Origin: Chlorobium sp.
GTDB taxonomy: Bacteria; Bacteroidota; Chlorobiia; Chlorobiales; Chlorobiaceae
Direction: 5' to 3'
Length of the DNA: 64,000 nucleotides
Assembly (NCBI GenBank): GCA_005862285.1
Contig: SZXW01000001.1
Location: 1-64,000 of the forward strand
How positions within the stretch are numbered: the stretch's first letter is position 1; every line of letters begins with the position of its first letter. The notes beneath the pieces were generated by a model. That model had not been told where the DNA came from, searched no databases, and saw nothing but the letters and a program-made list of their open reading frames with translations. The position numbers and the translations under genes are program-made. This document shows, in pieces, positions 1-64,000 of this stretch.

Positions 1-156
1 ATTCTTCCAAATTTTATTTCCGTTTTTTACAAAAAAAAGAAATACGAATTCACTATACCAGAGGAACTACTGCAGATATCCGCATAACAAGCAAACCGTC
101 CGGGACAAAACGTCTATCTTACTTCAAAAGAACGCTTTACCGATAATACTATATTT

Positions 157-831
157 TCAGACTGCCGGAGGTATCCTGACAGAACCTGCTGTAACAGCCG
201 CAACATGTTTCAAGACCCCGGAAATACGGTCTTCAACAGCGAAAGCGAGCTCGAACTGCTGTGAACTGGTCAGCTTGTTCGGCACGACAACACAGGGTAT
301 ACCGGCGGCATGTGCCGAGTCGAGACCTCGCCGGGAATCCTCGACGGCAAGGCATTGCCCGGGCTTGAGCCCAAGGCGTTCGACCGCTTTGAGGTAGGGC
401 TCGGGATGCGGTTTCGGATTACCGATATCGTTATCCGTAATAATGACTTCGAAATAGTCGAGCAGTCCGTTACCGCGGTGCATCATTTCCACCTTGTCGC
501 GCGGACTGCCGGTAACAAGCGCAAGGCGGACCTTTCCTGCCAGCGCCTCGATGGTTTCCCTGACGTCGGGAAGCAGAGGTACGGGCTGCTCGAGGCATTT
601 GATATAGAAATCGTTCCGGCGCTCTATTACGGTTCTGGCAAGCTCGGGAGGCATGCCAAGTTCAAGGGCGATAACGCTGCTGTGCTTTGCGTTACCAAGG
701 TACTCCCTGCCCCAGTAAACGCTGTCGAGCGGAAAACCGGCTTCAGCGAAAACTTTCCTGGTCAGATTGAAAAACAGAGTCTCGCTGTCTACGAGCAGTC
801 CGTCATTGTCGCATAAAATCGCATCGATCAT
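157..831 (-). CDS. HAD-superfamily phosphatase (beta-phosphoglucomutase-like)
   Basis: A 224-residue haloacid-dehalogenase-type hydrolase, probably a cytosolic sugar- or nucleotide-phosphate phosphatase or phosphomutase. Motif I is DNDGLLVDSE (nucleophile Asp8, acid/base Asp10). Motif II is the TGS in ALVTGSPRDK, motif III the lysine of NPKPHPEPY, and motif IV the ED of AVEDSRRG. A helical cap lies between motifs I and II. The length matches the CbbY/PGMB/Gph branch. The substrate cannot be told from the sequence. It is the last gene of the minus-strand run and lies 245 bp from pyrG with hairpins in between, so it is probably transcribed separately. Confidence 0.85.
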   Translation of the reverse strand: MIDAILCDNDGLLVDSETLFFNLTRKVFAEAGFPLDSVYWGREYLGNAKHSSVIALELGMPPELARTVIERRNDFYIKCLEQPVPLLPDVRETIEALAGKVRLALVTGSPRDKVEMMHRGNGLLDYFEVIITDNDIGNPKPHPEPYLKAVERLGLKPGQCLAVEDSRRGLDSAHAAGIPCVVVPNKLTSSQQFELAFAVEDRISGVLKHVAAVTAGSVRIPPAV

Positions 832-959
832 CTCGCCTGAGTGTTGTTACCATGTTGCAGAACAGTCCGTTTATCGCTTCAGACTTTGCTGTAAAGGTAA
901 TGAGTTCAGAATAAATCTCACAACAGGGTATTGTCAGGTTCAGCATGGTGCCTGCGTTG

Positions 960-979
960 CTGCCGGAAAAAACCGGCAG
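960..979. terminator. Perfect inverted repeat, candidate terminator
   Basis: CTGCCGG, a six-A loop, then CCGGCAG gives a 7-bp GC-rich stem in the pyrG/HAD intergenic space. No long T-tract follows on either strand, so termination is uncertain. Confidence 0.35.
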
Positions 980-1007
980 AAGTGACTCCTCCTCACGGAC
1001 AAGCCAA

Positions 1008-1026
1008 AGCCCCCGCGAGGGGGGCG
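1008..1026 (-). terminator. Candidate Rho-independent terminator of pyrG
   Basis: Read on the minus strand, about 50 bp past the pyrG stop, a GCCCCC / GGGGGC stem with a short loop is followed by TTTGGCTT. The stem is strong and the T-tract weak. Confidence 0.45.
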
Positions 1027-1076
1027 TTGCATAAGTAGGGCTCACGAAGGAAATCCCGTAAAATAAAGAGCTGACT

Positions 1077-2759
1077 TTATTCCGCTGGAATGAACGAAGG
1101 CATATCGACCGCGAGCTCCATCTGGCGTGAACCTCTGGTATATTCCTTTGCGGCCGCGACAAAACCGTGGAAAAGCGGATGGACCCGCTGCACCCTCGAT
1201 TTCAGTTCCGGATGAAACTGCACGCCAACGAACCACCTATGATCTTTCAGCTCGATGATCTCTACCAGCTCGCCGTTTGGCGAAGTACCGGAGAAGACCA
1301 TGCCGCCGTCCTCGAAAACCTGCCGGTAGGTGTTGTTGAATTCGTAGCGGTGACGATGCCTCTCGTTGATCAGGAATTTTTTGTACGCGCTGTAAGCCTT
1401 CGACCCCTCCCTGATAATGCAGGGATAGCTTCCAAGGCGCATCGTACCGCCTTTGTCCTTTATTTTCTTCTGCTGTTCCATGAGATCGATAACTGCAAAG
1501 CGGGTACGTTTGTTGAACTCTGTGGAATTGGCATCCTGCAGGCCGCAGACATTCCGGGCAAACTCGATCGTGGCGCACTGCATGCCGAGACAGATGCCGA
1601 AAAACGGTATATTCTTCTCCCTTGCGTACTGAATGTATTTGATCTTACCTTCTATTCCACGATCACCGAAACCCGGTGCGACAAGGATGCCGCTGATACC
1701 ATCGAGCTCCTTTTCAGGATCGAACGTCTTCTGTTCGGCATCTTCCGCCCTCAGCAGCCTGATGTTGATCTTGACGTCGTTGCTTGCCCCGGCATGAATG
1801 AAGGATTCAAGAATGGACTTGTATGCGTCGGGATATTCAGTGTACTTGCCGCAGATGCCGATAGTTACTTCGCCATCCTTCGGGCTCTTGACCTTGTTGC
1901 AGAAATCCTTCAGGAAATCGAGGTTCGGCTCCCTGAACTTCTTGAGGCCGAGCTTCTTGAGCACCCGCTGATCGAGTTTTTCCTTAAGGAGCATCAGCGG
2001 AACTTCGTAAATGGTTTCACAGTCGTTCAGACCGATTACGTCGAGATCATTGACGTTGCAGAAATGACCGACCTTGTTCTTGATATCCCTCGATAACGGT
2101 TTTTCGCTTCGACAAACCAGAATATCAGGCTGGATACCAGTTTCAAGCAGCATTTTAACGCTGTGCTGCGTCGGTTTGGTTTTCAGCTCGCTTGCAGCCT
2201 TGATGTAAGGAACGAAAGTGAGATGGATGTTCAGGAGGTTTCTTTCTCCCATCTCGAGTTTCATCTGCCTCATGGCTTCGAGGAAGGGAAGCGACTCGAT
2301 ATCGCCGATCGTTCCTCCTATTTCAGTGATGAGAATGTCGAGATTGCTGTTTTTCGCCTGCTCGGCCATCCGGTCCTTGATCTCGTCAATCACATGAGGA
2401 ACCACCTGAACGGTCGCACCAAGATACTCGCCGTGACGCTCCTTGTCGATTACCGACTTGTATACGCGCCCCATCGTGAGGTTCGATGACTGTGAGGTCG
2501 ATTCATCAAGAAAACGTTCGTAATGGCCAAGATCGAGATCGGTCTCGGCACCGTCGTCGGTCACATAAACCTCTCCATGCTGGTAGGGGGACATGGTCCC
2601 CGGATCAACATTGATATAAGGATCATATTTCTGTATGGCCACCTTCAGGCCCCGTGCTTTGAGCAGCATGCCGAGCGAAGCAGACAGGATGCCCTTGCCA
2701 AGCGATGAAATAACTCCGCCGGTCACAAAAATATGCTTCACATTTTTAGGTCGAGCCAT
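1077..2759 (-). CDS. pyrG: CTP synthase
   Basis: CTP synthase (560 aa) makes CTP from UTP, glutamine and ATP, the last step of pyrimidine nucleotide synthesis. The N-terminal amidoligase begins at [16 protein letters not shown]. The C-terminal class-I glutaminase domain shows the nucleophile elbow FGICLGMQ and the His-Glu pair in GVQFHPE. The frame is open 33 codons further upstream, but the start at [11 protein letters not shown] (2759) is chosen because family members begin just before the VTGG loop and the extra residues look non-conserved. It sits downstream of the CDGSH protein on the same strand. Confidence 0.97.
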
Positions 2760-2796
2760 AACATCGTGCGTAGTTGATTGTTCAATAAAATCAAAT

Positions 2797-3021
2797 TCAT
2801 TGTGCTGCCTTGTGTGCGCCGTCACAGAAAGGCATTCTCGCCGACCTTCCGCAGCCACAGATGGAAACGGTTTTATCTGCCTCGATCATCACCTCATAGG
2901 GCTGCATTGCGCTACCCTTGTGCGAGCCGTCGCAATAAGGAAGGTTCCTTGATTTTCCGCAGGCACAGTAATATTTCGTGCCTGCACTCTCGCTGATTTT
3001 ATAGGGCTTTTTCTGTTCCAT
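2797..3021 (-). CDS. Tandem CDGSH iron-sulfur domain protein
   Basis: A 74-residue protein with two CDGSH-type [2Fe-2S] ligand sets, YCACG...YCDGSH and ICGCG...FCDGAH. Each has the three-Cys one-His pattern of mitoNEET-type clusters. It probably serves in electron or Fe-S transfer; the partner is unknown. The start at 3021 (MEQKKPYK) is preferred over the frame's upstream ATG at 3066, because an AGGA lies about 9 nt before it while the upstream one has no ribosome site. It lies 48 bp after gyrA and 37 bp before pyrG on the same strand, so it may be co-transcribed with both. Confidence 0.85.
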
Positions 3022-3069
3022 ATAGTTAATCCTCACAATTTGTAATCTCGTGGAATCAAAATTCATATT

Positions 3070-5556
3070 TTAAAAAAGCTCAATCTGTCCGTCCGGATCT
3101 TCGACCGGAAAATCACCGTTTTCCGCTTCCTCGTCGCTCTTCGGCACCCTTGCAATGGCGGAAATCTTGTCGCCGGGCATGAGCCGGATCAAGCGGACAC
3201 CCGAAGTATTTCGGCCTGTAACCCGGATATCGGAAACATGCTGGCGGTTGACGATTCCATGGGACGTTATGATGATAAGATCGTCCTCGTCGTTCACATC
3301 GAGCAGTCCTACCAGCACCCCGATCTTTTCATGCGCCTTGAGGGTGATGACCCCGCGGGCCCCGCGCCTGGTGAGACGATAATCCTCAACGCGGCTCCGC
3401 TTGCCGAAACCGTTATCGGTAACCGCGAGAAGGGCCATGTCGAACCGCTTGGTGGTAACCATCGAAATGCACTTCTCGTCCTTGTCGAGCGTAATGCCCC
3501 TGACGCCCATGGCTGTACGGCCCATCGCACGGATTTCGTTTTCAGGGAAACGTACGGCAAAACCGGAGCTCTTCGCAAGGATGATCTGGTGCTCTCCATC
3601 GGTCAGGCGGGCATCGATAAGCTCGTCGTTCTCCTCGATGGTGATGGCGGCAATGCCGTTGCGGCGCGGATGAGAGAACTCTTCGAGCGAGGTTTTCTTC
3701 ACCGTACCGTCGGCTGTAGCCATGACGATGAAGCCCGGTTCGTCGAAATTGCGGACATTGATGTATGCCTTGATCTTTTCGCCCGGCTGCAGTTCCATGA
3801 TATTTGCGAGAGCCCTGCCCCTTGCTGCCCTGCCGGCTTCGGGTATCTCATAGACCTTAAGCCAGTAGCAGCGCCCACGGTTCGTGAAGAAGAGGATATA
3901 GTTGTGCGTCGAAGCGATAAACATATGCTCGATGAAATCGTCGTGTTTCGCCTGGGCACCGGTGACACCCTTGCCGCCCCTTGCCTGACGGCGGTATCCG
4001 GACACAGGAAAACGCTTGATGAAGCCATCGTGGGTGATGGTGATCACCACATCTTCCTGAGCGATCATGTCCTCGATGGAAAAATCACCTTCCTGCGGAA
4101 CGATCTCTGTCCTGCGGGCATCCCCGTATACATCTTTAACTTTCAGCAGTTCCTCACGGATGATCTGCATCTGTTTCTCCGGACTGGCAAGGATTGAACG
4201 GAGTTCGTCGATAAGCGTGAGGGTTTCCGTGTATTCCGTATCGATTTTCTTGCGTTCGAGTCCGGTGAGGCGCTGCAGGCGCATCTCGAGGATGGCCTTT
4301 GCCTGTATTTCCGTAAGAGCGAACCGCTCCATGAGGCGTTCCTGGGCAACCTGTGAGTCCGGCGACTGCCTGATGGTGGTAATGACCTCATCGAGGTTGT
4401 CGAGACAGATCTTCAGGCCTTCGAGGATATGCGCCCTTTTTTCGGCGGCAGTAAGGTCGTACTGTGTGCGGCGCAGCACTATCTCATTTCGGTGCCGGAT
4501 GTAGTACTGCATCATCTCCTTGAGGTTCAGTACCCTCGGCACGCCGTCGACCAGCGCCAGCATAATCACCCCGAACGTATCCTGCATCGGGGTATGCTTG
4601 TAAAGATTGTTGAGCACGACTTTCGCAACGGCGTCACGCTTCAGTTCGATCACAAGGCGCATGCCGTCCCTGTCCGATTCATCGCGGATGTCCGCAATAC
4701 CGTCGATCTTCTTGTCGTGTACCAGTTCGACGATTTTTTCGATAAGCCTTACCTTGTTGACCTGGTAGGGAAGTTCAGTAACGATGATCGATTCGCGGCC
4801 GTTTTTCTGGGTAACCTCCACAAGTGCGCGGGCACGGATCACCACCTTGCCCCTGCCGGTCAGGTAGGCCTGGCGGACCCCTTCGTAACCGTAAATGATT
4901 CCTCCAGTCGGGAAATCAGGTGCGATCACGTGTTTCATGATATCGGCGATTTCCAGCTCCGGGTTCTCGATGAGGGCGATCATCCCGTCAATAACCTCGC
5001 GCATGTTCTGAGGCGGAATGTTTGTCGCCATACCGACCGCAATACCCGAAGCGCCGTTGACCAGCAGGTTCGGAATCGCCGAAGGAAGCACTGTGGGCTC
5101 TTCGAGCGAATCATCGAAGTTCAGCGAAAAATCGACCGTCTCCTTGTCGAGGTCCTTGAGCATCTCTCCGGCAATCTGTTTCATCCGGACCTCGGTATAA
5201 CGCATGGCTGCAGCCGAATCTCCATCGATGGAACCGAAGTTTCCCTGGCCGTCAACCAGCGGATAGCGAAGCGAAAAATCCTGCACAAGACGCACGAGAC
5301 TGTCGTAAACCGCGCTGTCGCCGTGCGGGTGGTATTTACCGAGAACTTCACCCACGATACGGGCGGACTTCTTGTGCGGTTTTCCGGCCTGCAGACCAAG
5401 CTCGTGCATACCGTACAGCACCCGGCGGTGGACAGGTTTCAAACCGTCCCGGACATCAGGTAGCGCACGACTGACAATAACCGACATCGAGTAATCGAGA
5501 TAGGAATCCCGCATTTCTTCTTCAATACTTATCGGAACTAATCTTTCGCGCTGCAT
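3070..5556 (-). CDS. gyrA: DNA gyrase subunit A
   Basis: GyrA (828 aa) is the DNA-breaking and rejoining subunit of gyrase. The catalytic tyrosine is Tyr120 in AMRYTEVRM. The quinolone-determining stretch [12 protein letters not shown] carries Ser81 and Asp85, the wild-type susceptible residues at the E. coli 83 and 87 positions. The C-terminal wrapping domain contains a GyrA box in the form QARGGKG instead of the common QRRGGKG. That box separates it from ParC. The acidic C-terminus is normal for the family. The space upstream (5557-5685) presumably holds its promoter. Confidence 0.97.
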
Positions 5557-5685
5557 AGGTAAATCCAGTATGGTAAATGATATGAAAATCCAGTCGGAGT
5601 AATGTATAAAAAACCCCGTTAATTCGTAACGAATCTATTGCCTTAAATATGCAGTTATTTTTATAAAAGCATGAATGATATCATC

Positions 5686-6075
5686 TTATGAAATCTGCGG
5701 AGCATCGGACCAGAGGGATTCCAGATCATAAAAACGGCGTTCGTCCGGCATAAAAATATGCACAACAACATCGACGTAATCGAGAAGGATCCAGTGCATG
5801 GATTCAAGTCCTTCGATATGCAGCGGACGTTCTCCGTCCTTTTTCAGCTCATCGATAATATGCTCGGCTGCCGCTTTGGCCTTTCTCTCGGAATCAGCTG
5901 TAACGATCACGAAAAAGTCCGTAACGGAGGTCAGTCCTCTCAGATCGAGGATCTTGATATTCTCGCATATCTTTTCACCTGCCAGTTCCGCACTTCTTTT
6001 CGCCAGCAATTCGCTGAGTGCCACCTCTTTCGCCTCTGCCGGAGCGCTATTTTCCTTCTTTTTCAAACTCTTCAT
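5686..6075 (-). CDS. rsfS: Ribosomal silencing factor RsfS
   Basis: A 129-residue protein of the RsfS/Iojap/DUF143 family. It binds ribosomal protein uL14 and keeps the subunits apart when nutrients are scarce. The signature is seen as [19 protein letters not shown] followed by the helix rich in KAAAEHI and, near the end, [15 protein letters not shown] lysine-rich 20-residue N-terminal tail precedes the domain. It follows tsaB by 60 bp on the same strand. Confidence 0.93.
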
Positions 6076-6135
6076 ATGGTAACGTTCTCATTCCTTTTAC
6101 AAATTCTATAAATAATCAATATATACACAGACAGG

Positions 6136-6810
6136 TTACCCTCCTTGAACTTTAGGCACAAACATCTGCCGGTAATCGGGAGCGATATCGTTCAGACCGG
6201 TAATATCCACCTCCAGGCAAAGCCGTTCGGCAAATGGAAACAGGGATCTGGCAGAAAATAAATCCGCGCCGGCATACCTGATACCGGAAGCCGTAAACAA
6301 AGGCTGAAGTTCATCCAGTCCCCGTCCAGCGGCAACCACACCACCCGGCACTCCGGAAGCAGCAGCGATCACGTCTCCGGCACCTCCTCTATCGACACGG
6401 TCATGCCACAGCCCTGAAGATAGTTCTTCCCGTGTATAACATGCGAAATAATATTCACCTTTCCTCGACTGTATTACCGTCATGACCGTAAGGGTTGGTT
6501 CATCGAGAGCTGCAGCCATAACCGGCATGGTCGGAACGGCAATCAGAGGAACACCAAGACCCCAGGCAATCCCTTTTGCAACCGATATGCCGATACGCAA
6601 TGCGGTGAACGATCCCGGACCTGAAGAAAACGCGATGCGGTCAAGGTCCTTGCGGTCAAGACCTCCGGAAGCCAGTACCTCTCCGATCAGCGGCACAAGG
6701 TTTTCCGCAGCTTTCTGCCAGTCAGTGCTCTGCGCTTCGTAAACAATTCCGGCGGCCAGGACCGCTGCGCTGAGCGAAGCATGTGTGCATTCGATGGCAA
6801 GGATATTCAT
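6136..6810 (-). CDS. tsaB: tRNA threonylcarbamoyladenosine synthesis protein TsaB
   Basis: TsaB/YeaZ (224 aa) is the non-catalytic ASKHA-fold partner of TsaD and TsaE in making t6A37 on ANN-decoding tRNAs. Diagnostic segments are the N-terminal [15 protein letters not shown] and [13 protein letters not shown]. The ATG overlaps the tsaE stop by four bases (ATGA), so the two are translationally coupled and made together. Confidence 0.95.
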
Positions 6811-7247
6811 CCGCCTGTTCGTTTAATGGTAATTCTTCGGAGATCGTCTCCGGCATGTTCAAGCGTCACTGTTACGGTATAGCGGTCTGCAAATTCAGGA
6901 AAACGGTCACCCCATTCCACGACCGCAAGATACGCGCCTGACAGATATTCGTCAAAACCCGTCGCTGCAAGCTCCTTAACTGTCTTGATGCGGTAAAGGT
7001 CGAAATGATGCAGAGTGACATCCTCTCCCTTCAGTGAGCCGTGGTAGATATTGAGCAGTGAAAACGTCGGGCTGGACAGCTGGTCGTCACAGTTGAAAAC
7101 CTCTGTGATGCCGCGCATGAAAACGGTCTTCCCCGCTCCTAGCTGACCGCAGAGCGACACCGTTTCACCTGGCCTCAGGTCCGACGCGAACCTCCGGGCA
7201 TACTCCATGGTTTCTTCGGGCGATCTCGAGAGGAACTCGTCGCTCAT
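6807..7247 (-). CDS. tsaE: tRNA threonylcarbamoyladenosine ATPase TsaE
   Basis: TsaE/YjeE (146 aa) is the P-loop ATPase of the t6A complex. The Walker A motif is GQLGAGKT. The conserved SSPTFSLLN, the HFDLYR strand and the [10 protein letters not shown] segment are all present. It lies 6 bp after the DUF1015 gene and overlaps tsaB, inside a scpA-DUF1015-tsaE-tsaB operon. Confidence 0.95.
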
Positions 7248-7253
7248 CGATGC

Positions 7254-8528
7254 TCAGTCAAGGGTTTTAAAAACAAGCCCGGTCATGATCTTCGGGTAGA
7301 AAAATGTCGATTTCTGCGGCATGACCCCGCCAGACTCCGAAACATCAAGCACCTGCGCGACTGTTGCCGGCTTGACCATAAACCCGACCTGTGCCTTGCC
7401 GTTCGCTACGGACTGGAAAACCTCTCCGTCGTCCTTCACATAGACGATGTTTGTCTGGAGAGCCATCGCTTCCTGGCTGATACCGAGCAGGCGGGTCAGC
7501 ACCACTTCGTGCAGCACGACCAGTCCGAGCTTCTGCAGGGAAGGTGAGATCGATGTGTCGAGAAGATCGGCGGCATTGTCCCTGAGCGTGATCCCGAGCA
7601 CGGAACCCGCGGTCACGACGCCATACGTATAGCTCGATTTGGCGGCTTCGAGATAGGCTTTCAGCGCAGCCCTGCCGTCAAGTTCGGTCACGTCGAAGTG
7701 CTCTTCGAGACGGCTGCGGAACTTTGCGGCTTCGAACCCTTCAATGCTGTGTATCAGGCGGTGTATCGGAAAAACAACAAGCCCTGTGTCATGGATGTTG
7801 TTCAGGTAGGTCAGGATGAAATTGTAAGGTTCTTCGCCGGTATGGCCTGGATTTGCAGCTTCACGCTCTCTCCGGTAATTTAGGCCGGTTTCGTAACGAT
7901 GATGACCGTCGGCAATATAGACATTTTTTTCGGCAAGCACTTTCTGGATGTCTACCGCAAGCTCGGAATCGGCGAGGCGCCAGAGGCGGTTCCTGACACC
8001 CTGAAAAACCGCATCGATAATCGGTTCGTTCGCGGAGGTAAAACCTGCGATCAGGCTGTCGGCAAGGCCTTCTCCATCGGCATAGAGCCCGAAAATCGCG
8101 CTGATGTTGGTTTTCGTTGTCCTGAAAAGGTTCAGGCGGTCGGCCTTAGGTCCTGAAAGGGTCCTTTCGTGCGGAAGCACTTTCCTTTCAGCGAACTCAT
8201 GCAGCCGCATGGCGGCAAACAGGCCGCTGCGAGTATGGGTATGCCCCTCCTGGTCGGTAAAGGTCTGGCTGTAAGGATAGAGCGCCGGCTCTGTTTCCTG
8301 CATCAGTATTCCGTTCTTCATCCATTCCCCAAGCCTTTCGGCAGCTGCCCCGTAAGGATCGTCCTCCATCGGCAGTTCGAGGCGTATCGAATTGCATGGT
8401 GAACTTTCGTAAAGTTCCTGCTGCATGGAAGGAGGAATGACATCATAGGGAGGGCAGATGATGCGCGCCATATCGCCAACGGTTTCAGGATTGTACCGCA
8501 AACCTTTGAAAGGACGTATTTCCGGCAT
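7254..8528 (-). CDS. DUF1015 family protein
   Basis: A 424-residue member of DUF1015 (PF06245), a widespread cytosolic family without a firmly assigned reaction. Recognisable parts are the N-terminal IRPFKGLRYNPE and CPPYDVI, and the central IADGHHRYET. The start at 8528 (MPEIRPFKG) is chosen over an ATG 16 codons upstream because the family begins here and the upstream extension would run into scpA. It sits 11 bp after scpA and 6 bp before tsaE. Confidence 0.85.
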   Translation of the reverse strand: MPEIRPFKGLRYNPETVGDMARIICPPYDVIPPSMQQELYESSPCNSIRLELPMEDDPYGAAAERLGEWMKNGILMQETEPALYPYSQTFTDQEGHTHTRSGLFAAMRLHEFAERKVLPHERTLSGPKADRLNLFRTTKTNISAIFGLYADGEGLADSLIAGFTSANEPIIDAVFQGVRNRLWRLADSELAVDIQKVLAEKNVYIADGHHRYETGLNYRREREAANPGHTGEEPYNFILTYLNNIHDTGLVVFPIHRLIHSIEGFEAAKFRSRLEEHFDVTELDGRAALKAYLEAAKSSYTYGVVTAGSVLGITLRDNAADLLDTSISPSLQKLGLVVLHEVVLTRLLGISQEAMALQTNIVYVKDDGEVFQSVANGKAQVGFMVKPATVAQVLDVSESGGVMPQKSTFFYPKIMTGLVFKTLD

Positions 8529-8539
8529 TCGTTCAGGTA

Positions 8540-9289
8540 TTAAGTGGTTAGTTGAGAAGAAGAAACATCCTGACATCTCCGGGCGATCCAGAAATCGTCA
8601 TGGCCATCCTTGACCAGTACCGCTATCCTTCTGTTCTTGCATAATTCGAGCACGGCAAGGAAAGTTACAACGAAAATGATCCGCTCGGTAATCCCTTCGA
8701 GCATCGTCCGAAAGGAAACATTGTCGCTTTCACGCAGCCTCGAAAGAATCAGCAGGCTCTGTTCCTCTACCGTTACCGGCGCATCCATGACATTGCGGGT
8801 CATGGGCTTTGGAATATTGTCGAGCACCGCCTGATAGGCAAGCATGAGATGATAGAGAGTAGGGCGTTTGACCGGTTCATCAAGCTCATCGATAAGTTCA
8901 GGTTCGAACATTTCGAACAACCCGCGAGCGAAAAGGGCTTCACGCTTTTCGGCAAGACGGTCAAGAACTGTTGAAACCTCTTTGATACGCTTGTATTCGA
9001 GTAGCCGTTGCACCAGTTCCTCCCTTGGATCGAATTCGTCAGAAGCATCACCGTCCGGCGATGGACGGGGCAGAAGCATCTTCGCCTTGATGCTCATCAG
9101 CATGGAAGCCATGTAGATGAAGTCAGCGGCAATCTCGAGATTCAGGTTCCTCGCGGCATGAAGGTAACCGATGAACTCCGCGGTGATCTTTGCGATGGGA
9201 ATGTTGTATATATCCAGTTCATCGCGCCTGATAAAAAAAAGCAGCAGGTCGAGCGGCCCTTCAAATTCATCGAGACTGATCCTGAACAT
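8540..9289 (-). CDS. scpA: Segregation and condensation protein A
   Basis: ScpA (249 aa) is the kleisin that bridges the two SMC heads of the bacterial condensin. The N-terminal signature FEGPLDLLLFFIRRDELDIY and the following helix ITAEFIGYLH are textbook. The C-terminal winged-helix part lies around residues 175-235 (FRTMLEGITERIIFVVTFLAVLE region). It is the promoter-proximal gene of the scpA-DUF1015-tsaE-tsaB run. scpB is not in the window. Confidence 0.92.
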   Translation of the reverse strand: MFRISLDEFEGPLDLLLFFIRRDELDIYNIPIAKITAEFIGYLHAARNLNLEIAADFIYMASMLMSIKAKMLLPRPSPDGDASDEFDPREELVQRLLEYKRIKEVSTVLDRLAEKREALFARGLFEMFEPELIDELDEPVKRPTLYHLMLAYQAVLDNIPKPMTRNVMDAPVTVEEQSLLILSRLRESDNVSFRTMLEGITERIIFVVTFLAVLELCKNRRIAVLVKDGHDDFWIARRCQDVSSSQLTT

Positions 9290-9481
9290 GGATATGATCC
9301 TTTAGGTTAAAAGGTTCTACAAAACAAGATAGAAAATGCGCGATTATCCGCACAAAGAATCCTGTTCAATATCCACATTGAAAAATGTTGAAAACGGAAC
9401 TGTATTTTTCCGAAAAGTATTTGTATCTAAACGTTGATCCAAGGCATATACCATACTCCCTTATCATGTACAGTACTACGG

Positions 9482-10057
9482 ATGAAAACAAAAAGAAAGT
9501 TTTGGCGATATATTGCAGCAGCGGCAGCGGTTACAGTACTTTCCGGACAGATTGCAATAGCCGGACCGGCAGACAATTATTTCAGTGACGGGCTCGAAAA
9601 ACATCAGCAGCGGAGACTTGACGAAGCGATAAGGCTATACTCGAAAGCGATCGACGCCAACCCTTACTACACTATGGCATATCAGATGAGGGCTATCGCT
9701 CAGCAGCAAATGAAACAGTATGCGCAGGCAATCAGTGATTTCACGATGGTAATCTCATCGAACGATCCTCTCTTCAAGGTCGTAGGCTACTACAACCGGG
9801 GCGTTCTTAAAAACATGACCGGCGATTATGCGGGAGCGATCCCCGATTTTACCCAGGCAATTGAAATCGATCATCGGATGGCCTCGGCGTTTTTTCACCG
9901 CGGGATCGCAAAAAGCAAGATCGGCGACCTGGCAGGCCGTCTCGAAGATTTCCGGGAGGCGTCAAGGCTCGGCGATGTCAATGCCGAAAAATGGCTTAAT
10001 ACCTATTATCCCGGCTGGAGAGAGATGCAGCTCGCTCCCGTCCCCGTTCCCCGGTAA
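9482..10057 (+). CDS. Exported TPR-repeat protein
   Basis: A 191-residue protein beginning with a signal peptide (MKTKRKFW, then an Ala-rich core ending IAIA-GPADN). It is followed by about four tetratricopeptide repeats, with motifs such as LDEAIRLYSKAIDANPYY and YAGAIPDFTQAIEIDHRM. It probably works as a periplasmic or envelope protein-binding scaffold. The ATG at 9482 is chosen over one 16 codons upstream because it begins directly at the signal peptide. It is divergent from scpA and ends at a hairpin shared with the opposing PII gene. Confidence 0.8.
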   Translation: MKTKRKFWRYIAAAAAVTVLSGQIAIAGPADNYFSDGLEKHQQRRLDEAIRLYSKAIDANPYYTMAYQMRAIAQQQMKQYAQAISDFTMVISSNDPLFKVVGYYNRGVLKNMTGDYAGAIPDFTQAIEIDHRMASAFFHRGIAKSKIGDLAGRLEDFREASRLGDVNAEKWLNTYYPGWREMQLAPVPVPR

Positions 10058-10071
10058 TAAAGACAGAAAAC

Positions 10072-10101
10072 AAAAAGGCAGGGGAAACATCCCTGCCCTT
10101 T
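10072..10101. terminator. Bidirectional Rho-independent terminator
   Basis: GGCAGGG / CCCTGCC stem (10077-10083 with 10091-10097). On the minus strand it is followed by TTTTTG, a good terminator for the PII-amt unit. On the plus strand it is followed by CTTTC after the TPR gene. Confidence 0.7.
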
Positions 10102-10142
10102 CATACCGGCCTCAACCAATCATATGAGCCACACCTGGCCGG

Positions 10143-10484
10143 TTATATCGCTTTACCTCCCCTTTCTCTTGTCCTTATCCTGATACATTCCTCCAGCGGA
10201 GTGATGAATATCTTTCCATCGCCGATCTGGCCTGAATTATGTGTTGCAGAGTTGATGATCGTATCGACCGTGATGTCGACGAACTCATCATTGACCGCGA
10301 TATCCAGCCTTATTTTAGGCAGCAGGTTCGGTGCGATTTTCTGGCCGCGGTAGAACTCGATGTCCTCCTGGCGTCCGTGACCTGTAACCCTGCTCACGGT
10401 AATCCTTGTTATATCAGCCTGGATCAGCGCCTCGCGAACGTGGTCGAGCCTGTCCGGCTGTATGATAGCTGTAATCAGTTTCAT
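10143..10484 (-). CDS. PII nitrogen regulatory protein (no T-loop tyrosine)
   Basis: A 113-residue PII signal protein placed 11 bp downstream of the ammonium transporter. It probably binds the transporter's cytosolic face and gates it according to ATP/ADP and 2-oxoglutarate. The B-loop IGDGKIFI and the C-loop RIRTRERGGKAI are conserved. Alignment by eye to E. coli GlnB puts Ile where Tyr51 of YRGAEY would be (here YRGQKI), and the T-loop is one residue shorter before YRG. Uridylylation at the canonical site is therefore not possible. The B-loop region also has a small insertion (SATHNSGQ). It is closest in role to GlnK. Confidence 0.9.
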   Translation of the reverse strand: MKLITAIIQPDRLDHVREALIQADITRITVSRVTGHGRQEDIEFYRGQKIAPNLLPKIRLDIAVNDEFVDITVDTIINSATHNSGQIGDGKIFITPLEECIRIRTRERGGKAI

Positions 10485-10495
10485 TGCACATTCAG

Positions 10496-11827
10496 TTAAT
10501 TAAGGTTGATAAGGCCATATCCCTGCTCACCGTGCATGCTGTGGTCGAGACCGGACATTTCATCGTTTTCCTTGATGCGGAGCCCGATGGTTTTCTCGAC
10601 AATGAACAGAAGGACAAGTGAAACAATCGCTGCATACGCTATGGTGACTCCGACAGCAGTGGCTTGAACGCCGAGCTGATCGATAACGGTCCAGCTGCCG
10701 CCGGCCTTCTGGGCCGCTTCAGCCATCCAGGATGAACGAATGAAGAAGGTCAGGAAGATAGCTCCCACAATACCGCCGATACCATGTACACCGAAAGCAT
10801 CGAGACTGTCATCGTATCCCAGCTTCCCCTTTATGAGAATACCTGTATAGCAGAAGCATGAAGCTATGGCGCCAAGCGCGAGCGCACCGGACGGCTGCAC
10901 GACGCCCGCTGCAGGAGTGATGGCGACAAGGCCGGCGAGGATACCTGATGCAACACCGAGACTGGTTGCCTTGCCATGATGGAAGATTTCAATCATCATC
11001 CAGGTGAATGCACCTGCCGCCGCAGCGACCTGTGTGACCGTCAGAGCTCTTGCGGTATCGAGGTTGCTGGCAATTGCGCTGCCGGCGTTGAATCCGAACC
11101 ATCCTACCCAAAGAAGACCGGCACCAGTGAGGGTCATGACCAGATTGTTCGGGTGCATGACGTTTTTCGGATAACCACGCCTCTTGCCAAGATAGAGAGC
11201 CGCAACGAGACCGGTGATACCGGAAGAGATATGCACAACAGTTCCTCCGGCAAAGTCTATGGCACCTTTTGCACCAAGATTGAACAGGAAGCCGTCACCT
11301 GCCCATACCCAGTGGCAGATCGGGCTGTAGACAAATATGCTCCAGAGGGCTATAAAAAGCGCATAGCCCTTGAAATTGACACGCTCTGCAAACGCTCCCG
11401 CGATAAGAGCCGGAGTGATGATGGCAAATTTGCCCTGGAACATTGCAAAAACATATTCGGGAATATGGCTCGCCATGATGGAATCATCGATACCCTGCAG
11501 CATGAAATACTTGCTGTCCCAACCGGCAAGGCCGCCAAGGATTCCGGTACCGAAGCTCAGCGAATAACCGACCAGCGGCCAGAGCACGCCGATAATGACC
11601 ATAGCCGCAAAGCTGTGCATCATGGTGCCGATAACGTTTTTTGTACGTACAAGACCTCCGTAGAACATGGCAAGGCCCGGAACCATCAGAAGAACCAATG
11701 CTGTCGATGTCAGCATCCAGGAAGTCGTACCGGTATCGGTAGCCACTGCTTCTGCTGCATGGGCAGTCCCCTGAAACATCAATGCTGCAAGAACGAACAG
11801 CAGTGGCGTTAAGAATCTTTTCCTCAT
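10496..11827 (-). CDS. amt: Ammonium transporter (Amt family)
   Basis: A 443-residue Amt/MEP/Rh channel with a cleavable signal peptide (MRKRFLTPLLF...TAHA) and eleven predicted membrane segments. Features seen are FYGGLVRTKN at the outer gate, the first pore-histidine region HISSGITGL, and the second in VHGIGGIVGAIF. The C-terminal cytosolic tail (EKTIGLRIKENDEMSGLD) is the part PII normally contacts. The PII gene follows at 11 bp. No sigma54 promoter was found upstream, although nitrogen genes often have one. Confidence 0.96.
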   Translation of the reverse strand: MRKRFLTPLLFVLAALMFQGTAHAAEAVATDTGTTSWMLTSTALVLLMVPGLAMFYGGLVRTKNVIGTMMHSFAAMVIIGVLWPLVGYSLSFGTGILGGLAGWDSKYFMLQGIDDSIMASHIPEYVFAMFQGKFAIITPALIAGAFAERVNFKGYALFIALWSIFVYSPICHWVWAGDGFLFNLGAKGAIDFAGGTVVHISSGITGLVAALYLGKRRGYPKNVMHPNNLVMTLTGAGLLWVGWFGFNAGSAIASNLDTARALTVTQVAAAAGAFTWMMIEIFHHGKATSLGVASGILAGLVAITPAAGVVQPSGALALGAIASCFCYTGILIKGKLGYDDSLDAFGVHGIGGIVGAIFLTFFIRSSWMAEAAQKAGGSWTVIDQLGVQATAVGVTIAYAAIVSLVLLFIVEKTIGLRIKENDEMSGLDHSMHGEQGYGLINLN

Positions 11828-12158
11828 AACAACTTGAATAGAATTAATAAAGCCTTATTTATTTACGAAAACAACAATAATGTAATTAATTATTTAAGTT
11901 ATCCAAAATTAATAACGGATTTTATTACAAAAATGTGATTTATTTAAAAAATTATACAGGAATGCCTAAAAAAACATACCAAAGAATGACATTTCAGGCA
12001 TGATCAGCAAATCGACAAAAAATACAATTATCAGGGCGCCGTAAAAGGAATGAATGCGGCAAAAGCAATAAACGAGTAATTATCGCCGCAATTACGCATC
12101 AATAACAGTGTAATAACTGTCTCTGAGTATGATTTTACTGCGAGCAAAGAATTTTATT
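11828..12158. other. AT-rich intergenic region
   Basis: An AT-rich divergent spacer between amt (minus) and the RRM protein (plus). It presumably carries the amt promoter, but no clear -35/-10 or -24/-12 pair was found for amt. No coding sequence is supported here. Confidence 0.5.
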
Positions 12159-12187
12159 TTGAAAACCAGTATTTATTACGGTAAATT
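12159..12187 (+). promoter_or_regulatory. Candidate sigma70 promoter of the RRM gene
   Basis: TTGAAA (12159-12164), a 17-bp spacer, then TAAATT (12182-12187). This would give a leader of about 100 nt before the RRM start. Only the consensus match supports it. Confidence 0.35.
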
Positions 12188-12297
12188 GAACGCAGAATTC
12201 TGCCAATGGTTGGCCGATCGCTATACAGGTAATTTGTGCCTTGGTTACCTGTCAGCGTCTATTTGCTATCAATGCACATGCATCTCAGGGTTAAACA

Positions 12298-12570
12298 ATG
12301 AATATCTACATTGGCAATCTGCCTTACAGTGTAACAGAGGATGATCTCCGCGAAGCTTTCTCCCAGTTCGGACAGGTAAACAGCGCAAACATCATCACAG
12401 ACAAATTTTCCGGCCGGTCAAAAGGATTCGGGTTCGTTGACATGCCAAGCGACAGCGAAGGGCGTGAAGCCATTGGCGCCATGAATGACAAGGATTTTAA
12501 AGGCCGCACGATAAAAGTCAATGAGGCAAGGCCGAGAGAGGAAAGACCTGCAAGAAGAGACCGCAACTGA
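12298..12570 (+). CDS. RNA-binding protein with one RRM
   Basis: A 90-residue single RNA-recognition-motif protein, a probable RNA chaperone like the small cyanobacterial Rbp proteins. RNP2 is IYIGNLPY at residues 3-10 and RNP1 is KGFGFVDM in the middle. The C-terminus is a short Arg-rich tail (RPREERPARRDRN). It is monocistronic, with a strong terminator directly after it and a long leader before it, an arrangement common for autoregulated or cold-responsive RNA-binding proteins. Confidence 0.93.
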   Translation: MNIYIGNLPYSVTEDDLREAFSQFGQVNSANIITDKFSGRSKGFGFVDMPSDSEGREAIGAMNDKDFKGRTIKVNEARPREERPARRDRN

Positions 12571-12601
12571 TACCAGGTCAATAAGCCTTTTGTGATCTTA
12601 C

Positions 12602-12638
12602 GCCGGACAGAATATGTAGATACTGTCCGGCTTTTTTT
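12602..12638 (+). terminator. Rho-independent terminator
   Basis: A 9-bp stem GCCGGACAG / CTGTCCGGC (12602-12610 and 12623-12631) followed by seven T. It ends the RRM transcript. Confidence 0.9.
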
Positions 12639-12701
12639 GTATGGCAATCACCATGGCGGGAGACGTTTTTCCTTTTCAAGCCTCTCCCCCCTTGCATACC
12701 T

Positions 12702-13643
12702 TTATTTACCGTTCCTGACAAGGTCCGAAAGGGCATCTGACAATGCGGGATATCTGAAAGCGAAATGATGGCTGACAAGATAACCGGGTTTGACTTTCTG
12801 GCCCTTTACCGCGTATTCAGCCCCCTCACCCATGAGCAGCTGCACGGCAAATTTCGGCACAGGCAATAGTGAAGGTCTGCCAAGCACTTCGCCAAGCGTA
12901 GCAGCGAATTTCTTCATCGAAACCGGCTCAGGGCTCACAATATTGATCGGACCATTGTATTCCTTATTGTCAAGCGCTTCGAGGATACAGGATATCTCGT
13001 CGTCGATATGGACCCATGAAAGGCACTGCTGCCCTGTCCCGACAGGCCCTCCCAGAAAGAAATTGAAGGGCATGAGCAATTTCTGCAGCATTCCGCCTTT
13101 TGTAGACAGAACGATACCGGTCCTGAGAAGAACGAGACGCACGCCGTACTTTTGAGCCGGAAGTGCTTCATTTTCCCAGCCGATGCAGATTTTTGCAAGG
13201 AAATCATCCCCTTCGGGACCTGTCTCGAGAAGGTCTCCTGTATCATCACAGCGATCGAAAGAACCATAATAACCGATCGCGGAGGAAGAAATGAATACTT
13301 CAGGTTTTTCAGCGGCCTGAACAATGGCGGAGACTATATGACGTGTACCGAGAATCCTCGAATCATAGCACTCCTTCTTGTGTGCATCGTTCCAGCGGCT
13401 TTCAAGCAAAGGCTTCCCGGCCAGATGAATGACTGCCCTCGCTCCGTCAATATAGCCCGTCCAATCTCCTTTTTCCATGAAGGAATCCCAGCGGACATAC
13501 CTGGCCGCCCCGGGAGTTTTTTCTGCTGCAGCATCGGGCGAACGGGCAAAAACCACAACCTGTTCCCCACGGCTGACCAGCTTTCCTACAAGTTCCACTC
13601 CGATGATCCCTGTCGCCCCGGTAACTACGATATGACCCCGCAT
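12702..13643 (-). CDS. SDR-family epimerase (TIGR01777 / YfcH-like)
   Basis: A 313-residue extended-SDR protein of the TIGR01777 group (SDR39U1, YfcH). The NAD(P)-binding motif is VVTGATGIIGVEL. SSSAIGYYG holds the Ser and Tyr of the SDR active site, and the C-terminal DUF1731-type tail ends near SDALSDLVRNGK. The reaction is not established. The start at 13643 (MRGHIVVTG) is chosen because the Rossmann strand begins at residue 4. The upstream in-frame extension of 32 codons looks non-coding. Confidence 0.88.
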   Translation of the reverse strand: MRGHIVVTGATGIIGVELVGKLVSRGEQVVVFARSPDAAAEKTPGAARYVRWDSFMEKGDWTGYIDGARAVIHLAGKPLLESRWNDAHKKECYDSRILGTRHIVSAIVQAAEKPEVFISSSAIGYYGSFDRCDDTGDLLETGPEGDDFLAKICIGWENEALPAQKYGVRLVLLRTGIVLSTKGGMLQKLLMPFNFFLGGPVGTGQQCLSWVHIDDEISCILEALDNKEYNGPINIVSPEPVSMKKFAATLGEVLGRPSLLPVPKFAVQLLMGEGAEYAVKGQKVKPGYLVSHHFAFRYPALSDALSDLVRNGK

Positions 13644-14023
13644 AATTATTCTGAGGTTGTTTGATAAAAATATTCCCGTTGGAATTTCAAGATTTGTAAA
13701 CCAACGAGCATGTTGTTGAAATAATTCCCTTTGTACCATTAAGGTTGGATTTCATGAGATCGTATGACAGAGATGAAAATGAAGAGCGAATTACCTGAGA
13801 CTGGCTATTAACATGAAGGAAACTTACATTATCATCAGGTATGACCTTAACTCTGAAATCACCATGGTGGTAAACACGCGTCATGTCTTCAGCTATCCTG
13901 CACTTCACTGGCGCTTTCAGGGAAAAAGGGACAGGATACCTGACTGGCCGGAATTAATGATCTTATCAACCGGCTTGTAGTTTTTATTACTTTCGACACG
14001 ACCGTTTATCTTCGAGAACAACC
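13644..14023. other. Intergenic region, nothing assigned
   Basis: A divergent spacer between the epimerase and the histidine kinase. A 73-codon minus-strand frame lies at 13687-13908, but it lacks any recognisable domain and is probably chance. No hairpin with a T-tract or clear promoter was found. Confidence 0.4.
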
Positions 14024-16381
14024 ATGTTACATCAATCTGCAAGCAGGAACGAGAAACAATACAACGAAAATGACTGGACTCACATCCTTCTGGAGTCAAT
14101 GGATGACCCTGTATGCCTCCTGGATCCTTCGGGCGTGATACTTGACGCCAATCCGGCCTGCAATGCCTGGATATCCCGATATTACAAAACCTGTATAGGG
14201 TCGAACATCTATAAAATCATTTCATCACATCCGGCCCTGCAGATATACTATCCTCAATGGAAAAAAATGATTGAAGAAGTACTCCAGAGTGGAAGGAGTT
14301 GTTCTTTTGAAAATTCCGGGGATGAAAGAACAGTCAGATATACCACCTATCCCGTTTTTTCTTCCGACGGCAGGAACAGGAGAGTGTGCGTAATAGCCCG
14401 GATGGTAACCGAAAGGAATAAGAAAGATAACAATGAACTGGGCAGCCGCCAGTTATGGGAGCTGATCCTTGAAAAATGCCATGTGGGGGCATGGTCTATG
14501 AACCTTGTCAGCGGCATCCTGTATCATACTCTCGAGCAGGACCGTCTTTTCGGCTATGACAAACCTGTTGACGACTGGGGATATGAACGGTTTAGAAACC
14601 ACGTCATCCCTGAAGACAGGAAATTTGTGGACAAGCTCTTCAACGGAATACTTGCAACTTCGGAAGAGTGGGATGCCGAGTTTCGTATCCTCAGAAAAGA
14701 CGGATTGATCCGCTGGTTATCGACCAGCGGCGCTGCGATGAAGGATGAGCAGGGCAAAACCGTCTGCATTTCGGGGATATCGAGGGATATCACCGAGCAG
14801 AAAGCTGCCCGTATCGAACATGAGAGTTTTCAGGCAAAGATGGAATACGCTCTTGAAAACAGTCATGTCGGTGTATGGGATCTTGACCTGAAGAAAAACA
14901 TGGTAACACGGACGCTCGAACATGATCGTATTTTCGGCTATGAAACACTCCTTCCGAAATGGACGACAGAGTCCTTCTTCGAGCATCTCGACCCTGAAGA
15001 CCTTGCGATGGTGAGGAGCGAATACAGAAAAGCGATGTCGGACAAATCGGACTTCAAGCTTGAATGCAGGATCCGAAAGGTGAACGGTCAAACTGGCTGG
15101 ATCAGCCTCGCAGGCACTTACAAATTCAACAAGGATAACGAAGATCCTCATGTAGTCGGAATTGTCCAGGACATTACCGACAGAAAACAGGCAGAACTCG
15201 ATGGTCAAAAACTCCAGACCCAGCTTCAGCAGTCCCAGAAAATGGAGATGGTCGGGCAGCTTGCAGGAGGAATTGCCCATGATTTCAATAATGTCCTGGC
15301 TGTCATTCTCGGAAATACGGAAATCATGTTGCGGCAGCTGGACAATCGTCATCCTTTTTTCGAAAACCTCGACAGCATAAGGCATTCTGTCAACCGTTCT
15401 GCCGAAATGATCGGGCACCTGCTCGCATTTGCCCGAAAACAGGTCTGGCATCCTCAACTTATCGATATTGAAGAAGAGCTGCAAAAAATCCATGCGATGC
15501 TCAGAAAACTGATACGGGAAAACATCAGGCTCGAGTTGCGCCTTGAAAACCGGCACCCTATGGTAAAGATCGATCCGTCACATCTTGTTCAAATCATCAC
15601 CAATCTCTGTATCAATTCCCGTGACGCTATCATCAGTGATGGAAACATTATCATAGAAACCCGCATTGTGAAAGACAGTGAATGCAGACATCTCGAACCC
15701 GGTTCATGCGAGTTGTCCGGAGAATGCATCATGATCTCCATTTCGGATACCGGCCGCGGTATTGATAAAGAAGACCTCCCGCATATTTTCGAGCCGTTCT
15801 ATACAACGAAAGAAACCGGCAAAGGCTCCGGACTTGGACTTGCTGTTGTGTACGGCATTGTAAAACAGAACAATGGCGGCATCGATTGCCACAGTGAATC
15901 CGGAAAAGGCACAAAAATCGATATTTATTTTCCGAAATCAGCTTCCGGTGAACTGATAAAGAAAATACAGCCGGCCGATTACAATGAAAAGAGATGCAAT
16001 GAAGTCGTACTCCTTGTGGAAGATGAACCGCATATCCTGAAAATAATATCCAATCTCCTTGAAAACATAGGTTTACAGGTACTCACTGCAGAAAATGCCG
16101 AAAAAGCATTGACCGTTTTTCATGAACATCGTGAGAATATCAGTGTTGTGATATCCGATATAGTACTGCCGGGAATAAACGGCGTACAGTTGAGCCGGAA
16201 CCTGCGGAATGAAAAACGCAACCTGAAATTCATTTTCATGTCGGGTTACGGTTCTGATGCCATAGGAAATTACGGGGAATTCAAATATGGCGAGAACTTC
16301 ATATCGAAACCGTTCAGCAGCAAGGACTTTTTAAAACTTGTTAACTCAGTGACTGCCAGAAAGGCAGATTACTCCTTATAA
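14024..16381 (+). CDS. PAS-rich hybrid histidine kinase
   Basis: A 785-residue soluble hybrid sensor kinase without membrane segments. It has three PAS-type modules, roughly residues 20-130, 140-265 and 270-395; the latter two are PAS/PAC of the kind that ends GISRDITEQK and GIVQDITDRKQ. These are followed by HisKA with phospho-acceptor His419 in GGIAHDFNN. The ATPase domain has LCINSRDAI (N box), ISDTGRGI (G1) and GKGSGLGLAVVYG (G2). A C-terminal receiver has Asp712 in VVISDIVLPG and its lysine in FISKPF. The layout resembles cytosolic redox or light PAS sensors. No partner regulator is adjacent, so the output is unknown. It converges with glmS with only 16 bp between. Confidence 0.92.
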   Translation: MLHQSASRNEKQYNENDWTHILLESMDDPVCLLDPSGVILDANPACNAWISRYYKTCIGSNIYKIISSHPALQIYYPQWKKMIEEVLQSGRSCSFENSGDERTVRYTTYPVFSSDGRNRRVCVIARMVTERNKKDNNELGSRQLWELILEKCHVGAWSMNLVSGILYHTLEQDRLFGYDKPVDDWGYERFRNHVIPEDRKFVDKLFNGILATSEEWDAEFRILRKDGLIRWLSTSGAAMKDEQGKTVCISGISRDITEQKAARIEHESFQAKMEYALENSHVGVWDLDLKKNMVTRTLEHDRIFGYETLLPKWTTESFFEHLDPEDLAMVRSEYRKAMSDKSDFKLECRIRKVNGQTGWISLAGTYKFNKDNEDPHVVGIVQDITDRKQAELDGQKLQTQLQQSQKMEMVGQLAGGIAHDFNNVLAVILGNTEIMLRQLDNRHPFFENLDSIRHSVNRSAEMIGHLLAFARKQVWHPQLIDIEEELQKIHAMLRKLIRENIRLELRLENRHPMVKIDPSHLVQIITNLCINSRDAIISDGNIIIETRIVKDSECRHLEPGSCELSGECIMISISDTGRGIDKEDLPHIFEPFYTTKETGKGSGLGLAVVYGIVKQNNGGIDCHSESGKGTKIDIYFPKSASGELIKKIQPADYNEKRCNEVVLLVEDEPHILKIISNLLENIGLQVLTAENAEKALTVFHEHRENISVVISDIVLPGINGVQLSRNLRNEKRNLKFIFMSGYGSDAIGNYGEFKYGENFISKPFSSKDFLKLVNSVTARKADYSL

Positions 16382-16397
16382 GCAGGCATTCCGTACC

Positions 16398-18242
16398 TTA
16401 TTCGACAGTGACCGATTTCGCCAGGTTCCTTGGGCGATCGACGTTACAGCCACGAAGTGTGGCAATATGGTATGCAAGAAGCTGCAGGGGAATCACGGTC
16501 AAGAGAGGGGTAACAGGGCCTGATGTCTGGGGTATATGTATCACATGTTCGGCAAGATGACCGATCTCGTTGTCTCCTTCGCTCGCAATGGCGATAACCC
16601 TCCCTTTCCGGCTACGGACTTCCTCGATATTGCTGAGAATCTTGGAATAGGTGCTGTCACGGGTAGCGATGAAAATGACCGGCATATCCTCATCAATGAG
16701 AGCGATAGGTCCGTGCTTCATTTCCGCGGCAGGATACCCTTCGGCATGGATATAGGAAATCTCCTTGAGCTTTAGAGCACCCTCCAGGGCAACAGGGAAG
16801 TTATAGCCCCTTCCCAGATAGAGAAAATTCCGTGCATCCTTGAAGCGGTCAGCGATAGCTCTGATCTGATCGTCAAGATCGAAAATTCGAGTCGCTTTTT
16901 CAGGTATCCGGGAAAGTTCACGAAGGTTCAGGGCGATTTCATCATCTGAAATGGTGCGCCCTTTGCTGAGAGCGAGAGCGAGCATATAAAGCACGATCAC
17001 CTGGGCCGAAAACGCTTTGGTTGAAGCGACTCCGACTTCCGGGCCGGCATGGGTAAACATGCCGCATGTGGTTTCGCGTGCGATTGTTGAACCGACAACA
17101 TTGCAGATACCCATGACGAGGGCGCCTTTTTCCTTCGCCGCGCGAAGGGCGGCAAGCGTATCGGCGGTTTCACCCGACTGCGAGATAACGATAACTACAT
17201 CTTCCGCACCGACAATCGGGTTTCGGTACCTGAACTCGGATGCATAATCGACTTCTACCGGAATACGCGCGAACTCCTCGATCAGGTATTCACCTATCAG
17301 TCCCGCATGCCAGCTTGTTCCGCAAGCGCAGATCAGGATGCGTTTCGCCTGCTTCAGGCGGTCGAGGTAATCCTCGATACCTCCCAGGCATACCCGGCCT
17401 TCCGCAAGGCGCACGCGTCCCCGCATGACATCCTGCATGACGGCAGGCTGCTCGAAAATCTCCTTCAGCATGAAATGCTCGAAACCGCCCTTCTCAATTT
17501 TTTCAAGGGAAAAGTCGAGTTCCGTTACAATTTTTTCCTGCCGGATATTTTCTATGTTCTTGACGGTATATCCCTCCTTTGTCAATACGGCAAGCTCGCC
17601 GTCGGAGAGGTAAACCACCTTGTTCGTATGCTCGACAATAGGAGCGGCATCAGACGCAACGAAAAATTCTCCCTTACCGATACCGATCACCAGCGGGCTG
17701 CCTTTTCTCGCAACGATGATTCGGTCAGGCTCGCGCGAGGAGATCACACAGATTCCGTATGCGCCTTCCACATGGAGAAGGGTATGCCGTACCACGGATT
17801 CAAGGTCAAGAGAAGGGTTGCTTTTCCAGATGCTGTCAATAAGATGCACCAGTACCTCGGAATCGGTATCGCTGGTAAAAACGTAACCGGCCGAAATCAG
17901 CTCCTGTTTGAGGATAGAATAATTTTCGACGATACCGTTATGGATGATGGCGATATCGCCCGCTGCATTGAGATGAGGATGCGCATTGCTGTCGCTCGGC
18001 TCGCCGTGAGTTGCCCAGCGGGTATGGCCGATCCCGATAGAGGAGCCTTCAATATCCATTCCATTGGACGCGATGGTATTTTCAAGTCCGCTGACACTGC
18101 CCTTCTGCTTCATGACAAGAAGGCCGCCTTTCAGAAGTGCGATACCGGCGGAATCGTAACCCCTGTATTCAAGCCTTTTCAAACCCTGGAGCAGCAGCGG
18201 CGCTGCGTCTTTCGAACCGATATATCCGACAATTCCGCACAT
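16398..18242 (-). CDS. glmS: Glucosamine-fructose-6-phosphate aminotransferase
   Basis: GlmS (614 aa) makes glucosamine-6-phosphate from fructose-6-phosphate and glutamine, the entry to peptidoglycan and LPS amino sugars. The N-terminal glutaminase starts at catalytic Cys2 (MCGIVGYIG) and includes LEYRGYDSAG. Two SIS isomerase domains follow, with CGTSWHAG and SQSGETADT. The C-terminus LAKSVTVE is typical and provides the synthase-site residues. The length is normal. No glmS ribozyme was recognised upstream. Confidence 0.97.
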   Translation of the reverse strand: MCGIVGYIGSKDAAPLLLQGLKRLEYRGYDSAGIALLKGGLLVMKQKGSVSGLENTIASNGMDIEGSSIGIGHTRWATHGEPSDSNAHPHLNAAGDIAIIHNGIVENYSILKQELISAGYVFTSDTDSEVLVHLIDSIWKSNPSLDLESVVRHTLLHVEGAYGICVISSREPDRIIVARKGSPLVIGIGKGEFFVASDAAPIVEHTNKVVYLSDGELAVLTKEGYTVKNIENIRQEKIVTELDFSLEKIEKGGFEHFMLKEIFEQPAVMQDVMRGRVRLAEGRVCLGGIEDYLDRLKQAKRILICACGTSWHAGLIGEYLIEEFARIPVEVDYASEFRYRNPIVGAEDVVIVISQSGETADTLAALRAAKEKGALVMGICNVVGSTIARETTCGMFTHAGPEVGVASTKAFSAQVIVLYMLALALSKGRTISDDEIALNLRELSRIPEKATRIFDLDDQIRAIADRFKDARNFLYLGRGYNFPVALEGALKLKEISYIHAEGYPAAEMKHGPIALIDEDMPVIFIATRDSTYSKILSNIEEVRSRKGRVIAIASEGDNEIGHLAEHVIHIPQTSGPVTPLLTVIPLQLLAYHIATLRGCNVDRPRNLAKSVTVE

Positions 18243-18340
18243 TATGAATGCATTTTAACCCATCATTGAAAACCGAAGTCACACGAAAATCCCTAACTGC
18301 ATTATACTGGCTGCCAGGCTGAATCTGCAGATTTCGAGCG

Positions 18341-19165
18341 TTAGAGGACACTCTTCATTTTTCTGTGAATTTCAGCAGCTTCCGCGGCAACAGCATTCTC
18401 ATAATCATCGACGCCGGAAAACGATCCGGCAGGAAAAATCAGCGCCCTGCTGACATTGATCAGGGCGCTTTCGCGATTGGCATCGACACCGAGATCGACC
18501 GACTCTTCAAGAGAACCTCCCTGTGCGCCCACACCGGGAATAAGGAAGAAAAGTCCGGGAGCATCCCGGCGGATACAGGCAAGCTCGGCGCTTTTTGTCG
18601 CGCCCACGACCACGCCCCCGTTACCGTTCCTGTTCCATGATGCCACTTTGCCGAGCACTGCCTGGTAAAGTGTTCCGCCGTCATGCAGCAGCTGTTCCTC
18701 AAAATCCGCGGAACCCTCGTTCGACGTCAGGCACAGCACAAAAACAAGTTTCTCTTCGTAGGAGAAAAAAGGCTCGAGGGAATCAGAACCCATATACGGA
18801 GCGACGGTTATTGCATCGAAAGACCAGTGTTCGAAAAAAGCCTTCGCATACATTTTGCTGGTATTGCCGATATCGGCCCGTTTCGCATCGGCAATGGTCA
18901 GAACCGTACCGGGAATATGCCGGAGGGTCGCCTCCATATCCTTCAGCCCGGCAATCCCCCTCGCTTCATAAAATGCGGTATTGATCTTGTATGCTGCCGC
19001 AATACCGGCTGTAGCCCGGATGACCGCACGGTTGAATTCAAGAACAGGGTTCTCATACCGGGAAAAAACCTCCGGGATTTTCCCGGCTTCACTGTCGAGT
19101 CCGACGCATAAAAGCGATTTCAGGGTGCTGATCCTTCTGTTTACCTTGTCACGGGCTGCACTCAT
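18341..19165 (-). CDS. pyrF: Orotidine 5'-phosphate decarboxylase (type 2)
   Basis: OMP decarboxylase (274 aa) makes UMP. It belongs to the longer type-2 subfamily (TIGR02127), shown by the N-terminal LLCVGLDSEAGKIPE and the catalytic TIADAKRADIGNTS with the Asp-Lys-Asp set. It carries FLIPGVGAQGG near the phosphate-binding end. It is on the same strand as glmS, about 100 bp upstream of it. Confidence 0.95.
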   Translation of the reverse strand: MSAARDKVNRRISTLKSLLCVGLDSEAGKIPEVFSRYENPVLEFNRAVIRATAGIAAAYKINTAFYEARGIAGLKDMEATLRHIPGTVLTIADAKRADIGNTSKMYAKAFFEHWSFDAITVAPYMGSDSLEPFFSYEEKLVFVLCLTSNEGSADFEEQLLHDGGTLYQAVLGKVASWNRNGNGGVVVGATKSAELACIRRDAPGLFFLIPGVGAQGGSLEESVDLGVDANRESALINVSRALIFPAGSFSGVDDYENAVAAEAAEIHRKMKSVL

Positions 19166-19291
19166 GAATGAATTGTTCCTGTGTTTAAAAAATACTGTAT
19201 CTTAACCGCGGAATGCCGGCATCGAGCCATCCGCCGAATTCAGAGGAAACTCCTGCTGAAACTTATAACTTCCGGAATACATTTACCGTTG

Positions 19292-19297
19292 TATAAT
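19292..19297 (+). promoter_or_regulatory. Possible -10 box upstream of ftsH
   Basis: An exact TATAAT about 120 bp before ftsH. The -35 position is a poor match, so this is weak. Confidence 0.25.
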
Positions 19298-19406
19298 ATA
19301 TGATATGTTTTCTTTCGTTATGCTTCATTTAATTGAATAATCCTTTAAATTGAAGGTCGTGAAAACGCTTGAGGCGGCATAATGATTGTTCCGCCTAATT
19401 ATAACC

Positions 19407-19423
19407 ATGATTGATGATTGATG
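19407..19423 (+). promoter_or_regulatory. Tandem start-codon leader of ftsH
   Basis: Two perfect ATGATTG heptamers (19407-19413, 19414-19420) run straight into the ftsH ATG at 19421, giving three ATGs 7 nt apart in three frames. The first opens a four-codon ORF (MIDD) whose TGA (19419-19421) overlaps the ftsH ATG by one base. There is no obvious Shine-Dalgarno. It may affect initiation by re-initiation or frame competition. Confidence 0.4.
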
Positions 19424-21514
19424 GCAAAAAAACCCAGTAAATTTCCAAATCCATATAAAAGCGAACAGGAAAGCAATGAACGGCGGCCGAAATTTTCGAT
19501 AATGTATTATGTGGTTGTCATTCTTCTTCTTATAGGCATTCAGCTTGCATTTTTCTGGTCAGGATCCACGCAGGAAATACCATACAGCACCTTCCGTCAG
19601 TACATAACTGAAAACAAGGTAAAGTCGGTAAAAATATCTCCCGAGAAAATTTATGTAAAGCTCAGGACGGAGCCTGAAAACAGCATTACCGGTAAGGAAC
19701 CCCGGAAAGATGGTCCGGGAGTGCTCTTGCCGCAGTCATCTCCGAAACAGGATGAGATCGTTGTCATCCCGGTGCGCGATGAAAATCTCATAGAACTGCT
19801 CGAAAGCAAAGGGGTCAAGTACGAAGGACTGCCCAGCAGTACATGGATAGGCGAACTTGTCCAATGGGTTCTTCCCTTCGCCCTGCTCATCGGGATCTAT
19901 TTCTTCGTCTTCAGGCGTATGGGCGCTCCGGGTTCCCAGTTCATGAATATCGGCAAGAACAAGGCCGCACTGTACGAGAACCTCGACGAGCATACCCGCA
20001 TCACTTTCAAGGATGTGGCGGGTCTCGACGAAGCGAAGGCCGAGGTCATGGAAGTGGTCGATTTCCTGAAGGACCCTAAAAAATATACAACCCTTGGAGG
20101 AAAGCTGCCGAAAGGAGTGCTGCTCGTCGGCCCTCCCGGAACCGGCAAAACCCTTCTTGCCAAAGCGGTCGCCGGTGAAGCCGATGTTCCCTTCTTCAGC
20201 ATAAGCGGATCGGATTTCGTGGAAATGTTTGTCGGCGTAGGCGCTGCAAGGGTCCGCGACCTGTTCAAGCAGGCGAAAGAGAAGGCCCCCTGTATCATTT
20301 TCATCGATGAAATCGACGCAGTCGGCCGCAGCAGGGGCAAAGGTTACATGATGGGTGCGAATGACGAAAGGGAAAACACGCTGAACCAGCTCCTCGTGGA
20401 AATGGACGGGTTCGCCACGGACAAGGGGGTCATCCTTATCGCTGCAACAAACCGCCCTGATGTGCTCGATTCCGCTCTTCTCAGGCCGGGCCGTTTCGAC
20501 CGCCAGATCATGGTTGACAAACCGGACCTGAAAGGACGCATCGATATCTTCAAGGTCCATACCAAGTCCCTTTCCCTGTCGAAAGACGTCAACCTGAAGA
20601 CGCTTGCATCCCAGACACCCGGATTTGCCGGAGCCGAAATCGCCAATGCAGCCAATGAAGCGGCCCTTCTGGCATCCCGCCGCAACAAGAACAGCATCGA
20701 AATGAAGGATTTCGAGGATGCCATCGAGCGTGTCGTTGCGGGCCTCGAGAAAAAGAACAAGGTGATAAACCCGCGCGAAAAACAGATTGTCGCCTACCAT
20801 GAAGCCGGCCATGCCATCGTCAGCTGGATGATGCCTGAAAACGACCCTGTGCAGAAAATCTCGATCGTGCCGAGAGGAATGAGCGCGCTCGGATACACCA
20901 TGAACATCCCGCTTGAAGACCGGTACCTCATGACGAAGACCGAGCTCTCAGCCCGTATCTGCAGCCTGCTCGGCGGACGCATAGCGGAACAGATCATTTT
21001 CGGTGAAATATCGACCGGCGCACAGAACGACCTGGAAAAGGTCACCAGCATCGCTTACAACATGGTGATGGTTTACGGTATGAGCAGCAAGCTCGGCAAC
21101 CTGTCGTTCTTTGAAAGCAACAACCCGTATTACGGAAGCCCGGGTATCGACAAGAAATACAGCGAGGAAACCGCACGCCTCATCGACAGCGAAGTCATGG
21201 CTATCATCGAAGAGTCCCGCAGCAAGGTTACCGACATGCTGACGGAAAATCGCGACAAGCTCGAAAAGCTTGCCACCGAGCTGCTGCAGAAAGAAATGCT
21301 TCAGTACGCCCAGATCGAGGAGATTCTCGGCAAGAGGCCGGAAGGGCTGTTTCCCGTTCAAATCGAGGACGATGTCCATCCGGAATTCAACGGCCAGAGC
21401 CCCGAGAATACGACTGACGCCGAAAACGGAAACAGGCTCGATGACGATGAACAGGCGGCGCTTGAAGAGGCTGTGGCAAGACTGAAACAGTCAAGGAACA
21501 TAGCCGGGAACTGA
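19421..21514 (+). CDS. ftsH: ATP-dependent zinc metalloprotease FtsH
   Basis: FtsH (697 aa) is a membrane-anchored hexameric AAA+ protease that clears damaged membrane proteins and regulatory proteins. The first membrane segment follows a 28-residue N-terminal tail, the second lies around residues 145-165 after the periplasmic domain, then comes the AAA module with Walker A GPPGTGKT at 237-244, Walker B IIFIDEID and the SRH. The zinc site is HEAGH at 460-464 with the third ligand in the later segment TGAQNDLEK. An acidic C-terminal tail follows. ATG 19421 is chosen over the in-frame TTG just before it. acyP follows after 6 bp. Confidence 0.97.
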
Positions 21515-21520
21515 GCCGGA

Positions 21521-21802
21521 ATGTCACAAATAACAAGGGTACACCTGATTGTTTCCGGGCATGTGCAGGGCGTCGGCTACCGTATGTTCATACACCGGGT
21601 TGCTTCCGGACTGAACCTGAGCGGATGGGTCAGGAACCTCCCCGACGGCACCGTAGAAATCGACGCCCAGGGCAGTGACAGAAATATACAGGAGCTGGTT
21701 GAACGGGCCCGGAAAGGAACTTCGCGTTCACAAGTGACAAGGATCCGTAAAGAAGAAAAAACGCCCGACGAAACGATGAAGGGATTTTTCGTTTCAGCTT
21801 AG
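21521..21802 (+). CDS. acyP: Acylphosphatase
   Basis: A small 93-residue acylphosphatase hydrolysing carboxyl-phosphate anhydrides. The phosphate-binding loop HVQGVGYR ends in the catalytic Arg, and the catalytic Asn is in WVRNLPDGTVE. It starts 6 bp after the ftsH stop, so it is probably co-transcribed, and is followed by a strong terminator. Confidence 0.94.
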   Translation: MSQITRVHLIVSGHVQGVGYRMFIHRVASGLNLSGWVRNLPDGTVEIDAQGSDRNIQELVERARKGTSRSQVTRIRKEEKTPDETMKGFFVSA

Positions 21803-21824
21803 CTGAATGGTGTCGGGAAAACAT

Positions 21825-21851
21825 AAAAAGGCAGGGGGTTCCTGCCTTTTT
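21825..21851. terminator. Bidirectional terminator
   Basis: AAAAAGGCAGG, a five-base loop, then CCTGCCTTTTT. The A and T runs make it work both for ftsH-acyP (plus) and for the tRNA-Val transcript (minus). Confidence 0.88.
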
Positions 21852-21876
21852 ATTGTATGTCTGTCTGAATGAGCTG

Positions 21877-21950
21877 TGGGTCCCGAGGGATTCGAACCCC
21901 CGACCTACTGGGTGTAAACCAGCCGCTCTAACCAGCTGAGCTAGGAACCC
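21877..21950 (-). tRNA. tRNA-Val (anticodon UAC)
   Basis: A full cloverleaf can be folded on the minus strand. Acceptor GGGTTCC pairs with GGGACCC; D-stem GCTC/GAGC; anticodon stem GCTGG/CCAGT around the loop TTTACAC, whose positions 34-36 read TAC; T-loop GGTTCGAATC. The discriminator is A. The 3' CCA is not encoded. Confidence 0.97.
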
Positions 21951-21965
21951 GTTTGAAAGGCAACA

Positions 21966-21993
21966 ATTATAATATAATTTCGATTCAATACAA
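21966..21993 (-). promoter_or_regulatory. Candidate promoter of tRNA-Val
   Basis: On the minus strand TTGTAT (21993-21988), a 16-bp spacer, then TATAAT (21971-21966). This places a start about 9 nt before the tRNA. The -10 is perfect and the -35 is half-matched. Confidence 0.45.
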
Positions 21994-22112
21994 AAAGAAA
22001 ACAGGCTGAAAAGAGCTTAACAAAACCGGTGATTTGTAAGCCGTTGCGAAAAAGTATAAATTCAGGCCGGAAACTTACTCTCAAAACCTGCAACTTTTTT
22101 TTGTTCACCATT

Positions 22113-23261
22113 ATGAGATCTCTATCCATCCTCGGCAGTACAGGATCCATCGGGCTCAGCACACTCGACGTCGTCAGACAGCACCCGGAAAAATTCAGCA
22201 TTTCCGGTCTGGCGGAAGGTCACGACGTTGCCCTGCTCGCAGAACAGATCAGAGAGTTCCGCCCGGATGCCGTGTCCGTCAGGGATGCTGAGTCTGCCAT
22301 GAAGCTTCGGGAGCTGCTCGGTGAACACAAGCCTGAAATATTTCACGGTCTCGAAGGCGCTTCCACCATTGCCGCACTCGATGGTGCGGATATGGTCGTA
22401 TCAGCCATTGTCGGGGCAGCCGGCCTCATACCGACGGTCAATGCGATAAAAGCCGGAAAACATATCGCTCTTGCAAACAAGGAGACGCTGGTCGTTGCGG
22501 GACAGCTTGTTTCGGACCTTGTCAAAAAACACAACGTCCACCTTCTTCCTGTGGACAGCGAACATTCCGCCATTTTCCAGTCGCTCGTCGGTCACCGTCA
22601 GGAAGATATTGAACGCCTTATCCTCACCGCATCGGGAGGGCCGTTCAGGAAAACCCCGGCCGGGGAACTTGCCAATGTCAGGCCCGAACAGGCGCTGAAA
22701 CACCCGCAGTGGTCAATGGGAGCGAAAATCACCATCGACTCGGCAACACTCATGAACAAAGGGCTCGAAGTCATCGAAGCGCACTGGCTCTTCAACATGC
22801 CTGCCGAAAAAATCGGCGTCGTGGTCCATCCCCAGAGCATTATCCATTCAATGGTCGAATATATCGACGGCTGCGTGATGGCTCAGATGGGCATGCCCGA
22901 TATGAGAGCACCTATCGCCTATGCCGTTTCCTGGCCGGAACGGTGCGAAAGCGGCATAGCGAAACTTGACCTGACAAAGATCGGCACACTGACGTTCGAA
23001 GAACCGGATATGGTAAGGTTCCCGGCCCTCCGGCTGGCATTCGAAGCACTGAAAGCAGGCCGGACCTATCCGGCAGTACTGAACGCTGCTAACGAAATCG
23101 CCGTTGCAGCCTTCCTCGATAACAGGATCGGCTTCACCGATATCGCCGGCACGGTCGATAAAACCATGCAGGCCCACGAGGCATACACACCGATCGAACT
23201 GGAAGAGTATCTCCAGGCTGACCGCTGGGCGCGCGAAACCGCGAGAAAACTGATAGCCTGA
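22113..23261 (+). CDS. dxr: 1-deoxy-D-xylulose-5-phosphate reductoisomerase
   Basis: DXR/IspC (382 aa) converts DXP to MEP with NADPH, the committed step of the MEP isoprenoid route that feeds carotenoid and chlorophyll tails. The NADPH loop is [13 protein letters not shown] at the N-terminus. The active-site segments [21 protein letters not shown] and [13 protein letters not shown] are intact. The ATG at 22113 (MRSLSILG) is preferred to one 28 codons upstream, since the Rossmann strand starts here. rseP follows after 91 bp. Confidence 0.96.
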
Positions 23262-23352
23262 ATGGTCAATCCTGAATAAAAACCGCATTCTCCCCTTGAC
23301 CGTCCCCGGATTCAGGGGAGAATGCTTTTAAGCTATTGAAACTGACAAAGAC

Positions 23353-24714
23353 ATGGACGCACTGAACACGGTATTTTTTTTCATTGTAGCAATTTTCATT
23401 CTCGTGACGGCTCACGAGCTCGGCCATTTCCTGACCGCGAAGCTGTTCGGCATGAGGGTTGACAAATTCTATATCGGATTCGATTTCTTCGAAATGAGGA
23501 TCTGGAAAAAAAAGATCGGCGAAACCGAATACGGGGTCGGCGTCTTTCCTCTGGGCGGTTATGTGAAAATTGCTGGTATGGTCGATGAAAGTCTCGATAC
23601 AGGATTCCAGAACTCTGAGCCGGAACCCTGGGAATTCAGGGCGAAACCTGTCTGGCAGCGGCTGATCGTTCTCGCAGGAGGCGTCGCGATGAACCTGATC
23701 CTGTCGGCAGTGATCTTCATCGGCCTCACGCTTGCGCTCGGAGAATCAAGGACAAATGTCAGCAATCCCGCTTTTGTCGAAAAAGGCTCGGTATTCGCTT
23801 CGATGGGCATGCAGACCGGTGACCGGTTTGTTGCAGCCAACGGAAAAACACTTGAAAGCTGGGAACAGGCCCTCGATCCGGAACTCCTGACATCACAGCA
23901 TCTCAGCTATACCGTGAAGCATGACAGCAGGGAGATCACAATTACCGCTCCTGCCGGTTTCATGTCGAAAATCAACACGAACAAAGGCATAGGAATAAGG
24001 CCGATCGTACCTCCTGTCGTCGATGAAGTCCTGCAGAAAATGCCTGCCCGCGCTGCTGGAATAAAGTCCGGAGCACTTATCACGGCAATCAACGGCACTC
24101 AGGTTTCAGACTGGACGGAAGTCGTCAGCATCATATCCTCCAATGCCGCGAAACCCATCATCGTCGAATGGCAATACCTCGAACCGGTTAAAGGCGCTGC
24201 AGTCGATGTTGCGAAAATTCTTACGGAAGGCCACCGGTTCACAACCAGCGTCATACCGGACCAGTCGGGAAAAATAGGCATCTCCCTGAAACAGACCCTC
24301 GACACTCAAAGAAGAAAGCTCGGCGTGGCCGGCTCCATTGTGAGCGGTGTAAATCAAACCTGGAAAATGTGCGTCATGACGGTCCAGGGATTTGGCAAGA
24401 TTGCTTCAGGCCAGGAGGATTTCAGGAAATCGGTGGGCGGTCCTATAAAAATCGCTAAAATAGCTAACCAGAGCGCGGAACAGGGACCGGTAAGCTTTCT
24501 TTATTTTCTTTCGATGCTCTCCATTTCGCTGGCAATCATCAATATCCTGCCGGTACCTGCACTTGACGGAGGACAGTTCGTGTTGAACGCCATAGAAGGG
24601 ATCATCCGCAGGGAACTGCCGCTCAATGTTAAAATCCGTATCCAGCAGATAGGCATGGCCCTGCTGCTGTCACTGTTCGCCTATATCCTGATCAATGATA
24701 TCCTCAATCCCTGA
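23353..24714 (+). CDS. rseP: Site-2 membrane metalloprotease RseP
   Basis: A 453-residue intramembrane zinc protease of the RseP/MucP family. HELGH in the first membrane segment ([12 protein letters not shown]) gives two zinc ligands, and [11 protein letters not shown] near the C-terminus gives the Asp. Two PDZ-like regions lie between, around residues 125-210 and 220-300. It cleaves anti-sigma factors or leftover signal peptides in relatives; the substrate here is unknown. The dxr-rseP pairing is common. Confidence 0.95.
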
Positions 24715-24734
24715 AGGTTCGACTGCGATGTTCA

Positions 24735-25808
24735 ATGCTTGATAAACTGCGATCCATAAAAGAAAAACACCAGGACCTTGAAAAGCAGCTTGCCGATCCG
24801 GATGTAGCCCAGGACCAGGTGCGCTACAGAAAGCTCAACAAGGAGTACAGCGACCTGAAAGAGCTTGTGCAGGCATATGATCTCTATTCACGAGCGGTCA
24901 GTGATCTCGAGGAGTCGAAACAGATGCTGAAAAGCGAGAACGACCCTGAAATGCGGGAACTCGCACAGTCGGAAATCAGCGAACTGCAGAAAAAAATTCC
25001 CGATCTCGAACAGAACATCAAAGTCCTTCTCCTGCCGAAAGACGAGGCCGATTCCCGAAACGTCATCATTGAGATCAGGGCCGGCACCGGAGGAGATGAA
25101 GCCGCACTGTTCGTTACTGACCTGATGAGGATGTATCAGCGGTACGCTGAGCGTCAGGGATGGAAGTACGAATTACTCGATTACAATGAGAGTTCCGTGC
25201 CGGGCGGGTTCCGCGAAGTCATCCTCGGGGTAAGCGGCCACGATGTGTACAGTACCATGAAATATGAAAGCGGCGTACATCGGGTGCAGCGCGTCCCGGA
25301 AACCGAGACACAGGGACGTATCCACACCTCGGCCGCAAGCGTTGCAGTCCTTCCGGAAGCCGAAGAGGTCGATGTCGAGATCCGGAAGGACGACCTGGAG
25401 TTCGATACCTACCGGAGCGGCGGAAAAGGCGGCCAGAACGTGAACAAGGTGGAAACAGCCGTCCGGATAACCCATGTTCCGAGCGGTATCGTCGTGGCAT
25501 GCCAGGAAGAGCGGTCACAGCTCCAGAACAAGGAGCGCGCCATGAAAATGCTGCGAGCGAAGCTTTATGACCGGCAACTTGCCGAACAGCAGCAGCAGAG
25601 GGCAGATATGCGCCGCTCAATGGTGACGACCGGTGACCGCAGTGCAAAAATCCGTACATACAACTATCCCCAGTCGCGTGTCACCGATCATCGCATCGGC
25701 TTTACCAGCCATGCCCTTCCACAGATCATGCAGGGCGGCCTCGAGGAGATCATCGAAGCCCTCAAGATGCATGACCAGACAGAAAGACTGAAAGCGGAGC
25801 GCGTATAA
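24735..25808 (+). CDS. prfA: Peptide chain release factor 1
   Basis: RF1 (357 aa) ends translation at UAA and UAG. The catalytic GGQ is in [17 protein letters not shown]. The codon-recognition tripeptide is PET in [13 protein letters not shown], the PxT form that marks RF1 rather than the SPF of RF2. It follows rseP after 20 bp and ends before a terminator. RF1 acts at the amber stop discussed for the YoeB-like gene in this window. Confidence 0.97.
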
Positions 25809-25836
25809 CCTTCCGCTGGAAGCGTTCAGGGACAGG

Positions 25837-25877
25837 AACCCTGAGAGATAGGTTTTCAGGGATTCTCTTTTTATTTT
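25837..25877 (+). terminator. Rho-independent terminator after prfA
   Basis: CCCTGA / TCAGGG stem (25839-25844 with 25856-25861) followed by ATTCTCTTTTTATTTT. A competing TCAGGG lies just upstream (from about 25825), so two alternative hairpins are possible. Confidence 0.65.
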
Positions 25878-25947
25878 AAAGCACATTGAATCATATGGCC
25901 GTTCGAAACAGGCTATCGAATGAAATGAATCTGACAGGAATGTAATT

Positions 25948-26562
25948 ATGAAAATGTCTGCGACAGGCGTGAGCCGGGGCGAATGGATTTTTCACGGTGA
26001 ATTTGACCGGACCGTCGCATACCTTACGGACCAGAAAAAAATACTTGGTTTCAACCCTTTCTGTTACAAGGTTGAAGAAACCGAAATCGAGAACGTCTAC
26101 AAGTGGCATTTCCGTGTCACAGATCCGCAGAACAATCCATTCGATGTGCTTTTTTTTGTCGAACAGACCGATGAACTGCTTGTCGAACTTCCGGACCATA
26201 TCGACTGTACCGATCCGGACGAACTCACCGACGAGATGATCAGGCTCTACACGATAGGCAGAAAAGTCAACTGGAAGCACCATCCGGCACCAGAAAATGT
26301 CGAGGACCCGGCAAATTACCTGTTCGAAGGAAAAGCATTTGCCGAGATGTACCTCCATCCGATAACGGGAAACAGAACAAAGGTCAAGTTCGATCTCAGG
26401 ATAGACGTCAGATTCCTGGTGTATCCCGCGTTCCGGATCCTCCCCATACAGGTTGTCCGGAAAATGATCAACACAGGAATATCCCTGATCATGCAGACCG
26501 CAACAAACAGGATGTTCCATTGCATTTCGAAGGACTTCGGAGACCGCGTCATTAAAGCTTAA
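25948..26562 (+). CDS. DUF1997-like protein
   Basis: A 204-residue soluble protein without signal or membrane segments. Its make-up (ligand-cavity-like beta-rich first half, [24 protein letters not shown]-type helix and a long C-terminal amphipathic helix) matches my memory of DUF1997, an SRPBCC-like family found mainly in cyanobacteria, plastids and green sulfur bacteria. This assignment was made by eye. The function is unknown. An AGGA lies 12 nt before the ATG. It lies 14 bp upstream of the nitroreductase gene and may be co-transcribed with it. Confidence 0.6.
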
Positions 26563-26576
26563 ACGATAAAACCGCC

Positions 26577-27092
26577 ATGGATTTTTACGAACTGGTTTCG
26601 AAACGCTGCAGTGTCCGCAGCTTCGATGCAGAACGAAACATTCCTGATGAAGTTCTGCTGAGAATACTCGATGCAGGAAGATTGGCCCCATCTGCCAGCA
26701 ACCTCCAGCCCTGGCGCTTTCATCTCGTCAGATCCCCTGAAATGCTCGCGAAAATCCACCCCTGCTACTCACGCGACTGGATACGAACCGCACCCTGTCT
26801 GCTCATTGTCTCCGGCAAACCCGGAAATGCATGGGTCCGCCGCAGGGACAACTACAATTCGATCGAAACCGACCTGACAATCGCCATGGATCACATGATC
26901 CTCGCGGCTGCTCACGAGGGACTGGGGTCCTGCTGGATTGCTGCTTTCGATCCCGCCGTGCTGCACGAAGCACTCGGACTTGGCCCGGATGAGGTTGTCT
27001 TCGCCTTCACTCCGCTCGGCTATGCCGCAGAGGACTACACTCCTGTAGCCAAGAACCGGAAATCACTCGACGAAATAGCGGTATTTCTGTAA
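26577..27092 (+). CDS. Nitroreductase-family flavoprotein
   Basis: A 171-residue FMN-dependent nitroreductase-type oxidoreductase. The FMN phosphate loop is the N-terminal KRCSVRSF, followed by RLAPSASNLQPWRF, and GLGSCWIAAFDP is the usual C-terminal FMN contact. The natural substrate is unknown; family members reduce nitro groups, quinones or flavins. It is preceded by the DUF1997-like gene at 14 bp. Confidence 0.87.
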   Translation: MDFYELVSKRCSVRSFDAERNIPDEVLLRILDAGRLAPSASNLQPWRFHLVRSPEMLAKIHPCYSRDWIRTAPCLLIVSGKPGNAWVRRRDNYNSIETDLTIAMDHMILAAAHEGLGSCWIAAFDPAVLHEALGLGPDEVVFAFTPLGYAAEDYTPVAKNRKSLDEIAVFL

Positions 27093-27239
27093 ACAGTTGA
27101 CTTCTCCATGGCTGTTCCATTCCCGAGATGCAATGGAGAGCGGTTCAATACGCCAACTGTTGAATTTTCAGCTGCCCTTAACCGTTATATTCTGTTCAAG
27201 CTGAAATAATCCATTCAACATGCCCGCATCGGAGACCGA

Positions 27240-28454
27240 ATGAGAACGATCATTTTCACCGGGAAGGGAGGAGTCGGCAAAACCTCCATAGCTGCAGCCA
27301 CCGGCGTAAAAGCTGCATCGATGGGCTATAAAACACTCGTCATATCCACCGACCCGGCACACAGCCTCGGCGATTCCTTCGATGTCGAGCTCGGTCCTGC
27401 TCCCGTGAAAGTAAGCGAAAACCTGTGGGGCCAGGAAGTGAGCGTTTACGGCGACCTTACCCTGAACTGGGAAGTTGTGCGCGCCCATTTCGCCCACCTC
27501 ATGGAAGTTCAGGGAATCAAGGGAATCTATGTCGAGGAGATGGGTGTCCTTCCAGGAATGGAAGAACTGTTTTCCCTCTCCTATATAAAACGGTACAGCG
27601 AATCGAATGAATACGATCTGCTTATCGTCGATTGCGCACCGACCGGGGAAACCCTCCGGCTGCTCTCCCTGCCGGAAACCTTCGGCTGGATGCTGAAAAT
27701 GATACGGACGCTCGAAAAATATGTGGTGAAACCGGTTATCCGCCCGCTGTCGAAAAAAATAGGAAAGCTCCACGAATTTGTTCCGGACGTGGAAGTGTAT
27801 GACCAGGTCGACCATCTTTTCACTTCAGTTGACGGCATCATAGACCTGCTTTCGGACGGAACGAAGACAACCGTGCGCCTTGTCATGAACCCCGAAAAGA
27901 TGGTGATCAAGGAATCCATGCGGGCCCTTACCTACCTTAACCTCTACAACATAACCGTCGATCAGGTGGTGATCAACAGGGTGTTCATGGATGATATCGA
28001 CGGACAGTACATGAACGAATGGAAAACCATACAGCATAACTATATCGAACAGATCGAGCGTTCTTTCGGTCCGATCCCGATCACGAAGGTACCCCTCTTT
28101 CGAAGGGAAGTGCTCGGTCTCGAAATGCTGAAAACCGTCGGGGATGTCGTTTACGGCGACACAAACCCGCTCGATATCTTCTACAGGGAAGAGCATACTT
28201 CCATTACCAAGGTCAACGAAGGCCACTATATCATGAAAATCCGCCTGCCGTTCGTCTTCGACAACAAAATGGAAGCCAACGTGCTGCAGCTCGGCGATTC
28301 GCTCACCCTGAGGATCGGCAACTATCAGAAAGGTGTCATCCTCCCGGTCTTTCTTGCCGGAATGCGCGTAGCGGAAGCCGGCTATGAAGAAAAGTGGCTC
28401 AAGATCGACTTCAGGAAAAAGGAAACGGTCTCCGCACCTGCTGCCGTATCATGA
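27240..28454 (+). CDS. ArsA/Get3-type ATPase
   Basis: A 404-residue single-domain ArsA-family ATPase. The deviant P-loop is [11 protein letters not shown] at residues 5-15. Switch I is [13 protein letters not shown] and switch II is [15 protein letters not shown]-terminal all-beta region of about 90 residues (from [10 protein letters not shown]) resembles the alpha-crystallin-like domain found on bacterial Get3 homologs. No arsenite genes (arsB, arsC, arsR) are nearby, so a role in membrane protein or cofactor handling is more likely than arsenic efflux. GGAG lies just before the ATG. Confidence 0.88.
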
Positions 28455-28626
28455 GGGTGCCACAAGCCGGTCTGCCTCATTCCAGTTAAAGGTCCGGTAT
28501 CACATTACAGCGATTGATGAAAACTGCATTTTTACCGGTTATTGGTGTATATTGATGTAAAGAAGCCATTTCTTTCTTACAGGTTTCAGAGGTTTGAATA
28601 CATAAAGACGAATTCCCCTGATCTTT

Positions 28627-29571
28627 ATGAGAACAACTTCTATCGGCAGCAATACAATCAGAACCGCAGCGGCGATCATCCGGAGATTATTCCTTCTGCT
28701 GTTACTCTCGTTAACCGGGTGCGAAAACCGCTACGACTCCCTCGATCTTTCACCCTATCAGTACCGTGACACCAGAAATCTCGTCAAGTTCACCTATGAT
28801 GCCTCACAGATACTGAAACGGGACGGGATGAAAAGCCTCGGCTATTTCCATGCCAACTACAATCTTTACCGTACACCCGATTATTACCTCTATATCTACG
28901 ACATCGAGGGAAACAATCTGTTCCATGCCGGAATGCCGGCTCTCGAGGGAAAAAACCTGCTCAATTTTTCCGATATCAACGGCAAGAAAGTCATCCAGCT
29001 CGTCTTGAAAGCCGTCACCGACCCGGACAATCCCCACGGATGGGTACATTATTTCTGGTGGGCCCCCGGCAAGTTCTATCCGGTCCCAAAATCCTCAGTT
29101 AATTTTCTGGTGAAAACCCCTGAAGGAAAACAGGTATTTGTAGGGGCCGGGATTGATTATCCCCATGAAGAAAAAGAGTTTGTCAGGATTTCCGTTGACG
29201 GGGCCGTTTCGCTGATAGCAAACAAAGGAATAGAGGCAATCCCGGAAATCGCCGATCCCAAATCATCTTTCAATTATCGCGATGTCAGGGTTTTCGCCTT
29301 CTATCCGGACGGTACTCTCCTTATTTCACCGGTATACGATGAAAACCCCGTCCAGCTCAAGATCCTCGAATGCCAGGACGAAGTCGGGAACAAACCTTTT
29401 GCCGATGCGGTAAGGAGACTGCAAAAGCAGGACAGGGTATGGGAAGTGTTCATGGAAAAAAACCGCTACCAGCGTGAGCTCGTGAAAAAATGCCTCTATC
29501 TGAGAAAAACCATGATCTCCGGAAAGGAAATATATATCGGAGCGATATCGAACCTTCCTCTCCCACCATAG
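28627..29571 (+). CDS. Lipoprotein with Cache-like sensor domain
   Basis: A 314-residue protein with a signal peptide and lipobox (LSLTGCENR, lipidation at Cys). The body resembles a double or single Cache extracellular sensor. The segments YLYIYDIEGNNLFHAGMPALEGKNLLNFSDINGKK are spaced as in chemoreceptor Cache domains, and VHYFWWAPGKFYPVPKSSV is a typical Cache strand pair. No kinase, methyl-accepting or cyclase part is attached, so it may be a stand-alone binding lipoprotein. It lies 13 bp upstream of the NCS2 permease, so a role in its substrate supply or sensing is possible. Confidence 0.65.
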   Translation: MRTTSIGSNTIRTAAAIIRRLFLLLLLSLTGCENRYDSLDLSPYQYRDTRNLVKFTYDASQILKRDGMKSLGYFHANYNLYRTPDYYLYIYDIEGNNLFHAGMPALEGKNLLNFSDINGKKVIQLVLKAVTDPDNPHGWVHYFWWAPGKFYPVPKSSVNFLVKTPEGKQVFVGAGIDYPHEEKEFVRISVDGAVSLIANKGIEAIPEIADPKSSFNYRDVRVFAFYPDGTLLISPVYDENPVQLKILECQDEVGNKPFADAVRRLQKQDRVWEVFMEKNRYQRELVKKCLYLRKTMISGKEIYIGAISNLPLPP

Positions 29572-29584
29572 ACCCGCTGCAGCC

Positions 29585-30967
29585 ATGCCATCAACCAAAG
29601 CGAAAACAATAGAGTACGGTTTCAATGACGTACCCCCGCCGGTTCAACTGCTGATACTTTCGATCCAGCATCTGCTGCTTATGTTCGTGGCCGTGGGTCT
29701 GACAATCATTTTCGCCGCCCAGATCAACGCATCGACCGAGTTCACGTCTACCCTTGTGATGTTATCACTGATCGCTTCTGGCATCGGTTCGATCATCCAG
29801 TCCGTTGGCCTGCCTTTCATTGGATCGGGATACCTGTGCCCGAGCATCTGCGGTCCGTCCTACCTGAGCCTGTCGCTCTCCGCGGCATGGACCGGAGGCA
29901 TGCCGCTCGTAAGGGGCATGGTCTTTCTGGCAGGTCTGGTCGAGATGGCCCTTGCACCTTTTGTTCACAAAATGAAAAATATCTTCCCGTCCTATATTGT
30001 CGGACTTGTGGTGGCCATGGTCGGTGTCAGCCTCATCAGAACCTCGGTTATCTCCCTCTTCGGCCTGGAATTCAGGGAAGATGCCGTAAGAAGCGAGGAT
30101 ATCATCATCGGGATGGTGACACTCATGACGATGGTTTTCAGCAACATCTGGGGAAAAGGGTTCATCAGGATCTACTGCCTTCTGATCGGAATGGCGTTCG
30201 GCTGGTGTGTTGCCCTGTTCATGCTGCCGGAATACCTGCACAACTTTGCCATCCTCAAAAATTACCCGCTTTTCGCGCTTCCAACCCTCGGGCCCGAATT
30301 CAGGCATATCACGTTCAGAATGGACATGATGCTGCCGTTCGTGATTGTATCCATAAGCAGCTCGCTCAAGTCGTTCGGAAACCTGCTCGCCGCCCAGAGG
30401 GCCTCCGAGCCGGAACTCAAGGAAGTCGACTTCACCCGCATCCGCAAGGGCATCCTGGCCGACGGGTTCGCCACCTCGCTGGCCGGTCTTCTCGGCGGCA
30501 TGGCAGTCGACACCTCGTCAAGCAACATAGGCCTGGCAGGGAGCACAAAGGTGCTGAGCCGCTGGATCAGCGTCGGGGCCGGAGTAATCTGCATTCTGAT
30601 CGCATTCTGTCCTAAGCTGACCGTCGCCATGTCGCTCATTCCCAAGCCGGTGCTTGGAGCATCGCTGATTTTTGCCGGATGCTTCATGATCTGCACGGGT
30701 TTCGAGGAAATGTTCAGCGAAAAATGGGATTCACGCAAAACCTTCACAGCCGGCATATCGCTTTTCTTCGGCCTCAGCACGGCATTCCTTCCAACCCTCT
30801 ATGCCCGTACCCCTGCATTCATTCAAACTATCTTCACCGATCCGTTGCCAACAACTACGATACTTGCCATCCTGCTGAACATCGTCATCAATCTCGACCA
30901 TACATTTGAAGGGATGAAAAACAGGTTCAGGGTCTCACCCGCAGTTCAGGAGGAACAGCAAGGCTGA
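29585..30967 (+). CDS. NCS2-family xanthine/uracil permease
   Basis: A 460-residue inner-membrane nucleobase:cation symporter 2 protein with about 14 hydrophobic segments. The family QH motif is in LSIQHLLLMF (first membrane segment). DTSSSNIGLAGST lies near the place of the conserved Asn-Xaa-Gly motif. The substrate could be uracil, xanthine or uric acid. It follows the Cache lipoprotein by 13 bp. Confidence 0.87.
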   Translation: MPSTKAKTIEYGFNDVPPPVQLLILSIQHLLLMFVAVGLTIIFAAQINASTEFTSTLVMLSLIASGIGSIIQSVGLPFIGSGYLCPSICGPSYLSLSLSAAWTGGMPLVRGMVFLAGLVEMALAPFVHKMKNIFPSYIVGLVVAMVGVSLIRTSVISLFGLEFREDAVRSEDIIIGMVTLMTMVFSNIWGKGFIRIYCLLIGMAFGWCVALFMLPEYLHNFAILKNYPLFALPTLGPEFRHITFRMDMMLPFVIVSISSSLKSFGNLLAAQRASEPELKEVDFTRIRKGILADGFATSLAGLLGGMAVDTSSSNIGLAGSTKVLSRWISVGAGVICILIAFCPKLTVAMSLIPKPVLGASLIFAGCFMICTGFEEMFSEKWDSRKTFTAGISLFFGLSTAFLPTLYARTPAFIQTIFTDPLPTTTILAILLNIVINLDHTFEGMKNRFRVSPAVQEEQQG

Positions 30968-31116
30968 AGCGGCAAATTGACCTGGATATTCAAGCTGACT
31001 CAGAGGCTCGGCCTGCACATCGGCATCGTAAAAAGTGAGGACGGAATATTTCAAACGATTTCTCTGGCTTCAAATGAAATAATTTCTGATCTTTGGGGTG
31101 AACTTTTTATTGCTCG

Positions 31117-32718
31117 ATGAACAAAAGACTTCTACTTGGCGCCGAGGCAATCGCTCTTGGCGCACTCGATGCCGGTATATCAGGTGTCTACGCTTACCCC
31201 GGAACGCCTTCGACCGAAATTACCGAATACATACAGAAATACAGCCAGGACCATCATTCGCCGGTACGGTCGGCCTGGTCTGCAAATGAAAAGACAGCTT
31301 TCGAAGCTGCGCTCGGCATGTCATATGCAGGAAAAAGAAGCCTGGTCTGCATGAAACACGTCGGATTGAACGTAGCTGCTGACGCATTCATCAATTCCGC
31401 CATCACCGGTGTCAACGGAGGGCTCGTAACCGCCGTTGCAGACGATCCGTCGATGCATTCCTCCCAGAACGAACAGGACAGCCGGGTATACGGAAAATTC
31501 GCCATGCTGCCGGTCATCGAACCTGCCTCTCAGCAGGAGCTCTACGATGCCACCCGGGAAGCCTTCGATATGTCCGAATCACTGAGGCTTCCGGTACTCC
31601 TGCGCCTCACCACACGGCTTTCTCATTCCCGTTCGATCGTCGAAAGCACGCCGGAAAGGCCGCAGAACCAGCTCAACCCGATCTACGCACCGGAACGGTA
31701 CGTTCTCATGCCGCATAATGCAAGGCGGCAATATGAACACCTGATCAGTGTCCAGCCCCGGCTCGAAGAGTTTTCAAAACACTCATGGCTGAACACTCTG
31801 ATTCCCGGAAACGGTAAAACCGGCGTTATCGCGTTCGGCATCGCTTTCAACTATGTCATGGAGGCAAGGGAACTGTTCGATCTGGATTGTCCCGTGCTTA
31901 AAATAGGTTGCTATCCGCTTCCCCGGAAAAAAGTCGAAGCGCTCTTCGGCATGTGCGAAACCGTGCTTGTCGCCGAGGAAGGCTATCCGGTCTACGAAGA
32001 GCTGCTGAGAGGATTTTTCGGAGGCAGGGAGATATGGGGCCGGCTCGACGGAACACTTCCCCGTACCGGAGAGCTCGATACCGACAGGATCGCCCTGGCA
32101 TTCGGCAAGCATGTGAACTATGGCCTGCCGATTCCCGAAATCGTGTCGAACCGTCCGCCCGAGCTCTGCAAGGGATGCGGCCACAGGGACCTTTTCGAAG
32201 CCCTCAATATCGTCATGAGCTCTTATGACGACAGGCATGTCTTTTCGGACATCGGATGCTATACCCTCGGGGCCCTGCCGCCCTATAACGCAATCCATAC
32301 CTGCGTCGACATGGGCGCATCGATCACGATGGCAAAAGGGGCTGCCGATGCCGGACTGCACCCTGCAGTTGCAGTGATAGGCGATTCGACATTCACCCAT
32401 TCCGGCATGACCGGACTGCTCGATGCCGTCAATGACCGGACACCGGTAACCATCATCATCGCGGACAACGACACTGTCGCCATGACAGGCGGACAATGCT
32501 CGTCTGCGACAGGGACAAGGCTCATCGAGATATGCACCGGGCTCGGTGTCGAAAAAGAACATATCAGGTCGATAATTCCGCTCAAGTCGCATCTCGATGA
32601 AAACATCACCGTGCTCGGCGAAGAAATCGCCTATGAAGGAGTTTCGGTCGTCATCGCGCAGAGGGAATGCGTGGAAAACGCCGCCCGAAAAAAGCGGAAC
32701 ACTGCAGCAAACGTTTAA
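31117..32718 (+). CDS. iorA: Indolepyruvate ferredoxin oxidoreductase, alpha subunit (no ferredoxin domain)
   Basis: The TPP-binding subunit (533 aa) of an arylpyruvate:ferredoxin oxidoreductase, which joins arylpyruvate + CoA + oxidised ferredoxin to aryl-acetyl-CoA + CO2 + reduced ferredoxin. The N-terminal pyrimidine domain opens with YAYPGTPSTEITEYI. The TPP domain has PELCKGCGHRDLFEAL, DIGCYTLG, and the Mg/TPP signature VIGDSTFTHSGM ... DNDTVAMTGGQ. It ends at AQRECVENAARKKRN, where the usual IorA continues into a C-terminal 2[4Fe-4S] ferredoxin domain. That domain is absent, so electrons must leave by another protein. iorB follows after 9 bp. Confidence 0.93.
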   Translation: MNKRLLLGAEAIALGALDAGISGVYAYPGTPSTEITEYIQKYSQDHHSPVRSAWSANEKTAFEAALGMSYAGKRSLVCMKHVGLNVAADAFINSAITGVNGGLVTAVADDPSMHSSQNEQDSRVYGKFAMLPVIEPASQQELYDATREAFDMSESLRLPVLLRLTTRLSHSRSIVESTPERPQNQLNPIYAPERYVLMPHNARRQYEHLISVQPRLEEFSKHSWLNTLIPGNGKTGVIAFGIAFNYVMEARELFDLDCPVLKIGCYPLPRKKVEALFGMCETVLVAEEGYPVYEELLRGFFGGREIWGRLDGTLPRTGELDTDRIALAFGKHVNYGLPIPEIVSNRPPELCKGCGHRDLFEALNIVMSSYDDRHVFSDIGCYTLGALPPYNAIHTCVDMGASITMAKGAADAGLHPAVAVIGDSTFTHSGMTGLLDAVNDRTPVTIIIADNDTVAMTGGQCSSATGTRLIEICTGLGVEKEHIRSIIPLKSHLDENITVLGEEIAYEGVSVVIAQRECVENAARKKRNTAANV

Positions 32719-32727
32719 GAAGAATTC

Positions 32728-33318
32728 ATGCAGCTCAATATCATTCTTGCCGGCGTAGGCGGCCAGGGAATTCTTACCATCGCATCGGTCATCAACCAGG
32801 CCGCAATCCATAAAGGACTGCATATCCGGCAGGCGGAAGTGCACGGCATGAGCCAGCGCGGAGGAGCAGTCCAGTCGCACCTGCGGATATCGGCCAGGAA
32901 AATCTACTCCGACCTCATTTCGAGGGGCACTGCGCATCTGATCCTCTCGGTTGAGCCGCTCGAAGCGCTCCGCTATCTGCCCTATCTCGCACCGGGCGGA
33001 AAAGTGGTGACCGCGACCGACCCGGTCGTGAACATTACGGGTTATCCGAACCTCGAAGCCATTTTCGCAGAACTGCACCGTACAGACCGCCCCCTGCTCG
33101 TAAGCGCGGCCGAACACGCCCGCCAGGCTGGTAACATCAGAACATCCAACATGGTGATGCTCGGCGCGGCAGCTCCGTTTACCGGCATGACCCCTGAAGA
33201 GCTTGAATCCGGTATTGAAAAACTTTTCCATAAAAAAGGCGCAGATACCATCGACATGAACATCCGCGCCTTCAGGAAAGGACTTGAATTATCTCAACAA
33301 CAAGCATCCGATACATGA
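32728..33318 (+). CDS. iorB: Indolepyruvate ferredoxin oxidoreductase, beta subunit
   Basis: The gamma-type subunit (196 aa) partner of Ior[15 protein letters not shown] near the N-terminus and [18 protein letters not shown] are the family hallmarks. It probably binds CoA and completes the active site. Its TGA overlaps the ATG of paaK (ATGA), so it is translationally coupled. Confidence 0.95.
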
Positions 33319-34616
33319 TCTGGAACGAGCATTACGAGTGCATGGAGCGCGAAAGCCTCATGAAACTCCAGGGAACGAGATTGAAAGATATGGTTGAACG
33401 GGTTTATTATTCGGTCCCGTTCTACCGCAGCAAACTTCAGGACCAGGGAATCGAACCGGGAGATATCCAGTCCATCGACGACCTGAAAAAACTGCCTTTC
33501 ACCACAAAGCAGGACCTTCGCGACAACTACCCCTTCGGACTTTTCGCAACACCACGCCAGGATGTGGTCAGGCTCCATGCTTCGAGCGGTACGACCGGCA
33601 AATCGACGGTTGTCGGCTACACTCACAACGATATCATGATGTGGAGCGAAGTGGTCGCCCGCTCGCTCACCATGATAGGGGCGACCCGTGACGACATCAT
33701 CCAGGTCGCCTACGGTTACGGCCTCTTCACCGGCGGTCTCGGCCTGCATTACGGGGCGGAGAAGATCGGCGCTTCAGTTATCCCGATTTCCGGCGGCAAC
33801 ACGAAAAAACAGCTGCAGCTCATGGAAGATTTCGGCTCGACGCTGTTGGCCTGCACACCATCCTACGCGGCCTTCCTCGGAGAAGCGCTTGCCGAGGAGA
33901 AAATCGACCCGGCAAGCATCAAGCTCAAGGCAGGTATTTTCGGAGCCGAACCCTGGAGCGAAGAGATGCGTTCGCAGATCGAAAAGCTGCTGCGCATCAA
34001 GGCTTACGATATATACGGCCTCAGTGAAATCATCGGCCCGGGCGTTTCGATGGAGTGCCACTGCCAGAATGGCATGCATATCTTCGAAGACCACTTCATC
34101 CCTGAAATCATCAATCCCGACACCTGCGAAGTGCTGCCCTACGGCGAACTCGGAGAACTTGTCTTCACTCCGGCCACAAAGGAGGCGATGCCGCTCATCC
34201 GCTACCGTACCCGCGACCTCACCCGGCTGCATGCCGATAAATGCGAATGCGGCAGGACACTGGTGCGTATGGAAAAATGCGTAGGCCGTTCTGACGACAT
34301 GCTCATCATCCGCGGGGTCAACGTCTTCCCGTCGCAGGTCGAGTCGGTGCTGCTCGAAATGAGCGAAACGAAACCGCACTATCTGCTTGTAGTAGACCGC
34401 AGGAACAACCTCGATATCCTCGAAGTCCAGGTCGAAGTCGAAGAGCAGTTCTTTTCCGACGAAGTCAAGGAGCTCGAAAACCTCCGCCACAGGATCAAGG
34501 CGAACATCGCGAGCGTGCTCGGACTCCATGCGGATATCAGACTTGTCGAACCCGGTACCATTGAACGCAGCATGGGCAAGGCTCAGCGCGTGATCGACAG
34601 ACGGAAACTCCAATAA
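33315..34616 (+). CDS. paaK: Phenylacetate-CoA ligase family protein
   Basis: A 433-residue adenylate-forming enzyme that activates an arylacetate with ATP and CoA. The P-loop-like motif is [29 protein letters not shown] and IRYRTRDLT are the conserved A5/A7-type segments, and the C-terminal mobile lid includes [16 protein letters not shown]. Its place after iorAB suggests it makes (or consumes) the same aryl-acetyl-CoA. Phenylacetate, 4-hydroxyphenylacetate and indoleacetate are candidates. Confidence 0.93.
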
Positions 34617-34632
34617 CCAAAACGAAGAAGCC

Positions 34633-35061
34633 ATGATCATCAAGCAATTGTCGGTTTTTCTCGATAACAGGACAGGGCGCCTGGCTGAACTCACCGGAAT
34701 TCTTGCCGCCAATGACATCAATATCTCGGCTTTCTCCATCGCGGATACCGCTGACTACGGCATCCTGCGCATGATCGTAGGACGTCCCGAGCTTGCTGCC
34801 GAGGTGCTGAAAAAACACGGGTTTGCCGTAAAGATTACCGAAGTCGTAGGCATGATCGTACCGCACAGGCCCGGAGGACTACACAAGGCGCTCCAAGTCA
34901 TTTCGGACAGCAACGTGGCTATAGACTACATGTACGCATTCGCCACCGGCGACTGCAACGCCACAGCCATCATCCGCGCCGAATCGATGCAAAAGCTCGT
35001 CGAGGTGCTGCAGGAGCACAAATTGGAGCTGCTCAAGGAAGGGGACGTTTACCAGCTGTAA
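34633..35061 (+). CDS. Tandem ACT-domain protein
   Basis: A 142-residue protein with two ACT domains (residues 3-70 and 72-140). The first begins KQLSVFLDNRTGRLAELTGIL, the usual ligand-site strand and helix with the Gly-Arg-Leu turn. ACT domains bind amino acids, so this is a likely feedback sensor for the aromatic or branched amino acids handled by the neighbouring genes. Such a small ACT protein is commonly linked with paaK-ior operons. It lies 16 bp after paaK and ends 2 bp before the aminotransferase. Confidence 0.9.
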   Translation: MIIKQLSVFLDNRTGRLAELTGILAANDINISAFSIADTADYGILRMIVGRPELAAEVLKKHGFAVKITEVVGMIVPHRPGGLHKALQVISDSNVAIDYMYAFATGDCNATAIIRAESMQKLVEVLQEHKLELLKEGDVYQL

Positions 35062-35063
35062 AA

Positions 35064-36257
35064 ATGCCAAGATTTTCAAAATCGGTTTCCGCACTTCGCT
35101 CCTCTGCAATAAGAGAACTGATGAGCCTTGCTGCAAGGCCCGACATGATCTCGTTCGCCGGTGGAATGCCGGGCAACGATCTGTTTCCGATCAATGAGGT
35201 CGAGGAGCTTTTCAAAGGGCTCGACACCAGAACCAAGCAATCGGCTTTCCAGTACGGCCCCACTCCCGGCCTTCCTTCGCTGCTCGAATCGCTCGGCAGC
35301 TACCTCGAAGGCAAGGGACTGCCCGTAGGAAACGACCGGCTCATGATCACCACCGGCTCGCAGCAGGGCCTCAGCATCCTGGGGAAGGTCTTCGTCGATC
35401 CCGGTGACCGGGTGCTGACCGAATACCCCTGCTTCATCGGGGCCATCGCCGCTTTCCGCTCCTCAGGGGCAAAGATCGTCTCCATTCCGGTTGACGAAGA
35501 GGGCCTCGATATCGACATGCTGCGCCAGGAAGCCGCCCGGCCGGACCCTGCCAAATTCCTTTACATCACGCCCTATTTCCATAATCCCGCAGGCATGCTC
35601 TACACTTCGGAACGCAAGCTGGAGCTTGTCGAAGCCATTCAGGGAAGAGACATACCGCTCATCGAGGACGATGCCTACGGAGACCTCTGGTTCAGCGAGG
35701 AGGATCGCGACAGGCTGGTCCCCATCAAGGCCACCGACCCCGAAGGGATCGATATCTGCTATATGGGCTCATTCTCGAAGATTCTCGGCCCGGGACTGCG
35801 CCTCGGCTGGCTGCTTGCCCCTCCGGCGATCTACGAGAAATGCGAGCTGATCAAGCAGTCCGCCGACGCCTGCTCGCCAAGCTTCTCCCAGGTCATCGCC
35901 GACGCATTCATCCGTTCCGGCAAAATTGATGGTTACGTCGTAAAGGTGCGTGAGGCGTACCGGCGCCGTGCAGCCTGCATGGCAGAAGCCCTGAGGAAGC
36001 ACCTGCCGGAGTACGTCAGGTGGAACGAGCCGAAAGGCGGCTTCTACATCTGGCTCACCCTTCCGGAAGGGGCCGACGCCACCCCCATCCTCAAGCTGAC
36101 CATCGAACACGGCGCGGTCTTCGTTATAGGCAGCACCTTCGACCCCGACGGCAGCCGCAACGACACCATGCGCCTCTCTTACTGCAATAACACTCCAGAA
36201 GAGATCGAGCGAGGCATCCCCATCATCGCCGATGCGATCAGGAAGATCTGCGGATAA
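35064..36257 (+). CDS. PLP-dependent aminotransferase (class I/II)
   Basis: A 397-residue fold-type-I aminotransferase of the 2-aminoadipate/aromatic aminotransferase branch. MISFAGGMPGNDLFP at the start, TGSQQGLSILG, DDAYGDLWF and the PLP lysine in YMGSFSKILGPGLRLGW are all present. By context it would interconvert arylpyruvates with Phe, Tyr or Trp. It begins 2 bp after the ACT gene and ends the operon. It converges head-on with the sigma54 activator, with only 7 bp between. Confidence 0.92.
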   Translation: MPRFSKSVSALRSSAIRELMSLAARPDMISFAGGMPGNDLFPINEVEELFKGLDTRTKQSAFQYGPTPGLPSLLESLGSYLEGKGLPVGNDRLMITTGSQQGLSILGKVFVDPGDRVLTEYPCFIGAIAAFRSSGAKIVSIPVDEEGLDIDMLRQEAARPDPAKFLYITPYFHNPAGMLYTSERKLELVEAIQGRDIPLIEDDAYGDLWFSEEDRDRLVPIKATDPEGIDICYMGSFSKILGPGLRLGWLLAPPAIYEKCELIKQSADACSPSFSQVIADAFIRSGKIDGYVVKVREAYRRRAACMAEALRKHLPEYVRWNEPKGGFYIWLTLPEGADATPILKLTIEHGAVFVIGSTFDPDGSRNDTMRLSYCNNTPEEIERGIPIIADAIRKICG

Positions 36258-36264
36258 CCTTCGC

Positions 36265-38355
36265 CTATGTGTAGTTCTTCCTTATCCCGAGCTTGTCGAT
36301 GCGTGAATAGAGGGTTTTAGGGTTGATCCGGAGCAGTTCCGCCGCACCGCCTTTCCCGCTCACCCGACCGCCCGCGCGTCCGAGCGCATCGAGGATGAGA
36401 CCGCGTTCCATGGCACGGACCTGGAGGTCGAAATCCTCCAGCGTAACCAGTTCCCTCCGGCTCTCGGAAAGGCCCCCGGCCTGGGGCATCGGCACGGAGG
36501 AAAAATCGAGGGTCGTGCCTTCAGAGAGGATAACCGCCTGCTCGACAGAGTGGGCAAGTTCGCGGATATTGCCTTTCCAGTTCCTTGCCTGAAGCTCCAG
36601 CATGTCGGTTTCACGGACCGGCAGAGGCGTTTTTCCGAACTCCCTTGAAAACTTCTCCACAAAATGCCGCACAAGCATCGGGATATCCTCGCGCCTTTCT
36701 CTCAGGGGCGGAAGCGTAATCGGGAAAGCATTCAGGCGGAAATAGAGGTCCTCCCTGAATTTCCCGTCGGCAACCTCCTTTTCGAGGTTCCGGTTGGTAG
36801 CGGTGATGACGCGCACGTCAACCGGGATGACCTGTTTCCCGCCGATGCGCTCGAGCTCCTTTTCCTGGAGCACCCGCAGCATCTTGGCCTGCAGCTCCAG
36901 CGGAAGCTCGCCTATCTCGTCGAGGAAAATAGTCCCTCCGTTCGCAAGCTCGAACTTTCCCGCACGCCTTTCGGTCGCGCCGGTGAAACTGCCCTTTTCA
37001 TGACCGAAGAGCTCCGTTTCGATCAGTGAAGCCGGAAGTGCCGCGCAGTTGACTTTCACCAGCATCCGCTCCCTGCGGGAGGAAAGATTGTGCAGGGCCC
37101 TCGCGATAAGCTCCTTGCCTGTGCCGGTTTCACCCTCGACAAGCACGGTCGCGTCGGTCGGCGCCACCTGGCTCACCCTGCGGAGCACCTTCATCAGCTC
37201 CTCGCTCTGACCGATGATCTCCTCGAAATTGTGCGCGGCCTTGATCTCTTCGGCAAGGTATATCTTCTCGCCCTCGAGTTTCTGCAGCAGTTCGTCGATT
37301 TTTTCGAAGGCGAGGAAATTCTGCAGCGCAAGGGAGAGCTGGGGAACGATGAGATTGACCGTCGTCAGGTCCTCTTCTCCGAACGATCTTCCCGTATCGG
37401 ATATGATCAGCCCGGCGCTGCTTCCCGCTATGTCCCACAGCCTGACAACGATCACCGAACAGATGCCGAATTTTTCCCTTACCAGGTCGACCAGCCTGAA
37501 GTTTCCGCACAACCGCGTAAAATCATCTCCCGAATAGACTCCCGGCAGGGAAATCAGCGAAAAGCTCTCTTTCATGGTTACACCGAAACCAAGGGCGTCG
37601 TGCAGAATGGCTGAGGATGCAGGCGAGAAACGCTCTTCCGAATCGCGCATGTAATTGTCGAAGACCCTCGGTTTTCCGTCCTCGCCGAAAACCCTGATGC
37701 CGACAAATGCACAGGGCACGAGCTTGTTGATCTGCTCGCTGACGGCCTGCATCATCCGGCTCCGGTCCTTGATGGTCAGCAGCGCATTGTTGACGGCAAG
37801 CTGCATGGCGGTCTGCGCCTCGCGCTGACGGAGCTCCTCGTAGGCCGCCGCATTGCTGACAGCCACGGCTATCGGGGAGGAGAGCGTTACAAGCAGCTCT
37901 TTTTCATCTTCCGACCAGTTTTTAAGCTGCTTCGAAACGAAGTTAAGGAAACCGATCACCTTGCCGCCCGAGCGCAAGGGAGAAAGCACCACCTGGCGCA
38001 TGCCAAGATCCAGAAGCATCCTGGGGATCGGGAAATCCGAAGGATAGCGGTCAATCGCATCCTCTATGGCAAGTACCGATACTCCCGTATCACCGAGGTG
38101 CGGCTCTATCCATGATCCTGCGACCGGACGCTTCTTTCGCTGGATGCTGTCCGGAACTTCGAAACGCAGCATCTCGAAAAAAACGTTGACATAGTGCCTG
38201 TCCCGGTCGAACGTTATGATTACCGCCGAATCGAACTCGAAAATAAGCCGGAGCTTGTCCGTCAGGGTCCTGAAAAGTTCCTGCGGTTCGCGGATTGTAC
38301 CTATGGCATCGCTGATATACTGCATCAGCTGATGAGATTCGCTCAAAGAGGCCAT
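36265..38355 (-). CDS. GAF-GAF sigma54-dependent activator (bEBP)
   Basis: A 696-residue enhancer-binding protein. Two GAF-type sensor domains occupy about residues 18-170 and 185-345. The AAA+ domain follows with Walker A GETGTGKE near 407, the sigma54-contact loop GSFTGA near 454-459 (a variant of GAFTGA), Walker [12 protein letters not shown] and the arginine finger region [18 protein letters not shown]. The C-terminal Fis-type helix-turn-helix ([21 protein letters not shown]) ends the protein. The layout matches FhlA/NorR-like activators that bind small molecules, redox cofactors or NO. It is divergent from the tolC-uspA-emrAB operon, whose promoter region has a -24/-12 site and twin palindromes, so this operon is its likely target. 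Confidence 0.95.
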
Positions 38356-38389
38356 TATTGCATCGGGATGATGGATGAATTTCCATTTA

Positions 38390-38406
38390 TTCTGATTTTT
38401 TCAGAA
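38390..38406. promoter_or_regulatory. Palindromic operator 1 (probable activator site)
   Basis: TTCTGATTTTTTCAGAA, a perfect 6-bp inverted repeat around a 5-bp AT spacer. It is one of two identical sites, 35 bp from the activator's start codon and about 120 bp before the -24 element of tolC. This is the usual distance for a bEBP enhancer, and it could also allow autoregulation. Confidence 0.8.
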
Positions 38407-38422
38407 CACTTTCTCAGGAATA

Positions 38423-38439
38423 TTCTGATTTTTTCAGAA
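38423..38439. promoter_or_regulatory. Palindromic operator 2 (probable activator site)
   Basis: A second identical copy of the 17-bp palindrome, here extended by one further A/T pair (38422-38440). Its centre is 33 bp from that of site 1, close to three helical turns, so both sites face the same side of the DNA. This is typical of co-operative binding by a bEBP hexamer. Confidence 0.8.
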
Positions 38440-38525
38440 TTAAACAACTTTTTGATCAGTACCTCCGAAAACCAAAACCCTCGCAGGCAGTGGGTTTGCG
38501 GGCACAACAGCCGAAATCCGGATTC

Positions 38526-38541
38526 TGGCATGGAAATTGCT
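38526..38541 (+). promoter_or_regulatory. sigma54 (-24/-12) promoter of the efflux operon
   Basis: TGGCATGGAAATTGCT fits the consensus TGGCACGNNNNTTGCW with one mismatch (T for C). The GG and GC dinucleotides are correctly spaced. Transcription should start near 38551, leaving a leader of about 25 nt before the tolC ATG at 38577. Both the divergent activator and the twin enhancers support it. Confidence 0.85.
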
Positions 38542-38576
38542 TTTATTTTCATGGATTAACTATTTACCGAAAGACC

Positions 38577-39911
38577 ATGAAAAGAAAACGTACCGCATAT
38601 CTCCTCTTCGCCGCCCTTTTACTCGGAACACAGTTGCCTGCTTCGGCCTTTGCCTCGGAAACTGCGTCCGGACCGATAACCGTAGAGGATGCCATCCGAC
38701 TGGTAAGAGAGAACAATCCCAAAGTCCGTCAGGCTGCCGAAGGGGTCAAAGCTGCAGATGCAAGAGTAACAGAGAAACGCAGCGGATTTTTGCCCCAGAT
38801 CAGTGCAAGTGCCGGTTACCGGTATATCGACCCCGTTTCCGAGATGGAATTCGGAGGCTCTTCGATGAAATTCATGCCGAACGACAATTACGATGCAAAA
38901 GTTAAAGCGCAGATCACGCTGTTCGACTTCGGAAAGACTGCAAGCGAGGTAAATATTGCCAAATCGGGCAGAAAGAGCGCCGAACAGGAACTCGACATGA
39001 CCGGTCGGGAACTTTCATACTCCGCAGTCAGGCTTTTCTACGGCATCATGTTCCTGCGCGAAGCCGTCAAGGTGCAGGACCGGGAAATCACCGCCCTCAG
39101 GAAAAGCCTCGACTATATCGGGAAAAAGTACAAAGAAGGCGCCGCTACGAAATTCGACGTCCTCACCATCGATGTAAGGCTTTCCGCAGCAGGGAACAAA
39201 AAAACCGATATCGAAACCGACCTGAAAAACGCCGAAACCTCGTTCCGGAGACTTACCGGCATCCCGGAAAACGACCCTGTCAGGCTGAAAGGCGATTTCA
39301 CCTTCACCCGCGCCGGATACGAACTTGAAAAGCTCACTGCCCAGGCACTCCGGGAACGAATCGAAATCGGGCTTGCCAGAGAAAAGGAGAATTCCGCGAG
39401 ATTCACGAAAAACCTTGCCGTCAGGGAAGGTTTGCCCAAAATCGTCGGAAGCGCCGCATTCGGCTATACCAACGGTTATCTGATCCCTCCCGCGCCCGAC
39501 ATCAACGAGATCCGCCGGAATTATTCCGCCGGGGTCGAACTGCATGTGCCGATATTCACCGGTTTCAAGACAAGCGCAAAGAAAAGCGAAGCCCTGGCAA
39601 TGATGCGCGGAGCCGAACAGCAGCGTATCGACACCGAACAGGAAATAAGGGAAGAGGTCGAACGCTCCTTGAATTCCCTGAACGCCAGCATCGGCAAAAT
39701 CGGCACGACCGAACTGCAGGTAAGCCAGGCAAGGCTTGCTGCAGAACATGCAAGGATACGTTACCAGAACGGCCTGGCCACTTCGCTCGACCTGCTGGAC
39801 TCTGAAGCTTCCCTTTCGGAAGCCGAGCTCGGGCACCTGAAGGCGCTCTATGACTGCACCATTAACTCTTATGCGCTGAAACGCGCCGCCGGCGATCAGT
39901 TCCGGCCATAA
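38577..39911 (+). CDS. TolC-family outer-membrane efflux protein
   Basis: A 444-residue outer-membrane channel subunit of the TolC/OEP family. A signal peptide (MKRKRTAYLLFAALLL...AFA) precedes two homologous coiled-coil and strand repeats, as seen in AIRLVRENNPKVRQAAEGVKAADARV and the later ALREREIE-type helices. The ATG at 38577 is chosen because it begins the signal peptide and lies just downstream of the -12 element; the longer frame from 38490 would start upstream of the promoter. It is the first gene of a four-gene unit with uspA, emrA and emrB. Confidence 0.93.
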   Translation: MKRKRTAYLLFAALLLGTQLPASAFASETASGPITVEDAIRLVRENNPKVRQAAEGVKAADARVTEKRSGFLPQISASAGYRYIDPVSEMEFGGSSMKFMPNDNYDAKVKAQITLFDFGKTASEVNIAKSGRKSAEQELDMTGRELSYSAVRLFYGIMFLREAVKVQDREITALRKSLDYIGKKYKEGAATKFDVLTIDVRLSAAGNKKTDIETDLKNAETSFRRLTGIPENDPVRLKGDFTFTRAGYELEKLTAQALRERIEIGLAREKENSARFTKNLAVREGLPKIVGSAAFGYTNGYLIPPAPDINEIRRNYSAGVELHVPIFTGFKTSAKKSEALAMMRGAEQQRIDTEQEIREEVERSLNSLNASIGKIGTTELQVSQARLAAEHARIRYQNGLATSLDLLDSEASLSEAELGHLKALYDCTINSYALKRAAGDQFRP

Positions 39912-39936
39912 CCCTTTATCAGAAAAGGACCGCTAA

Positions 39937-40380
39937 ATGAAAAGAGGCAAAAAAACCATACTCTGCCCGGTGGATTTCTCCCCTGGATCGGAAGAACTGC
40001 TGCAGTACTGTTCGGATATGTACGGCGAGGATGCTGAAATCATCGTCCTGCATGCTGCGAACCCCGATACCGCAGACAGGGAGATGCAGATGAAAGAGTG
40101 TCTTCATATCTTTTCGCGCTATTCCGACCGCCTCTCGATACATCACTGCGAGGTCCGGTTCGCACTCGAATACGGCCCTGCATGGTCGGTCATCACCGGC
40201 TTTGCAAAGAAGCATGCGGTCGATCTGATCGTTATCGGATCGCACGGCGCAACCGGGCTTACCAGGCTGCTGGTGGGCAGCACCGCAGAAAAAGTAATGC
40301 GCCAGGCTCCCTGCGCTGTCATGGTGCTGAGGCTGCCTGAATATCGGTCACCGGGTATCGAAGCCTCGCGCGCCGGATGA
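39937..40380 (+). CDS. Universal stress protein (UspA family)
   Basis: A 147-residue Usp domain of the ATP-binding kind, with GSHGATGLTRLLVGSTAEKV matching the G-2x-G-9x-G(S/T) phosphate loop. It opens with TILCPVDFSPGSEEL. Its place between tolC and the emrA homolog is odd for an efflux operon and suggests that it senses or modulates transport under stress. The gaps are 25 bp before it and 31 bp after. Confidence 0.93.
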   Translation: MKRGKKTILCPVDFSPGSEELLQYCSDMYGEDAEIIVLHAANPDTADREMQMKECLHIFSRYSDRLSIHHCEVRFALEYGPAWSVITGFAKKHAVDLIVIGSHGATGLTRLLVGSTAEKVMRQAPCAVMVLRLPEYRSPGIEASRAG

Positions 40381-40411
40381 CAGTTTTATTATCAAACAAC
40401 AAAATCGATTG

Positions 40412-41449
40412 ATGGACACCATGTCAGAACCACAGAAACAAACAGGAGCGAAGGCTCCGGAAGGAAACCCGAACAGCGTTACAGAGAACGGGGAACGTTC
40501 GGAAAAAGGACGTTTTTCCGCCGGAAACCCGGTCCGCCTGGCCATTTTTGCGGTAATGCTCACTGCCGGCCTTGTCTGGGGAGGCTTCAAGCTCTATCAC
40601 TCATACCTGTATGTCGAAACCGACAATGCACAGATAGAGGGTGACGTCTACCCGGTCATTTCCCGCATTCCGGGCAAAGTGGAAAGCGTGCTCGTGAAAG
40701 ACAACCAGAAAGTCAGCCGGGGGGATACGCTCATAAAGCTCGACCCGGCCGATTATGAAGTAAGACGGGACCTTGCCGCTGCAGCGCTGCAGAGCGCAGA
40801 AGCCGCAGCATCGGCTGCATCGGCTGAAATCAGCGCAGCGGGTGCGAACGAGCGCAAACTGAATGCCGATCTTCACAGAAACCGGAACCTCAGGCAGCAG
40901 GATGTGATATCCCAGGCCGAGTTCGATGCCGTCAAGGCAGGAGCGGAAACGTCGTCCGCGAAGTATGCCTCGGCATCGAGCCAGTACAAAGCTTCAGGAG
41001 CACAGATGAAAGTTCGCGAGGCCGAGCTCCGCAATGCGGAACTGCAGCTCTCCTATACCGCAATCACCGCACCTTCTTCGGGATTCGTTTCCAGAAAGAA
41101 TGTGCAGCCCGGCCAGTACGTAGCTCCCGGACAGCAACTGATCGCCCTCGTTGCAAGCAGCGACCTCTGGGTTGTAGCGAACTACAAGGAAACCCAGCTC
41201 GAGAACGTCCGCCCCGGACAGCCGGTCGTTATCCATATCGATGCCTGGCCCGGCAAGGAGTTCAAGGGAAAGGTCGAATCGATATCATCCGGAACGGGAG
41301 CGAAATTCTCCCTGCTGCCGCCTGACAACGCAAGTGGCAACTTCGTGAAAGTAACCCAGCGGGTGCCGGTGAAAATCGTTTTTACCGAAAAGCCGTCCGA
41401 GCCTATTGCGGCAGGCATGAACGTGATAGCTGAAATCAAAGTGAAATAA
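40412..41449 (+). CDS. Membrane-fusion (HlyD/EmrA) efflux adaptor
   Basis: A 345-residue periplasmic adaptor anchored by one N-terminal membrane segment (about residues 42-60). The first lipoyl half begins ETDNAQIEGDVYPVISRIPGKVESVLVKDNQKV, then come two Ala/Glu-rich coiled-coil helices (residues about 115-205), the second lipoyl half, and a beta-barrel (VQPGQYVAPGQQLIALV...). It is EmrA-like: it would link the MFS pump to TolC. The start at 40412 is preferred to an in-frame TTG just before it; 40421 is also possible. Confidence 0.93.
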   Translation: MDTMSEPQKQTGAKAPEGNPNSVTENGERSEKGRFSAGNPVRLAIFAVMLTAGLVWGGFKLYHSYLYVETDNAQIEGDVYPVISRIPGKVESVLVKDNQKVSRGDTLIKLDPADYEVRRDLAAAALQSAEAAASAASAEISAAGANERKLNADLHRNRNLRQQDVISQAEFDAVKAGAETSSAKYASASSQYKASGAQMKVREAELRNAELQLSYTAITAPSSGFVSRKNVQPGQYVAPGQQLIALVASSDLWVVANYKETQLENVRPGQPVVIHIDAWPGKEFKGKVESISSGTGAKFSLLPPDNASGNFVKVTQRVPVKIVFTEKPSEPIAAGMNVIAEIKVK

Positions 41450-41475
41450 CGTGAAGAGGCTGACAAACCGGCAAT

Positions 41476-43083
41476 ATGAATAAAGGAAGAAAAAATACCA
41501 TCGCAACAGCCGCTGTTTCTCCGGACCATACCTATGAAACCGGAATCCGCAAGGTGATCATCACCGCGACGGTAATCATCGCCGCGATGCTCGAGCTTAT
41601 CGACACCACCATCGTGAACGTTGCGCTGAACCATATCAGCGGAAACCTCGGCGCGAGCATCGAGGATGTCTCCTGGGTCGTTACGAGCTACGCAATTGCG
41701 AACGTGATCATTATCCCGCTTTCCGGGTTCCTCGGCAACCTGCTCGGCAGGCGAACCTACTTCATCGGCTCGATCCTGCTCTTCACGTTCGCCTCGCTGC
41801 TTTGCGGCATGGCCGACAACATCTGGATGCTGGTGATTTTCCGGTTTCTGCAGGGGATCGGCGGCGGGGCGCTCCTGCCGACATCCCAGGCGATCCTCTA
41901 CGAAACCTTCAAACCTGAAGAGCGCGGCACCGCGACAGGCATCTTCTCGATGGGGCTCGTGCTCGGGCCGACCATCGGCCCACTGCTCGGCGGTTACCTT
42001 GTCGATTATTTCGCCTGGGAATGGTGCTTTTTCGTGAACATTCCGGTCGGACTGATGGCCGCATGGTCGGCATTCACCTTCATCAAGGAACCGAAAGTGA
42101 AGCACGATGTCGTGAAAATCGACTGGACGGGTATCGGCCTGCTTGCCCTCGGCATAGGATCGCTGCAGTTCATCCTCGAGCGCGGCGAATCGAAAGACTG
42201 GTTCGATACACCATACATCACCTGGTTCACGATCATAGCCATTGTATCGCTTGCCGCTTTCGTCTGGTGGGAACTGCACTTCGACCATCCGGCCGTCGAC
42301 CTGAGAGTCCTTGCCCGGAGCAACACGCTTGCGATCGCCGCCGTGCTCACCTTTGTGGTCGGTTACGGGCTGTACGGCTCGCTGTTCATATTCCCTGTCT
42401 TCGTGCAGCGCCTGCTCGGCTTTACGGCGGTCCTGACCGGCTCGGTGCTCTTTCCAAGCGCCATGCTGACGGGTGTGATATCATTGCCGCTCGGCATCGC
42501 CCTGCAGAAAGGTGCATCTCCGAAACTGCTCATGACGTTCGGCATGGCGGCATTCGCTCTGTTCTGCTGGGAACTGGGCCAGCAGACCATGCAGTCCGGG
42601 GCGGAAAATTTCTTCTGGGTGCTGCTTCTGCGCGGTATCGCCCTCGGCTTCATCTTCATCCCCGTGACCATGCTTGCCGTATCGGGCCTCCATGGCAGGG
42701 ATGTCGGACAGGCGACCGGCCTGAACAACATGGTGCGCCAGCTCGGCGGCTCCTTCGGAATCGCGATCACTAACACCTATGTTTCGCAGCGTGTCGCCGT
42801 GCACCGCACCGAAATCCTCAGCCACCTCTCGCCTTTCGATCCTGCTGCCGTTCTGCGTCTCGACGCCGTGCAGCAGGCCGCGCAGACGAGGGCATTCTCG
42901 CCGGTCGAAGCCCAGCAGGTTGCCCTGAAGGCTCTCGAAGGCACGGTAACCGTACAGAGCTATCACCTCGCCTATATGGATGCGTTCAAGCTGGTCGCGC
43001 TGCTCTTCGTACTCTGCATGCCGCTGCTTTTGCTGATCAGAATCAGAAAAGGGGAAAAAACCGACCTCTCTTCCGCGCACTGA
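41476..43083 (+). CDS. DHA2-family MFS drug exporter (EmrB-like)
   Basis: A 535-residue 14-segment major facilitator drug:proton antiporter. Visible motifs are LELIDTTIVNVALNHI (motif D1), LGNLLGRRTYFIG (motif A between segments 2 and 3), and GIFSMGLVLGPTIGPLLGGYL (motif C, antiporter signature). It completes an EmrAB-TolC-type pump exporting hydrophobic drugs, uncouplers or amphipathic acids. It ends before a hairpin facing msrB. Confidence 0.94.
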   Translation: MNKGRKNTIATAAVSPDHTYETGIRKVIITATVIIAAMLELIDTTIVNVALNHISGNLGASIEDVSWVVTSYAIANVIIIPLSGFLGNLLGRRTYFIGSILLFTFASLLCGMADNIWMLVIFRFLQGIGGGALLPTSQAILYETFKPEERGTATGIFSMGLVLGPTIGPLLGGYLVDYFAWEWCFFVNIPVGLMAAWSAFTFIKEPKVKHDVVKIDWTGIGLLALGIGSLQFILERGESKDWFDTPYITWFTIIAIVSLAAFVWWELHFDHPAVDLRVLARSNTLAIAAVLTFVVGYGLYGSLFIFPVFVQRLLGFTAVLTGSVLFPSAMLTGVISLPLGIALQKGASPKLLMTFGMAAFALFCWELGQQTMQSGAENFFWVLLLRGIALGFIFIPVTMLAVSGLHGRDVGQATGLNNMVRQLGGSFGIAITNTYVSQRVAVHRTEILSHLSPFDPAAVLRLDAVQQAAQTRAFSPVEAQQVALKALEGTVTVQSYHLAYMDAFKLVALLFVLCMPLLLLIRIRKGEKTDLSSAH

Positions 43084-43107
43084 GGAAGATTGCGGGCGGC
43101 AGGCAAT

Positions 43108-43138
43108 GGTCCGGAATATCTGGGTAGATTACCGGACC
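43108..43138. terminator. Convergent hairpin between emrB-like gene and msrB
   Basis: GGTCCGG (43108-43114) pairs with CCGGACC (43132-43138), with an inner ATCT/AGAT. The T-tract is weak, so it may be a terminator or a transcript-end stabiliser for both strands. It overlaps the last codons of msrB. Confidence 0.4.
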
Positions 43139-43680
43139 TTCCTCTCCGGTTCGAAATCCAGCACTATCGAGTTCATGCAGTACCGCTTTCCTGTGGGAGG
43201 AGGCCCGTCATCGAAAAGATGGCCGAGATGGGCGCCGCACCTTCCGCAGAGCGCTTCGGTGCGGACCATGCCGTGAGAGTTGTCCTTCCGGTAGATAACG
43301 CTGTTTTTGCGGACCGTCTCGAAAAAGCTCGGCCAGCCGCAGGTGCTCGCGAACTTGGCATCCGAGCGGAACAGTGCATTGCCGCAGGCCGCGCAGTAAT
43401 AGGTACCGATACCGTCATAATCCCAGTATTTGCCGCTGAAAGCCCGCTCGGTTGCCGCATGCCTGGCAACCTCGTACAAATCGGGAGGCAGCACTTTTTT
43501 CCAGACGGAATCCGGAAGATCGAGTTTTGTGGTGTCGGTACGCGAATAGTAAGGGTTCGTCGGATGCTTCTCTTCGGTCATCGCTTTTGATTGAGAGGTT
43601 TTCACCGCGCCCGTCAGGGTATTGAAACTTGCGGAAACCGGGACGGACAGCAGAACAAGAAACAGTATAATTTTCATCAT
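43129..43680 (-). CDS. msrB: Exported peptide-methionine (R)-S-oxide reductase
   Basis: MsrB (183 aa) reduces methionine-R-sulfoxide in proteins. It has a signal peptide (MMKIILFLVLLSVPVSASF), so it acts in the periplasm. The catalytic Cys is in GKRYCMNS, zinc ligands are in CAACGNALF and CGRCGAHLGH, and CGWPSF carries the second Cys. The frame is open far upstream into the antisense of the MFS gene, but coding starts at 43680, where a GAGGG lies about 12 nt upstream. 43677 is an alternative. Confidence 0.92.
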   Translation of the reverse strand: MMKIILFLVLLSVPVSASFNTLTGAVKTSQSKAMTEEKHPTNPYYSRTDTTKLDLPDSVWKKVLPPDLYEVARHAATERAFSGKYWDYDGIGTYYCAACGNALFRSDAKFASTCGWPSFFETVRKNSVIYRKDNSHGMVRTEALCGRCGAHLGHLFDDGPPPTGKRYCMNSIVLDFEPERKVR

Positions 43681-43739
43681 GGCATTGCATTTCCCTCTGC
43701 AACATCCGATGACCCGCCGAAGTTCCTTCCGGCCAATCG

Positions 43740-45056
43740 TTATTTCGATGACACTTTGTACTCCTTCCATCCCTTCTCGATCTCCTTGCTGTATGCAATA
43801 AGGAAGAGGGTGGCTACAAGTACGACGATGCTGCCGATACGGATGGCAACGGCCGTGCCGAAATGTTCCGAAAGAAACCCTACCTGCAGGTTGCCGAGCG
43901 GCATGAACCCCATCAGCACCATGAGGTATATGCTCATCACCCGCCCGCGGTAGCGGTCCTCGACCAGGCGCTGCACCGTGGCGGTCATGGTGGCGAACGC
44001 TGAAAGCATGCCTACGCCGGCGATGAAGAGAAAGACGAGCGCGATCCTTTCGTCCGCCGCGAAGGTGAAGGCGCAGAGCCCCAGTGAAAACACCGCTATC
44101 CCGCCGACAACCATGAGGCTGGTCCTGATCTTTCCGGAGGACATTGAAACGAACACCGTACCGGCAAGGGAGCCGATACCGAACGCGGAATAGAGATAAC
44201 CCATACCGTCCGAACCGAGTTTGTAGGTATCGCGGGCGACAACAGGCAGCATCGACATGAAGGACCAGCCGAATATCGAAATGACCGAAACGAACATAAT
44301 GATCGTCCTGAGCAACGGATGCTCCCAGGTGTAGACGATGCCTTCCCTGATGGACTGAAGGGGGGGCTGATGCACCTGCGGCTTCTTCCATGGCACAGCG
44401 CTCCTTATGGCGAGAAGGGCGACGATAACCGCGATATAACTGAGACCGTTCGCGATGAATGCACCTCCCGTACCGATCCATGCGATGGTGAGACCTGCGA
44501 TGGCCGGGCCGATGACCCTCGACGCGTTGAAGATGGCCGCATTAAGGGCGACAGCGGAATGAAGCTGGTCACGATCGACCATTTCGCTCAGGAAAGCCTG
44601 CACAGCCGGTGTCGCGACAGCGGCAACGCATCCGAGCAGGAACGCGAGCACCATGATGATCGTAACGGTAACGATGCCGGTCAGGGTGAAAATCCCGAGC
44701 ACGAAAGCAAGCAGCATCGATGCCGACTGCGTCCAGAGCAGGATGGTCTTGCGGTCGTAGCGGTCGACGATCACCCCGCCGAGAAGAGAAAGAAATAGGG
44801 TCGGAAGGGACGATGCCGCAGCCGTCGCACCTGTCCAGAAAGCGGAGTGTGTCATGTCGTACACCAGCCAGCCCTGGGCCACCATCTGCAGCCAGGTGCC
44901 GATCATCGACACGATCTGCCCCACGAAATAAAGCCGGAAGTTCCGGCTGCTGAAAGCGGGAAAGGCGGAAATGATTTTCTGTCCCGGTCCGGCAGAAAAC
45001 TCTCCGGAACTCTGGTTACTGTCGGCGGGCGTTGATTCTTCGGCAGGCGCGTTCAT
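43740..45056 (-). CDS. MFS exporter (MFS_3 / EntS-like)
   Basis: A 438-residue 12-segment major facilitator of the MFS_3 group (PF05977) that includes enterobactin exporter EntS. FPAFSSRNFRLYFVGQIVSMIGTWLQ is the family's opening segment, and LGGVIVDRYDRKTILL is motif A. The first 27 residues are hydrophilic. The ATG at 45056 is chosen because the upstream 57 codons of the frame look non-coding. The substrate is unknown. msrB follows 59 bp downstream; the upstream side faces the DUF456 gene. Confidence 0.88.
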   Translation of the reverse strand: MNAPAEESTPADSNQSSGEFSAGPGQKIISAFPAFSSRNFRLYFVGQIVSMIGTWLQMVAQGWLVYDMTHSAFWTGATAAASSLPTLFLSLLGGVIVDRYDRKTILLWTQSASMLLAFVLGIFTLTGIVTVTIIMVLAFLLGCVAAVATPAVQAFLSEMVDRDQLHSAVALNAAIFNASRVIGPAIAGLTIAWIGTGGAFIANGLSYIAVIVALLAIRSAVPWKKPQVHQPPLQSIREGIVYTWEHPLLRTIIMFVSVISIFGWSFMSMLPVVARDTYKLGSDGMGYLYSAFGIGSLAGTVFVSMSSGKIRTSLMVVGGIAVFSLGLCAFTFAADERIALVFLFIAGVGMLSAFATMTATVQRLVEDRYRGRVMSIYLMVLMGFMPLGNLQVGFLSEHFGTAVAIRIGSIVVLVATLFLIAYSKEIEKGWKEYKVSSK

Positions 45057-45244
45057 CGTTTGCGATCGAGTCCATATTGAAATAGTAGCTGAAGGGAATG
45101 TAGAAAAAGCGCCGGGATTTATCGAAGATTCTCTTTGACCGGAAAACACAGGACTTGTCGAGCAGATCAGGTTTTCGGCTTGAATGCTCAATCTCGTTAT
45201 ATTCCTTGCAGAGTGTCTCCTCTTCAAATTAAAATGTCCATGTT

Positions 45245-45733
45245 ATGGAAACAGCCACGCTGCTCTGGACGCTCGCAGCCATCCTTGTCATCACCGGCTT
45301 CGTCGGGCTTCTGACGCCTGCCTTTCCCGACATATCACTCATCTTCGCCGGTCTCGCGGTTGCGGCCTGGGCCGAAGGATTTGCTTTCGTCGGCTGGAAA
45401 ACGCTGGCTGTGCTCGGATTTTTCACGCTGACGGCATTTGCGGTCGATCTTGCAGCCGGAGCGATCGGCGCGAAAAAATTCGGCGCCGGCAAAGAGGCTG
45501 TCATCGGAGCGCTCATCGGCGGTTTCGCGGGAATATTCTTCGGATTTCCGGGAATTATCTTCGGACCTTTCATCGGGGCGTTCTGCGGAGAGCTGCTCGC
45601 CAGGCGGGAGCTCGCCGAAGCAGGTATCGCCGCTGTCGGCACCTGGATAGGAGTGGTGGCCGGGGCGGCACTGAAAATCGCCATAGCGTTCACCATGATC
45701 GGCATCTTCATCCTCGTCCGGTTCCTGCATTGA
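45245..45733 (+). CDS. DUF456 membrane protein
   Basis: A 162-residue inner-membrane protein with about five hydrophobic segments and many Gly-zipper stretches (GALIGGFAGIFFGFPGIIFGPFIGAFCGE). It fits DUF456 (PF04306), an uncharacterised family. It is divergent from the MFS gene. A small ORF begins at its stop codon (TGATG). Confidence 0.82.
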   Translation: METATLLWTLAAILVITGFVGLLTPAFPDISLIFAGLAVAAWAEGFAFVGWKTLAVLGFFTLTAFAVDLAAGAIGAKKFGAGKEAVIGALIGGFAGIFFGFPGIIFGPFIGAFCGELLARRELAEAGIAAVGTWIGVVAGAALKIAIAFTMIGIFILVRFLH

Positions 45734-45858
45734 TGCTGTACGGATATCCTGCTTTCGTGCGTCAGGCTTACGCATGGAAAAGCGCGAAGCTTCGCGATAC
45801 GCTTTACAGCGCACAGAAGTCCGATCGGATGGAGATCGTGGTTGTCGATGTTATATGA
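45733..45858 (+). CDS. Possible small coupled ORF
   Basis: A 41-codon ORF starting MLYGYPAFVRQAY and ending EIVVVDVI, whose ATG overlaps the DUF456 stop (TGATG). Re-initiation could translate it. No family is recognised; only the overlap supports it. Confidence 0.3.
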   Translation: MLYGYPAFVRQAYAWKSAKLRDTLYSAQKSDRMEIVVVDVI

Positions 45859-45889
45859 AAAAAAGAAACGCAGGTTTACAGCACGCGCC

Positions 45890-46633
45890 CTACGCCATGA
45901 AGCACCAGGCCTGGTGCCATGTGCGTTTCTCCAGTTTCCGGGATTTTTTCAGTCCGGCATTCCGGGCAAGCGACTGCAGAACACTTGGGCTTTCAGGATA
46001 ATCGCAGCTTCTGATATGATCCTGGATGCTCCTCCGTTCGATATCAGAGAAACCTGTCCAATCCGCGTCCATCCTTTCGATGTAACGGTCGAAATACTCC
46101 GGCAGGGTTTCACCTTCTTCCCGCATGATATCTACGAGTATCAGAATGCCATCAGCACCGAGGGTACGGCGGCATTCGTTTAAAAACGCCTGTTTCTCTT
46201 CTGATGGAAGGTGATGAAGGGCATAACTGGAGTACACTATGTCGTAACAATCGACAGGTGATTCCCTCAGCACTTCGAGCATATCTCTGCAGAGCAGTTC
46301 CGCACGGTTTCCCAGATGCGCCAGGTTACTGTGAGCAACATCGAGCGCCTGGGCGGAAAGGTCGCATCCGCGGTATTCGGCCACCTGGCCGGGTTTGAAT
46401 ATTTCCGGGATCTGGCTGGCATCTCCGCAGCCCAGGTCGAGAACCTTCAGCGGTCCCTGAAGCTGGTCGAGCAGCTTCCTGATCGCCGTTGAGATATCCC
46501 TGTGGAACATGTAGTTCTCTCTGATGGCCGTCTGGTATGTCCCCCAGTCCGCACGGAAAACTTCGATCGGATCGGCTGCCGCTTCGAGCAGCTCATCCAG
46601 TCTGATTCCATTGCCTGCATGTCGACGATGCAT
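45890..46633 (-). CDS. SAM-dependent methyltransferase
   Basis: A 247-residue class-I methyltransferase. Motif I is KVLDLGCGDASQ, the acidic end of strand 2 is GCDLSA, motif II/III lie at CRDMLEV and YDIVYSSYALHHLPSEEK. The C-terminal part (LPEYFDRYIERMDADW) is a helix-rich cap as in small-molecule methyltransferases. The substrate is unknown. It ends near the DUF456 region and begins at the left edge of the accessory island. Confidence 0.85.
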   Translation of the reverse strand: MHRRHAGNGIRLDELLEAAADPIEVFRADWGTYQTAIRENYMFHRDISTAIRKLLDQLQGPLKVLDLGCGDASQIPEIFKPGQVAEYRGCDLSAQALDVAHSNLAHLGNRAELLCRDMLEVLRESPVDCYDIVYSSYALHHLPSEEKQAFLNECRRTLGADGILILVDIMREEGETLPEYFDRYIERMDADWTGFSDIERRSIQDHIRSCDYPESPSVLQSLARNAGLKKSRKLEKRTWHQAWCFMA

Positions 46634-47327
46634 AAGAGAAGAGTATGCGTGTGAGAAGACTTTCCGGAGTATCAGTGGAGCATTTTCAGGCCGTTCCCCG
46701 GCACGTTGAACGGATATTCACTCCCGGATTCAACCTTGATAATAGCTATAAAGATATTCATCACCATCCGCCTTCAGCACTTACAGACTTGAGCATTACC
46801 CGGGGCAACCTTCATTTTATTCGAAAAGCCTCACATTCGGATTCCATTTTTTGGAGACACGGCAAGTGCTCCGAAAAAACCATGAATCGAAGCATTCCTG
46901 ACTTAAAAAACCGGATTTTTATTTTTTTTCACTCAAAAAAGCCCGAAATACCGTACTTATTCCGCAATATTTAAAATAATGCCCGTTAATCCGGCAGAAT
47001 TGAGAGGAATCGGGTTGAGAAATATCTTCGCAGGCTCAAGAGATAGAGTTTGCAGCTTAAACTGGGTCACTGCATGCATCGGAAAGCGCAGGGTAAAATT
47101 AGCGTCTGTTATCGTAAAAGTGGATGATTTCGTGATCATCCGGCTGACCGGCGAATCGAAATTTGCAGACGCTGAAATTCGGCAGATCTTCAGTATACCA
47201 GTGACCCGTCGAATAGAGAACACTACCGTTAACGACCGGCTCAGGAGTGAATTCCTTGCCCGATTTCCATCACAGGTCGGCAAAGCCGGAAAAAATGGTG
47301 GATACGATGATTTTATAAACGGAAAAC
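46634..47327. other. Degenerate non-coding stretch at island edge
   Basis: About 690 bp with no gene I can support. Overlapping frames exist on both strands (46957-47283 minus, 46979-47338 plus), but neither resembles a known domain and they contradict each other. The stretch is AT-rich compared with neighbours, and probably holds decayed sequence. Confidence 0.4.
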
Positions 47328-47594
47328 ATGGTTTTTAACTTAAATCTGCTTGATAAGCACAGTATACTGACCTTAATCGACAACAATAAGCGAAATCCCA
47401 TATTCTCTGCTGAACTGAAAAGGCTCACGGCTTTCTGCAAAGAGCGCAACGTTACGAAATCGTATGTCATAACGAAAAACATTGAAGATTTCGGCATTTT
47501 ACCCCTTACCGGCGATAAACGCATACGGGCGCTTAAAATTCCCGCATCCTTAGCCGGCTACTGGCTTGGCGAATCGGAAACCCTGCCGGAGTGA
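47328..47594 (+). pseudogene. C-terminal remnant of an AAA/DUF4143-type ATPase
   Basis: An 88-codon fragment whose second half (ELKRLTAFCKERNVTKSYVI, then KIPASLAGYWLG) resembles the end of AAA_14-DUF4143 ATPases, where a nuclease-like fold closes the protein. Walker motifs and the rest are missing, and no partner lies upstream. This was judged by eye. Confidence 0.4.
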
Positions 47595-47615
47595 ATCAGG
47601 GCAAGGTTTATGTAA

Positions 47616-47840
47616 ACCATCAGGGAACCTGCATTATACCCTATAAGTGATATTTCGAGAATATACCTTGCAGGGGATAGTCTGACTTCCCGCACCTGCG
47701 CGGATATCATCGATGATCTGCTGGACAGGACTCCCGCCGTCATCGGCCGTGTCAGCGGCGAACTGCCCGCCGGATTTCCTCCGCAGGTTGCCGAAGCGAT
47801 ATTCGAAGGATTGAAGCAGTGTGCGGATGAGCTTGGGTGA
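47616..47840 (+). pseudogene. HipA toxin C-terminal remnant
   Basis: A 74-codon open stretch without its own start, following an in-frame TAA. It ends RVSGELPAGFPPQVAEAIFEG and then LKQCADELG before TGA. The LPxGFPxxVAExIFxGL ending is characteristic of HipA-type Ser/Thr kinase toxins. The kinase core and hipB are absent, so this is a decayed module. Confidence 0.6.
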
Positions 47841-48030
47841 GGGTTTCTCTTGCACCGAAAATCCCTGCTTCTTTTGACTACTACCTGCCCGGTGAATCGG
47901 AAAACATACAGGAGTTAAGTACGTAAGAAAGCATTATGTTTTTGTAAATTATTCTCATTCTATTCCTGACGAGAGTAACGGAACATCAACGATTATTTGC
48001 AGTTTTCCCTCATCGTTAACCTGCCCTGCC

Positions 48031-50013
48031 ATGAAGCGTGCATGGTATAACTCCAGCATATCGGCATTCCTGAATGCTTCAGATGAGCATGTTCTTGCTG
48101 AACTGGTGCTCGGCAGCACATTTCCCATTCTCGAAACCCAACGAAATGCATGGATGAAGGAGCTTTCAATTCTCCGTAACGCCCTGCATGAGATCGATGG
48201 ATGGCTGAATCTTGAGTTTGAAATCCCTCGAATGGGAAGAAGAATTGATGCCGTCCTACTCACGAATGGTATCGTGATAGCAATCGAGTTTAAAATCGAT
48301 GCAAATCAATACCTGTTAGCTGACATTGATCAGGCATATGACTACGCTATCGATCTGAAATATTTTCATGAAGCGAGTCATGACCTCACCGTTATCCCTC
48401 TCTTGGTAGCCACCAAAGCGCCAACGAAACAATTGGAACAGGAACAACACCCAAGAATTCCCGGTCTCTTCAAACCAATAGCAACTAATCAAACCACCCT
48501 TACAGAAATACTCCATCAAATAATCAACACATTTCGAGCAAAGACAATAGATTATCTTGAATGGGTATCTTCGCCATACCGACCAACCCCAACAATCATC
48601 GAAGCTGCCCGTTCGCTTTATGCAGGACATAGTGTTGCCGATATCTCCCGAAATGACGCAGGCGCCATCAACTTAGCAGAAACATCAGAACAGCTTTTCC
48701 GAATCATTGACCAAGCAAAGAATCTTAAAGAGAAAGCCATTTGCTTTGTAACTGGGGTACCGGGTGCAGGAAAAACTCTTGTTGGCCTGAACATTGCCAC
48801 AAGATTTAGCGACAAGGAAAGTGAGCTCTATAGCGTCTTCCTTTCAGGGAACAAACCTCTTGTTGACATCCTCCGAGAAGCTCTTGCACGGGACAGTGTC
48901 GAGCGAGAAAAAGTTACGCACGGAAAAAAGCTTAAAAAAGGAGAGGCACTTTCACGTGTCAAGGCTTTCATCCAGAACGTGCATCATTTCCGCGACGAAT
49001 GCCTCACGAACAAAGATCAGCAGCCAGTTGAGCACGTTGCACTGTTTGACGAAGCTCAACGTGCATGGAACATAGAGCAAACAGCCCTCTTTATGAGAAT
49101 GAAAAAAGGAGTTGATGATTTTGCCATATCAGAACCGGAATATCTCATCTCCTGCATGGACAGAAGAAATGATTGGGCGGTCATCGTTTGTCTCGTTGGT
49201 GGTGGCCAGGAAATCAATACCGGCGAAGCCGGTATCAGCGCATGGATAGATGCGGTCATAAAGAGTTACCCTGATTGGCACCTCTATATTTCACCGGCAT
49301 TGACCGAAAATGAGTACGGCGCCGGAGAAGTTCTGGAATCCATCAATACGCTGCCCAATGTTCATTTCGAGAAGCACCTGCACCTTGCTGTTTCAATGCG
49401 CTCATTCCGGGCTGAATCCGTTTCCCGCTTCGTTAAAACAGTAATAGACTGTGAAATCAATGAAGCAAGAGAACTTTACCGGCAACTTCAGGAGCGATAC
49501 CCGATTGTAATCACAAGAAACCTTGACCACGCAAAAGCTTGGTTAAAAACGCACGCAAGCGGCACTGAACGATACGGAATTGTAGTCTCGTCCCAGGCAG
49601 AACGATTGAAACCCTATGCTATCGACGTGCGAACACCTATGAACCCAGTCAAGTGGTTTCTCGATGGCAAGGATGATGTTCGGTCCTCCTATTATCTTGA
49701 AGATGTCGCAACGGAGTTTCATGTTCAAGGCCTTGAACTCGATTGGGCTTGCATATCTTGGGATGGGGACTTCCGTTTCGGTCAAACAGGATGGGAGCAT
49801 CATTCGTTCAGGGGGAACAAATGGCAACGCATTAACAGTCTTTCAAGACAACAATACCAGAAAAACGCCTATCGGGTACTACTCACACGAGCAAGACAAG
49901 GAATGGTCATTTTCGTTCCTGAAGGAAACATCGATGATCCCACAAGAAACCCTACATATTACAACTCAACGTTTAATTACCTTAAGTCTATAGGAATAAG
50001 TGAATTAAGGTAG
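48031..50013 (+). CDS. PD-(D/E)XK nuclease-DUF2075 helicase fusion
   Basis: A 660-residue protein with two parts. The N-terminal 150 residues have a PD-(D/E)XK core: Asp73 in GRRIDAVLL and Glu86-Phe-Lys88 in IAIEFK, with strands spaced as in restriction-like nucleases. The second part, DUF2075, is a superfamily-1-like ATPase or helicase: Walker A GVPGAGKT at 242-249, Walker B HVALFDEAQRAW, and motif VI in NAYRVLLTRARQGMVIF near the end. It is likely an anti-phage or anti-plasmid effector. It stands alone in the accessory island, and its codon use is more AT-rich than that of neighbouring housekeeping genes. Confidence 0.8.
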   Translation: MKRAWYNSSISAFLNASDEHVLAELVLGSTFPILETQRNAWMKELSILRNALHEIDGWLNLEFEIPRMGRRIDAVLLTNGIVIAIEFKIDANQYLLADIDQAYDYAIDLKYFHEASHDLTVIPLLVATKAPTKQLEQEQHPRIPGLFKPIATNQTTLTEILHQIINTFRAKTIDYLEWVSSPYRPTPTIIEAARSLYAGHSVADISRNDAGAINLAETSEQLFRIIDQAKNLKEKAICFVTGVPGAGKTLVGLNIATRFSDKESELYSVFLSGNKPLVDILREALARDSVEREKVTHGKKLKKGEALSRVKAFIQNVHHFRDECLTNKDQQPVEHVALFDEAQRAWNIEQTALFMRMKKGVDDFAISEPEYLISCMDRRNDWAVIVCLVGGGQEINTGEAGISAWIDAVIKSYPDWHLYISPALTENEYGAGEVLESINTLPNVHFEKHLHLAVSMRSFRAESVSRFVKTVIDCEINEARELYRQLQERYPIVITRNLDHAKAWLKTHASGTERYGIVVSSQAERLKPYAIDVRTPMNPVKWFLDGKDDVRSSYYLEDVATEFHVQGLELDWACISWDGDFRFGQTGWEHHSFRGNKWQRINSLSRQQYQKNAYRVLLTRARQGMVIFVPEGNIDDPTRNPTYYNSTFNYLKSIGISELR

Positions 50014-50090
50014 CTTATCGATGACACCTATATACCGCCGCCTGCAGCAGGCAGGTAAATAAACCAAACCCCTCTCTACAAACCTGATCA

Positions 50091-50223
50091 GTTCAGCAGG
50101 CCAGACTTTTATCACGGACCGGCGTGAAACACCTGTTTTCGTAAATTCTTTTTCTTGCGATTCGATCATCCATTCCGAGAGAATTACGGGATGCTCGCTA
50201 CTGCGTAAAGTTATCGATAACAT
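50091..50223 (-). pseudogene. Antitoxin-like repeat copy A (most divergent)
   Basis: A minus-strand frame reading EWMIESQEKEFTKTGVSRRS and then VIKVWPAEL resembles a ribbon-helix-helix/CopG-type antitoxin whose intact form would be PVWMIESxDKEAARxGVSRQSVIKVWLAER. No toxin gene is next to it. It is the first of four same-strand copies at 50.1, 52.6, 54.35 and 55.9 kb. It shares the ATTCGATCATCCAT core with the others on the plus strand, but is otherwise the most changed. Confidence 0.5.
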
Positions 50224-50435
50224 CGAACCGGCGAATACTTACATGGTTCGCCTCCGCTGAAATCCCGGACAGACGCACCGCTCCAGATCATTAAGCAATT
50301 CCGCAAGAGCTGCACTGAACGGTATTTTCCTGTTCTCGTCATCGGCAAAGATGCCGGACACTTTGCTGTCAGGGAAGAATATGCATTGCGTTAGTTTAAA
50401 AAGTTGCGAGCTTCCCCTCTTATTTTATATCAGAA
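50224..50435. other. Unassigned decayed region
   Basis: A minus-strand frame without a good start (around 50230-50390) has coding-like composition, including IPFSAALAELLNDLERC, but I do not recognise it. It is probably another remnant between the antitoxin-like copy A and the HsdS fragment. Confidence 0.3.
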
Positions 50436-50501
50436 AAAATCGCAGCGCTGGCCGCCCTGAAAAAATCCATCCTGCACAAGGCCTTTTCAGGCGAGCTTTA
50501 G
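50436..50501 (+). pseudogene. HsdS C-terminal remnant (type I restriction specificity subunit)
   Basis: A short in-frame stretch reads KIAALAALKKSILHKAFSGE-L before TAG. The LKKSILxKAFSGEL ending is the classic C-terminus of HsdS proteins. No hsdM, hsdR or rest of hsdS is in the window, so this is a stub of a lost type I system. Confidence 0.6.
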
Positions 50502-50708
50502 CTTTTACTGTGACTCTTGCCAGAGATTTGCCGATTCAATTATCCGGCTTCGCATCTTGAGCGGAACTCTCTATATTGCGTAATTGGTTCGTGATTTCAT
50601 CTCCCCGTAAGCTTTGGCATTACTGGTATTGAGATTTCATACTCCTGACAGTGATATACAGTGCGGTTATTGTGAGAGACGGTTAAAATATAATGAGTTA
50701 GTGTTGCT

Positions 50709-51857
50709 ATGGAACGTATTCAGTCTATCAATCCGGAGCGTATTCTTTGGTGTTGTGCCGATTATGGCATAACTCCGGATGAGCTTGCTGTTGCGCTTGA
50801 CATAGCGCCAGGCAGCATTGCTCGGGTGCTGGCTGGCGAAGATGGCATCACTTTCAACCAGTTGCGCAAGGTGGCGGACTTTTTTGGTCGCGGGGTACTG
50901 TTTTTTCTTGAGGAAGGCCCGGTTGATACGGCACAGGTGCATACGACGCAGTTTCGAACGCTGACCAACCAAAAGCCGGAGGTGACACCGGAGCTTAAAA
51001 AATTTATTGAGCGGGTGGAAAAACAGAGGGAAGTCTACCTTGGTCTGCTTGAAGATATGGATGAAACGGAACGGGTACGATTCACTCCACCGGATGTACG
51101 CGAAAAGACGCTCACTGAAGCAGCCCGCACTGTTCGTGTATGGCTTGGGCTTGGCGACCGCAACGATTTCAGCTCTTATCGGACTGCCGTTGAGGCAAAA
51201 GGAATTCTGGTCTTTCGGAGTAATGGTTACACTGGAAAGTGGCAGATTCCGAAAGAGAGCCCGATTATCGGGTTTACCCTCTATACTCCCGATTGTCCGG
51301 TGATTGTTGTCAAGAAACAGGCTTCTGAGCGGAGGCAAACGTTCACACTCATGCATGAATTAGGCCATTTGCTTCTGCACAGGAGCAGTTCCATTGATGA
51401 CAACTTTGACCTGGATTCCCCCCATGGCAGAGAGCGCGATGCCAACTCTTTTGCAGGTCTTCTGCTGGTTCCTGATATTTTTCTGGCAATGATCAATGAC
51501 GCCGAACGACCTGAAGAAGTTTCTCAGTTCGACGTCTGGCTTGATAAGCACTGCAAGGCATGGGGTGTGAGTTGCGAGGTGATTCTGCGTCGATTACTCG
51601 ATTCCGGTCGCCTGCCGCAAAGCGCGTATACTGCATACAGGCAGTGGCAAGCTGCGTTGATCGTCCCTCAAAAAGAGGGAGGAAACCGGCAATACCGCCA
51701 TCGTGAACCGATGCACGTGTTTGGTGACGCCTATGTGCGGACAGTGCTGGATGCCCTGAACGCTCGCCAGATAACCTTGGCAAAGGCAAGCAGTTATCTC
51801 GACAGCATCAAGATCAGGGATTTGCACAGTCTGGAGCATTTCTATGCTGGTCGTTGA
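50709..51857 (+). CDS. XRE-like HTH with ImmA/IrrE metallopeptidase domain
   Basis: A 382-residue protein. The N-terminal helix-turn-helix spans residues about 10-62 (DYGITPDELAVALDIAPGSIARVLAG), and the ImmA/IrrE-like zinc peptidase domain has HELGH at residues 216-220, with the further acidic ligand in RERDANSFAGLLLVP. Such proteins usually act as a repressor/protease or as the antitoxin of a pair. Its last 14 bases overlap the PIN-domain gene, so both are made together. The pair is likely a toxin-antitoxin or stress-response module. Confidence 0.88.
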   Translation: MERIQSINPERILWCCADYGITPDELAVALDIAPGSIARVLAGEDGITFNQLRKVADFFGRGVLFFLEEGPVDTAQVHTTQFRTLTNQKPEVTPELKKFIERVEKQREVYLGLLEDMDETERVRFTPPDVREKTLTEAARTVRVWLGLGDRNDFSSYRTAVEAKGILVFRSNGYTGKWQIPKESPIIGFTLYTPDCPVIVVKKQASERRQTFTLMHELGHLLLHRSSSIDDNFDLDSPHGRERDANSFAGLLLVPDIFLAMINDAERPEEVSQFDVWLDKHCKAWGVSCEVILRRLLDSGRLPQSAYTAYRQWQAALIVPQKEGGNRQYRHREPMHVFGDAYVRTVLDALNARQITLAKASSYLDSIKIRDLHSLEHFYAGR

Positions 51858-52326
51858 CGCATCCTCCATTATCTATGCCTGGGATAATTACCCGATCCTG
51901 CAGTTCCCTGGGTTATGGATATGGTTGGCCGAGCAGTTTGCGGAGAAACAGCTGGTTCTGTCTCGCGTTGCATACGATGAAGTTGGCAATAAAGCTCCCG
52001 ACTGTGCTGCATGGCTCAGAGATGCAAATACTGAACTGATTGAAATCACGAACGCTATTGTTCAGGAAGCATTAAAGATCAAGCGCCTTCTCGGTATTAC
52101 TGCTGACAATTACCATACAAAGGGAGTGGGCGAAAACGATATCCTTATAATCGCTACTGCAGTCGTTAGTAATATAGGACTGATCTCGGATGAAGGCCGG
52201 CAGCAAAACCCGCCTGATATTCCGGCTAAACGGAAGATTCCTGCAGTCTGCGCAATGGTTGATATTGGCGTTCCGTGCACAAACTTCATAGAATTCATCA
52301 AACGATCCGGAGCGGTATTCGGGTAG
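51844..52326 (+). CDS. PIN-like (DUF4411) ribonuclease
   Basis: A 160-residue PIN-fold protein of the DUF4411 kind. Active-site acidic residues are Asp5 in VVDASSI, the Glu in YDEVG and the Asp in ENDILIIATAV. It probably cleaves RNA as the toxin of the overlapping IrrE-type gene, which would be its partner. The ATG lies 14 bp before the end of the upstream gene. Confidence 0.85.
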   Translation: MLVVDASSIIYAWDNYPILQFPGLWIWLAEQFAEKQLVLSRVAYDEVGNKAPDCAAWLRDANTELIEITNAIVQEALKIKRLLGITADNYHTKGVGENDILIIATAVVSNIGLISDEGRQQNPPDIPAKRKIPAVCAMVDIGVPCTNFIEFIKRSGAVFG

Positions 52327-52476
52327 TTATAAGATCGCATGCTTCTTTGAGCAGGAAAAAGAGTGAAAGATGGGGTCGCTCACAACTACATAAACTTTCG
52401 ATACAGGTCATAGAAAAAGCTGAACCCTTAAGGCTTGCAATCAAGCACTGCAGCAAACAGCGGAGCGAAACCTGCA

Positions 52477-52699
52477 CGATAATAAACCTCTCGTAGCAAT
52501 CTGGAAATCCACACTCACCCCTTCTCCAGCTGAAGCCGTTCGGCAAGCCGGACCTTCTCAAAAACTGGCTCGAAACGCTGATTCGCGCAGCCTCTTTATC
52601 GAGCGATTCGATCATCCATACCGGAAAATCCACATTCACCCGTCTGATAAACAGCTTTATCCGTTTGGCCTTGTTAAGATCGAGACTTACCCGATACAA
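52477..52699 (-). pseudogene. Antitoxin-like repeat copy B (frameshifted)
   Basis: The minus strand reads RRVNVDFPVWMIESLDKEAA, RISVSS, then is thrown out of frame by a 1-nt deletion relative to copy C. In the other frame it resumes RLAERLQLEKG and stops at TGA. It is closely similar to copy D over about 190 bp including the deletion, and extends beyond the antitoxin (the ACGATAA-AACC-TCG-AGCAATC block). Confidence 0.7.
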
Positions 52700-52819
52700 T
52701 GCAGTGGGATTGAAACATCAGATATGCGGAAATAGTAACCGATGGACTCGGATGTAGGGCCGACATTTCTCTTGAAGTTGAGCTGAAAGCGGTTCATCGC
52801 GCTGTTCAGGATCCATTCC

Positions 52820-54118
52820 TTAGCCATCTAACTGTTCGGATAGGATAAAAAACTTATCGATGTACTTGTACTTGTACTTGTAACTGTTGTCGATACCGAC
52901 CAAGCCGCTTCTGATCAGATGAGCATTGACGAACGTCTTGTTTTCCAGATAGAGATAACAGAGCATGTTGTTCTCTTCATCGTATTTCAGATGATCGTAT
53001 TTCATGTAAACCCGCTTTCCCTTGATCTTATCGGTCAGATATTCGATAGCTTTCTCCTGCATCACCCGGTCTTCCTTCACGCCGATCAGCCTGACCGTCA
53101 ATCCGTTGGACAGCCTGACCCTTTCCGGGCTGAGAATATCCCTGACGATGAACGTTTCTTCCCGTTGCGCGCCGTTACTCTTTTCTATCCTTGAACCGAA
53201 CGTGAGCTTTCTCGGGTCAACCTTCTTGTCGAGTTTGTGAGGATCTTTAAACCGATAGGAAAGCCGCTCGATCAACTCGGAAATTTCTGTCTTCAGACTA
53301 TCCTGCCTGAAGACATACTCCGTTCCGGCAAGGTCCGTCTGATTGGTGCCGAGCTTTTCTTTTGCTATACCGATGAACTCAGGATTGATCTCATAACCGA
53401 CCGAATTTCGCCCGAGGTTTCTTGCTGCAAGAATTGTGGTTCCGCTGCCCATGAAGGGATCGAGCACCGTTTCACCCTCGAATGCGAACATCCTGATGAG
53501 CCTCAGTGGCAGTTCTTCCGGAAACACGGCAAGGTGACCGTCCTGTTTGGCTCCGGCAAAGTTCCAGTGACCGGTGAAGTAGGTATTCCATTCTTCCGTG
53601 GTCATGGCGGAGCGCTCTTTCTGTTCTTTTGACGGCTTGGGAGCCTCCCCCTGCTTTTTGAAAATGAGAATGAATTCGTAATCGAGTTTGAGAATTCCGT
53701 TCCTTGGGTACGGAAAACTTCCCATAATGGAAGCTCCGCCGGTTGTGTTCGTAGTCGTCACCTTCTGCCAGATCACTGCCCCCATGTAATCGAACCCGAT
53801 GGTTTCGCAGAATTTGATAATCTCGGTCCGGATGGGGATGACTTTGTAACGTCCGTAATAAACCGAACGGGCGAACTGGTCCCCGATGTTTATGCAGAGC
53901 CTGCAGCCTGGATGAAGAACCCTTTCGCATTCGCTCCAGACAAGATTAAGATTGTTGATGTAACTCTCGTAACTGTCATGAAACCCGATCTGGTTCTCCG
54001 TCCCATAGTCCTTGAGTTGCCAGTAAGGAGGAGATGTAACGACAAGATGCACCGTACGGTCAGGCAACTGATTCATCTGCCGGCTGTCACCCTGTATGAT
54101 TGTGTGGCGGGTTTTCAA
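52820..54118 (-). CDS. DNA methyltransferase with SNase-like C-terminal domain
   Basis: A 432-residue N4/N6 DNA methyltransferase of the beta order: catalytic motif IV TSPPY at residues 28-32 comes before the SAM motif I DPFMGSGT near 220. After about residue 315 comes a domain resembling staphylococcal nuclease (VRLSNGLTVRLIGVKED ... KTFVNAHLIRSGLVGID). Compared with the nuclease's RLLLVDTPE, the Asp, Thr and Glu of the active site are changed here (RLIGVKEDR), and the RG-LAYIY arginine is Met. So it is probably not a nuclease, and may recognise DNA. No restriction enzyme is adjacent. Confidence 0.85.
   Translation of the reverse strand: MKTRHTIIQGDSRQMNQLPDRTVHLVVTSPPYWQLKDYGTENQIGFHDSYESYINNLNLVWSECERVLHPGCRLCINIGDQFARSVYYGRYKVIPIRTEIIKFCETIGFDYMGAVIWQKVTTTNTTGGASIMGSFPYPRNGILKLDYEFILIFKKQGEAPKPSKEQKERSAMTTEEWNTYFTGHWNFAGAKQDGHLAVFPEELPLRLIRMFAFEGETVLDPFMGSGTTILAARNLGRNSVGYEINPEFIGIAKEKLGTNQTDLAGTEYVFRQDSLKTEISELIERLSYRFKDPHKLDKKVDPRKLTFGSRIEKSNGAQREETFIVRDILSPERVRLSNGLTVRLIGVKEDRVMQEKAIEYLTDKIKGKRVYMKYDHLKYDEENNMLCYLYLENKTFVNAHLIRSGLVGIDNSYKYKYKYIDKFFILSEQLDG
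52861..52878. repeat. Hexanucleotide tandem repeat (TGTACT)3
   Basis: Three perfect TGTACT units near the methyltransferase 3' end, encoding Lys-Tyr pairs (KYKYKY). The unit is in frame, so changes in copy number would alter length but not the frame. Confidence 0.8.
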
Positions 54119-54284
54119 TTGTTTGTCTTACTTAACCATTTTTATTTATAGCCGTTATCGGATATCAAAACCAACCTGGTAAAAAAAACGATATTTTATA
54201 AAAGTAGAGAAATTTTCACAAGAAACAGACAGCTTTAACTGTTGCTCTGGGTTGCAGGTGCAAACCCCTGTATAAGCGTAGCAC

Positions 54285-54419
54285 GCACCCCTTCTGCAGC
54301 TGAAGCCGTTCGGCAAGCCGGACTTTTATCACGGACTGACGCGAAACGCCGATTCGCGCAGCTTCTTTGTCGATCGATTCGATCATCCATACCGGAACAT
54401 CCACATACACCCGTTTCAC
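54285..54419 (-). pseudogene. Antitoxin-like repeat copy C (stop-loss)
   Basis: The best-preserved copy: a GTG start, MKRVYVDVPVWMIESIDKEA then ARIGVSRQSVIKVRLAERLQ. In copies B and D the next codons are AAG GGG TGA; here they are AAG GGG TGC, so the stop is lost and the frame runs on for about 21 residues to 54216. The GTG overlaps the stop of the AAA-DUF4143 gene (GTGA). It may still be translated. No toxin is next to it. Confidence 0.6.
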
Positions 54420-55702
54420 TTCTGCAGAAGCCAGCGGTAAAGAGGCGTGACAGAAACCGTTATGCCGTTTTGTTCAAACTCTTCCGAACCGTTGAGCGTG
54501 ATAATCGTGCCGTGCCGCAATCCGAACTCGCTGCAGCAGGCCATCAGTCCCCGGAGTTCCCTGTTTCTTGTTTTTGAATCGCTGAGATCTGCACAGACCT
54601 GAATAGCTTCCTTCACCTCCATGCCCTGCCTGACGATAAAGTCGCATTCGGATTTATCCTTGAAAAAATAAATATCCTTTTCCCTCCGTTTGAGTTCCAG
54701 AAAGACGGTCTGCTCCATAGCTTTACCGGTATCATCGGAAAACTTCATGTCAAGAGCATTCAGCAGGCCCGTATCGATGACATAAACCTTTCTTTCTCCC
54801 AGCTCCCGATCGACAAGCGACCCGGAATATTTCCTCAGTATCTGCGCCAGGTATACATTGACGGAGGCTTCAAGGTAATCGTACAACTGGTTTTTGCCTA
54901 TCCTGAATCCCGATGACTTCAATTCATTATAGATATTGTTAACCGAAAACTGCTTGGTTGCCGATGCCAGGATCCGCTTAAGAAAGAATTTCAGTGCAGG
55001 CAGGTTCCTGATTTCATAACGCTCAGCCAGGTCACGGTAGATCATGACATTGAAATACTCCTGCAGCACCCGGTTCCGCAACGCATCATCGTACCCGATC
55101 ACCTCCGGAAATCCTCCCCGCTTCAGATAGTCGCCCAGATGGTGGTTGATGACTGCGATGGATTTCGTGCTGTCAAGATCCGCGCTCACGCCCTTGAAGT
55201 CGAGGTATTCGCTGAACGACAGAGGGTATACCTCATAGCTGACGGCCCTTCCGCGCAGACTGGAAGCGATGTCGGAGCTGAGGAAGCGGGCATTCGAGCC
55301 GGTAATGAAGATGTTTTTTGTGATGCTGTCATATATCCGGCGGACGAACTTGTCCCATCCGGCTACATTCTGTATTTCATCGAAGAAAAAGTAGCATCCT
55401 TCCATCAGCATCTCGGGGTACAGCTCCTGATATGCCTGGAGCAGAAGATCAAGTTCTTCTGTTTTCAATTCGAGCCGCTCATCCTCGAAGTTGACATAGA
55501 GGATCGAGGTCATCGGAACCCTCTTGTTCAGGAGGCCGTTTATGCTGTTGAACAGACAGGAAGTCTTGCCGCTTCGCCGCACCCCGACAAGCGTAACGAT
55601 CTTTCCCGTATCTGTCGGAACCTGCAGCAGACGCCGCTTCATGGATGGAAGCGGGCTTACATGGAAGTTCCGAATAATCTGTCTGATGATATCTTTCTTC
55701 AT
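54416..55702 (-). CDS. AAA (AAA_14)-DUF4143 ATPase
   Basis: A 428-residue ATPase common in accessory regions. Walker A is GVRRSGKTS, Walker B is CYFFFDEIQNV, the sensor segment is IFITGSNARFLSSDIASSLRGRA, and DUF4143 spans about residues 200-410 with the nuclease-like end (SECDFIVRQGMEVKEAIQVC). Its role is not established; such proteins are frequent neighbours of defence and toxin genes. It lies between antitoxin-like copies C and D. Confidence 0.88.
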   Translation of the reverse strand: MKKDIIRQIIRNFHVSPLPSMKRRLLQVPTDTGKIVTLVGVRRSGKTSCLFNSINGLLNKRVPMTSILYVNFEDERLELKTEELDLLLQAYQELYPEMLMEGCYFFFDEIQNVAGWDKFVRRIYDSITKNIFITGSNARFLSSDIASSLRGRAVSYEVYPLSFSEYLDFKGVSADLDSTKSIAVINHHLGDYLKRGGFPEVIGYDDALRNRVLQEYFNVMIYRDLAERYEIRNLPALKFFLKRILASATKQFSVNNIYNELKSSGFRIGKNQLYDYLEASVNVYLAQILRKYSGSLVDRELGERKVYVIDTGLLNALDMKFSDDTGKAMEQTVFLELKRREKDIYFFKDKSECDFIVRQGMEVKEAIQVCADLSDSKTRNRELRGLMACCSEFGLRHGTIITLNGSEEFEQNGITVSVTPLYRWLLQK

Positions 55703-55772
55703 AATAAAGAAGATATATCAATAGCTTTCTTTATCAAAAAGAAGATTTCCCCATAAAGAAGATCAGCCGGAA

Positions 55773-56018
55773 CGATAACAAACCCCTCGCAGCAATCAGG
55801 AAATCCGGACACTCACCCCTTCTGCTGCTGAAGCCGTTCGGCAAGCCGGACATTCTCAAGAACTGGTATGAAACATCGATTCGCGCAGCTTCTTTGTCGA
55901 GCGATTCGATCATCCATACCGGAAAATCCACATTCACCCGTCTGATCTGCTGATTTGCCCGTTTCGCCCTACTCAGATCAAGGAACACGTTGATATCGGC
56001 TTCTTCATCTGTGATCAT
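55773..56018 (-). pseudogene. Antitoxin-like repeat copy D (frameshifted)
   Basis: Reads RRVNVDFPVWMIESLDKEAA, RIDVSY, then shifts frame by the same 1-nt deletion seen in copy B. In the restored frame it ends RLAERLQQQKG and TGA. Similarity to copy B extends into flanking DNA, so B and D are recent relatives of each other rather than of C. Confidence 0.7.
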
Positions 56019-56205
56019 TGAAATGTCCCACTTTTATTCATCATAGCGCATAAATATGTGCCATTTTCATGCAAACCTTATCAATCCGAAGATTCCTGAC
56101 GTGAAAAGGCAGGAGGATTCTATTACTGCTTGTTCTTTTTTTTCAGCATAGCTCTTGCATGTCCGTACGGATATACGTACGTTCTTTGAGGAGATAAAAA
56201 CTACT

Positions 56206-56448
56206 ATGACCACATTGAATGTAACGGAAGCCCGTTCAAAACTTTACAGCCTGATTGACGAAGCGGCAAGCAGTCACAAGCCGATCATCATCCGGGGCAA
56301 AAGAGGCAATGCCGTACTGTTGTCCGAATCGGACTGGAATGCTATTGCCGAAACGCTGCATCTGCTTTCGATTCCGGGTATGCGCGAATCGATTCAGGAA
56401 GGATTGAAAGAAGATCCGGCAACTCTCGCAAAAGAACTTGACTGGTGA
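56206..56448 (+). CDS. Phd/YefM-family antitoxin
   Basis: An 80-residue antitoxin. The DNA-binding N-terminus reads TLNVTEARSKLYSLIDEAAS, followed by KPIIIRGKRGNAVLLSESDWNAI, the usual Phd fold core; the C-terminal tail is acidic and would wrap the toxin. The start at 56206 is chosen for GAGGAG about 12 nt before it. Its end overlaps the toxin gene by four bases (ATGA-type arrangement). Confidence 0.92.
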   Translation: MTTLNVTEARSKLYSLIDEAASSHKPIIIRGKRGNAVLLSESDWNAIAETLHLLSIPGMRESIQEGLKEDPATLAKELDW

Positions 56449-56715
56449 TATGGCAGCTTGTCTATACGAAGCAGGCCCTGAAGGATGCAAAAAAGCTTGC
56501 GTCTTCAGGGTTGAAACCAAACGCGACGGAACTTCTCGAACTGTTGGAACAGGATCCGTTCCGGAACCCTCCACCTGTTGAAAAACTTGTCGGAGATCTT
56601 GCCGGGGCATATTCCCGCCGCATCAATATCCAGCATCGAATGGTTTATCAGGTCTATGAACAGGAGCGGATTGTAAAGATCATCCGCTTATAGACCCATT
56701 ATGAACTTTACCTCC
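56445..56715 (+). pseudogene. YoeB/Txe-type toxin interrupted by an amber codon
   Basis: An 82-codon frame (56445-56693) of the Txe/YoeB RelE-fold RNase family: WQLVYTKQALKDAKKLASSG, PVEKLVGDLAGAYSRRI, NIQHRMVYQVYEQERIVKII-RL. It stops at TAG (56691-56693). Directly after, the same frame reads ACC CAT TAT GAA, that is THYE, the canonical end of the family (RxWTHYE), in which His-Tyr are catalytic. One G-to-A change (TGG to TAG) therefore removes the active-site end. The remaining product is probably an inactive toxin that may still bind its antitoxin. Confidence 0.75.
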
Positions 56716-56921
56716 CCGGAGCGGGACCGCCTTACTGAAATTATTCTTATGGTTTCGCTTCCGTATGGTATAACCCCCGACAAGCATCTGCCATCATCCT
56801 GCCGGACAGGGATGCATCCAGAAAAGAACCGTTTGCAAATCCCGGACTTTTTAAGCAGATTTTTTTTAACAGAACACTCTCTGATACCCATATAGGCCTT
56901 CTCACCTGAACATCAACGAAG

Positions 56922-57512
56922 ATGAAAAAAGTTATCACGCTTCTGCTTACAGCCGCGGCAATTTCGTTTCCGTCCTGTACCGGCGCAACGGTCAATCCGT
57001 ATGTGAGCATCACGCCCGGAATCGGATTGATGAACAACTGGGACCAGAATAACATAACGGGGGCCATAACGTTCAGGAACGGCTTCGCCGCGAGTGGCGC
57101 GATCGGACTGAAAAACGATTTCACCCGCATCGAAGCGGCCGTGGGTTATCAGCACAACCTTGTAGATACCTTCCTTGGGGCAAAAGCGATCAATGACGGC
57201 AGCAATGTCGATTTCTGGACCTTCATGGCGAACGGGTACGTCGATTACGAAATGAAAGGGGCCGCGATAACCCCTTACTTAATGGCAGGTCTTGGTGTGG
57301 CCGATGTTTGCCTGAACGACAACGTGAAATCGGAAAACCATTCGACATTCGTCTGGCAGATTGGCGCCGGGGCCGGATTCAGGGCATCGGAAAAGGTCAT
57401 CGTCGATCTGGGGTTCCGTTATCTCTCGCCTTCGAATATCACCAGCGACAGCGGCAACAGGTACTCGATGAGCAGCAGCAACATTCTCGCGGGTATCAGG
57501 TACACTTTCTGA
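56922..57512 (+). CDS. Outer-membrane beta-barrel protein
   Basis: A 196-residue porin-like protein with a signal peptide (MKKVITLLLTAAAISF) followed by about eight amphipathic strands and a C-terminal aromatic residue (GIRYTF), typical for outer-membrane insertion. It fits the small OmpW/Surface-antigen-2-like barrel class; the ligand is unknown. It is the first gene right of the accessory island. Confidence 0.82.
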   Translation: MKKVITLLLTAAAISFPSCTGATVNPYVSITPGIGLMNNWDQNNITGAITFRNGFAASGAIGLKNDFTRIEAAVGYQHNLVDTFLGAKAINDGSNVDFWTFMANGYVDYEMKGAAITPYLMAGLGVADVCLNDNVKSENHSTFVWQIGAGAGFRASEKVIVDLGFRYLSPSNITSDSGNRYSMSSSNILAGIRYTF

Positions 57513-57586
57513 GGACACCGCGCCTTAACGTGAGCGGCCGGCAAGGTACATCGGTTCTCCGTTTCACCCTGCCCGTTCATGACCGC

Positions 57587-58696
57587 TTAGAGCACACGGT
57601 CGAGCACTTCGACAATACGGGATGCGGCTGCACCATCCCATTTTTCAGGAATTTTCGAACGGCTCGCATGGTGCCCGTGCGCAGCGGAATGCAGGATTTC
57701 CCCGATCCTGTCAAGGATATCCTCTGCATCGCACCCGACAAGCACGTTGGTACCGATTTCGATAGTAGATGGACGTGATGAGGTATCCATCATGGTGAGG
57801 CAGGGAACGCTCATGACGGTCGATTCAGCCTGGAGTTCCTCGATATCGGTGAACAGAAGTACCGAATCGCGAAGCAGTGTCAGCAGTTCGCCGGGACCCG
57901 GGCGGTCGATCATCATCAGCTCTTCGATACCGGCCAGCGACTCGTAAACACCCTGAGTCCTGAGAAGCTCCCGATGTCCCGCTTCAAGAGGCAGAAGAAC
58001 GGTGATTTTCGCCGACATATCTTTCAGCAGGCCGGACATCATACCCGCATGGTCCTTTCCGGTGGACCGGCCTGAAGGATCGAGCAGAACCATTGCATAT
58101 TTTTTCGGCTGAAGGGTCCGTGCATTTGCAGTGCCCTGCTGCCTTGAGCGCTGCATCAGTGCGGCGAGGGAGTCGATCAGCAGGCTGCCGGCGAAAAAAA
58201 CCTTTTCATCGGGAATTCCTTCATTGATCAGGTTGTACTCACCGCTGTGCTCGCTCACGAAATGCAATTCGGCAATCGCATCGATCAGCATGCGGTTTAC
58301 CTCCCCGGCATCCGAGCGCTCGTAGCTGCGCAGACCCGCATCGACTGCAGCTACCGGCAGGCCCAGCCTCGATCCGGCCAGTGCCGCTGCAAGCGCGGCA
58401 TCGTCGCTTCCGCATGCCAGCACAAGCGCGGGTCGCTCGCTGACGAATATCTTTTCCATCTCCTTCATGGTTTCCGCAAGCTGAACGACCGAGGAACCTT
58501 CCGGCCGCTCAACGACCCTGCATGAATTTCCTATGCCGAAACATGAAGTGAGTTCCGGGTTTACCGGCTCCGCGCCTTTTCCGGCTACGAAAACAGCCGA
58601 AGGGGAATAATGCCCGCTCTTTTCAAGGGCATCGAATAAAGGAGCGAGCAGATACGTGCTTTCTCTGCTGCCCGCCGTCAGAACTAATTTTTTCAC
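57587..58696 (-). CDS. UDP-GlcNAc 2-epimerase family protein (WecB-like)
   Basis: A 369-residue GT-B-fold protein of the WecB/NeuC epimerase type. AGSRESTYLLAPLFDAL, ACGSDDAALAAALAGSRLGLPVAAVDAGLRS and LHFVSEHSGEYNLINEGIPDEKVFFAG line up with the epimerase core. It probably makes UDP-ManNAc for surface polysaccharide, but several usual residues (HGE, HVE-type His) are not visible, so it may be a divergent or inactive relative. It is divergent from the LptA-like gene. Confidence 0.7.
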   Translation of the reverse strand: MKKLVLTAGSRESTYLLAPLFDALEKSGHYSPSAVFVAGKGAEPVNPELTSCFGIGNSCRVVERPEGSSVVQLAETMKEMEKIFVSERPALVLACGSDDAALAAALAGSRLGLPVAAVDAGLRSYERSDAGEVNRMLIDAIAELHFVSEHSGEYNLINEGIPDEKVFFAGSLLIDSLAALMQRSRQQGTANARTLQPKKYAMVLLDPSGRSTGKDHAGMMSGLLKDMSAKITVLLPLEAGHRELLRTQGVYESLAGIEELMMIDRPGPGELLTLLRDSVLLFTDIEELQAESTVMSVPCLTMMDTSSRPSTIEIGTNVLVGCDAEDILDRIGEILHSAAHGHHASRSKIPEKWDGAAASRIVEVLDRVL

Positions 58697-58772
58697 AGTA
58701 ATACCATGCTTTGTTTACATTATCTACATCATAAAAAACAATCTACCGGGACATAATCAATTTTCCTCAGCA

Positions 58773-59810
58773 ATGAAAAGAGTTTCCGGCAACCTCGCAA
58801 ATAATCCATGCCGCCCTTCCGTCCACCGGTCAATTGACCGCATCAACCGTTTTCACTGGAACAGGTTCTCCGGAAAAGGATTGCGCTCCCTGACGGTCCC
58901 GCTCGCATCTGCCGGCCTCCTGCTTTTCCAGCTCACCCTGCCCCCGGTGCTGAACCATAATACATTCGGAGCGGAAAAAAAGAAAATTATTCTCGAGCAC
59001 TCCGATTCCATCGAAGGAGAGCAGAGCGAACGGAACAGCTACAACACGGTATCGGGAAATGTGCTTTTCCGGCACAATAACATGAGCCTCAGATGTGACA
59101 GGGCGACGGATTTCGGACAGGAAAAAAGGATCGTGCTGAGCGGCAATATCGTGATCGGCAGCAGTAATTTCGAAATATACGGCGACAGCGGCGTGTACTA
59201 TCCCGACAGGGAAACAGGAGAACTGAGCGGCAACATCCGCGGCAGGCTGATCGACAAACCGCTGTCCGCCAAAGGCCAGCAGGCCGTTTTCAACAAAGCC
59301 TCGAACCTGGTATGGCTCAACGGGGACGCCATCGCATGGTACGACCGGCAGCAGATCAGCGGTGACGTCGTTGTGCTGCACCTGAAAGAGTCCGGCAAAG
59401 CGAAGGAGAGCATGACTATCGACCGTATCCAGGTCGAAGGCAATGCTTTTTTCGCTTCCGGAAGCGCCCCCGGTGAACTTCCGGCAGTGTTTGACCAGAT
59501 CGGCGGAAAAAAAATGGTGATCCTGCTCGACGACGAATCGAAAATAAAGGGAATAACCGTTTCCGGCCAGGCAGAAATCCTGTACCACATCTACGACGAA
59601 AACCACCGCCCGTCAGGCATCAACTATTCAAGCGGTGACGAGATCCGAATATTCTTCAGTGAAGGTGAACTGAAACGGGTGAAAGTCACGGGAAGCGTGG
59701 AAGGAAAGCATTATCCGCAACGCTTCTGGCAGGACAGGGGCATAGATCTGCAGAAGTTTGCCTGGAGAGAAAACGAAAATCCTTTCAGACAGCAGAAAAG
59801 CCTTCCTTGA
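58773..59810 (+). CDS. LptA/OstA-like lipopolysaccharide transport protein
   Basis: A 345-residue protein with an N-terminal signal or anchor segment (residues about 40-62) and an OstA-type beta-jelly-roll body (NTVSGNVLFRHNNMSLRCDR, FEIYGDSGVYYPDRETGELSG). It likely handles LPS between the membranes. The start at 58773 is chosen because the 39 codons before it are not protein-like. It ends in a strong hairpin and is divergent from the WecB-like gene. Confidence 0.8.
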   Translation: MKRVSGNLANNPCRPSVHRSIDRINRFHWNRFSGKGLRSLTVPLASAGLLLFQLTLPPVLNHNTFGAEKKKIILEHSDSIEGEQSERNSYNTVSGNVLFRHNNMSLRCDRATDFGQEKRIVLSGNIVIGSSNFEIYGDSGVYYPDRETGELSGNIRGRLIDKPLSAKGQQAVFNKASNLVWLNGDAIAWYDRQQISGDVVVLHLKESGKAKESMTIDRIQVEGNAFFASGSAPGELPAVFDQIGGKKMVILLDDESKIKGITVSGQAEILYHIYDENHRPSGINYSSGDEIRIFFSEGELKRVKVTGSVEGKHYPQRFWQDRGIDLQKFAWRENENPFRQQKSLP

Positions 59811-59828
59811 AGAGAAAGGCTTTTCTTT
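59794..59828. terminator. Bidirectional terminator
   Basis: AGAAAAGCCTT (59794-59804) pairs with AAGGCTTTTCT (59816-59826), then TTTTC. The stop codon of the LptA-like gene lies in the loop. It faces the end of the opposing FmdB-type gene. Confidence 0.8.
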
Positions 59829-59853
59829 TCATGACTGAGCGGTAAACCGGGCG

Positions 59854-60123
59854 TTACTTGCCGGCCATGGGACAGCTGCCGGACGGGCATGTTCCTGACG
59901 AGCAGGGGCTCGGTTCTGAAGGTGCCGGCGCTTTGCCGCCCTTGTTGTAATCGGTCGCGTAAAAACCGGACCCTTTGAGCACAAACCCGCCTTCGGCGCT
60001 GATAACCCGCTCGAATGTCTCCTTTTCACATTCCGGACAGGTTGTCAAAGCATTATCGGACATTTTCTGAAACACTTCCAGTTCGTTTCCACAGCTTTTA
60101 CAACGGTATTGATAAGTCGGCAT
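59854..60123 (-). CDS. FmdB-family zinc-ribbon protein
   Basis: An 89-residue protein beginning [20 protein letters not shown], with CxxC and CPECE pairs forming one zinc ribbon (residues 8-32). The second half is rich in Gly, Pro and Ser, and has Cys-containing tails ([16 protein letters not shown]). It may be regulatory. It is divergent from recO. Confidence 0.9.
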
Positions 60124-60327
60124 ATCTATTTTCCTCCTTGATTAAGAGCATTCTGTCTGTTATTGTTCGGTAAATAACCCGATAGTTCCGTTCCATCAGA
60201 CTCCGGCCTGATAAGCGGAACGATGACCGGGTTTATCTTCATGTAAAAGATTTTTCAAGCCCTCCGGCTTCAAAAAGGCAAGGCAAACGTATATAATTAA
60301 TATTTCCAGAAATTAAAACACCGGATC

Positions 60328-61113
60328 GTGATCGTCAAAACCCGGGCCGTGGTGCTGAGAGAAATCAGGTATCGCGACCAGTCGAAAATCTGTTCGCTCT
60401 ACAGCCGGGATTTCGGTAAAATATCCGTGATCGTCAAAGGGGCGCGCAACCCGAAAAACAAACTGTCGGGGCTCTTCAACGCCGGCAATGTCATCGATCT
60501 GGTGCTCTACAGAAAAAACAACCGCGAACTGCACCTCGCCAGTGATGGAAACCTTGTTTTAAGTCCTATGGTTCCCGAACCGGACCTGCTTCGTTTCGCG
60601 GTGCTTTACCGGATCATCGACTTGGTGCGGCTGACAACGGAAAACGACGAAAAAAACCTGCCTCTTTTTTCACTTCTGACAGGAACGCTCGAACAGCTCT
60701 ACCGCAAGGACCAGCACTTCGAACTGCTTTACGCCTGGTTCCTGCTCCGTTTTGTCTCCCTGCTCGGATTTCAGCCCTCTCTGCGCCAGTGCGTTCTGAC
60801 CGGAGAGGACATCCCTCGGGCAATCGAAGCAGGAAAGGTCTCCGGGCTCTATTTCGTCATGAACCCGGGAGGATTCGCCCTGCCTTGGGCTGCCGCGACA
60901 AGCCCGGTCATAAAACATCTTCTACCGCTCCGCTCGACCATGCTCCTTTGCACACTCGAAACCTCACCGGTTCATGATCTCGAGACGATCAGGGCTGAAC
61001 ATGACGATGTCGAGCATCTCTGGAACCTGCTCCAGGACTACTGCTCCCGGCACCTGGAACATACCGGCGGACGCAAAAACCTTGCCATTGTCTCACAAAT
61101 CTCGAGGAAATAG
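60328..61113 (+). CDS. recO: DNA repair protein RecO
   Basis: RecO (261 aa) helps RecR load RecA onto SSB-coated DNA. The N-terminal OB fold starts VKTRAVVLREIRYRDQSKI, and KGARNPKNKLSGLF is the usual DNA-binding stretch. A helical C-terminal domain follows. The start codon is GTG (60328). The zinc-binding Cys pattern of some RecO proteins is mostly absent (one Cys at RQCVLTG). Confidence 0.93.
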   Translation: MIVKTRAVVLREIRYRDQSKICSLYSRDFGKISVIVKGARNPKNKLSGLFNAGNVIDLVLYRKNNRELHLASDGNLVLSPMVPEPDLLRFAVLYRIIDLVRLTTENDEKNLPLFSLLTGTLEQLYRKDQHFELLYAWFLLRFVSLLGFQPSLRQCVLTGEDIPRAIEAGKVSGLYFVMNPGGFALPWAAATSPVIKHLLPLRSTMLLCTLETSPVHDLETIRAEHDDVEHLWNLLQDYCSRHLEHTGGRKNLAIVSQISRK

Positions 61114-61212
61114 CTTTCGCAGGGTTTTATATCTTCCGGAGTATTTCTATCTTGACTGACATTTCATTTTCTCTTATTCCGTCTTGTCCAATACTAAACA
61201 GAATTCCGAGAC

Positions 61213-62508
61213 ATGCCTCAATTAACCAGATCAGCTGAACTCTTCGAACAAGCAAAGAAGACCATCCCCGGCGGCGTAAATTCACCGGTGCGGGCATTCA
61301 AATCCGTAGGCGGCACTCCCATTTACATGGCAAAAGGATCAGGGGCATACCTGACCGATGTTGACGGCAACACCTACCTCGATTATGTCGGATCGTGGGG
61401 CCCTTTCATTCTCGGCAGCATGCATCCGAGAGTTACCGCTGCCCTGGATTATACGCTGAAAAATATCGGAACAAGCTTCGGCACACCGATCGAGATGGAA
61501 ATCGAGATTGCCGAACTGCTCTGCAAAATCGTTCCTTCGCTTGAAATGGTCCGCATGGTCAACAGCGGAACCGAAGCCACCATGTCGGCTGTCCGGCTTG
61601 CAAGAGGATACACCGGCCGCGACAAAATCATCAAATTCGAAGGCTGTTACCACGGCCATGGCGACAGCTTCCTTATAAAAGCCGGCTCCGGCGTCCTTAC
61701 TCTCGGTTCTCCTGACAGCCCCGGCGTAACCAAAGGCACCGCCCTCGATACGCTGAACGCAACCTACAACGACATCGAGTCGGTCAGGATTCTCGTCAAC
61801 GAGAACAAAGACCAGATCGCAGCCATCATCATCGAGCCGGTCGCCGGCAATACCGGTGTGATACCTGCTAAACCGGAATTCCTCGCTGCCCTGCGCGAGC
61901 TCTGCGACAGTGAAGGCATCGTTCTGATCTTCGACGAAGTGATGTGCGGCTTCCGCGTAGCTCTCGGCGGCGCCCAGGAAGTCTACGGTATCACGCCCGA
62001 CCTCACCACCATGGGCAAGATCATCGGCGGCGGTCTTCCGGTCGGCGCATTCGGCGGCAAACGCAAGATCATGGAGCGTGTCGCTCCTCTCGGCGACGTC
62101 TACCAGGCCGGCACTCTTTCAGGAAACCCGCTCGCTCTGACAGCAGGTCTCGAGACACTGAAAATCCTCATTGAAGAGAACCCGTATCCGGAGCTCGAAA
62201 GGAAAGCCGTCATCCTCGAAGAAGGTTTCGGCGACAACCTGAAGAAACTCGGTCTGAACTACGTTCAGAACCGCGTTGGTTCGATGTCCTGCCTCTTCTT
62301 CACCGAAACGCCGGTCGTGAACTACAAAACCGCGATAACGGCGGACACGAAGAAGCATGCAAAGTACTTCCACTCACTGCTCGACCAGGGTATCTACACC
62401 GCCCCGTCGCAGTTCGAGGCGATGTTCATCAGCGCCATGCACACCGATGAGGACCTGGAAAAAACCATCAAAGCGAACTACAACGCACTGGTCGCATCAG
62501 GCAGCTGA
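61213..62508 (+). CDS. hemL: Glutamate-1-semialdehyde 2,1-aminomutase
   Basis: GSA aminotransferase (431 aa) makes 5-aminolevulinate, the last step of the C5 route to heme and (bacterio)chlorophyll. [53 protein letters not shown] and the PLP lysine in [18 protein letters not shown] are intact. High expression is expected in a phototroph. It is followed by a strong terminator. Confidence 0.97.
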
Positions 62509-62531
62509 AAACCGATCAACAGCCGAATATG

Positions 62532-62564
62532 AAAAGGGAAGCCGGAAAACGGCTTCCTTTTTTT
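62532..62564 (+). terminator. Rho-independent terminator
   Basis: GGAAGCCG (62537-62544), loop GAAAA, CGGCTTCC (62550-62557), then TTTTTTT. Preceded by AAAA, it may act on the minus strand for the DUF190 transcript as well. Confidence 0.9.
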
Positions 62565-62582
62565 ATTGTGCGGCAGTGTAAC

Positions 62583-62918
62583 CTATTCGATCACACCTGC
62601 ACGAACAAGCTCCCGCGTGATCATGACTCGCCCGGCGGAATCGCGCACCATCTGCTGGAGCAGGGGCAGAAAACCGTCGATCTTGGCGGCTTCATCGACA
62701 ATTTCGACAACCATGGGAAGGTTGGTGCCGAACTCAATGATTTTGGAGGTTTTGATCAGCAAGTCGTGACCGTACGACAGCACTCCCCTGAGCACCGTCG
62801 CTCCGGCCAGCTCCTTCAGGCGTGCTTCGCGCACGATCTCTTCGTAGAGCGGATGATGGCCGTAACGGGTCTGTTCACCGACAAAGATCCGAAGCAGTTC
62901 AAGGTTCTGTAATTCCAT
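62583..62918 (-). CDS. DUF190 family protein
   Basis: A 111-residue PII-like-fold protein (DUF190). ELLRIFVGEQTRYGHHPLYEEIVREARLK and VLRGVLSYG are diagnostic. In many bacteria it is next to crcB/fluC, as here, and may regulate the channel. The start at 62918 (MELQNLE) is chosen to match the family and avoid overlap with fluC; a start at 62945 is also open. Confidence 0.88.
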   Translation of the reverse strand: MELQNLELLRIFVGEQTRYGHHPLYEEIVREARLKELAGATVLRGVLSYGHDLLIKTSKIIEFGTNLPMVVEIVDEAAKIDGFLPLLQQMVRDSAGRVMITRELVRAGVIE

Positions 62919-62925
62919 GATCTTT

Positions 62926-63309
62926 TCATGTCCAAAGTTTTGCAAGATTCATTCCAAGATAGAAGGCCGCGATACCTCCGGCAATGCTGCCCGCGAGGTA
63001 GATACCTGCGTAGAAAACCTGTCCGTCCCTGAGCAGGGATGCATGCTCGAACATATAGGCTGAAAACGTGGTGAACCCGCCGCAAAAACCGGTTACGAGA
63101 AAAAGCCTCGCTTCAGGGGAGACAAGGGTTGTGGAAACTGCGAGCTCGCTGAGGAACCCGATAAGGAAACTGCCGAAAATGTTTACGGAAAGGGTTGAAA
63201 ACGGAAACCATGCGCCAACCGGAGCAAGCATGAGCGCCACCATGTAGCGGGCGACGGAACCGAGAAAGCCGCCGGTGCCGACAAGGATCATCGCTCCGGC
63301 GTGTTTCAT
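62926..63309 (-). CDS. fluC: Fluoride channel FluC/CrcB
   Basis: A 127-residue four-segment dual-topology fluoride exporter. The Asn-containing pore segment is STLSVNIFGSFLIG, and GFCGGFTTFSAYMFE carries the Phe box and the central Na+ site. A strong GGAGGAGG lies just before the ATG. No fluoride riboswitch was found upstream. Confidence 0.95.
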   Translation of the reverse strand: MKHAGAMILVGTGGFLGSVARYMVALMLAPVGAWFPFSTLSVNIFGSFLIGFLSELAVSTTLVSPEARLFLVTGFCGGFTTFSAYMFEHASLLRDGQVFYAGIYLAGSIAGGIAAFYLGMNLAKLWT

Positions 63310-63408
63310 GAAGCCTCCTCCAGTCCAAAGGCATTCACGCTGAACCCTGAAACAACTTCCCGTACCGTATGGGGAACCCGCAACGGATTCACTGCCGCCC
63401 TAACCCGC

Positions 63409-63642
63409 TCAGCGTTCATGGCTGCAGGTCTGCCTCTCTTCGATACGTTTGTGCGCACAGCACATCTCGTCATGGATACCGATCAGGATATTGAATATCC
63501 CGAGACATATGATCGTCGGTGCCCATAATCCGATAAAAATGGCTATCAGCTCATGATTGGCCCCCGTCCCGAAAATGAAAACATAAATTGAAAGCAGGAT
63601 GGAGAGCGCTGCTCCGACAAAATAGTAATAATGCGTCTTCAT
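63409..63642 (-). CDS. Small membrane protein
   Basis: A 77-residue protein with two predicted membrane helices (FVGAALSILLSIYVFIFG and LIAIFIGLWAPTIICLGIFN) and a Cys/His-containing tail (HDEMCCAHKRIEERQTCSHE). No family is recognised. It is upstream of fluC on the same strand, about 100 bp away. Confidence 0.6.
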   Translation of the reverse strand: MKTHYYYFVGAALSILLSIYVFIFGTGANHELIAIFIGLWAPTIICLGIFNILIGIHDEMCCAHKRIEERQTCSHER

Positions 63643-63745
63643 ACAGAGAATGGATTAAATGACCGGAACCTTTTCAAAATGTAACAATTAGAAAAACAGG
63701 AAAAAACAGGCTGTCGCACTTCTCGTAAAGACTCCGGTCATACCG

Positions 63746-64000
63746 TCACTCGATGTCGATATGCACTTCGTTCCTCCGCATGAAAGGAATGGTCCAGGGC
63801 GGATCGTAACTTGCCGCCCTTGGCTGTGAAAGCACCCTGCGGCCTTTCTTTTCAAGCCACCCTGTCAGTTTTTCCGAATAGGAGCGCAGGTTGCTTTCCG
63901 AATGCAGGCCGGAGTACCTTATGACCGCAACTTTCCTTCCCGGCACCATGCGCAGGGTGACCAGGGGATCAAGCGGTTCCGGCAGCGATGCAAGCGTGGA
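63746..64000 (-). CDS. SOUL-family heme-binding protein (partial, runs off the edge)
   Basis: The C-terminal part of a SOUL domain protein: [18 protein letters not shown], then [21 protein letters not shown] before TGA. The PPWTxPFxRRNEVxxxI ending is the family signature. The frame stays open to the window edge, so the N-terminus lies beyond 64000. Confidence 0.88.

Follow-up and report, generated by a model that had tools for sequence, protein, structure and literature searches.

The 64,000-nucleotide window (Chlorobium sp., assembly GCA_005862285.1, contig SZXW01000001.1, positions 1 to 64,000 of the forward strand) carries a pair of identical palindromes. They lie between a sigma-54 activator gene (GAF/AAA+/Fis type) and the tolC-usp-emrA-emrB operon divergent from it. 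The features of this region are listed below.

36265 to 38355, minus strand: sigma-54 activator with an N-terminal GAF domain, a Sigma54_activat AAA+ domain with a GSFTGA loop, and a Fis-type HTH_8 domain
38390 to 38406 (centre 38398), no strand: candidate enhancer site 1, a 17-bp palindrome TTCTGA-N5-TCAGAA, TTCTGATTTTTTCAGAA
38415 to 38420, no strand: third half-site CAGGAA (consensus ACAGAA), outward-facing from site 2
38423 to 38439 (centre 38431), no strand: candidate enhancer site 2, a 17-bp palindrome identical to site 1, TTCTGATTTTTTCAGAA
38526 to 38541, plus strand: predicted -24/-12 promoter of the tolC operon, TGGCATGGAAATTGCT (GG at 38527-38528, GC at 38539-38540)
38577 to 39911, plus strand: TolC-family outer membrane efflux protein, first gene of the putative target operon
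39937 to 40380, plus strand: universal stress protein (Usp), inside the operon
40409 to 41449, plus strand: EmrA-like periplasmic adaptor (HlyD family)
41476 to 43083, plus strand: EmrB-like DHA2 MFS permease (TIGR00711, 416 bits against a cut-off of 230)

Both palindromes lie in a 19-nt direct repeat (TATTCTGATTTTTTCAGAA, at 38388 and 38421) with a 33-bp start-to-start period, and 34 bp separate the activator ATG (38355) from site 1. The first-pass annotation had described two exact copies with centres 33 bp apart, close to three helical turns, and had seen no others; all of this stands, as the spacing equals 3.14 turns at 10.5 bp and exact matches to TTCTGAN5TCAGAA were confined to these two places in the 2.61-Mb Chlorobiaceae genome (G000), where a reversed control pattern gave 0 occurrences. 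With up to two mismatches, the motif matched 210 places per strand in the whole genome versus 61 for the control; looser matches are abundant, and the informative unit is therefore the exact paired array alone. The annotation overlooked the third half-site, whose GAA stands at -5 to -3 relative to site 2. With this half-site included, the array core spans 50 bp (TTC-N11-GAA-N11-GAA-N2-TTC-N11-GAA) and has a single genomic occurrence even at one mismatch.

Activator and promoter

The activator protein (696 aa) matched the domains of sigma-54 activators: an AAA+ domain (PF00158, 2.6e-73) with its lid (PF25601), a GAF sensor at residues 24-166 (PF01590, 2.7e-13), and a Fis-type HTH at residues 646-689 (PF02954). 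The GSFTGA loop, Walker A, and Walker B are readable in the translation. Scores against curated NCBIfam equivalogs fell below the cut-offs for NorR (364 versus 476 bits), FhlA (398.9 versus 830 bits), and NtrC (300 versus 558.6 bits). Residues 9-179 aligned with PDB 3k2n (1.6e-62), as did the N-terminal GAF of the orthologue in genome G014 (174 residues, 367 bits); 3k2n is a sigma-54-dependent regulator in which the solved structure covers the GAF domain only, and the GAF domain of this activator appears to have been solved already.

The genome encodes one sigma-54 (PF04552, 187 bits). The -24/-12 element has the full consensus (score, 14.2/14.2), lies 96 bp downstream of the candidate enhancer, and predicts a transcription start ~25 nt 5' of the tolC ATG, relative to which the site centres fall at about -121 and -154; the dyads are placed in the range of ~80 to 200 bp upstream of a -24/-12 promoter. 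A scan of the region gave no sigma-70 promoter or terminator.

Conservation of the array

An activator match was carried by 77 of the 86 family genomes. Comparison was made over 71 distinct orthologous intergenic regions (Chlorobium, Chlorobaculum) from the family genomes and named relatives, the closest named relatives of the window genome being Chlorobiaceae metagenome-assembled genomes. The 33-bp register of the twin core was identical in 71/71 regions, with no indel inside the 50 bp, and the consensus read TTC(C/T)TGAAA..TTAAGAACAC...TATACAGAA(T/A)ATTCTGATTTTTTCAGAAT. Site 2 retained TTC (position 0) in 71/71 regions and GAA (+14) in 67/71; site 1 retained TTC (-33) in 70/71 and GAA (-19) in 69/71; the GAA of the third half-site (-5) was kept in 69/71; and all five triplets were intact in 62/71. 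A -24/-12 element matched in every one of the 71. Around this fixed 33 bp, flanking distances vary: the activator start lies 6 to 37 bp from the array, and the promoter 52 to 185 bp. In a few orthologues a degenerate site 1 led automatic pairing to other spacings; their aligned rows still give the 33-bp register. Conservation with register, as is looked for in enhancers (upstream activating sequences) of the NtrC/NorR kind, was thus found over 71 regions. The proposal that the palindromes act as enhancers for tolC gains strong support from this comparison: family-wide, a fixed-register array stands beside the activator and is invariably accompanied by a -24/-12 promoter for tolC.

A second activator copy in another genome (L012/L133, G017:C25) has site 1 half-sites TTCCGA/TCGGAA, with the N5 and 33-bp geometry unchanged and a longer gap to tolC.

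An IHF site between enhancer and promoter is not conserved, since an ATCAAN4TTR-like match was present in just 4/71 regions. An IHF-like sequence (ATCAAAAAGTTG, 38443-38455, minus strand) lies just downstream of site 2 and was seen at this place only in the window and its closest relative.

When the five-triplet core was searched in the 86 family genomes with one mismatch allowed, the array adjoined the activator in nearly all activator-bearing genomes, a few of them with a diverged copy. The remaining one-mismatch hits had sequences that looked unrelated and came at a frequency near the control rate. In one genome (G051) no full activator was found, and the array adjoins an activator truncated at the contig end; another (G040) has a second array copy close to a contig end. 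The suggestion that further copies would define a wider regulon was not borne out: exact matching in the source genome and one-mismatch searching of the 86 genomes returned no convincing second target. Nor were there numerous unrelated genomic occurrences, which had been named as evidence against the enhancer; the source genome has only the two exact sites, in one array. One array per genome, kept with the activator, suggests a single-operon enhancer, and from its distribution the array looks like the enhancer of a dedicated regulator rather than a regulon marker.

Array-promoter distance

Measured from the centre of site 2 to the -24 GG, the spacing was 52-53 bp at 2 loci, 62-64 bp at 2, 74-75 bp at 2, 82-86 bp at 31, 93-98 bp at 33, and 185 bp at 1; these classes lie near whole helical turns, with the exception of the 185-bp case. 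Distance changes read by hand on a TolC tree comprised about seven independent large events (-11, -21, -23, -10, -32.5, -21, and +90 bp), for which the mean cosine against a 10.5-bp turn was 0.60 (p = 0.011), or 0.85 (p = 0.0005) with the 185-bp case left out. The phase signal is not sharp, with periods of 10.25 to 11 bp fitting about equally. Because the events are few and hand-coded and these periods fit alike, the tendency of enhancer-promoter distances to fall near whole helical turns is suggestive. The only clearly out-of-phase case is locus L124 (G042), in which a real insertion with repeated inverted-repeat sequence downstream of site 2 leaves the promoter at 185 bp. Dependence on the face of the helix has been shown experimentally in a two-site sigma-54/NtrC system (review, PMC7408454).

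Paralogue and wider homologues

A second activator in the source genome (G000:C1:261068-263158) is 58% identical and divergent from another Usp gene. Its two sites (TTCTGATTATTCAGAA and ATCTGAATATTCAGAA, at G000:C1:261000 and 261033) share the half-site TTCTGA/TCAGAA and the exact 33-bp spacing with those of the window, and the palindrome is one base shorter (16-bp dyads, N4). Four further loci (L137, L138, L157, and L158) fell into one clade with the paralogue in a quick tree and likewise have 16-bp dyads. The recognition helices of this clade and of the window activator are nearly identical; most window-type proteins have RIDKLGI, and most of the paralogue clade R(I/L)DALGI, a position that, at a guess, sets the preferred palindrome spacing. 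Behind the -24/-12 promoter of the paralogue (L112, G000:C1:254000-270000, at 6179-9168) lies a tolC-like leader sequence; an intact tolC was not detected there, which suggests a partly decayed duplicate module.

Outside Chlorobiota, two Bacteroidota genomes (G141, L163; G216, L162) carry the whole divergent activator/tolC-usp-hlyD-mfs module, with 45-47% activator identity and dyads of ~18 bp that, read by eye, are 31-32 bp apart. Both loci show a -24-like element (TTGGCACAAG), and the -12 region behind it is unusual (TTTCGG or TTAGG). In one genome of the same order (G301), an activator adjoins tolC-like and hlyD-like genes. A CAGA/CAGGA element resembling the third half-site is also found in the paralogue regions and the Bacteroidota homologues. 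More distant activators (L018-L081) had no tolC, usp, hlyD, or mfs neighbours in the examined flanks. It is conceivable, if on balance doubtful, that paralogous activators distinguish their enhancers by palindrome length (N5 versus N4, with ~18-bp dyads in Bacteroidota) and not by letters, and that enhancer-promoter distance has evolved in whole-turn steps.

Interpretation

Sequence comparison leads to the reading that the twin palindromes are very probably an upstream activating sequence, serving a dedicated enhancer-binding protein of group 3 type (GAF-sensing) whose gene is adjacent. Dimers of the activator would bind both 17-bp sites through the Fis-type HTH, on nearly the same helical face, and the third half-site would probably help a further activator subunit to load. 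Upon sensing of a signal by the GAF region, the AAA+ domains are predicted to form a hexamer and the DNA to loop, so that the sigma-54 RNA polymerase poised at the -24/-12 element would be remodelled and the putative drug-efflux operon tolC-usp-emrA-emrB transcribed. In orthologues, the activator start codon follows the array after 6-37 bp, so occupancy of the array probably also represses or tunes the activator gene; from position, the autoregulation proposed earlier is plausible, though weakly supported.

This closeness to the activator start is also what would be expected if the palindromes were mainly an operator of the activator's own promoter, bound by the activator for autorepression or by another repressor, with any effect on tolC secondary. 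That reading fits the TATAAT-like box seen on the activator strand in the inter-site interval of 39/71 regions (at least 4/6 matches), but the window's own copy lacks it (GAGAAA), two sites and a third half-site in fixed register exceed the needs of a simple operator, and every region has a -24/-12 promoter on the opposite side at helical-turn-spaced distances; we regard a role chiefly as operator as very unlikely.

Action of the repeats as RNA, either as a hairpin in the activator 5' leader or as an attenuator, is less probable still. An unusually stable fold is predicted for the minus strand of the window (-21.4 kcal/mol; z, -3.9), as is expected of any palindrome pair, but site 1 begins 6-7 bp from the start codon in several orthologues. 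Structures differ between orthologues, with z anywhere from about -8 to above 0, whereas the core sequence and the 33-bp register are kept; an RNA element was rejected. Rfam gave no credible match, only sub-threshold eukaryotic snoRNAs. The array is 72% A+T, a composition that favours near-palindromes and counts against the enhancer reading, and the genome has many A+T-rich near-palindromes that differ from the motif at two positions; nonetheless, both exact copies are here and the array occurs once per genome family-wide, which refutes chance or a generic genomic repeat, the least credible explanation of all.

Read as an enhancer, the array belongs to a system ordinary in kind (looping activation like that of NtrC and NorR) with an unusually well-kept geometry. 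The glnA sites of NtrC are ~17-bp palindromes roughly three turns apart and ~100-150 bp upstream of a -24/-12 promoter, with the half-site TGCACC. The array resembles them in its two tandem ~17-bp palindromes about three turns apart upstream of a -24/-12 element; it differs in half-site and in the extra half-site abutting site 2, and NtrC, a response regulator that is phosphorylated, acts on several targets, whereas the window activator has a GAF-type sensor and one predicted target. Paired tandem enhancer sites are a feature of NtrC (PMC7408454).

As to arrangement, NorR-norVW and PspF-pspA are divergent activator/target pairs; for NorR, several enhancer sites lie in the intergenic region common to the pair. 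NorR-norVW is the closer likeness in that a group 3 GAF activator is divergent from a sigma-54 target with enhancer sites between them; the half-site differs, the target here is a predicted efflux operon, and the window activator, below the cut-off of the NorR model, gave no sequence evidence of NO sensing. The E. coli emrAB genes are controlled by the MarR-type repressor EmrR. The EmrA- and EmrB-like subunits and TolC-family channel encoded here are similar to E. coli EmrAB-TolC, but differ from it in the predicted sigma-54 activator and in the Usp gene inside the operon. Group 3 (GAF) activators include NorR (PMC7175178).

No published description of this system was found in the open literature (many subscription papers lay outside its scope). 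Most members of the family keep this sigma-54 activator, for which the comparison supplies a motif, a target operon, and a likely mechanism. The paralogue offers a test case for specificity by spacing. Helical phasing is usually tested by artificial insertions; with about 70 naturally varying versions of a single bacterial enhancer, the family opens enhancer-promoter phasing to study as an evolutionary pattern.
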